Virus record (IMG/VR): IMGVR_UViG_3300046791_000308
Span: 1-22,861 of that record
From: a virus
DNA: 22,861 nt
Strand: one strand, 5' to 3'
Shown here: positions 1-22,861 of the stretch, one piece after another
Numbering within the stretch: position 1 is the first letter of the stretch
How the letters are laid out: the number at the start of each line of letters is the position of its first letter
Notes under the pieces: generated by a model
What the model saw: only the letters and a program-made list of their open reading frames with translations
What the model was told of the DNA's origin: nothing
Databases searched by the model: none
Program-made: the position numbers and the translations under genes

Positions 1-2
1 TC

Positions 3-113
3 CTCGATGCGTTGGACGTGATTGAAGGCTTCGTCCCGCCGGCCACGCGGAGCAAGAAGGCGGGTGAGGACGAGGACGAGCCCAAGCGGAATCACAAGCG
101 CGAGGAGAAGTAG
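3..113 (+). CDS. C-terminal end of an unidentified protein (5' partial)
   Basis: An open frame enters from the left edge and ends at TAG 111-113. The 36 visible residues begin LDALDVIEGF and finish in a highly charged tail rich in Glu, Asp, Lys and Arg. There is no recognisable domain, and the beginning lies outside the window. The stop is joined to the next start by TAGCGATG (111-118), the same stop-start octamer found at three junctions further downstream, which supports this as a real gene end. The purine stretch GAGGAG at its 3' end (102-107) also serves as the ribosome binding site of the next gene. Function cannot be assigned. Confidence 0.6.
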   Translation, partial: LDALDVIEGFVPPATRSKKAGEDEDEPKRNHKREEK

Positions 114-115
114 CG

Positions 116-280
116 ATGGCGGCTCCGGTGGTACCGAGTGTGCCGGCGACGACGAAGGCGCAATGGGTGACGGCGGCAACGCCGTGGCTGGCGGTGTTGG
201 CGCGTGGGGATAGTGCGTCCCAGGTGGCGATGCAGCAGTTGCTGGTGGATGCGCTGGCGATTGTGCAGACGGCCCCGTAG
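116..280 (+). CDS. Small hypothetical protein, 54 aa
   Basis: The ATG at 116 lies 8 nt after GAGGAG (102-107), a near-ideal Shine-Dalgarno sequence, and the frame closes at TAG 278-280. The peptide is Ala/Val/Thr-rich (starts MAAPVVPSVPATTKAQW) with an amphipathic C-terminal half ending LAIVQTAP. It lacks a signal peptide, Cys residues or a known motif. Its place directly before the LamG adhesin gene suggests a small tail or chaperone-like product, but that is inference from position only. Gene-like spacing to the upstream stop (2 nt) and the strong ribosome binding site are the main evidence that it is translated. Confidence 0.55.
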   Translation: MAAPVVPSVPATTKAQWVTAATPWLAVLARGDSASQVAMQQLLVDALAIVQTAP

Positions 281-318
281 GGCGTGGTGCGTGTAGATAT
301 ATAGAGAGAGCGACACCT

Positions 319-2454
319 ATGGGCGCGTATAGCAATCGGGTCATCGCGGACGGCGCCTCCTACTACTGGCGGCTGGGGGAGTCGTCTGGGCTGACGGCGG
401 TGGCGGCGGTGGGCGGGGCGAACGGGACGATTAGCGGCGGGGTGACGTTGGGGCAGCCGGGGGCGATCGCGGACGGCTCGACGGCGATGCTGTTTGACGG
501 CGTGGACGACAAGATCGTCGCGGCGGGGGCGGCTCTCCCGCTCGTCTGCACGATTGAAGCGTGGATCAAGATTGTTGACAATGCCATCTCGCGACCCATC
601 GTGTGTGGAACGAACGAATCCCCACGCTTTTCAGTCGAACCCAGCTTAAAACTCGGCTTATTTGACAATGCCAACACGGTTGGCCCTGGTGGGGTACGGG
701 TGCTCACGACGGGGCGGTGGTATCACGTCGCGTGTGTGATGACGGCGTCGGCCATCACGCTGTATGTCGATGGCAGTGTGGATGTGACCGTGGCCGTCAC
801 GCGAACGACGGCGGCACCGGCAGGAGTGCAAATTGGTCATGATGCGCTCTTTGGCCCTGACCAGCGTGGCTTCTGGCTCGGCTCCCTCGACGATGTCGCT
901 ATTTACCCTCGCGCCCTGACCGCTGCTGAAGTGGCGGCGCACTATGCGATTGGGCGCACGACGGAGGTGGGGGCGCAGGGGCCGTATGCGGATAAGGTCA
1001 TCAGCGACGGCGCATCGAATTACTGGCGCTTGAACGAGGCGAGTGGCACGACGGCGAGAGATAGCGTCGGCGCGAAAGACGGCACCATCAGTGGCGGGGT
1101 GACGCTGGGGCAACCGTCGCCGCTCCAGGATGGCACCTCGGCGATGACGTTCAATGGGACTGGCCGCGTGTTGACGGTGGCGAATGTCGCGCAACCGTTG
1201 GCGACGACGATGGAAGCGTGGTTTAAGACGGTTCCGAATGGGGCGTTTCAGGCGATCTGTTCGACACGCAACCCGGACGGCAACGCTGCCGCGATCTTTC
1301 TCGGAGTGCGTTCGACCGGCAACCTCTGCGCGTATAACGGCGGCAGCGGGGCGAATCTCGACGGCATTCGCATGGTGGCGGATGGCCTCTGGCATCATGT
1401 GACAGCGGTGTTTGCGGGTGGCACCACCGCCAGTCTGTATGTCGATGGCGTACTCGACAACACGGGGAACTTTTCGCGCACGGCCCTGACGGGTTTGCCG
1501 GTATCGATTGGGTCTGACGCCGCCACGTTCTTTTTTGTCGGCGCTCTCGATGAGGTGGCGATCTATCCTCGCGCCCTGAGCGCCAGCGAGGTGGCGGCGC
1601 ACTATGCCCTCTCGACGGTGCCGGAGCCGCGTGACCTGAACACCGGCCTCTACACCTATTTACTGGGCGTGTTTGGCCTGAGCGCGGCGACGAGCTACGC
1701 GGAGCGCGTGAAAGCGGACGGCGCGACCAATCACTGGCGCCTGGGCGAGACAGCCGGGACCACCGCCGTCGATGCGATTGGCGGGGCGAACGGGACGATC
1801 AGCGGGGGCGTGACGCTCAATCAGCCGTCCGCGATGGCCGATGGCAATGGGGCGATGCTCTTTCCCGGCACCGACACGGGGAAAATCACGACGCCGCTCA
1901 GTGCCGTCTCGAATGGGGCGGCGGCGTGGACGTGGGAACTGTGGGCGCGGCTCGACTCGCTGACCCCGTCACCGAGTGGGTTCCGCATGATGCTGGCACT
2001 CGGGGACGCGGCGAATTATTTCGGGTTCAACAGCGGGACCAACGAGTGGTACACCTCCACCTTCATCGCGGGGGCGCAACGGGTGTCGCTCATTGCTGGC
2101 GTGGATACGGCGTGGCATCACTTCGTCATCACCTACAACGGCGCGGTGTTTGTCTTGTACAAGGACGGCGTGGCGGGGAATGGCACCCCGATTGTCGGCA
2201 CGTTGACGAATACGGGGGCGTTGGTGATCGGCAATTATGCCGGGGCGAACTTTGGCTGGCCGGGGGCGATTGATGACGTGTCGATCTACCCTCGCGCCCT
2301 CACTGCCGCCGAAGTGTCCGCGCATTTCACGCTGGGGCGCAGTGGCCTGAGCGGCGGCAACGACCTGACGACCTTGATCACGCGCTATCTGGCGACCCTG
2401 ACCGGCGACATGACGGCGCGGTGGAAGCAGATGGAAAAAAACGCGGGGTTCTAG
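319..2454 (+). CDS. Tail adhesin with three tandem LamG/concanavalin A-like domains
   Basis: A 711-aa protein made almost entirely of three homologous units of about 210 residues, beginning near residues 4, 223 and 460. Each unit opens with a Y-x(2)-x-V-x-x-DGA-x-x-x-WRL motif, continues with NGTISGGVTL or a close variant, has a W-HHV/W-YHV core followed by LYVDG or LYKDG, and closes with IYPRAL-(T/S)-A-x-E-V-x-A-H. These are hallmarks of the Laminin_G_3/concanavalin-like lectin fold, which usually binds glycans. The units are joined by linkers of about 12 and 29 residues. A short tail ends ARWKQMEKNAGF, whose DNA is duplicated downstream. A purine-rich AGAGAG lies 8 nt before the ATG. There is no signal peptide, fitting a virion protein. 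A role in binding host surface polysaccharide is inferred from the domains and the phage context; enzymatic activity is not indicated. Confidence 0.85.
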   Translation: MGAYSNRVIADGASYYWRLGESSGLTAVAAVGGANGTISGGVTLGQPGAIADGSTAMLFDGVDDKIVAAGAALPLVCTIEAWIKIVDNAISRPIVCGTNESPRFSVEPSLKLGLFDNANTVGPGGVRVLTTGRWYHVACVMTASAITLYVDGSVDVTVAVTRTTAAPAGVQIGHDALFGPDQRGFWLGSLDDVAIYPRALTAAEVAAHYAIGRTTEVGAQGPYADKVISDGASNYWRLNEASGTTARDSVGAKDGTISGGVTLGQPSPLQDGTSAMTFNGTGRVLTVANVAQPLATTMEAWFKTVPNGAFQAICSTRNPDGNAAAIFLGVRSTGNLCAYNGGSGANLDGIRMVADGLWHHVTAVFAGGTTASLYVDGVLDNTGNFSRTALTGLPVSIGSDAATFFFVGALDEVAIYPRALSASEVAAHYALSTVPEPRDLNTGLYTYLLGVFGLSAATSYAERVKADGATNHWRLGETAGTTAVDAIGGANGTISGGVTLNQPSAMADGNGAMLFPGTDTGKITTPLSAVSNGAAAWTWELWARLDSLTPSPSGFRMMLALGDAANYFGFNSGTNEWYTSTFIAGAQRVSLIAGVDTAWHHFVITYNGAVFVLYKDGVAGNGTPIVGTLTNTGALVIGNYAGANFGWPGAIDDVSIYPRALTAAEVSAHFTLGRSGLSGGNDLTTLITRYLATLTGDMTARWKQMEKNAGF

Positions 2455-2459
2455 CGATG
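2415..2459 (+). repeat. Direct repeat copy 1 (45 bp): C-terminal tag plus stop-start
   Basis: A 45-bp sequence identical to 2805-2849. It encodes the last residues of the LamG protein (RWKQMEKNAGF), then TAG, CG and the ATG of the next ORF. It contains an A7 run and ends with TTCTAGCGATG. It therefore works as a module joining one gene's C-terminus to the next gene's start. Confidence 0.9.
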
Positions 2460-2570
2460 GGCCTGTGTCCGCTCTGCGAGTTTCAGTTGCGCCATACGGT
2501 GTGGAACCACTGGCGGGTCACCCTGCTCGGATGGTACTGGCGGCGGATGGGAAAAAACGCGGGGTTCTAG
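2457..2570 (+). CDS. Cys- and Trp-rich micro-ORF, 37 aa
   Basis: The frame opens at the ATG supplied by repeat copy 1 and closes at the TAG supplied by repeat copy 2, so its limits are set exactly by the repeats. It encodes a CPLC pair near the N-terminus (residues 4-7), five Trp residues and the C-terminal MGKNAGF, nearly the same tail as the LamG protein's MEKNAGF. The CxxC could be one half of a zinc site, or a remnant of a larger zinc-ribbon gene. There is only a GGGG stretch as a possible ribosome binding site, so translation would probably depend on re-initiation after the upstream stop 2 nt away. It may equally be a degenerate remnant left by repeat-mediated rearrangement. Confidence 0.4.
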   Translation: MGLCPLCEFQLRHTVWNHWRVTLLGWYWRRMGKNAGF

Positions 2571-2575
2571 CGATG
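2545..2575 (+). repeat. Direct repeat copy 2 (shorter, one-base difference in the A run)
   Basis: About 31 bp matching the 3' part of the 45-bp repeats: GGATGGG, an A6 run, CGCGGGGTTCTAGCGATG. The encoded tail changes from MEKNAGF to MGKNAGF, and the stop-start junction TAGCGATG (2568-2575) is preserved. Confidence 0.85.
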
Positions 2576-2785
2576 CGGTTCACGCGACACGCCGTCCGCT
2601 GGTGCATGGAGGAGCGCATCCATCCCGGCGCGAAGCGCATTGATTCGGGCATCGGTGACCACGACTTCCGCGACACCAACGTGCGCCGAATCCAGCAGTG
2701 TCTGAAGGATCTCCAGCAGCAATTGCGCGTCTCGTTGTTGCGCCTCGGCGGTTTCGACAGCGTTCGTAGGCACGTCCATGAATGA
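2573..2785 (+). CDS. Small basic hypothetical protein, 70 aa
   Basis: ATG 2573 belongs to the TAGCGATG junction and the frame ends at TGA 2783-2785, overlapping the next ATG by one base. It is Arg/His-rich. The first residues (MRFTRHAVRWCMEERIHP) faintly recall the N-terminal strand-helix of DUF4258-like proteins, but the rest does not follow that family. A reverse-strand ORF covers the same bases in register, so strand is a real question. By my manual count, GC by codon position on the + strand is about 66/40/80 percent, the normal coding profile here, whereas the reverse reading would have low GC at its third position. That and the junctions favour the + strand. Confidence 0.5.
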   Translation: MRFTRHAVRWCMEERIHPGAKRIDSGIGDHDFRDTNVRRIQQCLKDLQQQLRVSLLRLGGFDSVRRHVHE

Positions 2786-2844
2786 TGAGTCTACCCGAAC
2801 GGTTGGCGCGGTGGAAGCAGATGGAAAAAAACGCGGGGTTCTAG
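2785..2844 (+). CDS. 19-aa micro-ORF ending in the repeated MEKNAGF tail
   Basis: ATG 2785 overlaps the preceding TGA by one base (TGATG), and the ORF stops at the TAG inside repeat copy 3. It encodes MSLPERLARWKQMEKNAGF. The last 11 residues are identical to the end of the LamG protein. It may be a translated leader that couples the preceding gene to 2847, or a truncated duplicate of the LamG gene's 3' end. No independent ribosome binding site is seen, so confidence is low that the peptide has a function. Confidence 0.3.
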   Translation: MSLPERLARWKQMEKNAGF

Positions 2845-2849
2845 CGATG
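2805..2849 (+). repeat. Direct repeat copy 3 (45 bp, identical to copy 1)
   Basis: Base-for-base the same as 2415-2459 over 45 bp, including the A7 run and the terminal TAGCGATG. It supplies the stop of the 19-aa ORF and the start of the 87-aa gene at 2847. The identical copies lie 390 bp apart with the shorter copy between them. Confidence 0.9.
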
Positions 2850-3110
2850 AACGAGTACACGGCTGGCAACATTACCGACGACGGCTTCTACCGCGAACCG
2901 TGTCTGCCGATGAATCAGACGATGACGGTGGGCGGCACCTACTTTCCGAATAGCAACTGGCCGTACACCAGTTGGCCGTACATCACCTACCCCAGCGTGT
3001 ACGTGTCTGCGCCGGTTGAGTGTTCCGGCGACGTGCATGTGTTTCCGTGTCCGCACTGCGACAAATGCAAATGCGGTGCGGCAACGGTAAAACGGAAGAA
3101 AAAGGCGTGA
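2847..3110 (+). CDS. Small aromatic- and Cys-rich protein with putative zinc knuckle, 87 aa
   Basis: The gene starts at the ATG of repeat copy 3 and ends at TGA 3108-3110. The middle is rich in Trp, Pro and Tyr, with a doubled WPY motif (NWPYTSWPYITYPS, residues 37-50). The C-terminal part holds CPHCDKCKCG (residues 68-77), with Cys 68, 71, 74 and 76 as a likely metal site, followed by a basic KRKKKA end. The family is not recognised. Small zinc-binding proteins recur across this window, so a DNA- or virion-associated role is possible but unproven. Its 3' end overlaps the U-tract side of the minus-strand terminator; the same A-run encodes its terminal lysines. Confidence 0.6.
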   Translation: MNEYTAGNITDDGFYREPCLPMNQTMTVGGTYFPNSNWPYTSWPYITYPSVYVSAPVECSGDVHVFPCPHCDKCKCGAATVKRKKKA

Positions 3111-3125
3111 GTCTGATACTCGCGC
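3096..3125 (-). terminator. Intrinsic terminator of the minus-strand cassette
   Basis: GCGTGAGT (3105-3112) pairs with ACTCGCGC (3118-3125) in eight consecutive pairs, one of them G-U, around a 5-nt loop. Read on the minus strand, the hairpin is followed by C, TTTTT (3103-3099), C and TT, the classical U-tract. It begins 6 nt after the stop of the last minus-strand gene. The + strand side has no comparable T-run, so it works mainly for leftward transcription. Confidence 0.7.
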
Positions 3126-3130
3126 TTGCG

Positions 3131-3346
3131 TTAACTTGGACTGTCGGGCTTGTGCAAGCGCAGAATCACGCCGCTCAACAGGCCCAGATGCAGATACATC
3201 GTGGCGCGGGACGTGCGGTCGGCGCGGTCGGCGTCCCGGTAGTAGTCGTGCAGCAGGGTGACGCCCTGAATGGGGTCGTCTGGGATGGTCTGCATGATGG
3301 CGGTCAGTCGGGCGCGGTCGTCGTCGGTCAAGGTGTCGTCAGCCAT
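3131..3346 (-). CDS. Small hypothetical protein, 71 aa (minus-strand cassette)
   Basis: The gene reads leftward from ATG at 3346 to TAA at 3133-3131. It is acidic at the N-terminus (MADDTLTDDDRARLTAI), with a helical middle and a short hydrophobic stretch near residues 50-63 (MYLHLGLLSGVILR) that may be amphipathic or membrane-associated. Its start overlaps the end of the gene upstream in the cassette by 8 nt, and the terminator follows immediately, so it is the last gene of a three-gene leftward operon. No strong Shine-Dalgarno is visible; translational coupling is likely. The product is not recognised. Confidence 0.6.
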   Translation of the reverse strand: MADDTLTDDDRARLTAIMQTIPDDPIQGVTLLHDYYRDADRADRTSRATMYLHLGLLSGVILRLHKPDSPS

Positions 3347-3560
3347 CGCGGGAGTCTACCGGAAGTCTTGAGCGCAGGCGATCTAGTTCCGCGAAGTGCG
3401 ACTGGGGCACCAGCACCCACTTGCCAGACTCCAGCATCGAGAGCAGGCGGCTCAGCGTCTCCCGGGCCGCACGAATCTCGTCCAGCGTGGGCGGCCGGTC
3501 ACTGCTGACCCGATACCGCCCATGGCGACGTGGCGCTTTAGGTGCGGCGCTTTCGGGCAC
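3339..3560 (-). CDS. Small helical hypothetical protein, 73 aa (minus-strand cassette)
   Basis: The frame runs leftward from GTG at 3560, overlapping the end of the PEP-CTERM gene by 23 nt, to a stop overlapping the next gene. The N-terminal 25 residues are basic and Pro-rich. The rest (from PPTLDEIRAARETLSRLLSM) looks like a helical hairpin ending in LDRLRSRL. No signal peptide, Cys or enzyme motif is present, and there is no clear Shine-Dalgarno, so coupled translation or a start further inside is possible. Overlaps on both sides and common orientation place it in one transcript with its neighbours. Function is unknown. Confidence 0.55.
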   Translation of the reverse strand: MPESAAPKAPRRHGRYRVSSDRPPTLDEIRAARETLSRLLSMLESGKWVLVPQSHFAELDRLRSRLPVDSRDG

Positions 3561-4263
3561 GAACGGCGACCAGCAAGCCAGTCCCGAGGAGCATCATCGT
3601 GGCCGGTTCCGGTACGGGCGAGGCCAACTCGTTCTGGCCACGACTAATCAGGGAGCCTCCTGCCGCGAGGTCCAGGTCAAAGCCCATCGACATCGAGAAC
3701 ACCCCCCCCGCCGCGAAGAGCGATCCGCAATTCAGCGAGAAGCTATCCACGCCGGCTCCCGCGAGATCCGCCGAACTGCAGATCAGCAACCCCGGCAGAT
3801 CGTTGAACGCCTGGCCGCCCTGCCCGTTGGCGGCATCGGCCCAGAAGGTCATGCCGATGGTGGACCCCGGCGCACTGAACCAGGTGCCACTGCCGGACGC
3901 TTGCACAAAATCCACCGGCCCGACGAAGCCGGTGGCCCCGATGGCGACTTCCGCGCTCACCGTGCCGGCGGTGTTGTTCGTGATCGAGAGTGACGAGGAA
4001 TTGAGCGCATTGGTCGTCCCGAAAAGCGCCGTGTGCAACGAGCCTTCAATCGTCAGGCCGCCAATCACCGTGGTCGGCAGACTCACGATGCCGATAGCGG
4101 GATTGGTGTCGAGAATCTGTCCGGGTCCGCAGGCGACGTTGTTGTCGGACGCACAGAACGGGGTGCCGCCGACCAGGCCGGCCAAGAGGATGGCCGCTGA
4201 GGCGGGGGCCGACGAGAGGGCGACGAGCACGGCGACGAGGGGCAGGCAGCGGACGAGTTTCAT
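3538..4263 (-). CDS. PEP-CTERM sorting-signal protein, exported, 241 aa
   Basis: The start at ATG 4263 is chosen because AAGGAG lies 8 nt upstream on the minus strand and the translation then begins with a textbook signal peptide (MKLVRCLPLVAVLVALSSAP, probable cleavage after ASA, residues 21-23). A longer in-frame extension to 4362 lacks both properties. The C-terminus carries VPEPATMMLLGTGLLVAVRA (from residue 217) followed by RKRRT: the PEP box, one transmembrane helix and an Arg/Lys cluster that define PEP-CTERM proteins, which exosortases process in Gram-negative, often biofilm-forming bacteria. The middle is Gly/Ser/Thr-rich and beta-prone with several Cys; I recognise no enzyme domain. 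No exosortase is encoded here, so it would need a host enzyme. It is the first gene of a leftward cassette in a rightward virion region: probable host-modifying cargo. Confidence 0.85.
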   Translation of the reverse strand: MKLVRCLPLVAVLVALSSAPASAAILLAGLVGGTPFCASDNNVACGPGQILDTNPAIGIVSLPTTVIGGLTIEGSLHTALFGTTNALNSSSLSITNNTAGTVSAEVAIGATGFVGPVDFVQASGSGTWFSAPGSTIGMTFWADAANGQGGQAFNDLPGLLICSSADLAGAGVDSFSLNCGSLFAAGGVFSMSMGFDLDLAAGGSLISRGQNELASPVPEPATMMLLGTGLLVAVRARKRRT

Positions 4264-4382
4264 GGGCGAGGCTCCTTGGGGGTGTGACGGCGTGAGTGCC
4301 AAGGCTAGCGTCGGGCCGTGCTTCGGCGCGGGAGCATCAGATTCGGTGCCGGAGTGGATCACTATATTACTAGCGTCGATCT
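4264..4382. promoter_or_regulatory. Divergent intergenic region with AT-rich promoter candidate
   Basis: 119 bp separate the leftward PEP-CTERM gene from the rightward terminase gene. It is GC-rich apart from ACTATATTACTAG at 4361-4373, which offers TAATAT leftward (4369-4364) or TATATT rightward (4363-4368) as a -10 box. I do not find a good -35 element at standard spacing for either direction, so the promoter call is tentative. GACGCTAG occurs twice on the minus strand in this gap. Some promoter is expected here because two genes diverge. Confidence 0.35.
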
Positions 4383-5375
4383 GTGGGCATTCTGCAAGCC
4401 GCGCCCGTGCAGGCCATGGTGGACGCGAAAGCGATCTGCTGCTGGTGTGGCGAGACGCTGAAACGGGCGAAGCAACTGAACGTCTGGTCCCCGTGGTGGT
4501 GTTTCACGAAAGCCTGCTACGAACGCCAGTGCGCGTGGTCCGTCACCGCCGAGAAGAAGGGGCGGCCCACGGAGTGGCTCTTCTGTCCGGTGCCCAAACA
4601 GGTGGAGTTTTTCGAGGAAGCCTACCGGCTCGGCAAGCTGGCCCTGGCCGATCCCGAACGTGGCTCCGGGCGCGTGTTATTTGGCGGAGCAGCTGGCCCT
4701 GGGAAATCCCATGCGCTGAGATGGGGCTTGTACCGCGATGCGATGCGGATCCCGGATCTGAATTGCCTGCTGCTTCGGCGCACGTTCAAGGAACTGGACG
4801 CCACGCACCTCCGAGAGATGATGCGCGAAGTGCCGCGCCTGGGCGGCCGGTACCTGACGGCGGATAAGAGAGCCGTCTGGCCGAACGGCAGCGTCATTCA
4901 GGCCGGCCACTGCGAGACGGACACCGACGCCGGCAATCACCTCTCGACCGAATACGACCGTGAGGTGTTCGATGAACTGGTCACGTTTGCCATGGAACCG
5001 GCGCTCGAGATTATGTCTCGCGCCCGAACCGCGAAAGACGCGGTGAAAGCGGCCGGCGGGGCGCAAGTGTGGGCCGGCAGTAATCCTGGCGGCCGGGGCG
5101 CCTTGTGGGTGAAAGCGTTCTTCGTGGACAAGAGCGTCGATCCCGCGCAGTTTCCGAAGTATCAGCCGGAGCGGTATTCCTACGTCCATGCCAAACTGGA
5201 AGACAACCCCTACATGGATCCGGCATACCGCCAAACATTGGAAGAGATGCCGAGTCTAAGACGACGACAGCTTTTGGAAGGCGACTGGTCCGCGTTCGAA
5301 GGCCAGTTCTTCGATTGGTTGCCATCGAAGGATGGCTCACCGTGGCATATAGATGACGTTGGCGTGACGCCGTGA
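4383..5375 (+). CDS. terL: Terminase large subunit, ATPase half (split gene)
   Basis: A 330-aa DNA-packaging ATPase. An N-terminal Cys cluster (CCWCGETL, then WWCFTKACYERQC) resembles a zinc finger. The ATPase follows: PVPKQVEFF as the adenine-binding region, Walker A GGAAGPGKS at residues 101-109, Walker B VFDE with Asp197/Glu198, coupling motif SNP at 233-235, and the typical end LEDNPYMDPAYRQTL then LLEGDW and GQFFDW. A complete large terminase would now continue into an RNase H-like nuclease, but this frame stops after WHIDDVGVTP; the nuclease is a separate gene at 6184. The GTG at 4383 is the first start after an in-frame TAG at 4371. ATG 4416 would keep every motif and is a credible alternative. 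The partner should be the portal, the next large gene. Confidence 0.9.
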   Translation: MGILQAAPVQAMVDAKAICCWCGETLKRAKQLNVWSPWWCFTKACYERQCAWSVTAEKKGRPTEWLFCPVPKQVEFFEEAYRLGKLALADPERGSGRVLFGGAAGPGKSHALRWGLYRDAMRIPDLNCLLLRRTFKELDATHLREMMREVPRLGGRYLTADKRAVWPNGSVIQAGHCETDTDAGNHLSTEYDREVFDELVTFAMEPALEIMSRARTAKDAVKAAGGAQVWAGSNPGGRGALWVKAFFVDKSVDPAQFPKYQPERYSYVHAKLEDNPYMDPAYRQTLEEMPSLRRRQLLEGDWSAFEGQFFDWLPSKDGSPWHIDDVGVTP

Positions 5376-5587
5376 ATCACGATCTCGAGGCGATGCTGTT
5401 CAAGGCGTGGTACATCGCTCGGTGGTCGAGTTATGTGCCGTTTTTCCCTGACCGTCCGCAGTGGTTTGATCGAGATTGGTATGAGGCGCTGGGGACCGAA
5501 GCGCCGGATGGCGCCGTGCTGGTCGATATCTTTCCGCTCAAGGAAGCGCAGACGGCGGATTTGGAACGACTCTGGCAATTGCCATGA
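5372..5587 (+). CDS. Small hypothetical protein within the split terminase, 71 aa
   Basis: GTG at 5372 overlaps the ATPase stop by 4 nt (GTGA) and the frame ends at TGA 5585-5587, which overlaps the next ATG. It is aromatic-rich (AWYIARWSSYVPFFPDRPQW) and ends in an acidic, helical DLERLWQLP. There is no homing-endonuclease motif, Cys pair or signal peptide. Because it is coupled at both ends it should be made whenever the terminase halves are. It could bridge the two halves or be unrelated; the sequence does not decide. The family is not recognised. Confidence 0.6.
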   Translation: MNHDLEAMLFKAWYIARWSSYVPFFPDRPQWFDRDWYEALGTEAPDGAVLVDIFPLKEAQTADLERLWQLP

Positions 5588-5802
5588 GGCTGCTGCTCGT
5601 CGGCTACCTTGCCGCGCTCAGTGTCGGGTGTGCCGCGCATGTGTGGCTCTCTCGGCCGTTGGTGATCGAGGAATACGTTACCGCCCAGGTGCGCATCTAT
5701 CGCGCTGACCGCGACTGTCGCATCGAAGTGGTGACGCCGCTGGAGACGATCATCACGCTGCCGACACGCTGTCTGGCAGTGCCGCATCGGAGGACGCCGT
5801 AA
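5584..5802 (+). CDS. Small membrane or exported protein, 72 aa
   Basis: ATG 5584 overlaps the preceding TGA (ATGA), and the stop TAA overlaps the next ATG by one base. The N-terminus MRLLLVGYLAALSVGCAAHV is a short signal/anchor segment; the Cys at 16 after SVG is a weak lipobox. The remainder (VIEEYVTAQVRIYRADRDCR, then RIEVVTPLETIITLP) looks like a small beta-rich periplasmic domain. Its size and lipoprotein-like start are compatible with an outer-membrane spanin subunit, but no partner or lysis gene is next to it, so I do not call it one. An envelope protein inside a packaging-gene block is odd. Confidence 0.55.
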   Translation: MRLLLVGYLAALSVGCAAHVWLSRPLVIEEYVTAQVRIYRADRDCRIEVVTPLETIITLPTRCLAVPHRRTP

Positions 5803-6200
5803 TGGATGACGACATGGCCGCTCGACTCGCCCGGATGTTTCCTGGCGACTTGGTGCCCAGCGACGAACTGCCAGACCCGCATGTGCCGATGCGCGTCCGA
5901 CGCCAACTGATGCGCGGCGTACGGTACGAACCGCCGCCATCGCCCGTCACCGCTGAGAAATTCCGGCGTGTGATGGAAAGTTTGCCGGAACCACCGTCCG
6001 CACCGTCCGCGCCACAGGTGTGTTCCGTGCCGACGAAAGCGTATTTGCTGGAAAATTCCGCGCATGTCACCCGATGGTTGGAGGAGGCGAAGGATCTCGA
6101 GAGTGACGTCAAGCTCGGGCAACCGGCCGAACCGCATCAGGTCACGCGCCTGCTGCTGGAAGTCATCCCCGTGGTGGAGCAGCATGTATCGCGCCCGTGA
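5802..6200 (+). CDS. Hypothetical protein preceding the terminase nuclease, 132 aa
   Basis: ATG 5802 shares one base with the previous TAA. The protein has an acidic start (MDDDMAARLARMFPGDL), a proline-rich middle (LPEPPSAPSAPQ) and a helical C-terminal third (residues about 80-130) with AHVTRWLEEAKDLESDVKLG and VTRLLLEVIPVVEQHV. It overlaps the nuclease gene start by 17 nt, so the two are probably coupled. Its size and helical end could suit a small terminase subunit or a linker protein, but no helix-turn-helix is evident, so this is speculation. Confidence 0.55.
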   Translation: MDDDMAARLARMFPGDLVPSDELPDPHVPMRVRRQLMRGVRYEPPPSPVTAEKFRRVMESLPEPPSAPSAPQVCSVPTKAYLLENSAHVTRWLEEAKDLESDVKLGQPAEPHQVTRLLLEVIPVVEQHVSRP

Positions 6201-7668
6201 TCTGAAAGTCGCGTTAGGGTGCGACTGGGGCAACGCCTCGCCTGGCTGTGTGCTCTGGGGCTGTGCGCTGCCAGACGGGCACGTCCATATTTTCGATGAA
6301 TATAAATTCCAGCGCATGACGGCGAAGGATGTCGCGTGGGAAGTGAAACAGAAATGTTCCACATGGAACCTTGAGACGGTGCCGTACGCCTGTTGCGATC
6401 CCTCGCTGCTTCCTGCGAAAAAAGGGGTGGCCGGCGAGTGGATTGGCTTGACGCTGCAGCGACACGGGTTGCCGGTCAGGCGCGTCAGTAATGATCGCGT
6501 CAACGGCTGGCAGCGCGTCCATGAGGCGCTCGGCGTCAACCCGCAAACCGGCCGCCCGTGGATGACCATCCATCCGCGCTGCAAGTACCTGACGCGCACC
6601 TTGCCGCTGATGGTGCAGGCCAAGCTCAACCCCGAAGACCTCGAGAGCGACAGCGACGACCACGCCTGTTTCGTCGCTGGCACGATGGTGCTGACGGCGC
6701 GAGGCGAGGTGCCGATTGAATCGGTGACGTTGCAGGACGAAGTGTGGACACCTGATGGCTATCGACATGTACTCGCGGTCGCGATGACGGAGGCAAGTGC
6801 GTCAACGATGACACTCTTCCTCAGTAATGGGCGCGTGTTGCACGGCACGGGGAACCATCCGATTTTCATCAAGGGCGAGAAAATCCGTCTGGATGCGCTG
6901 AGGTATGGCGATATCATAGATGGATGGGCGATCTCTCCTGGTGCCATCGAGACGCACGGGCTAAATGGCGACGACTGGTCGGGCCGATTCCTCGCGGCTA
7001 CGAGATTCATCACAAGGACGGTAACCCGCGCCATAACGCACTCTCAAATCTGGAATGCGTGTCGAAACGGGATCATGCGGCCCGTCACCGTTGGGGCCAG
7101 GGACGTGAAGATCACTTGGCCGCCATCCGTCCATTGGCCGCTGAGTGGCATCGCAGTCCTGCAGGACGGGCGTGGCATCGCGCTCACGCTGTGGCCGTCT
7201 GGAAGAACTGGACGCCCATCCAGAAGCAGTGCGATGTCTGCGGCGTTCTCTACGAGGACATCACCCGTCGAGCGTCCAGCCGGTTCTGTTCCAATAACTG
7301 CAAGTCTCAGTGGAGACGCCAGAGCGGCGTGGATCTCATCGACCGCCTCTGCGCTGTGTGTGGCGGCACCTTCCGCGTCAGCAAGTACGATCACACCCGC
7401 CGCGCCTGTTCGCGTCCCTGTGCTGGTCGTCTCATCTCCGCAACCAAACGAGCGAAGACAGCCGGTCTATAACCTCACCGTGGACGGTGGGCAGTACGTC
7501 GCCAACGGTATTCTCGTCAGCAACTGTGATGCCCTCAGGTATCTCCTGATGGGCGGTCTGCGACCAGGCGTGGCCCAGCGTGACGTGCCAGAAGTGGTGC
7601 CACTGAGTAGCCGGTGGTGGCGCAAGTATTATGGCGATGACGTTTCCACCGGGATCCTCCGCACCTGA
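6184..7668 (+). CDS. terL: Terminase large subunit, nuclease half, with intein
   Basis: A 494-aa precursor starting at ATG 6184, with GTGGAG shortly upstream. Residues 1-161 and 448-494 form the headful-type RNase H-like nuclease: motif I in VALGCDWGN (Asp14), motif II in ACCDPS (Asp72), then motif III DDHA, interrupted by an intein and resumed as CDALRYLL. After splicing the product would be 208 aa with an intact DDHACDALRY site, ending GDDVSTGILRT. The frame remains open upstream to 6064, but that part overlaps the previous gene and lacks nuclease motifs. It would act in trans with the ATPase encoded at 4383 to cut concatemeric DNA during packaging. The last 38 nt overlap the portal gene. 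Splicing is inferred from motifs and is required for a complete catalytic site. Confidence 0.88.
   Translation: MYRARDLKVALGCDWGNASPGCVLWGCALPDGHVHIFDEYKFQRMTAKDVAWEVKQKCSTWNLETVPYACCDPSLLPAKKGVAGEWIGLTLQRHGLPVRRVSNDRVNGWQRVHEALGVNPQTGRPWMTIHPRCKYLTRTLPLMVQAKLNPEDLESDSDDHACFVAGTMVLTARGEVPIESVTLQDEVWTPDGYRHVLAVAMTEASASTMTLFLSNGRVLHGTGNHPIFIKGEKIRLDALRYGDIIDGWAISPGAIETHGLNGDDWSGRFLAATRFITRTVTRAITHSQIWNACRNGIMRPVTVGARDVKITWPPSVHWPLSGIAVLQDGRGIALTLWPSGRTGRPSRSSAMSAAFSTRTSPVERPAGSVPITASLSGDARAAWISSTASALCVAAPSASASTITPAAPVRVPVLVVSSPQPNERRQPVYNLTVDGGQYVANGILVSNCDALRYLLMGGLRPGVAQRDVPEVVPLSSRWWRKYYGDDVSTGILRT
6667..7524 (+). mobile_element. Intein in nuclease motif III of the terminase
   Basis: 286 codons from Cys1 (TGT 6667) to the terminal Asn (AAC 7522-7524), followed by Cys+1 (TGT 7525). 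Block A is CFVAGTMVLTARGEVPIESV; block B is GTGNHPIF with the conserved T-x-x-H. The C-terminal splicing region is VYNLTVDGGQYVANGILVSN (7465-7524). Both splicing parts are in the same reading frame, and the frame between them stays open. The central ~165 codons, however, read as Ser/Ala/Arg-rich sequence without domain character, while the HNH gene occupies another frame there. The residue before the terminal Asn is Ser rather than the usual His. The insertion lies between DDHA and CDALRY, a highly conserved catalytic site, as is typical for inteins. Confidence 0.9.
6924..7472 (+). CDS. HNH homing endonuclease nested out of frame in the intein
   Basis: A 182-aa ORF in the frame one base back from the intein frame. 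It contains a clear HNH core (GPIPRGYEIHHKDGNPRHNA then LSNLECVSKRDHAARH, residues 20-55, His29/His30, Asn34 and downstream Asn/His). Two tandem four-Cys zinc modules follow: Cys103, 106, 122, 126 and Cys143, 146, 162, 166, the second Cys pair of each spaced C-x3-C. This is typical of mobile phage HNH enzymes that cut intein-less alleles. Its TAA (7470-7472) lies inside the DNA for intein block F (GTC TAT AAC). ATG 6924 is the first start in the open frame, but the nearest purine stretch (GAGG at 6900-6903) is too far away for a normal Shine-Dalgarno. How it is expressed (internal initiation, or -1 frameshift from the intein N-half) is unresolved. Confidence 0.88.
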   Translation: MGDLSWCHRDARAKWRRLVGPIPRGYEIHHKDGNPRHNALSNLECVSKRDHAARHRWGQGREDHLAAIRPLAAEWHRSPAGRAWHRAHAVAVWKNWTPIQKQCDVCGVLYEDITRRASSRFCSNNCKSQWRRQSGVDLIDRLCAVCGGTFRVSKYDHTRRACSRPCAGRLISATKRAKTAGL

Positions 7669-9721
7669 CCCTGTCGGCGCCGATCCCTCCGGCGTTCCAC
7701 CCGAACTGCAACACGCCGTGGCCCCAGAAGAGCCGTTAGCGCGGCCGGATATTCTGCCGCTGTCCGAAGAAGACTTGACGTTCTGGAGAGCGGAGATTGA
7801 CCGCTCGGTGAAACTCCGCGACGGCGTCATCTCCGCCTGGGGCGTGACCGACAACCTCGAGCGGTACACGCCAAAGTCCGTGATGAGCGGCTCGAAGATG
7901 AGCGGCCAGGTCAACGTCGGCAAAGACTTCAGCGACGTCGAGCGCAAGAAAGCCGCGCTCTTCTACGACACGCCCGATATTGCGATGGTCCCGGATCCCG
8001 GCACGGATGGCTCCGTGCTGCAACTGCATCAGGAAGTCCTCAATAGCTTACTTGGCCCCAAGCGCATGGACGCCAAGGCCACGGTCTTGCCGACGATTCT
8101 CGATTGCCTCGTCGCCATTCAACCGTGCCCGACCGAGATTGGCTACAACGCCGTCACGGTGGACATGCCGGAGACGCAACCGGGACCCCCGACGCCCGAT
8201 CCGCAAACCGGCCAGCCCGTGCCAGGGGCGCCGATACCAACCGGCAAGATGGTGCCCGTGCCGGTGTGGGAGGAATTCTTCTGGCGCCGGATCTCGCCCA
8301 AAGCGATTCTGCTCCCGGTCACGCTCAAGGACACCCGCTACGACGAAGCCGTGTGGATCGGCTTCCAGTGGCGCAAGCCGCTCTCCACCGTGAAGCAGCA
8401 GTATCAGCTGCCCGAAGAGTGGACGGGTGGCAACGATAGCGTCCTCGACAAACCGCACTTTGAACCGCTGGTGGATCCCGGTGACGAAGGCGAACCGATG
8501 GTGGCCGGCGTCAAGCTCTGGTATCGCGCCTCCCTCCGCGATCCCAACATCACGCATCCGCAAGTGATTCGCGTGTTGGAGCTGATTGACGGCCTCCCCG
8601 ATCCGGTGGTGCATCAAAACGTGCCCTACCAGGAAGTCGGGAAGGATGGACGCCTGACGCCCAACTCGATGATCGGGTTGCCGTGTCATCCCTTGGCGCT
8701 CCGCGACCTGACCGATTCACCCTTTGTCGCGAGTGACTGCACCCTGACCGGGGCGTTGACGCGGGAGTTGAATACCTTCCGCACCCAGATCATCGAACGG
8801 CGCGATGCGTCCAAGCTGCATCTGCTGTTCGACAGTTCGAAGGTCAACCAGGAAGTGCGCGACAAGATCGAGAACGGCAGTGCGCCGAAGATGATTCCGG
8901 TGGAAGCCGGTGCCCTCGAGGGTGGCGCCGACGCGATCATGCAGCAAGTCCCCGGCATCGTGCTCGGCCGCGAGAACTACATGGGCCAGGACGTCATCGA
9001 GCGCGACCGCGATGGCATCTTGGGCATGAACCAGAATTCCACCAACCCTCGCGGCGAAGGCGGCAAGACCGCCACGGAAGTGAAGACCGTCCAGCGCAAC
9101 ACCGATGCGCGGTTTGAGCAGGAGCGCCAGCGCGTCCTGCAGTGGTGGTTGACCGGCGTCCAGAAGGTGAGCGCCCTGGTGCTCCGCTACGGGGACCGCA
9201 TCGCCGTCGAGATTCTCGGTCCCCAGCGCGGCCAGGCGTGGGTGCAGGCGAGAGATAAAGGCCAGTTCACGCGCTTCGCGTTTGAAATCGTGATCGACTC
9301 CGGCACCTTCGTGGACATCGAAGAGCGCAAGCGTCAGGACATCCAGTTGTACAACCTGACGGCGAAGGATCCGACGCTCAACCGTTCGACCTTGCAGGCG
9401 CGAATCGCCACGGACTTCGGCATTGACCCCGCGCAGTGGATCGTCACCAAACCGCCAGAGCATCATCCCGATCCGCCGACGATTTCTATTAGCGTCAAGC
9501 CGGAGGATCTCGATCCGGCGTTGCCCAGTTACGTCGGCACCTTCGCGATTCTCAGTGCCGGCGGGGTGAAGGGACTTCCGCCGCCTCAGCCAGTGGCCGT
9601 GGCCCCGCCCCCGCCGACACCGGGATTGTTGCCGCATCAAGGCACCCCGTCGCCCGTGCCGCGACTCGACCAGCATCAACTCGATCAGACCGGCCAGCCG
9701 CCGGGACAAAGGCCGATGTGA
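7631..9721 (+). CDS. Portal protein
   Basis: A 696-aa protein directly after the terminase, the usual place and size for a podovirus-type portal. The N-terminal 45 residues are Pro/Ala-rich. The next block (EEDLTFWRAEIDRSVKLRDG, then NVGKDFSDVERKKAALFYDT) matches the helical clip/wing start of such portals. The middle has the interior sequence LTRELNTFRTQIIERRDASK, and the C-terminal half has GKTATEVKTVQRNTDARFEQ followed by LQWWLTGVQKVSALVLRY, as in long portal helices. The last ~50 residues are a Pro-rich tail. It overlaps the terminase nuclease gene by 38 nt. ATG 7631 lacks a clear ribosome binding site; ATG 7637, two codons later, is possible. It would form the dodecameric ring through which DNA is packaged and ejected. 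Confidence 0.85.
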   Translation: MAMTFPPGSSAPDPVGADPSGVPPELQHAVAPEEPLARPDILPLSEEDLTFWRAEIDRSVKLRDGVISAWGVTDNLERYTPKSVMSGSKMSGQVNVGKDFSDVERKKAALFYDTPDIAMVPDPGTDGSVLQLHQEVLNSLLGPKRMDAKATVLPTILDCLVAIQPCPTEIGYNAVTVDMPETQPGPPTPDPQTGQPVPGAPIPTGKMVPVPVWEEFFWRRISPKAILLPVTLKDTRYDEAVWIGFQWRKPLSTVKQQYQLPEEWTGGNDSVLDKPHFEPLVDPGDEGEPMVAGVKLWYRASLRDPNITHPQVIRVLELIDGLPDPVVHQNVPYQEVGKDGRLTPNSMIGLPCHPLALRDLTDSPFVASDCTLTGALTRELNTFRTQIIERRDASKLHLLFDSSKVNQEVRDKIENGSAPKMIPVEAGALEGGADAIMQQVPGIVLGRENYMGQDVIERDRDGILGMNQNSTNPRGEGGKTATEVKTVQRNTDARFEQERQRVLQWWLTGVQKVSALVLRYGDRIAVEILGPQRGQAWVQARDKGQFTRFAFEIVIDSGTFVDIEERKRQDIQLYNLTAKDPTLNRSTLQARIATDFGIDPAQWIVTKPPEHHPDPPTISISVKPEDLDPALPSYVGTFAILSAGGVKGLPPPQPVAVAPPPPTPGLLPHQGTPSPVPRLDQHQLDQTGQPPGQRPM

Positions 9722-10089
9722 TCTGCGACGAGTGCGGCGAGACGCTTGAAATTGGGGCATGGCCGTGGTGCCCCCATACCCGTGGCGTGAATACCGTCGT
9801 GGCCGACGATATTCCAGGTGGGAAGATCTTCGAAAACGGATTTGATGAACCGACACGGTTTGATAGCCACTCCGCGCATCGCCGTGCGTTAGCCGAACGC
9901 GGTCTTGAAATCAGGGCGAAGAATGCCGGACCAGAAGATCGCCAGTGTCCTCGGTGGGATAGCGTCGATCTGGACGGCGCCGCCCAGTTGGTGCGGCGTG
10001 GTCTGCAAGCGCGACAGCAGAAGCGCGAAGCCCCGATTCCCATCACCGTGCGCGAGATCGGCACCTTCACGGCGAAAGACTTTGCATGA
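9718..10089 (+). CDS. Zinc-ribbon hypothetical protein, 123 aa
   Basis: GTG 9718 overlaps the portal TGA by 4 nt, with AAAGG suitably upstream. The N-terminus MICDECGETLEIGAWPWCPH holds Cys3, Cys6, Cys18 and His20, a likely zinc ribbon of the type found in short phage rubredoxin-like or FmdB-like proteins. The rest contains FDSHSAHRRALAERGLEIR, a pattern I recall from small phage proteins encoded next to portals, and a helical segment ending in ITVREIGTFTAKDFA. It is coupled to the next gene by ATGA. The molecular role is unknown; position suggests head assembly. Confidence 0.7.
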   Translation: MICDECGETLEIGAWPWCPHTRGVNTVVADDIPGGKIFENGFDEPTRFDSHSAHRRALAERGLEIRAKNAGPEDRQCPRWDSVDLDGAAQLVRRGLQARQQKREAPIPITVREIGTFTAKDFA

Positions 10090-10514
10090 TCCTCAACACC
10101 CACGGACGCACCAAACAGCGGCACGTCCTGACCGGCGCCCAGATCGCCGCCATCCTCGGCCTCGAGGAACTGGTCAAGGCCACGGGCCTGGTCATCGTCT
10201 GTCCGCATTGCACGGCGGAAGGCGACCCGTTCGTGGACACCGACAACGATCCGCAGGCCGCCGAATGGCGGATCGACTGCGGGTGCCGTGAACGCCGCAT
10301 CCTGGCGAAGAACGTCACGCGCCCGATGGATGCCGACGGCGACCTCATCGCCCAGGCCAACGAGATCCTGAAACCCGTGTCGCTGACCCTCCGCTGTCCG
10401 CAGAAGAAATGTCTGAATCACCCGCTCGAGATCGAACGCACCCCGACCACGACCATCGTGCGGTGCCGGTGCGCGAAGACCACACTCCACCCGCCCAACC
10501 TGCGCGTCCACTGA
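10086..10514 (+). CDS. Double zinc-ribbon hypothetical protein, 142 aa
   Basis: ATG 10086 overlaps the previous TGA by 4 nt. Two separate Cys quartets are visible: Cys39, Cys42, Cys65, Cys67 (CPHC and CGC) and Cys104, Cys109, Cys127, Cys129 (CPQKKC and CRC), each fitting a treble-clef or ribbon zinc site. The N-terminal ~35 residues form a helix (LTGAQIAAILGLEELVKATG). No catalytic motif is present. It is the middle of three consecutive small zinc proteins between portal and scaffold, which suggests a shared head-related or DNA-binding job; that is inference. Confidence 0.7.
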   Translation: MILNTHGRTKQRHVLTGAQIAAILGLEELVKATGLVIVCPHCTAEGDPFVDTDNDPQAAEWRIDCGCRERRILAKNVTRPMDADGDLIAQANEILKPVSLTLRCPQKKCLNHPLEIERTPTTTIVRCRCAKTTLHPPNLRVH

Positions 10515-10627
10515 TCTGCCAGTGCGGCGTTCCGGTGGTTCCGCTGACCAAGCCCAGCGGCGGGGTCATTTGTGGTGCCTGTGGATCGCCCGTGCCCGTC
10601 ATCGTGCCTGTCAAGCCGCGTTTCTAA
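10409..10627 (+). CDS. Small zinc-ribbon protein, up to 72 aa
   Basis: The certain part lies after 10514 and encodes LICQCGVPVVPLTKPSGGVI then CGACG, with Cys37, 39, 55 and 58 as one zinc ribbon, ending PVIVPVKPRF. The ATG at 10409 would give an unusual 106-nt overlap with the upstream gene and a low-complexity Asp/His/Pro N-terminus, so a later GTG (about 10463 or 10469) is a credible start. No convincing ribosome binding site separates these options. It is the third zinc protein in the row. A 53-bp gap with no obvious signal follows before the scaffold gene. Confidence 0.5.
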   Translation: MSESPARDRTHPDHDHRAVPVREDHTPPAQPARPLICQCGVPVVPLTKPSGGVICGACGSPVPVIVPVKPRF

Positions 10628-10680
10628 ACTGACGCGGTGACGCTGGCGGGGCGCGAGAGTCTCCGCAAAGGAACCTTCAG

Positions 10681-11727
10681 GTGGATGTATCAGGCGGCGG
10701 CGGAGCTACGGGCGAGAGCGGGTCCACCGGATCCTCGACACCAGCGGCCCCACCCCCGACAGCGACACCCGACAGTCCTTCGACATCGACATCGACGCAG
10801 ACGGTCGAGAGGCCGCAATCATTTCGCGATGCGTTTGTTGCGGTGGGAGAGACGACCACTCCCGATCCCGGCAAGGCCGCCCCAGTCACTGGTGAACAGC
10901 CGCCTGACGCGACAGTCCAGGCACCAGGGAGTGAGACGCCGCCGGCAACGGCAGTCCCTGACGCCAAAGGCCCGATTCCGTTCGACCGGCACGAAGCGAT
11001 TCTCAAGAACACCCGTGCCAAGACCGAACAGGAAGTCGGCCAGCGGTTTCAGCAGCAGTACGGACCACACGTTGAGCTAGGCAGCCGAATTCAGCAAGAC
11101 CCCGTCGGCACCGTGGTGCAACTGGTCAATGAACTGTCCAGCCATCCGCAGTACGCGACGGAAGTCATCTCCGCCTTGGCCCGAACACTCGGGGCACGGC
11201 GTGGGATGGCGGCAGCCGAAGAAGAACCGCAAGCCGACTTGGTCACCGCCGACGGGCAGACCCATGTGTATTCCGCTGAGCAACAAGCGAAGCGGGAACA
11301 GTGGCTGCAGCGCCAGTGGATGAAACAGTTGGACGAGCGGCTCTCCCCGCTGCAGCAACGCGAACAGGCGAGTCAAGAGCGCGAACGCTACGAGTACGCC
11401 GTCAAAGACGCGCATACCCGGATGGGCAAAGTGCTCGAGCCGTTTAAAGCGTTGCCTGAATTCAAGGAGAACCAAGCGGCCATTGCGGCCAAGACCTCTG
11501 CCTATATGGACGAAGGTCACGATCCGCAAACCGCCTTGGGCCTCGCGGTTGCCAACGTCCTACGTGATGTCGTCCTGCCGAATCGGACTGCCCAGAGTCG
11601 GAATGAGTTGGTGGCACAAGCTGTCGCGAAAGCGACAGGGAGTACCACCGTTCCCGGTCAGACCCCAGCGGCTCCCGCCAAGCGTCCGCAGTCGTTCGCG
11701 GAAGGCTTCGGGGGCATCAAGTTCTGA
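10681..11727 (+). CDS. Putative scaffolding protein
   Basis: A 348-aa protein immediately before the major capsid gene. GTG 10681 has AAAGGA about 8 nt upstream. The first ~95 residues are low-complexity Gly/Ser/Thr/Pro. Residues ~100-130 (FDRHEAILKNTRAKTEQEVG) and ~195-260 are strongly helical, with a charged coiled-coil region (EQQAKREQWLQRQWMKQLDE; LQQREQASQERERYEYAVKD). The C-terminus RPQSFAEGFGGIKF resembles an earlier internal RPQSFRDAFVAV and could be the capsid-binding end. Disorder plus coiled coil plus position are the normal signs of a scaffold; there is no protease motif. Confidence is high for position, moderate for function. Confidence 0.7.
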   Translation: MDVSGGGGATGESGSTGSSTPAAPPPTATPDSPSTSTSTQTVERPQSFRDAFVAVGETTTPDPGKAAPVTGEQPPDATVQAPGSETPPATAVPDAKGPIPFDRHEAILKNTRAKTEQEVGQRFQQQYGPHVELGSRIQQDPVGTVVQLVNELSSHPQYATEVISALARTLGARRGMAAAEEEPQADLVTADGQTHVYSAEQQAKREQWLQRQWMKQLDERLSPLQQREQASQERERYEYAVKDAHTRMGKVLEPFKALPEFKENQAAIAAKTSAYMDEGHDPQTALGLAVANVLRDVVLPNRTAQSRNELVAQAVAKATGSTTVPGQTPAAPAKRPQSFAEGFGGIKF

Positions 11728-11745
11728 CCCTCGCGAGGGTAGTCC
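11728..11745 (+). promoter_or_regulatory. Palindrome containing the capsid gene ribosome binding site
   Basis: CCCTCGCGAGGG (11728-11739) is a perfect 12-bp palindrome directly after the scaffold stop. Its right arm GAGGG is the Shine-Dalgarno sequence of the capsid gene, 6 nt before ATG 11746. As RNA it could form a 4-bp stem with a CGCG loop that partly hides the site, and translation of the scaffold gene would open it. This regulatory role is inference. Confidence 0.45.
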
Positions 11746-12717
11746 ATGCCGAATGTCACGCAAGAAGTGGCGGCCCAGTTCCAGAAGGTCGTCGGCGATA
11801 AGCCTGAAGACAATATTTTCAAAGAATTCTCCTTCTTGATGCTGCTCGAAAAGAACGGCGCGGCCCCCCTCACGGGCGGCCGGTCTGCGATTGGCAGCAT
11901 CGAGTACGCCGTCAACACGACGGTCAAAGCCATCTCCGACACCGAGACGTTGGACGTGACTCGCGTCGATGTGTTTGACGAAGCCGAGTACACCTGGAAG
12001 CAGTACTCCGGCACCTTCACCATCTCGACGTATGAGGAAGCGATCAACCGGGGCGCGACCCAGAAGATCGATCTCCTCGCCGGCAAAGCGGAGAACCTCC
12101 GCTCCTCCATGCGCAACGCCGTCAACACCGACGCCTTCGGCAACGGCACCGGCACCAGCGGTAAGGTCATCGGGGGGTTGCAGTTGCTCGTCCCGGACGA
12201 TCCGACCGCCGGCACCCGTGGCGGTATCTCGAATGTGACCTACACGTTCTGGAGAAGCCAGCAAGTCCTCGGCACCAAGGCTGCCACGGCCTACGACAAC
12301 CTTCGGGCCGCGATGCGCTCGATCAACATCAAGTGCGCGACCGGCCAGGGCAACACGCATCCGACGCACTTTCTGACCGGCCCAAACACCGTCGCCGGCT
12401 ACGAAGGCTTGCTCATTGCCAACGAGCGCATCGTCAGCAAAGAGAAGAGCCAGGCCAACGCCGGCTTCGATGACGACGCCTTCATGTTCAAGTCGGCGAA
12501 GGTCGTGTGGGACTTCGCGTGTGCCGACGCCAGGATGTATGCGCTTCGCTTCGGCCAGAACGGTCTGCGTCTCGCGTATCAGACCGGCCACTGGTTCAAG
12601 GCGTACGCCGCCGTCGATCCCGCGAATCAGTTGGTGGACATCGTCAAGGTGGAAACCATCTGCAACCTGGTGACGTTCAACCCACGCCATCTCGGCGTGA
12701 TCACCGTTATCACCTAG
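11746..12717 (+). CDS. Major capsid protein
   Basis: A 323-aa protein in the canonical place after the scaffold. It starts MPNVTQEVAAQFQKVVGD with an N-terminal helical arm; a beta-rich section then includes DVFDEAEYTWKQYSGTFTIS. There is a Gly-rich loop (FGNGTGTSGKVIGGLQLLVP), a helix with AYDNLRAAMRSINIK, and a C-terminal beta region ending FNPRHLGVITVIT. This layout fits HK97-fold capsid proteins of podoviruses and related phages. The strong ribosome binding site (GAGGG), isolation by a terminator just downstream, and absence of fused protease all agree with a heavily produced structural gene. Subfamily assignment would need a structure or profile comparison. Confidence 0.82.
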   Translation: MPNVTQEVAAQFQKVVGDKPEDNIFKEFSFLMLLEKNGAAPLTGGRSAIGSIEYAVNTTVKAISDTETLDVTRVDVFDEAEYTWKQYSGTFTISTYEEAINRGATQKIDLLAGKAENLRSSMRNAVNTDAFGNGTGTSGKVIGGLQLLVPDDPTAGTRGGISNVTYTFWRSQQVLGTKAATAYDNLRAAMRSINIKCATGQGNTHPTHFLTGPNTVAGYEGLLIANERIVSKEKSQANAGFDDDAFMFKSAKVVWDFACADARMYALRFGQNGLRLAYQTGHWFKAYAAVDPANQLVDIVKVETICNLVTFNPRHLGVITVIT

Positions 12718-12725
12718 GTAGCTGC

Positions 12726-12763
12726 CACGGTGGACGCATCGCGTCGGCGTCCACCGTGTTTTT
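12726..12763 (+). terminator. Strong intrinsic terminator after the capsid gene
   Basis: CACGGTGGACGC (12726-12737) pairs perfectly with GCGTCCACCGTG (12747-12758) around a 9-nt loop and is followed by TTTTT (12759-12763). A smaller competing stem, GACGC with GCGTC at 12741-12745, overlaps the left arm. It starts 8 nt after the capsid stop and would make capsid mRNA more abundant than the downstream tail genes, with partial read-through. Confidence 0.88.
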
Positions 12764-12779
12764 GTGAAGGACGGATCTC

Positions 12780-13439
12780 ATGAGTGGACTGACCAAAGAA
12801 CAACGAGCGGCGATCCTGGACGATGCGGTCGAGGGCGGGGAGCCGATTGATCTGCCGGTGGATGACACCAAGAAACCCCCGCCCCCACCGACGCCGAAAC
12901 CGCCGCTGACGGAACCGAAGGTCGTCCCGCCGCCGCCGGAGACGCCGCCTCCACCCGCCCCGGATCCGATGGCGTTCATCAAGATGCTCACCGACGCGAT
13001 GACGGCGTCGAGCACCGTCGCGGCCCAAGCCGCGAGAAATCCGATCCCGGAAACCTATCTGCAGGGCGGCTACAACGAGAAGAGCGTCTATTCGAATCCC
13101 GAAGGCGACCTTGTCCGGCCCCGCGAGAAACTCAAGTGCCCGATCTGGATGGGCACCTATAGCGACACGGGCGAAACCAAACCGGCGATAGAAATTCTAG
13201 AGGACGTCTGTACGCCCGATGAGCGGCGGATGCTGAACCTCTTGACGCCTGGCTCGTTTAGGGTCGAGCGCAACGACGGCGTCAGCGCCCAGTGGAAAGT
13301 GGTGCTGCAGTCGGACGACCTCGGCACTCCGATCCGGCTCATCATCGCCCTGCCGGCGCGGTGGTTGACCAAAGAGCACCAGGCGATGAATCCCGGCCAG
13401 CCGAGTTTCCTCCGGCAGTTGACCCAGCCGGTGGCGTAG
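12780..13439 (+). CDS. Proline-rich virion-region protein, 219 aa
   Basis: ATG 12780 has AAGGA 8 nt upstream. The first ~65 residues are extremely Pro-rich (KPPPPPTPKPPLTEP and PPPPETPPPPAPDP), suggesting an extended, flexible arm. A short helix (MAFIKMLTDAMTA) follows, then a folded C-terminal domain from about residue 90, with Trp and Cys residues (REKLKCPIWMGTYSDTGE; EDVCTPDERRMLNLLTPG). The family is not recognised. Between capsid and adaptor, a head-decoration or head-completion role is plausible. Confidence 0.65.
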   Translation: MSGLTKEQRAAILDDAVEGGEPIDLPVDDTKKPPPPPTPKPPLTEPKVVPPPPETPPPPAPDPMAFIKMLTDAMTASSTVAAQAARNPIPETYLQGGYNEKSVYSNPEGDLVRPREKLKCPIWMGTYSDTGETKPAIEILEDVCTPDERRMLNLLTPGSFRVERNDGVSAQWKVVLQSDDLGTPIRLIIALPARWLTKEHQAMNPGQPSFLRQLTQPVA

Positions 13440-13443
13440 GCCC

Positions 13444-14427
13444 ATGGCGATTGGTGACGGCCCGACGCGGCAGGAGTTGCTCAACCAGTTGGCGACTCGG
13501 TTGAACAAGAACCCGCCGCCGAACATGGATCCGGCGACCGAGATGCGGCTGGTGAGCTATCTCAACCAGCGGCAACGACGGTTGCTGACCATGCCGGGGT
13601 TGAAGCGTTTGCGCGATGCGACGATCACCTTTACGACCGTGCCGATGCAAGCCGACTACGGACTGCCGTCTCTCGCGAAAGTGTCGCGGATGTGGGATCC
13701 GCTCCAGGGCCGTGTCCTCTACGAGATGAGTCAGCAAGACTCGCGGCTGATGGCGCCCTCGGGCAATGTCAACGGGACGCCGGAAGCGTTTGTCTGGACG
13801 GGCCGTCAAGTTGTGGCGCAACAACCGTCGGCACCCACGGCGCTCTTCGTCCAGTCATCGAATGCCGCTGATACGGTGACGCTCGTCTATGTGGAAGGTG
13901 TGGTGGCGACCGGCGCGGCCCAGAGCGCCTCGATAGCCCTGAATGGCACCACGCCCACGAATATCGCGGCAGCAGTGTCCACCTGGACGCGGATTGACAA
14001 GTTCTATCTCGCCGCCCCGACGCTGGGAGGCGTCACACTCACGGCCGGCGCGGGAGGGGCGGTCCTCGCCGGCATTCCTGTAGGCCAAGTGACCTCGGTC
14101 TATAGCGGGTTCACGCTCTATCCCATTCCCTCAGCCGCGATCACCTATTCCGCCGACATCACGCGCCCGGTGACGGACCTGACGCATCCCACCGATCAGG
14201 CCGCGATTCCTGATGACTTCGCGGATGTCCTGGTGCTCGGCGCGTTGGCGGATGAATACCAGCACCTCGCCGATCCGCGCTGGTCAGCGGCGATGACCGA
14301 ATACAAGGAACGTGAGAACCAACTGAAGTACTGGTTGGCCGAAACCGCGATTGGCCGCCCGTTTGGCCTCTCGAGAACATGGCAGCGTCCGTCGCAACTC
14401 GGATCGTTCTTCCCGTCTGGGACGTGA
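13444..14427 (+). CDS. Putative head-tail adaptor protein
   Basis: 327 aa. The N-terminal part (TRQELLNQLATRLNKNP, then TEMRLVSYLNQRQRRLLTMP) and the C-terminal helices (IPDDFADVLVLGALADEYQH; AMTEYKERENQLKYWL) are the pattern I associate with phage adaptor or neck proteins placed under the portal. Between them lies a beta-rich insertion of about 100 residues (roughly 125-225: GTTPTNIAAAVSTWTRIDKF, VTLTAGAGGAVLAGIP) that makes this protein longer than simple adaptors. The gene starts 4 nt after the previous stop and is followed by the tail hub gene through TGAGATG. Function is assigned from helices and gene order, not from a catalytic motif. Confidence 0.65.
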   Translation: MAIGDGPTRQELLNQLATRLNKNPPPNMDPATEMRLVSYLNQRQRRLLTMPGLKRLRDATITFTTVPMQADYGLPSLAKVSRMWDPLQGRVLYEMSQQDSRLMAPSGNVNGTPEAFVWTGRQVVAQQPSAPTALFVQSSNAADTVTLVYVEGVVATGAAQSASIALNGTTPTNIAAAVSTWTRIDKFYLAAPTLGGVTLTAGAGGAVLAGIPVGQVTSVYSGFTLYPIPSAAITYSADITRPVTDLTHPTDQAAIPDDFADVLVLGALADEYQHLADPRWSAAMTEYKERENQLKYWLAETAIGRPFGLSRTWQRPSQLGSFFPSGT

Positions 14428-14428
14428 G

Positions 14429-16417
14429 ATGCCCCAGAGCACCTGGGTTCTCGGCAGTGAGATTCACACCGGCCTGAGCGAACGCGGCAACGCCGTCATC
14501 GATCCCTCGCCCATCGCCGCGCTGAATGGATCGTGTGTCGGCAATCTCGTCTTGGAGATGCGCCAGGGGATGCTGGCCGACAACCTGACCGGGAGCGGCT
14601 TCACCGGCCCCGTGCTGTGGATGGGACGCTTCCTCACTAATCAAGGCGTCGAGGAAATTTGGGCAGCGGCCAATAACGGCGGCACCGCCGTCATGGCGCG
14701 GAAGGTCAACAACGTCTGGTCACCCGTCGCCTTCAGTGACACGCCGGTTGTCGCCAATCTCATTTACATGCAAGCGGTCGGGATGAACGGGAAGTATTTT
14801 CTCGCCTACGATTCCAACGTCAACCGCTTGCACGTCTGGGATGGCACGGTGGTGCGTCGGGTGGGCATCATCGGCGCGAATCCGCCCACCACGGCCCCGA
14901 TGGCTGCCGGCGGGTTGAGCTTCACGCGCTTCTATCGCCAACGCAACGTCGTGCAAGTGAGCGGTGTCCTGACGCGCCGGTCGGAGTCGTCCTCGTCGGT
15001 GTCGCGCACGATTGCGTCCCTGCTTGGCATCACCATCACCAAAGGTGCGGCCTCGACCGAAGGCGAGACGCATTGGGAACTGGAAGCCGCTGACACCGCG
15101 AATGGCCCGTGGTATCTCATCGCGACCACCCCGATTGGCGCGGCCTCCGTGAACGACACCGCCGCCACGATTCCGACCACGACGCCGACGAAGGAACTTG
15201 GTGCCTACACGGTGCCGCCGTCCGCGAAATATCTCTCGACCGATGGCTTGAGCCTGATGATGGGCGGGGCGTGGGAAACCACGTTCCAACCAGGCGAGAC
15301 GGTGCCCAAGCAGAACCGCGTGTGGTACACCCCGCCGCTCGGCTCCTCGGATATTGGGGATGACGAGCGCATCAGTGACACGCTCACGGTCGAAGGCTTC
15401 ACCGATGTCGGCGATGCCGGCCCGATCACGGCGCTGCAGGGGCCGGTCTACGGCGAGACGATTGTCACCAAGAAGTCCACCGTCGCGAAGATGACCCCGA
15501 CGGGGAATGTCGATGCGCCGTATGCGCTGTCGATTCTCACCAACGCCGTCGGGTGTGTCGATCAGCGGTTGATGAGCATGGGCGAAGTCGCCGGCCAACC
15601 GGCGATTCTCTTCGCTGACGCGAATGCCGTCTATGCCATGACGGCGTCGGGCGGCATCGCGTGTCTCTCGGAACCCATCGGCTCGGTGATGCGCGGGTTG
15701 ACGGTGGTGAGCGATCCGGGCTTGCTCGTCTATGACCCACTGGAGCGGACACTGTTTCTCCAGACCGCGCACACGGTGCCGTCGATTGACGGCAGCTATC
15801 GCAACTTCATGTTCGATTGCTACAAGCGCCGCTGGGAAGGCTTTGCGCTCGGCGGGGCGACCGGCGGCTGGGTGCTTGGGCTGAGCAAGCTCGGCGTGGA
15901 CACGATTCTTGGCGGCGGCGGCACGGAAATCTATAACGGGTGTTACGCGGAGCAGAACGGGGAACGGCGCTTGTATCTGTGTGGGGCCGACAAGAACGAT
16001 CTCCCGACCATCTCCAGTCGCGGCGGCCAGGCGGTCATGGACATCGACCAGCCGTTTACGGCCTTGGTGCGGTACCGCAAGATGTTCAAGCCGGGGTTCA
16101 AGGCGACCGTGGGCTGTCCGACGGTCTACGTCCACAACCCGCAGGGCACGTCGCCGGGGACGCTGACCTTGACGGCGACCTACATCCGGGATTTCACCGA
16201 AGTGCGCTCCCAGAGTTACGTCGTGCCGCCAACGACCTTTGGCAGCCGCATCGACTTCGGCGTCCACACCTTCGAGGGCATCTCGTCCGCTGACGTGACG
16301 GTGCTGGATCTGGTGCTTGCGCTCCGCTACGAGGGGACACCGTACGAGTCACCCGTCACCCCGTCCGTGGCGTGTGTGGTGGTGCCGTTTACGCAGGGGG
16401 AGGCGTTGGCGCAGTGA
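14429..16417 (+). CDS. Large tail hub/nozzle-like protein, 662 aa
   Basis: The start at ATG 14429, one base after the adaptor stop, is preferred over 14351, which would overlap the adaptor by 77 nt. The protein is long, beta-rich and low in Lys. A strand-turn pattern (WVLGSEIHTGLSERGNAVID; GKYFLAYDSNVNRLHVWDGT; TKKSTVAKMTPTGNVDAPYA; WVLGLSKLGVDTILGGGGTE) suggests beta-propeller-like repeats. An inserted segment around residues 205-260 (THWELEAADTANGPWYLIAT) resembles a fibronectin or Ig-type module. In podovirus gene order, the large beta-rich protein after the adaptor forms the tail tube or nozzle (P22 gp10-like or T7 gp12-like). The exact type remains open. Confidence 0.65.
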   Translation: MPQSTWVLGSEIHTGLSERGNAVIDPSPIAALNGSCVGNLVLEMRQGMLADNLTGSGFTGPVLWMGRFLTNQGVEEIWAAANNGGTAVMARKVNNVWSPVAFSDTPVVANLIYMQAVGMNGKYFLAYDSNVNRLHVWDGTVVRRVGIIGANPPTTAPMAAGGLSFTRFYRQRNVVQVSGVLTRRSESSSSVSRTIASLLGITITKGAASTEGETHWELEAADTANGPWYLIATTPIGAASVNDTAATIPTTTPTKELGAYTVPPSAKYLSTDGLSLMMGGAWETTFQPGETVPKQNRVWYTPPLGSSDIGDDERISDTLTVEGFTDVGDAGPITALQGPVYGETIVTKKSTVAKMTPTGNVDAPYALSILTNAVGCVDQRLMSMGEVAGQPAILFADANAVYAMTASGGIACLSEPIGSVMRGLTVVSDPGLLVYDPLERTLFLQTAHTVPSIDGSYRNFMFDCYKRRWEGFALGGATGGWVLGLSKLGVDTILGGGGTEIYNGCYAEQNGERRLYLCGADKNDLPTISSRGGQAVMDIDQPFTALVRYRKMFKPGFKATVGCPTVYVHNPQGTSPGTLTLTATYIRDFTEVRSQSYVVPPTTFGSRIDFGVHTFEGISSADVTVLDLVLALRYEGTPYESPVTPSVACVVVPFTQGEALAQ

Positions 16418-16647
16418 TTACGCTCCGACGCTTGGACTTGGTGCGCCAGGAATCTCCCGCGACAGCGGATGAACTGGCGAGTCTGCAGACGCAGTTGAAT
16501 GCGTTGCCGTTTGTGCGGTTTGAACAAATCCAGCAGACGGTGGGACCGGCTGGCACCGCCGCCGTGTTACCGGCGAAACCGAGTGGCTATCTCGAGATTG
16601 TGATTCGCGGCACGTCCTACGTGTTGCCGTTTTACGCGAAGGGTTAA
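16414..16647 (+). CDS. Small hypothetical tail-module protein, 77 aa
   Basis: GTG 16414 overlaps the hub stop by 4 nt, with GGGGGAGG (16395-16402) upstream; an earlier start at 16372 would begin with low-complexity sequence read from inside the hub gene. The N-terminal half is helical (LDLVRQESPATADELASLQT) and the C-terminal half is a small beta region ending SGYLEIVIRGTSYVLPFYAK. The C-terminal strand pair resembles short phage proteins encoded beside fibres, but I cannot name a family. It is probably a structural or assembly component. Confidence 0.65.
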   Translation: MITLRRLDLVRQESPATADELASLQTQLNALPFVRFEQIQQTVGPAGTAAVLPAKPSGYLEIVIRGTSYVLPFYAKG

Positions 16648-16650
16648 CCG

Positions 16651-17286
16651 ATGCCAGCCCCGTGGACCCCGCCGCGCACCTGGGTGGATGGCGAGACGCC
16701 AACCGGCGCTCAGTTCAACACCCAGTTCCGCGACAACCTGATTTATCTCAAGGAAAATCCGTCGTTCGACGGCAACGTCACGGCGGTGGGTGACGTGATC
16801 GCGGGTGATGACCTGATGGTGGCCGATGACGCCACGATCAGTGGCGATCTTCAGGTTGTCGGCAACACGCAACTCGACGGCAGCGCCATTCTCGGCAACG
16901 CGCCAGCGGACATCGTGCAAGTCAACGGCACGGTGAAAGGCGCTCCGCTGCAAACCTACACCGAGACGCGCACCAATCCGGCCATTGCGGCTGGCGCGTT
17001 GGCGCTCGATTGTGCGCTCGGGACGTATTTTCGTGTCGCGCTGAACGCGGCGATTACCGCACTGACGTTTACGAATCTCCCGGCGGCGGGGCGTGTCCTT
17101 GGGATCACGTTGCTGTTCACCGCCGATGGCACGGTGAGAGCGATTACGTGGCCGGCATCCGTGAAGTGGCCGAGTGGTGTCGCCCCAACGATGAGCGGGG
17201 CCAGCGGCAAGCAAGACGTCATCACGCTGATTACCGACGACGGGGGCGTGACGTGGCTCGGGGTGATCGTCGGGCAGTTGTACTGA
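16651..17286 (+). CDS. Tail fibre protein, 211 aa
   Basis: GAAGGG lies 8 nt before ATG 16651. The N-terminus MPAPWTPPRTWVDGETPTGA followed by QFNTQFRDNLIYLKE is a widespread virion-attachment segment of phage fibres. Residues ~45-95 form short strand repeats (TISGDLQVVGNTQLDGSAIL) like a trimeric beta-prism or helix. The C-terminal half, with LTFTNLPAAGRVLGITLLFT, ITWPASVKWPSGVAPTMSGA and DGGVTWLGVIVGQLY, matches a common fibre-tip domain. It is probably trimeric and surface-exposed, placed between hub and the Gly-rich protein. Confidence 0.75.
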   Translation: MPAPWTPPRTWVDGETPTGAQFNTQFRDNLIYLKENPSFDGNVTAVGDVIAGDDLMVADDATISGDLQVVGNTQLDGSAILGNAPADIVQVNGTVKGAPLQTYTETRTNPAIAAGALALDCALGTYFRVALNAAITALTFTNLPAAGRVLGITLLFTADGTVRAITWPASVKWPSGVAPTMSGASGKQDVITLITDDGGVTWLGVIVGQLY

Positions 17287-17287
17287 G

Positions 17288-18109
17288 ATGCCGCTGGCGA
17301 AAGCGTATCGGCATCGCCCGACTGGCATCCCGGTGCAGTACCTGATTTGCGGCGGCGGGGGCGGGGGCGGACACAGCATCGGGAGTGGACGGTGCGCGGG
17401 TGGCGGTGGTGGTGGGCAAGTTGTCACAGGTGCTCAGACGCTCACGTCGCTCACCGCGTATCCCGTGGTGGTCGGGATCGGTGGTCGTGCGGCGAATCCG
17501 CCGGTCGATCTGACGAATCAGGGATTACCAGGCGGCAACTCGACGTTTCTGGGACTACAGGGTGGTGGCGGGGGCGGGGGCGGCGGCGGGACGGGCGAAG
17601 GACAGCCGGATCACAACGGCGGGTTTGGCCCTCCCGGATCAAGCGGTCCCGGCGGCGGCGGTGGCACACCGGACGGCGCTGGCGCGAACGGTGGTGCGAA
17701 TGCGAATGGCACGAATGACGTGGCCGGCGGCGGGGGCGGCGATGGGTTTGGTGCGACGGCGCCGAACGGCGCGAACGGCATTGTGAGCAGCATCACGGGG
17801 ACCGCGACTCCGTACGGATCAGGCGGTGGCGGCGGCACGAACCTCGGCACCGTGCAAGGCGGCACGGGTGGTAACGGTGGGGCGGGTGGAACCGGGGCAG
17901 GACAGTTTGGCAGCGCGTTAGCACCGACGGCCTTTGGCGGCGGGGGCGGGGGTGGCAGCCAGAACGGCAACGAGTCAGCGGGACGACAAGGCGTCGTCAT
18001 CGTCAGCTACGACGGGCTGACCGTGCGAGGCAGCGGCGGCGTCATCACGCAAGCAGTGGGACGCACGATTCATACGTTCACCGGCAACGGGACGTTCACG
18101 ACGATCTGA
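17288..18109 (+). CDS. Glycine-rich receptor-binding/fibre-tip protein, 273 aa
   Basis: Nearly half of the residues are Gly, in runs of up to ten, separated by Asn/Thr/Ala segments. It begins with PVQYLICGGGGGGG, has the strand YPVVVGIGG, and closes with RQGVVIVSYDGLTVRGSGG and GRTIHTFTGNGTFTTI, landmarks of glycine-rich phage adhesins (Gly_rich_2-like; compare the polyglycine-II core of T-even-type gp38 adhesins). In that architecture, glycine runs stack as a helix sandwich and variable loops between them bind the receptor. The gene follows the fibre gene by one base (TGAGATG). Host recognition is inferred from the family and position. Confidence 0.75.
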   Translation: MPLAKAYRHRPTGIPVQYLICGGGGGGGHSIGSGRCAGGGGGGQVVTGAQTLTSLTAYPVVVGIGGRAANPPVDLTNQGLPGGNSTFLGLQGGGGGGGGGGTGEGQPDHNGGFGPPGSSGPGGGGGTPDGAGANGGANANGTNDVAGGGGGDGFGATAPNGANGIVSSITGTATPYGSGGGGGTNLGTVQGGTGGNGGAGGTGAGQFGSALAPTAFGGGGGGGSQNGNESAGRQGVVIVSYDGLTVRGSGGVITQAVGRTIHTFTGNGTFTTI

Positions 18110-18115
18110 GGAGTT

Positions 18116-18811
18116 ATGGCAACACCGCAAGACGACGACCTCGACAAAAAGGCGCTGATGGATCAACTTGATCCGACTCGGGGGAGTGGAGCGCCCACGT
18201 CCACCACGATGCCGGTACCGGATCCGACGAAACCGGCGCAGTTACCAGCGGAGGCGGCAGCTCCGGCCACGCCAGCGCGAACGCCGACGCAAGCCTCCGT
18301 GTTCCAAGGCTTCACGCCGAAGTACGCGATGGAAGGCTTTGACTTCAATCGCGAACAGAACACCGGCAAGAGCGCGAAGGATGCGTTTGCGTATCTCAGC
18401 CAGCAAGCCCCGCCGCCGCCGATCAACGACAAGGCCGCGCTCGGGAAATGGGCCGAGCAATACATCGTCCCCGGTATGAAGGATCTCGGCCACGACGTGA
18501 GCAACGTCCAAGGCGACAAGTTCCATCTCAAGAATTGGCAGGGCGATTTCGACGTGGATTACGGACGTGGGGCCGGCGCGGAAGGCGGGGCACTCGCCTG
18601 GCAAGTCGATGACCCGACCGCGAAGTTGTCGAACGCGGCCTACACGCCGAAGGCGAATCCGGCGATGAATCCGGCGTTAATGGCGGCGATTAGTGGGGGC
18701 CAGCAAGGCACATCTCCACAAGATCAACTCCAGCAGCAAGTCGCGGCTCTCGCGGCTGGCGAAACGGCGCCGATGGATCAGGAAGCGTTGCTGAAGCAAC
18801 TGCAGGCGTAA
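18116..18811 (+). CDS. Virion-associated hypothetical protein, 231 aa
   Basis: GAGGAG sits only 2 nt before ATG 18116, an unusually short spacing. Residues 1-60 are disordered (Pro/Ala/Thr). The central region (FTPKYAMEGFDFNREQNTGK to DFDVDYGRGAGAEGGALAWQ) resembles small uncharacterised proteins I recall near internal-virion genes in several phages, with the conserved end RGAG-x-GG-x-x-WQ. The last 50 residues are Gln/Ala-rich and helical. Function unknown; an internal or tail-associated protein is likely. Confidence 0.6.
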   Translation: MATPQDDDLDKKALMDQLDPTRGSGAPTSTTMPVPDPTKPAQLPAEAAAPATPARTPTQASVFQGFTPKYAMEGFDFNREQNTGKSAKDAFAYLSQQAPPPPINDKAALGKWAEQYIVPGMKDLGHDVSNVQGDKFHLKNWQGDFDVDYGRGAGAEGGALAWQVDDPTAKLSNAAYTPKANPAMNPALMAAISGGQQGTSPQDQLQQQVAALAAGETAPMDQEALLKQLQA

Positions 18812-18814
18812 CCC

Positions 18815-19510
18815 ATGGCGGATAAGACATACGACGCTGACTTCTACGAAATCGATCAAGCCGGGAATCGCACGACCGGCGAGAAAGATTGGGGCGCGTG
18901 GAATAACGCGCAAGCGCCCCAGGGCGGTACCTCGACGGACACGGGGCCAGACCCATGGTCCGGCTCGTCCGTCGCGCCGACACCAACAGTGCCTGATGCG
19001 TCGTTTGCCCCGCTCAAGTCGAACGTGATGAACACGCTGAACACCGACGTGCAAAACACGGGCGTCGTGAATCAGCAGGATCCGGCGTACCAGCAGCAGG
19101 TGCAATCGAATCAACTACAGACCAATCTTGCGGCAGATCGCGCTCGAGCCGCAATGGCCCAGCGTCGAGCGGCGACGGGCACCGGCACCAGTGGCGCCGT
19201 CGATACTGATGCCAACAAGGTGCTCGAGCAACAGGCGTTTCAGGACAAGACGTTCGAAGGGAACCTGCTCGATAAGTTCCGGCAACAGAACCTCGATCAG
19301 AAAGCCCGGGCGCTGACGCTCGGCTCGGGGATGTTGACCGCAGAGCAGGAGCGTCAGTTGCGCGGGGAACTGACTCGCGAAGGCTACGACGTGCAGCGGG
19401 ATCTCTCCGCTGACCAATTGAATTACCAGCGTGATGCGCTCGGCCAGCAGCTGGCGCTCTCGCAAGCCGGATTGGATCAGCAAGCCATGATGGCCTTGCT
19501 GGGAGGCTGA
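18815..19510 (+). CDS. Gln-rich internal-virion-like protein, 231 aa
   Basis: The start is 3 nt after the previous stop. The N-terminal third is acidic and low-complexity (YDADFYEIDQAGNRTTGEKD). From about residue 85 it is nearly all helix, rich in Gln, Ala, Arg and Leu (DPAYQQQVQSNQLQTNLAAD; LLDKFRQQNLDQKARALTLG), ending LDQQAMMALLGG. This composition is typical of proteins packed inside phage heads and ejected with DNA. No enzymatic motif is seen. Confidence 0.6.
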   Translation: MADKTYDADFYEIDQAGNRTTGEKDWGAWNNAQAPQGGTSTDTGPDPWSGSSVAPTPTVPDASFAPLKSNVMNTLNTDVQNTGVVNQQDPAYQQQVQSNQLQTNLAADRARAAMAQRRAATGTGTSGAVDTDANKVLEQQAFQDKTFEGNLLDKFRQQNLDQKARALTLGSGMLTAEQERQLRGELTREGYDVQRDLSADQLNYQRDALGQQLALSQAGLDQQAMMALLGG

Positions 19511-19511
19511 T

Positions 19512-20399
19512 ATGCCACTACCAGCATTGTTAATGCCGTTGCTCTCAGCGATTCCGAGTGTCGCGAAAATTTTCGGCGGTGGGGCGAAGGGGGCCGCTGA
19601 TGAGCGGACGCTGAAGAACCAGTTCACGACCGGCCAGAACACCGCCGAAACAGCACGGTACGGCACGGCGCAAAACGCGCTGATGCAGTCCCTCCTGGCG
19701 CGTGGACAAGAAGACACCAGTCGCTATGGGACCAAGCAGGGCGCGACGACCGGCGCGATGCAGGGACTGCAGGGGGCGACCTCACGGGCGCTCGAGGCGC
19801 AGAGCGGCGAGGGCCTGGAACGCGCCAAGCTCGGGATGGCCGCGCCGTCGATTCAGGCGAAGCAATCGATCCTCGGTAGTTTGATGAAGAACATGCAGCC
19901 GCATGAGTTTCAATCAGCGCCACGGCAGCAGGGCCATCTCACCCAAGTGCGCGGCGGGATGAGTGCGGCGAATCTCGATCCCGGCACCCGTGCTCTCGGC
20001 GGCAAGATGATCGAAGCCGCGCTGAAGGATCCGAATGCGAACATCCCCGGGGCCACGGACTTCATGGGTGGGATTCAGGATTGGAAGTCCACCATCCTCG
20101 ATCAGCCTGCGGCGACCGACTACTCCAAGGGACTCATGAAACCGCCGGACCTGAAAGGCTACGAGAACGCCGGCAAGGGCGAATCGGGCATGAGCCTCGC
20201 CAGCATCATCGGCGGCATTGGCGGCGAACTCCTGCCGGCCTTGTTGGCGGGTCGAGGTGGCGGCGGCAAAGAGCCGATCACGTTGAGCAACCAGATGCCT
20301 ACGCCCTATAGCGGCGGCGATGCCTCCGGCACGATGTCGAATTTCCAACTGCCGGTCGGGCGTCTCGATGACCTGACGGATTACGCCGGGACACGCTGA
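19512..20399 (+). CDS. Ejection-protein-like, hydrophobic N-terminus, 295 aa
   Basis: GGGAGG lies 5 nt before ATG 19512. The N-terminus MPLPALLMPLLSAIPSVAKI followed by FGGGAKGA is a hydrophobic, Gly-rich segment that could insert in membranes. The middle is helical with repeated S/TRYGT elements (TARYGTAQNALMQSLLARGQ; EDTSRYGTKQ). A second Gly-rich hydrophobic stretch occurs near residues 225-250 (LASIIGGIGGELLPALLAG). Two membrane-active segments around helical repeats suit a DNA-ejection pore component; this is inference. It shares one base with the next gene (TGATG). Confidence 0.6.
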   Translation: MPLPALLMPLLSAIPSVAKIFGGGAKGAADERTLKNQFTTGQNTAETARYGTAQNALMQSLLARGQEDTSRYGTKQGATTGAMQGLQGATSRALEAQSGEGLERAKLGMAAPSIQAKQSILGSLMKNMQPHEFQSAPRQQGHLTQVRGGMSAANLDPGTRALGGKMIEAALKDPNANIPGATDFMGGIQDWKSTILDQPAATDYSKGLMKPPDLKGYENAGKGESGMSLASIIGGIGGELLPALLAGRGGGGKEPITLSNQMPTPYSGGDASGTMSNFQLPVGRLDDLTDYAGTR

Positions 20400-21661
20400 T
20401 GCCCTTCTCCATTTCCGGTCGCATCGCGGAGGGCATGGACGACGCGCTGGCCCAGGTGCTGGACCGTCGCCTCAAGGAAGCCACGCGCCAGCAGGTTGAA
20501 CGGCAGAATGCTGCCGAGAACCTGATGCGCCAGCAGGGGCTGGAACTGCAGAAACAGGGGTTGGAGCAATCGGCCGCGAATCAGGGATTGGCGCAGAAGC
20601 GATTCGACCTGGAGGATCTGCGCTACCGCGACAAGCAGACCGAAGAGGCCACCAACCGCAATCGCGCCTCGGACATGGCGGGTGTGCTGACGATGGGCGG
20701 CGGTCCCGACATGCCTGGCGGCGGGATGAAGCCCGAAGATCAGATACGCGAAATCTCGGGACTCGCGCTGAAGAGTGGCGCGGATCCGCTGAAGGTGATC
20801 GCAAACCTGCAGCCGGCGAAACCCAACCAGCAGTCCTATACCTACACCGATCCCAAGACACAACAACAGGAATTGCGGTTCTTCGACAAGAACCAGCCCC
20901 AGACCGGATTGGACCTGGGCAAGCATGTCCCACAGCGAGAACCTCAGGAGCCGGGAATTCAACTCACGCCGGCTGGCTTGGATGTCGCCGCCCTGACCTA
21001 CTTCAAGACCGGCCAGATGCCGACGCTCGGCATGGGTGACCGGGGCAACCGGCAAGCCATCATTAATCGTGCGGCGACATTGACGCCAGCCGACAGGACG
21101 CGCATCGAGGGCATGGCCGACATCGCCAGCAACAAGCAGGACTTCGCGGCGAATACGAAGTCCCTGGGTGCTCTGCAGCAGCAACGTGACTCCATCGGGG
21201 CGTTTGAACAGACCGCATTGAAGAACATCGACGTGTTCCTCGATCAAGCTGGCAAGGTGGTGGATACCGGATCGCCGCTGGCGAACACGCTGGCGCGTGA
21301 GTTCTCTGGCACCGTGCTGGGCGACAAGAACGTGGCGGCCTACAAGGCCGCTCGTCAAGTGGCGATCAATGAAATTGCCAAGATCACCAGCAATCCGACC
21401 CTGGCCGGTCAGTTGTCAGACACGGCGCGGCAGGAAGTGGCCGAGTTCAATCCGAAGAACGCCACGGTGGCCCAGACCGTCAACGTGATGCGTCTCCTGA
21501 AAACGGAAATGGGCAACCGCGTCTCGTCGCTGGATAACCAGATTGGTGAAATCAAGAAGCGCGGCAAGACGGCACCGCCGGCTGGTGGTGTCACCGACGA
21601 TATTGATGCGGAGATCGAGGCGATTCGGGCGGCTCGGGCGGCGAAAAAGCCAGGAGACTAG
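20399..21661 (+). CDS. Coiled-coil internal virion/DNA-ejection-like protein, 420 aa
   Basis: The ATG overlaps the previous TGA by one base. Residues ~15-95 form a Gln/Glu/Arg coiled coil (LKEATRQQVERQNAAENLMR; RFDLEDLRYRDKQTEEATNR). The C-terminal half has a helical domain (NIDVFLDQAGKVVDTGSPLA; YKAARQVAINEIAKITSNPT; LLKTEMGNRVSSLDNQIGEI) that I associate with phage structural or DNA-transfer proteins, ending in a charged tail. There is no lytic transglycosylase motif. Its place in a row of Gln/Ala-rich proteins supports an internal-virion role. Confidence 0.6.
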   Translation: MPFSISGRIAEGMDDALAQVLDRRLKEATRQQVERQNAAENLMRQQGLELQKQGLEQSAANQGLAQKRFDLEDLRYRDKQTEEATNRNRASDMAGVLTMGGGPDMPGGGMKPEDQIREISGLALKSGADPLKVIANLQPAKPNQQSYTYTDPKTQQQELRFFDKNQPQTGLDLGKHVPQREPQEPGIQLTPAGLDVAALTYFKTGQMPTLGMGDRGNRQAIINRAATLTPADRTRIEGMADIASNKQDFAANTKSLGALQQQRDSIGAFEQTALKNIDVFLDQAGKVVDTGSPLANTLAREFSGTVLGDKNVAAYKAARQVAINEIAKITSNPTLAGQLSDTARQEVAEFNPKNATVAQTVNVMRLLKTEMGNRVSSLDNQIGEIKKRGKTAPPAGGVTDDIDAEIEAIRAARAAKKPGD

Positions 21662-21664
21662 GTC

Positions 21665-22861
21665 ATGGCACAAGACCAACCAATCTCTGACGCCGCACTT
21701 CTGCGGTTGCTCGATAGCGGCGGGGATGTGTCCTTCTTGTCTCCCGCCGAAAAGCAACGGATGGTGACACTGGGGAAGGCATCGGCCCCCGCACCCGCTG
21801 ATAAGGGTGGCCCTCCATCGCCGTCCGTGATGGACGAGCGCAACATTGTGGACCGCGCCGTGGACTATCTCCCCGCCGCGTTGAGTACGGGGATGGGTTA
21901 CCTCGGCGGCAGTAAGCGCACCCTCCCCGGTATGGGGTTAGCGGGATTGGGTGCGGCTGGTGGCGAAGGGGGGCGGCAAGTCATCCGGGCGTTGCAGGGG
22001 CGCTGGAACGAGGTGCCTGAGACGGTGGGAGGGCGAGTAGCGCGGATGGGTGAGGCTGGTGCCGTGGGTGCGTTAACGGAGGGCGCGAATCGCGGCCTCG
22101 TTGCGGGGCTTCAGCGCATCGCTCCCGTGTTCACGCGGTCAGCCTTCGGAGCGCAGACGCCTGTGCGAAAGGCGTTCCCAGACGTGAACTTGGAACAGGC
22201 CGCGCTTGAAGCACGGGCGATTCCCGGCAACCCTCGGTCACTAGCGCGTGTGCAACAAGCGGGTGAGCAGGGCGCAGCGTCCCTTCGTAATGACCTGAAA
22301 GTCGCGGACATCGCCTCTGGCAATGCGCCTGTGGCCACCCATGCCGATGCCGTCTCGGTGTTGCGTCAACGTGCGCCTGATGCGCGGATGGCGGCGCGTG
22401 GTGGTGCGCCAGCCGAATTGAACGCCGTGAAGGAGGGTCTGCGAAGTGTGCAGCCCATGCGGACGCGGCCTCTCAACGCCGAAGAAACCTTTGTCGCCAA
22501 ACAGGGTCACCAATTTGCTGGCGCTGCCGCGCAACGGGCGCAAGCCGGTGCTCAAGCGGAAGCTGGATCGGAAGTGAGCAGTGACCTCGCGCAGGGTCTT
22601 GTCGGTGCGCTGAGAACCAAGCATCCTGAGATTGCCGCGAAGTTGTTGAAGCAGCAGGAGTCAATGGCGCTCACACGGGCGATGGAGAACGCACAACCGC
22701 GCACCCCGCTGCTCCGTACCATTATGGGCAACACGGCCGGGGTGGGTGCGGGTGCGATGACCTATGGGGCCACGCATGACCCGATGACGGCGTTGGCGGC
22801 AGCGGCGGCGGTCCCAGCCGCCACGCATCTACTCACCTCACCGGGATCGTTGGCGCGGTTG
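21665..22861 (+). CDS. Large ejection-type virion protein (3' partial, at least 399 aa)
   Basis: ATG 21665 has AGGAG 8 nt upstream, and the frame is open to the window edge, so the C-terminus is missing. The N-terminus MAQDQPISDAALLRLLDSGG, then DVSFLSPAEKQRM, is a short helical motif seen in internal virion proteins. A Gly/Ala zipper-like stretch follows (residues ~75-110: LSTGMGYLGGSKR, GMGLAGLGAAGGEGG), then a long Ala/Gln/Arg helical region, and near the edge another hydrophobic Ala/Gly stretch (TAGVGAGAMTYG; MTALAAAAAVPAATHLL). The mix of amphipathic helices and small-residue membrane segments fits a protein ejected to help DNA cross the envelope. No enzyme domain appears in the visible part. 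Confidence 0.6.
   Translation, partial: MAQDQPISDAALLRLLDSGGDVSFLSPAEKQRMVTLGKASAPAPADKGGPPSPSVMDERNIVDRAVDYLPAALSTGMGYLGGSKRTLPGMGLAGLGAAGGEGGRQVIRALQGRWNEVPETVGGRVARMGEAGAVGALTEGANRGLVAGLQRIAPVFTRSAFGAQTPVRKAFPDVNLEQAALEARAIPGNPRSLARVQQAGEQGAASLRNDLKVADIASGNAPVATHADAVSVLRQRAPDARMAARGGAPAELNAVKEGLRSVQPMRTRPLNAEETFVAKQGHQFAGAAAQRAQAGAQAEAGSEVSSDLAQGLVGALRTKHPEIAAKLLKQQESMALTRAMENAQPRTPLLRTIMGNTAGVGAGAMTYGATHDPMTALAAAAAVPAATHLLTSPGSLARL

Follow-up and report, generated by a model that had tools for sequence, protein, structure and literature searches.

The window analysed here is a complete virus record from IMG/VR (22,861 bases) and carries on its minus strand a gene for a PEP-CTERM protein (Table 1). 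The C-terminus of this protein, VPEPATMMLLGTGLLVAVRARKRRT, is recovered by PF07589 over residues 216-239 (29.5 bits against a cut-off of 20.7, E 7e-07) and by TIGR02595 over residues 217-240 (23.3 bits against a cut-off of 16), while its N-terminus, MKLVRCLPLVAVLVALSSAPASA, displays by eye the pattern of a signal peptide, which is also seen in the aligned relatives described below. A six-frame scan of the record with PF07589 returned this single match (E 1.3e-9), and the same scan gave 0 matches in 14 control genomes. The named NCBIfam PEP-CTERM families (NF038129, THxN, MHFG, XDP1 and others) match the protein via the tail only, with scores far below all of their cut-offs. Searches with the protein yielded no match in PHROGs at E 0.01 and, by tblastn at E up to 0.1, nothing among 50,697 phage or 72,556 plasmid records; Rfam at its gathering thresholds found no match within the window. 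Two small ORFs on the same strand follow the gene, both without a family match in the profile searches, and the one overlapping its 3' end may be co-transcribed with it.

Table 1. Features of the window (positions in bases; evidence as obtained in this study)
Feature	Position	Strand	Evidence
Virion-type protein, three Laminin_G_3/ConA-like lectin domains	319..2454	+	PF13385 E 1e-63, three stretches; phrog_8510
Small ORF, 71 aa, next downstream of the 73-aa ORF	3131..3346	-	ORF list only
Small ORF, 73 aa, overlapping the 3' end of the PEP-CTERM gene	3339..3560	-	ORF list only
PEP-CTERM CDS, 241 aa	3538..4263	-	ATG at 4263, stop ends at 3538; profile matches
PEP-CTERM sorting signal: VPEP, hydrophobic helix, basic tail	3541..3618	-	PF07589, TIGR02595
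Predicted beta-sandwich domain, residues 24-216, conserved FCxxDNNxxC motif	3616..4194	-	AlphaFold2 model, alignments, fold neighbours
Signal-peptide-like N-terminus, about residues 1-23	4195..4263	-	By eye; low-confidence helix 4-15 in the model
Ribosome-binding-site-like AAGGAG	4272..4277	-	Sequence, 9-14 nt upstream of the ATG
Terminase large subunit, ATPase part	4383..5375	+	phrog_979 E 6e-29
Terminase C-terminal part with intein	6064..7668	+	phrog_30251; intein profiles
Major head protein	11746..12717	+	phrog_9953 E 5e-43

The record was classed as that of a tailed phage on its terminase (phrog_979), its major head protein (phrog_9953), tail-fibre families and the virion protein of phrog_8510. 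The PEP-CTERM gene sits between the lectin-like virion gene and the terminase and is antisense to both. The initial annotation, drawn from the sequence alone, had placed it in a virion-gene region; this is correct as to location and has to be qualified in that the gene runs against the virion genes that adjoin it. Among named phages the head protein has relatives in 11 records at 24-35% identity, including Myxococcus phages Mx8 and Mx9 and phages of Bradyrhizobium, Stenotrophomonas, Ruegeria and Rhizobium, and the relatives of the terminase, in 279 records, all lie below 60% identity. Together these head and terminase relatives give a hint, and no more, of a proteobacterial host.

Several other features of the record deserve mention. 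The triple-lectin protein lies close to the left end of the record. The terminase is split into two ORFs separated by about 700-800 bases with small ORFs, and is encoded by two adjacent ORFs in the contigs L003 and L005 and by a single 534-aa ORF in L006. Its intein is recognized by a C-terminal profile above the cut-off, with the N-terminal and Hint profiles below theirs. An HNH endonuclease ORF (6924-7472, plus strand; PF13392, E 7e-13) lies out of frame within this intein, and the reading frame of the intein continues uninterrupted through the same stretch; apparently the homing endonuclease is nested in another reading frame instead of being fused in frame. Directly after a tail-fibre-type gene is found a gene for a very glycine-rich protein of 273 residues (17288-18109, plus strand), which belongs to phrog_2295, a family of unknown function.

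An AlphaFold2 model based on a 13-sequence alignment (in which the row of L022 is short of its first residue and that of L015 has one extra) has a mean pLDDT of 82, with 78-94 per ten-residue block from residue 31 to 210, and predicts a beta-sandwich spanning residues 25-216 flanked by an N-terminal and a C-terminal helix. Its structural neighbours include Bdellovibrio Bd1399 (Z 10.0), SGBP-B (9.2) and TmCBM61 (8.8), at 7-9% identity, and phage tailspike domains (Z about 8); among the 50 Foldseek matches listed, TM-scores to the query reach at most 0.37. The predicted beta-sandwich is compatible with glycan binding, but so common a fold cannot establish a function.

Relatives of the protein were found in 52 other IMG/VR contigs, giving 53 viral records with the window. 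A scan with the single sequence recovered one relative (L002), and profile scans raised the number to 18, then 28 and then 52 contigs; one further family contig (L073) came from a scan for the tail only. The L002 protein is 76% identical to that of the window, and BLAST of the L002 contig (8,259 bases) against the window found nothing in common beyond the PEP-CTERM gene. The same contig encodes a phage-type glycosyltransferase (6639-8108, phrog_2170), another possible surface-modifying gene. The PEP motif, the hydrophobic stretch and the basic tail are retained in 51 of the 52 members with a complete C-terminus, a count over the 53 records including the window and leaving out L060, whose C-terminus is cut at the contig end; the sole exception, L059, has LEP in place of PEP. 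Among the 29 records of the earlier scans, the window included, 28 pass the PF07589 cut-off and L034 falls below it. The window gene is thus a member of a gene family of phages and not a one-off. The proposal that a phage encodes a PEP-CTERM protein was upheld by both profiles above their curated cut-offs, by the setting among virion genes and by the retention of the tail in related phage genes; the C-terminal signal was accepted by both profiles when so checked, and the search of viral contigs that had been advised for such proteins brought up these 52 related contigs and others with PEP-CTERM tails. Because the same gene recurs within many phage contigs, a chimeric assembly is unlikely.

The phage nature of these contigs was examined through hand-picked neighbouring genes, and PHROGs matched 38 of 53 chosen proteins from 21 of the 52 family contigs, leaving 15 without a match; the contigs beyond these 21 are viral by the IMG/VR classification. 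Neighbours of head, packaging or tail families occur in 15 contigs (L002, L013, L020, L021, L025, L026, L027, L028, L031, L032, L039, L041, L043, L047 and L051) and replication or integration genes in L007, L009, L015 and L022, while four proteins from L017 and one from L034 had no PHROG match. The terminases across the family contigs belong to different families (phrog_979, phrog_9, phrog_38), of which phrog_38 matches 10 of 42 records, three of them weakly. The PEP-CTERM gene is located directly after the portal gene in L013, directly after the terminase in L020, directly before the portal in L043 and before the terminase in the window, L032 and L039, whereas the genes seen near it in L007, L009, L015 and L022 are of other kinds; as the neighbours were chosen by hand, this tally is not a statistic. 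Such positions among late genes, beside terminase or portal in several contigs, are what would be expected of a virion or lysis component that merely resembles a PEP-CTERM protein. We judge this very unlikely: in the window the gene runs on the strand opposite to the virion genes, a signal peptide and a membrane anchor suit a virion poorly, and L003, L005 and L006, three fragmentary contigs related to the window phage and ordered like it, show no PEP-CTERM match.

In a tree of 40 domains the window protein groups with that of L002 (support 100/99), and these two with L013 and L020 (99/93). As L013 and L020 carry other terminase or head families than the window, the grouping of the four implies that the PEP-CTERM gene moves between phages. 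In 16 chosen pairs from the family dN/dS ranged from 0.05 to 0.55, all below 1, with a value of about 0.05 for the window and L002, where dS is near saturation; judged by these ratios the genes look to be under purifying selection. Two pattern scans were run over 84,980 species genomes, of which one found nothing and the other found only Roseomonas populi, where the homologue lies among ordinary chromosomal genes in a genome that has an exosortase. HMM searches of 150, 398 and 385 genomes from the order, phylum and class of Roseomonas, samples that may overlap and are confined to the phylum of R. populi itself, found no homologue in the other 149, 397 and 384. Within the genomes scanned the domain is therefore rare in cellular organisms, and the existence of the Roseomonas homologue means that it is not exclusive to phages. 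This chromosomal copy beside ordinary bacterial genes, the shortness of some contigs and the partial coverage of the phage vetting would agree with the gene being a passenger, that is, a host gene caught by chance or part of a misassembled or misclassified bacterial contig. Its presence in 53 viral records on several backbones, dN/dS below 1 in 16 of 16 pairs and the lack of an HMM match in those other genomes make such an origin extremely unlikely.

No exosortase (PF09721) was detected in 69 viral records (0 of 29 and 0 of 40), many of them fragments and 15 of the latter 40 being contigs of other PEP-CTERM families, from which it follows that the host must supply the sorting enzyme. The initial annotation had the phage using host exosortase; dependence on the host was borne out by the PEP-CTERM architecture and by this result, and delivery by that enzyme, well supported by the anatomy, stands as a prediction. 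Receptor masking, exclusion of other phages and altered aggregation, which the annotation put forward as possible purposes, stay conjectural, and the existence of a phage family, of side-by-side PEP-CTERM genes and of a host promoter motif in one subclade goes beyond it. Based on these observations we consider it probable that the gene encodes a substrate of the host exosortase by which the phage alters the host surface during infection or lysogeny. The protein would be made from the minus-strand unit, probably exported by Sec and anchored by its C-terminal helix in the inner membrane; the host exosortase would then cut at the PEP motif and release it to the outer surface or the exopolysaccharide (EPS), where the beta-sandwich, resembling a carbohydrate-binding module (CBM), could coat or cross-link surface glycans. 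Lysogeny is not claimed for the whole family, an integrase having been found in only 3 of 42 records, many of which are fragments.

PEP-CTERM tails on viral contigs extend beyond this family. Two PEP-CTERM matches occur in 8 of 29 records, and the second gene, read in L017, L020, L023, L030, L032 and L033, encodes a different protein and lies next to the first; between L020 and L032 the second proteins share 35% identity. The tail-only scan retrieved 27 further viral contigs, most of them without phage vetting, with such tails on other domains, some of which, L096, L097 and L109 among others, have no plausible signal peptide at the chosen start. Ten of these contigs (L083, L087, L094, L100-L103, L105, L106 and L110) carry a second PEP-CTERM family with an unrelated domain, in L083 directly before the terminase; vetting of one protein each from seven of these gave a terminase in L083, a phage family of unknown function in L101 and no match in five. 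That the tail is a module common to phage PEP-CTERM proteins of unrelated domain, neighbouring pairs included, would also be explained if the phage protein were a decoy that floods or jams the exosortase and strips the host of its PEP-CTERM proteins, easing lysis, release or entry. We regard this as improbable, as a decoy would have no need of a domain that spans about 190 residues, is conserved and evolves under purifying selection.

Several genes in one part of the family are preceded by a promoter motif known from bacterial PEP-CTERM genes. In Proteobacteria many such genes carry upstream a 17-nt motif with TTTACA at its end, followed after a spacer of 32-92 nt by a sigma-54 site that lies 23-221 nt before the start, and TTTACA with a -24/-12 element was reported upstream of 99 of 167 genes (Haft et al. 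2006, PMC1569441). We scanned for TTTACA together with a sigma-54 site scoring at least 8 of 11 in the published geometry, with the minimum distance to the start relaxed from 23 to 20 nt; the sigma-54 sites had been spotted before the published motif was consulted, the threshold of 8 was chosen after seeing them, and the TTTACA word was taken from the paper (PMC1569441). After dropping near-identical contigs and leaving out L015, L033 and L057, for which the script assigned no start, the composite element was present before 8 of 38 phage PEP-CTERM genes (L026, L028, L029, L031, L039, L041, L047 and L051), with hits 42-69 nt before the start. It preceded none of the 583 other ORFs that were called mechanically on those contigs, and 7 of 7,600 shuffles contained it. 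The eight genes fall together in a single supported part of the tree alongside four that lack the element (L043-L046); as related sequences, the eight do not represent eight independent events. L032 carries the element with one mismatch, and L073 is the only one with it among the 29 loci of the tail-only scan, whose starts were guessed by the script. Scored alone at 9 or more of 11, a sigma-54 site precedes 7 of the 25 genes in the part of the family found last and 8 of 371 controls, as against 0 of 12 versus 2 of 134 in the part that includes the window (at 8 or more, 0 of 12 versus 12 of 134). Upstream of the Roseomonas gene lies a sigma-54-like site (10 of 11, at -107), but a TTTACA box is lacking there even when one mismatch is allowed. 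One phage subclade, not that of the window, thus carries the promoter motif of the host PEP-CTERM regulon. The window gene itself shows no recognizable TTTACA box or sigma-54 site; a candidate sigma-54-like promoter, with a best site of 7 of 11 and a shuffle p of 0.27, was rejected, and no sigma-70-like site was found in positions 2400-4700.

Floc formation, in activated sludge for instance, involves exosortase and PEP-CTERM proteins. In an alternative reading, an EPS-binding PEP-CTERM protein keeps infected or lysogenic cells in flocs or biofilm, where the progeny find hosts, with no part for exclusion. The promoter motif of the subclade would co-express the gene with host matrix proteins, and the CBM-like fold of the model would agree with such a role. 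PepA of Aquincola tertiaricarbonis, a RpoN-dependent PEP-CTERM protein acting on EPS binding, offers a bacterial parallel: on its overexpression soluble EPS falls, bound EPS rises and an rpoN1 mutant forms flocs again (PMC9850573). Among several PEP-CTERM genes tested, however, only pepA rescued flocs (PMC9850573), and a PEP-CTERM protein therefore need not do so. We hold this alternative to be unlikely, though less so than the others considered above.

The probable role as a host-sorted protein altering the cell surface is favoured by the tail signal and its conservation, the absence of a viral exosortase, the varied backbones, purifying selection, paired genes, the promoter of the subclade and the folds, together with the rise in cell-bound EPS caused by overexpression of the host protein PepA (PMC9850573). 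Counted against it are the absence of the motif before the window gene, the modest fold matches (Z 8-10), the scarcity of integrases and the occurrence of the domain outside phages. As to what the phage gains, altered access to receptors or EPS appears most likely. Within the proposed mechanism the likeliest benefit would be that competing phages are denied access to receptors, while changes in EPS or aggregation would be incidental; superinfection exclusion as the leading benefit is, taken by itself, possible and rather doubtful. The working analogy is with the Ltp-type superinfection-exclusion lipoproteins of temperate Streptococcus thermophilus phages, which are likewise phage-encoded and exposed on the host surface (PMC3952083). 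They differ in being lipoproteins of Gram-positive hosts, in which their function was studied (PMC3952083); an exclusion role of the window protein is suggested by analogy.

The phage proteins have in common with the PEP-CTERM/EpsH (exosortase) system of Haft et al. (2006, PMC1569441) the tripartite tail and, in one subclade, the upstream TTTACA followed by a sigma-54 site at a spacing within the published range. Unlike that system, the genes described here are phage-encoded and come without an exosortase in the viral records searched, and the word 'phage' does not appear in the available text of that paper (PMC1569441). The full-text literature searched, which included few subscription papers or preprints, yielded two earlier traces of such genes and no account of their mechanism or regulation. 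In virus contigs from Yellowstone, TIGR03118 proteins (n=13) with a putative exosortase-interaction C-terminus are listed among horizontally acquired genes, in a passage that gives no anatomy, regulation or mechanism for them (PMC11003980); the window protein differs from these in having no TIGR03118 match. A gene table for a metagenomic fosmid lists a PEP-CTERM gene beside a prophage-type integrase (PMC3630121).

Since the family is present in many environmental phages, some of them with the bacterial on-switch, it seems that phages dress the host surface via the exosortase system. A more specific proposal, to which we give somewhat less than an even chance, is that one or two exosortase substrates travel as a mobile cassette that uses the host sorting pathway and, in one lineage, the PrsR/sigma-54 regulon, such that the phage would rewrite the matrix coat exactly when the host builds it. 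If true, this would amount to a sortase-like phage conversion at the level of the envelope in Gram-negative bacteria. A family of phage genes in which the tail and, for some members, the host promoter are conserved supplies exosortase substrates that can be tested, and it suggests that phages compete for control of the matrix coat. PEP-CTERM genes also offer a handle for predicting the hosts of uncultured phages among exosortase-positive Proteobacteria.

Follow-up and report, generated by a model that had tools for sequence, protein, structure and literature searches.

The homing endonuclease of an intein is normally taken to be in frame. In actinophage annotation, terminase ATPase genes and terminase nuclease genes are, we presume, labeled separately, and a limited search of the literature on split terminases found no description of them. 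Fractured genes with split inteins (gp41-1, NrdJ-1), in which an endonuclease gene lies between the intein halves, were reportedly described by Dassa et al. in 2009. In mycobacteriophages, inteins of the terminase large subunit (TerL) are located at functional motifs and have all been mapped to the ATPase domain, and terminase inteins that splice and have endonuclease activity are reported (PMC5050341). The closest published precedent for the arrangement analyzed here is the out-of-frame HNH insertion ShiLan, whose host gene is a non-essential methylase and which has no intein splicing domain and no detectable ribosome binding site (PMC11855218).

The window analyzed is a stretch of 22,861 nucleotides, positions 1 to 22,861 of IMG/VR virus record IMGVR_UViG_3300046791_000308. 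In our main reading, to which we assign a probability of roughly 0.78 on sequence and structure prediction, TerL would be split in two chains and the nuclease gene would contain a spliced, dual-coding intein with a homing HNH endonuclease. The features concerned are the following.

4383..5375, plus strand: TerL, ATPase chain (PHROG terminase large subunit, phrog_979, E 5.6e-29; Walker A, Walker B and C motifs)
5372..5587, plus strand: small ORF, 71 aa, start overlapping the ATPase stop, coding-like
5584..5802, plus strand: small ORF, 72 aa, hydrophobic N-terminus, coding-like
5802..6200, plus strand: small ORF, 132 aa, GGAGGA upstream, coding-like
6184..6666, plus strand: terminase nuclease chain, N-extein with motifs I, II and the first part of III
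6667..7524, plus strand: predicted intein, 286 aa, from C1 to the terminal Asn (Pfam/NCBIfam intein blocks)
6667..6924, plus strand: Hint-N part of the intein (pLDDT above 90; HMM match)
6924..7472, plus strand: HNH endonuclease ORF nested in the intein and read in its -1 frame (HNH_3 7e-13, phrog_15471 7e-29)
7465..7524, plus strand: Hint-C part of the intein, VYNLTV...GILVSN (TIGR01443; pLDDT about 90)
7525..7668, plus strand: terminase nuclease chain, C-extein, comprising the remainder of motif III (CDALRY...) and the stop codon
7631..9721, plus strand: portal-like gene, a neighbor conserved in relatives (55-64% identical)

The N-extein of the nuclease chain, with DWG as motif I and CDPS as motif II, shares 70% identity with the nuclease portion of the fused TerL in two loci that lack the insertion (L002/L003), and a further empty site is found in L163. 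The intein occupies residues 162-447 of the second TerL ORF in a frame that is continuous from 6667 to 7524, and its insertion point falls inside nuclease motif III (DDHA^C-DALRY). The initial annotation of this DNA made no mention of it. The diagnostic residues of a class 1 intein are present, namely Cys/Ser at position 1, the TxxH of block B, the C-terminal Asn and Cys/Ser/Thr at +1, which in the window read C162, GTGNH, and VSN followed by Cys. Solved inteins are recovered as fold matches of the predicted model (E 8e-6, TMt up to 0.81), the closest PDB profile match of the Hint part being gp41-1 (3.7e-18). This frame is predicted to fold at its two ends only, with a pLDDT of about 90, and to be disordered over the overlap with the HNH, with a pLDDT of about 45. 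Since the intein interrupts an active-site motif, the nuclease would be complete only after protein splicing. The nuclease would first be made as a precursor with a class-1-type intein inside motif III; Hint-N and Hint-C would then fold together, excise themselves and join DDHA to CDALRY, and the mature chain most likely has 208 aa. The initial claim that both halves are complete in their motifs fails for the nuclease, whose motif III is incomplete as encoded.

The nested HNH ORF is complete, with 182 codons overlapping the intein, and its TAA stop falls within the Tyr-Asn codons of intein block F. Its frame is predicted with a pLDDT of 94 over the same DNA that scores so low as intein. It has a profile match to I-HmuI (0.0054) and the features of an HNH_3/I-HmuI-like enzyme, with the HNH catalytic motif, DNA-binding modules and invariant His, Asn and Cys, and a Foldseek search of the PDB with its model gave no significant match. 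The window HNH starts without a good Shine-Dalgarno (SD) sequence and without the N-terminal part present in most relatives, a short form that it shares with L026. Members such as L068 and L048, in contrast, have a clear SD. In the window alone, an open second frame has a probability of 0.05 by codon shuffling, which is not very improbable, so that the case rests on the family.

In that family, an HNH lies inside an open intein frame in 98 loci (93 unique), and the host proteins are TerL. The intein is at HNH+1 in all of them, so that each of the 98 HNHs is read in the -1 frame and no in-frame HNH in the splicing domain occurs among the nested loci, which sets them apart from canonical bifunctional inteins. 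The nested fraction (98/135) is biased upward, because nested members served to build both profiles, HNH and Hint. The intein frame is open in 97 of the 101 loci that carry both Hint blocks, and the third frame averages 14.7 stops. Frameshift error was rejected as the source of the out-of-frame HNH, the offset being the same in 93 distinct loci. Free-standing HNH homologs are interspersed with nested ones on an unrooted tree; group I introns around these free-standing HNHs and in L096/L125 were also considered and rejected, with no Rfam match. We suggest that the approximately 180 codons between the Hint halves give a disordered loop when read as intein and encode the HNH one base back. The hidden HNH most likely would be translated from an internal start and home the element into empty terminase genes: it would cut the genes that lack the element, and the entire dual-coding unit would then be copied into them. 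Empty and filled alleles both occur among the relatives, which bears on such homing indirectly.

An unlikely alternative is that ribosomes enter the HNH frame by a -1 shift out of the terminase-intein frame, which would yield a non-splicing terminase-HintN-HNH fusion. The constant -1 relation in all nested loci would suit this, as would the HNH frame of the window, which stays open for as much as roughly 90 nt before the ATG. However, ATGs are found at a fixed place with SD-like matches far above background (42 of the 69 expected-place ATGs, against 61 of 323 ATGs nearby in other frames; p 1e-11), which argues for internal initiation.

It is improbable that we are dealing with a ShiLan-type out-of-frame insertion, in which an unspliced host-frame product is tolerated and the Hint parts are inactive remnants. 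A published precedent exists in ShiLan itself, where the HNH is out of frame, the host frame stays open and no splicing takes place (PMC11855218), but in the nested loci C1, TxxH, the terminal Asn and the +1 Cys/Ser are conserved across very divergent sequences, the Hint ends are predicted at a pLDDT of about 90, and the insertion disrupts nuclease motif III of an essential protein. Furthermore, L161 has lost 133 codons in frame, most of its HNH, and has kept its intein.

That deletion, together with the loss of the HNH in Brochothrix phage BL3 (L025), would be expected if the HNH were a dead passenger whose conserved overlap reflects only the recent spread of one element. We consider this quite improbable, as HNH protein identity goes down to 30-40% and yet the catalytic His/Asn and zinc-ligand Cys are invariant, and third-position changes predominate: substitutions in the overlap concentrate at HNH codon position 3, which is intein position 2, whereas those in Hint-N concentrate at intein position 3.

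The division of TerL itself was the subject of the initial annotation, which placed the end of the ATPase cleanly at the domain boundary and the start of the nuclease 808 nt downstream with its own ATG. Both statements hold. The ATPase ORF has 330 aa, starts at GTG 4383 or ATG 4416, contains GGAAGPGKS, VFDEL and NPGG, and stops at 5375 after GQFFDWLPSKDGSPWHIDDVGVTP; the nuclease ORF (6184-7668) has its ATG at 6184, after GGTGGAGCAGC. The two ORFs are in different reading frames and are therefore not a single ORF cut by one stop. The Walker A/B motifs of the ATPase and the RNase H motifs of the nuclease are both encoded, on two chains, as in ten relatives. To judge from the sequences, the split into ATPase and nuclease genes is real.

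A search of viral genomes for terminases that stop at this boundary and are followed by a nuclease gene, as had been proposed, recovered the same breakpoint in ten other IMG/VR contigs (L173-L176, L178, L179, L182, L184, L198 and L199), about six distinct sequences. The window ATPase alone found no close relatives as a query; a six-sequence profile did. The ATPases of these ten loci stop at the same linker. Spacing between ATPase and nuclease in the relatives ranges from a 4-nt start/stop overlap up to 400 nt, with ATGA/GTGA overlaps of the translational coupling type in four of the ten (L174, L175, L182 and L184), and the 808-nt spacing is peculiar to the contig of the window. Four changes between the split and fused states are placed on the tree, at least three of them forced by strong branches, and a single split clade is rejected (p-AU 0.001). 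Catalytic motifs are present in both split and fused forms, except for sites missed by a narrow text pattern. With the same break in ten other contigs, and a nested HNH in about 93 distinct loci, sequence comparison places this recurrence beyond chance. The two chains would be translated separately, broken at the flexible inter-domain linker, and would assemble non-covalently into the packaging motor, with extra small genes lying between them in this contig.

If the split came from a terminase in decay or from a chimeric assembly, there would be no working two-chain motor, a reading that we regard as very improbable. In favor of this, the split is known here from contigs and not from complete genomes, and the gap ORFs lack homologs (none in phage records for the 132-aa and 71-aa ORFs, and none in viral contigs or in four related records for the 132-aa ORF). 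Against it, the breakpoint recurs in the ten other contigs, at the same residue, which makes a chimera unlikely; catalytic motifs are kept, starts are coupled, and the gene order with the portal gene is preserved. Functional fission, which the initial annotation had preferred to decay, is favored, the ten loci having the same ATPase end and an intact nuclease ORF directly downstream. Scarcely credible is the weakest alternative, in which removal of an approximately 820-nt intron (5375 to 6184) joins the halves in RNA. It could account for the differing frames and the long gap and would recall the terminase introns known in phages (ICP1, PMC10448857), but no Rfam intron match was found in positions 4200-8000 of the window or in 19 further loci, the three gap ORFs look coding, and split relatives with 4-nt overlaps or 40-nt gaps have no room for an intron. 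Neither of the refuting outcomes named at the outset, intron or chimera, was thus encountered at the sequence level, and gene order is as in the relatives.

Sequence and prediction together establish the anatomy of the locus, the constancy of the frame offset, the repeated occurrence of the split, the empty sites and one natural in-frame HNH deletion. We propose more tentatively, at somewhat under even odds, a widespread and undescribed mobile element, in which a self-splicing intein and its homing endonuclease are overprinted, the latter encoded within the intein loop in the -1 frame, specialized for the terminase nuclease active site in viruses of many bacterial phyla and of some archaea, within a clade whose packaging motor has been split several times. 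Annotation calls such genes one terminase or a 'Hint domain' protein (as in TJE1, Highwayman, LS06-2018-MD07 and a Halobacterium plasmid), and the endonuclease is overlooked because inteins are expected to carry it in frame. The overlap would couple two selfish functions, with neither frame free to break, and the nested loci offer a large natural data set on the evolution of overprinted genes. From the recurrent split it also follows that the packaging motor may be able to dispense with its covalent linker, so that what tethering contributes when the motor switches between packaging and cutting becomes directly testable.

Compared with single-chain TerL (Terminase_6, Terminase_3), the locus has the same ATPase and RNase H motifs, in the same order and with the neighboring portal gene, but on two polypeptides. 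Unlike the mycobacteriophage TerL inteins, its intein is in the nuclease domain and the endonuclease is out of frame. The layout of the fractured genes is seen in L061 and L079, where the TerL intein halves are on two separate ORFs with this HNH; the window intein, in contrast, forms a single uninterrupted chain, which the HNH overlaps without separating its halves. A preprint on inteins of 'non-canonical architecture' in actinobacteriophages (bioRxiv 10.1101/2025.01.02.630785) may, judging by its title and by its citation for overlapping frames in PMC11855218, describe related intein/HNH overlaps; it appears to concern actinophages, whereas many phage and host groups are represented here. ShiLan shares with our loci a complete HNH with zinc-finger modules, out of frame in an open host frame, a stop codon where the insert ends and disorder in the host frame. 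Here, in contrast, a Hint intein surrounds the HNH, so that a splicing domain is present, the host is terminase, at motif III, and SD-like starts are enriched.

The large terminase (TerL) of this 22.9-kb IMG/VR virus record is encoded by separate ATPase and nuclease genes, as the initial annotation had claimed, and both ORFs were found where it had placed them.

Features of the window
319-2454: 711 aa, matching Laminin_G_3 (ConA-like lectin) in three stretches (E 1e-63); a probable virion or receptor-binding protein
3538-4362, minus strand: PEP-CTERM-motif protein gene (Pfam E 8e-7) just upstream of terL and in opposite orientation, a host-type exported-protein gene unusual for a phage contig
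4383-5375: ATPase ORF, matching phrog_979 (terminase large subunit families; E 5.6e-29)
gap of 808 nt: three ORFs of 71, 72 and 132 codons, which tile it
6184: start of the second (nuclease) ORF
6667-7524: intein, residues 162-447 of the second ORF, with blocks CFVAGTMV, GTGNHP, VYNLTV and GILVSN
6924-7472: HNH endonuclease of 182 residues, one base back from the intein frame (HNH_3, 7e-13; phrog_15471, 7e-29)

The ATPase ORF ends in GQFFDWLPSKDGSPWHIDDVGVTP followed directly by its stop codon, and the nuclease ORF begins MYRARDLKVALGCDWGNASPG. The corresponding linker in two unsplit relatives, L002 and L003, is APWHVADVGVTASTLSNLRVGLALDWG, within a single chain; their identity to the window is 51-52% for the ATPase and 70% for the nuclease. 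Since the two window ORFs lie in different frames, one stop cannot account for the break. Each gap ORF starts at, or overlaps, the stop of the preceding ORF and has a coding-like base composition by codon position; homologs of the 71- and 132-codon ORFs were sought and none was found.

A profile built from six related ATPase domains and searched against viral contigs gave 52 loci. Ten of these, representing about six distinct sequences, have an ATPase ORF that ends at this linker with a nuclease ORF after it: L173, L174, L175, L176, L178, L179, L182, L184, L198 and L199. Their ATPase ORFs terminate in PWHVADxGxxA or PWHVRELAx immediately before the stop.

Spacing between split ATPase and nuclease ORFs
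L174/L175, L182, L184: 4-nt overlap, ATGA or GTGA
L176: 40 nt
L198/L199: about 45 nt
L178/L179: about 400 nt, containing an endonuclease VII family gene (Pfam 2.6e-21) exactly between the two ORFs (L178 4843-5325; L179 1245-1727)
window: 808 nt

ATPase and nuclease motifs are present in both split and fused sets, according to a text-pattern check in which too narrow a pattern left some entries empty. The split or fused state changes four times on the maximum-likelihood ATPase tree, and branches with strong support require at least three of these changes. Grouping all split terminases in one clade was rejected (p-AU 0.001). Because the linker breakpoint recurs, the motifs are kept and the state has changed repeatedly, functional fission, which the initial annotation had preferred to decay, is the better supported of the two. 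A literature search for split terminases found no paper with the terms tried.

The nuclease gene is itself interrupted by an intein, which has TxxH inside GTGNHP and a Cys directly after GILVSN. Its splicing ends gave weak to moderate Pfam and NCBIfam matches, a profile search matched gp41-1 at 3.7e-18, and an alignment-based model of the intein reached a pLDDT of about 90 or more for Hint-N and Hint-C, its top PDB matches being inteins. The insertion point falls within nuclease motif III (DDHA^C-DALRY), so that the nuclease should work solely after splicing, as a protein of 208 residues. Within the overlap, the same DNA gave a mean pLDDT of 94 in the HNH frame versus about 45 (predicted disordered) in the intein frame, and the HNH frame closes with a TAA located inside the codons for Tyr-Asn in intein block F.

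An HNH profile search of viral contigs and genomes, to which phage records were added, gave 98 loci (93 without near-copies) with the HNH wholly within an open frame bearing both Hint blocks; many are short metagenomic contigs, and frequencies are biased because the HNH and Hint profiles were built from nested members. The intein frame was HNH+1 in 98/98, and in none was the HNH in frame with the intein. Since openness was part of this definition, Hint blocks were also located in three frames with stops masked: both lay in the +1 frame in 97 of the 101 loci having both blocks, all 97 open, the exceptions being L053, L061, L079 and L132. The third frame averaged 14.7 stops over the overlap. Under synonymous codon shuffling the median probability of an open second frame was 0.064 per locus and 0.05 for the window, so the case rests on the family and not on the window; as the loci are related, no joint probability is given. 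Substitutions in the overlap cluster at third positions of HNH codons (second positions in the intein frame), and those in Hint-N at intein third positions; selection thus preserves the HNH sequence in the overlap, where the intein frame mainly needs to remain open.

The scanned exteins belong to terminases (72/89 matched phrog_2, and other terminase families were also matched), and in nearly all loci the insertion is in motif III or no more than a few codons from it. L019, L052 and L162 carry it about four codons away, still inside this terminase motif, which suggests a sliding insertion site. The same layout occurs in the haloarchaeal plasmid pGSL19_54.9, where it is annotated solely as 'Hint domain-containing protein'; TJE1, Highwayman and LS06-2018-MD07 are annotated solely as terminase.

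Internal initiation is the likeliest route to the HNH protein, judging from its start sites. An ATG lies 50-70 codons ahead of the catalytic His pair in 69 loci, and 42/69 have a Shine-Dalgarno (SD)-like match of at least 4 bases, versus 61/323 nearby other-frame ATGs (Fisher p 1.4e-11). The window shares a short HNH form with L026; its ATG lies 28 codons before the His pair without a clear SD, and an SD is present in L026.

Close relatives are found empty (L163 and loci like it, which share about 79% identity with the filled L026 across the terminase, and also L002/L003), filled, and with most of the HNH deleted (L161, which lost 133 codons in frame and kept the Hint blocks and open frame), as would be expected of a homing element. 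In L061 (1859-4204) and L079 (53-2323) the same HNH is a separate gene between TerL-N plus IntN and IntC plus TerL-C, a fractured-gene layout of apparent natural split inteins. Free-standing HNH homologs adjoin terL, and on the tree they are interspersed with the nested HNHs, giving 16 changes. In Brochothrix phage BL3 (L025, HM144386; 727-2607) an in-frame stop inside the intein ends TerL. The C-part of the intein and the C-terminus of the terminase are encoded by gp3 (2311-2607), with what is left of an HNH in the -1 frame; the arrangement resembles a split intein that arose from the nested form. In L096 (3301-4137) and L125 (3361-4197) the HNH lies in an open second frame ending in the terminase C-terminus (GDCxRYxL), with a stop before the frame and no Hint blocks found in it; they are possibly ShiLan-like or degenerate. 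L088 (near 1527) and L116 (near 1663) each have one in-frame stop ahead of the part of TerL that bears the intein, which may be due to recoding, decay or an error in sequencing; L116 is classified under Methanomethylophilaceae, a group that reads TAG as an amino acid. In L043 (81-2727) TerL is interrupted inside the ATPase domain, where about 260 nt intervene and the reading frame changes; an intein with nested HNH lies downstream.

Among published cases the closest is ShiLan, an insertion in a phage methylase (PMC11855218) that likewise has an out-of-frame HNH but no splicing domain, whereas the HNH of the window lies in a Hint intein. On overlapping frames its authors refer to a preprint about actinobacteriophage inteins of non-canonical architecture, which may report part of the arrangement described here. 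Mycobacteriophage TerL inteins all mapped to the ATPase domain (PMC5050341), whereas the window intein lies in nuclease motif III.

What the first reader, a model, noticed from the sequence alone, without database searches (positions are those of the whole stretch)
6667..7524. Homing endonuclease encoded out of frame inside a splicing-competent-looking intein
The N- and C-terminal splicing blocks are in one frame that remains open across the whole intein, yet the HNH endonuclease with its two zinc modules is written in a different frame (6924-7472). In ordinary large inteins the endonuclease is in frame with the splicing domains. Here the same ~500 bp would encode both a featureless Ser/Ala/Arg-rich linker in the intein and a complete endonuclease. 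The HNH stop codon even lies within the codons of intein block F. The options are a free-standing gene that invaded the linker, a -1 frameshift product fusing N-intein to HNH, or two compensating indels. By my reading the HNH frame has only about eight NTG codons that could create linker-frame stops, so openness alone is only mildly improbable; the conserved splicing blocks are the stronger argument.
Basis: partly seen in the sequence, partly recalled or inferred. Interest (0 to 1): 0.88.

Follow-up and report, generated by a model that had tools for sequence, protein, structure and literature searches.

The report
Endonuclease gene hidden out-of-frame in intein
In this phage, and in over a hundred others found here, the same ~500 bases encode two things in two reading frames, a floppy spacer of a self-splicing protein segment and a complete DNA-cutting enzyme, and the spacer's frame is kept free of stop codons so that an essential packaging protein can still be made.

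Summary
The terminase nuclease gene (6184-7668) holds an intein (6667-7524, exact). Both Hint halves are in one open frame and model at pLDDT 94-98; the ~150-residue linker is disordered. An HNH_3 endonuclease with two zinc modules (6924-7472; model pLDDT 94) lies in the -1 frame over that linker. Intein-less relatives (L003, L004) show the empty site.

Homologue searches gave 200 non-redundant loci of this HNH family. In 115 it lies between two Hint halves that share one stop-free frame: 113 in phase -1, two in phase +1, none in frame. In the 113 the intein frame has 0 stops over the HNH region, against 5.5 expected. HNH genes with no Hint nearby average 6.6 stops there, and 'fractured' loci 7.5. 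The two +1 loci are purged of stops in the other frame instead.

Best reading: an independent HNH homing gene overprinted on an intein linker, with intein continuity preserved by selection. Splicing, HNH translation and cutting are inferred, not shown. Closest published case: the ShiLan insertion (out-of-frame HNH without an intein). A 2025 preprint on actinophage inteins could not be read and may overlap.

The parts
6184..6666 (+). N-extein: N-terminal part of the terminase nuclease gene (RNase H-like domain), ending DDHA
   Evidence: aligned at 71% identity to intein-free TerL L003/L004; PHROG terminase large subunit, weak
6667..7524 (+). Intein, 286 aa, in the TerL frame, open throughout
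   Evidence: Cys1 ... SN|Cys+1; Hint_2 and intein_Cterm matches; empty site in L003
6667..6930 (+). N-terminal Hint half (Cys1; TGNH with T61 and H64 at 6847-6858)
   Evidence: AlphaFold pLDDT 87-98 for residues 1-90; Foldseek to solved inteins
6943..7401 (+). Intein linker in the TerL frame, about 150 aa, predicted disordered; same DNA as the HNH gene
   Evidence: pLDDT mostly below 55; its invariant residues are shadows of HNH codons
7408..7524 (+). C-terminal Hint half with blocks F/G (VYNLTVDGGQYVANGILVSN)
   Evidence: AlphaFold pLDDT 94-97 for about residues 250-286; NCBIfam intein_Cterm above cut-off
6924..7472 (+). HNH endonuclease ORF, 182 aa, -1 frame relative to the intein; ATG 6924, stop TAA 7470-7472 inside the C-Hint
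   Evidence: HNH_3 7e-13, PHROG 15471 7e-29, model pLDDT 94, all 24 invariant family columns kept
7008..7088 (+). HNH catalytic core codons (H29, H30, N38, N42, H51, H55)
   Evidence: conserved columns of A4/A6
7230..7301 (+). First four-Cys zinc module of the HNH protein (C103, C106, C122, C126)
   Evidence: invariant columns
7350..7421 (+). Second four-Cys zinc module (C143, C146, C162, C166)
   Evidence: invariant columns of A6
7525..7668 (+). C-extein: end of the terminase nuclease gene, starting CDALRYLL
   Evidence: joins directly to DDHA in L003/L004

Best explanation
This is a cis-splicing-type intein in the phage terminase nuclease gene whose linker DNA is overprinted by an independent HNH homing-endonuclease gene in the -1 frame. 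Ribosomes that read the TerL frame make TerL-N::Hint-N::linker::Hint-C::TerL-C, and the intein excises itself (inferred). Separate initiation at the HNH start just after Hint-N makes a stand-alone HNH protein (inferred), whose stop codon lies within Hint-C. The HNH protein would cut intein-less terL at or near the DHA|CDALRY codons, so that repair copies in the whole intein-HNH cassette (inferred). Because the HNH keeps its own start and stop, it can sit inside the intein only out of frame. Selection for intact TerL keeps the intein frame stop-free, through synonymous choice of Leu/Val/Ile codons and avoidance of Met before A (shown by comparison).
For: Exact empty site in L003/L004. Hint halves fold confidently while the linker does not; the HNH frame folds at pLDDT 94; Foldseek matches inteins. 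115 of 127 non-redundant loci with both Hint halves in the same frame around this HNH have no stop across the intein, 113 with HNH at -1 and 2 at +1, none in frame. In the 113, 0 +1-frame stops against 5.53 expected under synonymous resampling; no-Hint homologues 6.59 observed against 7.45 expected; fractured loci 7.48 against 8.19. NTA|purine 0 against NTA|pyrimidine 319, versus 170 and 140 in no-Hint genes; ATG|A 0 of 145, versus 32 of 97. In L177 and L182 (HNH at +1) the purged frame is the other one: 0 stops there against a mean of 18.9 in the rest, with 7 and 14 stops in the frame that the others purge. HNH has its own start, often with a Shine-Dalgarno-like sequence, right after Hint-N. 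Close pairs change mostly at HNH codon position 3: 24 of 38 differences in L069/L099 and L082/L083. Free-standing members of the family sit beside TerL genes in which no Hint domain was detected.
Against: No splicing, translation or cleavage data exist. The window HNH lacks the N-terminal strand segment (xxFNGxxYRRYP...) that most relatives have and has no clear Shine-Dalgarno, so this copy could be weakened. The 'cis' class is defined by zero stops; the fair denominator is 115 of 127. The window's HNH has no close relative on which its own selection could be measured. The HNH model has no PDB match at E<0.001.
Confidence: 0.83

Rival explanations
1. Sequencing or assembly error: two compensating indels moved an ordinary in-frame HNH domain out of frame.
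For: The window is a metagenomic viral contig. In-frame HNH inteins exist, e.g. the CL131 dCTP deaminase (phase 0; reported to self-excise, PMC6293099).
Against: The same -1 phase recurs in 113 non-redundant loci and in GenBank phage genomes TJE1, Highwayman and LS06; the HNH keeps its own start and stop codons; stop avoidance is systematic.
Confidence: 0.01
2. Programmed -1 ribosomal frameshifting makes a Hint-N::HNH fusion, rather than separate initiation.
For: HNH is always out of frame and nearly always at -1; the HNH frame is open upstream of its ATG in the window (from 6828).
Against: No X XXY YYZ heptamer in the window stretch checked (6667-7010), and no enrichment (10/51 against 15/102 control registers); many nested HNHs have a Shine-Dalgarno-like sequence and start codon; two loci use the +1 phase; in L008, for example, the HNH frame is open only one codon upstream of the ATG.
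Confidence: 0.06
3. The HNH is a packaging component (like the HNH proteins reported in phage packaging machines) rather than a homing enzyme.
For: The gene is tied to TerL: nested in it, or directly beside it as a free-standing gene (PAE1, Exiguobacterium phage EauM-23, FBPa53, SN1).
Against: Patchy presence: absent together with the intein from close relatives L003/L004; also found antisense, in fractured loci and at several TerL sites; it is an HNH_3 protein with zinc modules, whereas the packaging HNHs known to me are of another type (from memory).
Confidence: 0.08
4. Chance: the intein frame is open only because HNH codon usage happens to lack stops there, and the intein is a relic.
For: For the window alone, P(no stop) is 0.003 to 0.13 depending on the null.
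Against: 0 of 113 loci have stops against a mean of 6.6 in no-Hint homologues; the purged frame switches with the phase in L177 and L182; the Hint halves stay intact (Cys1, TxxH, terminal Asn, C/S/T+1).
Confidence: 0.02

Closest known systems
ShiLan domain, an out-of-frame HNH insertion in mycobacteriophage methylase genes (Arsenault, Gosselin and Gogarten 2025, PMC11855218)
   Same: A HNH endonuclease with zinc modules is encoded in the third frame of an insertion that stays open in the host gene's frame; patchy distribution; start codon near the beginning and stop near the end of the insertion.
   Different: Reported to have no intein splicing domains and to be retained in the protein; methylase host. 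Here the host frame carries a full Hint splicing domain, the host is the terminase, and the family is far larger. The window's HNH found no mycobacteriophage record at E<=1e-5.
Large inteins with an in-frame HNH domain, e.g. cyanophage CL131 dCTP deaminase (PMC6293099)
   Same: Hint splicing domain plus an HNH_3 nuclease in a phage gene; the CL131 protein was reported to self-excise.
   Different: There the HNH is in the intein's frame (phase 0) and is part of the intein protein; here it is a separate overlapping ORF.
Fractured genes / split inteins with a free-standing endonuclease gene between the halves (Dassa et al. 2009; paper not held, description from memory)
   Same: A free-standing endonuclease gene lies between Hint-N and Hint-C; the same HNH family occupies such loci in TerL (CL2, BL3, Vibrio phage 1.238.A, L048, L072 and others).
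   Different: Here the intein frame is unbroken, so one polypeptide can splice in cis while the HNH is read in another frame.
Mobile group I introns formed by 'collaborative homing' or endonuclease invasion (reviewed in PMC3984707)
   Same: A free-standing homing gene adjacent to the target gene becomes embedded in a self-removing element, and element and enzyme become one mobile unit.
   Different: The element here is an intein, so the embedded gene must also leave the protein frame open; an intron imposes no such constraint.

Membership tests
Intein (cis-splicing) | Cys/Ser/Thr at position 1 and terminal Asn followed by Cys/Ser/Thr | tested here: met
   C1...VSN|C in the window; +1 residue C/S/T in all 115 cis loci
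Intein (cis-splicing) | Hint fold with TxxH block B and blocks F/G | tested here: met
   AlphaFold pLDDT 94-98 in the Hint halves; Foldseek to gp41-1 3e-5, Mtu RecA TMt 0.79; T61 and H64 invariant
Intein (cis-splicing) | Precise insertion in a conserved host site, with intein-less alleles | tested here: met
   L003/L004 DDHACDALRY without intein
Intein (cis-splicing) | Protein splicing activity | not testable with these tools
   needs expression
In-frame HNH (large) intein | Nuclease domain in the intein's reading frame | tested here: not met
   window HNH in frame -1; in the family -1 in 113 loci, +1 in 2, in frame in none
HNH homing endonuclease (HNH_3) | HNH motif residues | tested here: met
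   HNH_3 7e-13; H29, H30, N38, N42, H51 invariant; all 24 invariant columns kept
HNH homing endonuclease (HNH_3) | Cuts the empty allele at the insertion site and promotes its own copying | not testable with these tools
   only patchy distribution and the empty site are shown
ShiLan-type out-of-frame HNH insertion | Out-of-frame HNH in an insertion open in the host frame | tested here: met
   compared with PMC11855218
ShiLan-type out-of-frame HNH insertion | No splicing domain in the host frame | tested here: not met
   full Hint domain present
Fractured gene / split intein | Hint-N and Hint-C on separate ORFs | tested here: not met
   window frame open 6064-7668; 23 other loci of the same HNH family have Hint halves in different frames or separated by stops

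The most novel reading that the evidence does not exclude
A third, widespread intein architecture besides 'endonuclease domain in frame' and 'mini or split intein': overprinted inteins, in which a free-standing homing gene and the intein linker share the same DNA in different frames. It would have arisen at least twice (phase -1 and phase +1), be concentrated in phage terminase genes, and link free-standing homing genes to fractured (split) inteins, the frame being kept by selection in cis loci and lost where the intein is split.
Probability: 0.72. Interest if true: 0.88.

Novelty: new variant of a known kind. Interest (0 to 1): 0.82.

Why it matters
Inteins are normally described with the homing nuclease as a domain of the intein protein. 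Here the nuclease is a separate overlapping gene, so splicing and homing can evolve as separate proteins while sharing DNA. The family displays side by side the states expected if a free-standing homing gene invaded an intein: free-standing gene beside TerL, mini-intein plus neighbouring HNH, overprinted cis intein, fractured split intein, antisense insertion. That makes the origin of mobile inteins and of split inteins testable. Practically, annotation misses these genes: TJE1, Highwayman and LS06 are annotated simply as TerL. It is also a large natural set of overlapping genes with internal controls, in which the purged frame switches with the phase.

Tried and rejected
Group I intron or other structured RNA in 4300-7800: no Rfam match at E<=0.5. 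Frameshift signal: no slippery heptamer in the window stretch checked and no enrichment. Assembly indels: rejected by recurrence. Conserved function of the linker sequence: its invariant residues G161 and G170 are explained as shadows of HNH Trp codons, and AlphaFold gives no fold. Search for close relatives of the window's own intein found only intein-free TerL. Foldseek of the HNH model found no PDB match at E<0.001. The HNH tree has weak inner branches, so the number of origins is uncertain: nested label 8 changes against 26.7 shuffled. The preprint 10.1101/2025.01.02.630785 and Dassa et al. 2009 are not held, so priority could not be settled.

Full report
What is in the sequence. The ORF 6064-7668 (first TerL-like start at 6184) is the nuclease part of a phage large terminase, interrupted by an intein at 6667-7524. 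Close relatives L003 and L004 (71% identical in TerL) have no intein and read DDHA|CDALRY across the site. The intein frame matches Hint_2 and the NCBIfam intein C-terminal model. AlphaFold gives both Hint halves pLDDT 94-98 and a disordered linker, and Foldseek places the model on gp41-1, Mtu RecA and DnaB inteins. In the -1 frame, 6924-7472 encodes an HNH_3 endonuclease with two four-Cys modules, pLDDT 94, keeping all 24 invariant columns of its family.

Is it more than chance? In this one locus, openness of the linker frame is only mildly improbable: P=0.003 when codons are redrawn from base composition, P=0.13 when its own codons are shuffled. The strong evidence is comparative. Four IMG/VR scans with HNH queries, one GTDB scan and GenBank phage searches gave 200 loci after removal of those sharing a 50-residue core. 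Hint halves were located with HMMs and frames compared. In 127 loci both halves lie in one frame around the HNH; 115 of these have no stop anywhere in between. In 113 of the 115 the HNH is at -1, in two at +1 and in none in frame. (In the first set of 59 open loci there were 51 clusters at 70% HNH identity.)

Controls from the same family. HNH genes with no Hint nearby carry on average 6.6 stops in the corresponding frame (36 of 37 have at least one), close to the 7.5 expected from synonymous resampling. Fractured loci, in which the intein halves are in different frames or separated by stops, carry 7.5 against 8.2 expected. The 113 nested genes carry 0 against 5.5 expected. NTA codons before a purine and NTG codons before A, the contexts that create intein-frame stops, are absent from all 113 nested genes and common in the controls. 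ATG before A, which cannot be avoided synonymously in the Met codon, is also absent (0 of 145, versus 32 of 97), so even the HNH amino-acid sequence is shaped. In L177 and L182, where the HNH sits at +1, the purged frame is the other one: 0 stops where the rest average 18.9, and 7 and 14 stops in the frame that the rest purge. I take this as the clearest sign that continuity of the intein frame is what is selected. The cis class is itself defined by zero stops, so the fair statement is 115 of 127.

Which frame carries the protein? Between close nested pairs, 24 of 38 nucleotide differences fall at HNH codon position 3, which is position 2 of the linker frame (L069/L099 and L082/L083). The linker's invariant glycines are the GG of HNH Trp codons. 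So the HNH is the conserved protein and the linker is held mainly to stay open.

How the HNH is made. In most nested loci a start codon lies within about 50 nt after Hint-N, many with GGAGG, GAGG or AAGGAG upstream. The HNH stop lies in the last 40 residues of the intein in 112 of 113 loci, and in 42 of 113 it falls inside an aromatic-Asn/Asp/Ser pair of the C-Hint, as in the window (TAT AAC gives TAA). No frameshift heptamer is enriched. The window's ATG is at the homologous place but has no clear Shine-Dalgarno, and its HNH lacks the N-terminal strand region of its relatives. This copy may therefore be weaker than most.

Where it sits. Of the 45 N-exteins scanned, 43 match the PHROG 2 terminase large subunit family. 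Most insertions are at the nuclease motif (DH|C.DALRY or one residue on); others lie elsewhere. The same HNH family occurs free-standing beside TerL genes in which no Hint was detected (Acinetobacter phage BP10, Pseudomonas phages PAE1 and FBPa53, Exiguobacterium phage EauM-23, Sphaerotilus phage SN1), downstream of a complete mini-intein (L067, L090), between Hint-N and Hint-C of split TerL genes (Lactobacillus phage CL2, Brochothrix phage BL3, Vibrio phage 1.238.A, L048, L072) and in antisense within an intein (L009, L081). On an HNH tree with weak inner branches the nested ones cluster (8 changes against 26.7 shuffled).

Explanation. A free-standing HNH gene that acts on terL became embedded in an intein at that site. 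Because it kept its own start and stop, it could lie in the intein only out of frame. The -1 phase needs the fewest changes, since stops there arise only from NTA|R and NTG|A, which can mostly be avoided synonymously; the +1 phase carries about three times as many potential stops. Shown: architecture, empty site, frame conservation, stop avoidance, phase switch. Inferred: splicing, independent translation, target cutting, homing, direction of evolution.

Against what is known. In-frame HNH inteins exist; CL131 dCTP deaminase is in phase 0 in the same frame comparison and was reported to self-excise (PMC6293099). An out-of-frame HNH in an open insertion was reported for the ShiLan methylase, explicitly without splicing domains (PMC11855218). 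Endonuclease invasion of introns is reviewed in PMC3984707. Ten full-text searches found no report of inteins with an out-of-frame nuclease. However, PMC11855218 cites a preprint on actinophage inteins with 'non-canonical architecture' that is not held and could describe some cases. I therefore rate it a new variant of a known kind.

Noticed in passing
window 4383-6200: The window's terminase is split into an ATPase gene (4383-5375) and a nuclease gene (6184-7668), with about three small overlapping ORFs in between (one at 5802-6200; one lipoprotein-like). In L003 the two domains are one 551-aa ORF.
   Followed up: partly
L048, L064, L072, L085, L016 (Lactobacillus phage CL2), L015 (Brochothrix phage BL3), L257/L258 (Vibrio phages 1.238.A and 1.245.O): Apparent fractured TerL genes: Hint-N ends in a stop, an HNH ORF follows, then Hint-C plus the last TerL residues in a short ORF. 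Candidate natural split inteins, mostly not annotated as such.
   Followed up: partly
L177 and L182: Same architecture but HNH in the +1 phase, with the stops purged from the other frame; probably an independent origin.
   Followed up: partly
L009 and L081: HNH of the same family inserted antisense within a TerL intein.
   Followed up: no
L067 and L090: Complete mini-intein followed by a free-standing HNH gene of the same family; candidate for collaborative homing between an intein and a neighbouring HNH.
   Followed up: no
L100 (CP070724.1, Thermoplasmatales archaeon MAG) and L099 (Prevotellaceae MAG): Overprinted TerL inteins inside cellular assemblies, including an archaeal chromosome record (likely proviruses).
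   Followed up: no
L002, L011, L013: Rhodobacteraceae phage LS06, Acinetobacter phage Highwayman and Tetrasphaera phage TJE1 carry the overlapping HNH, but the records annotate only one long TerL.
   Followed up: yes
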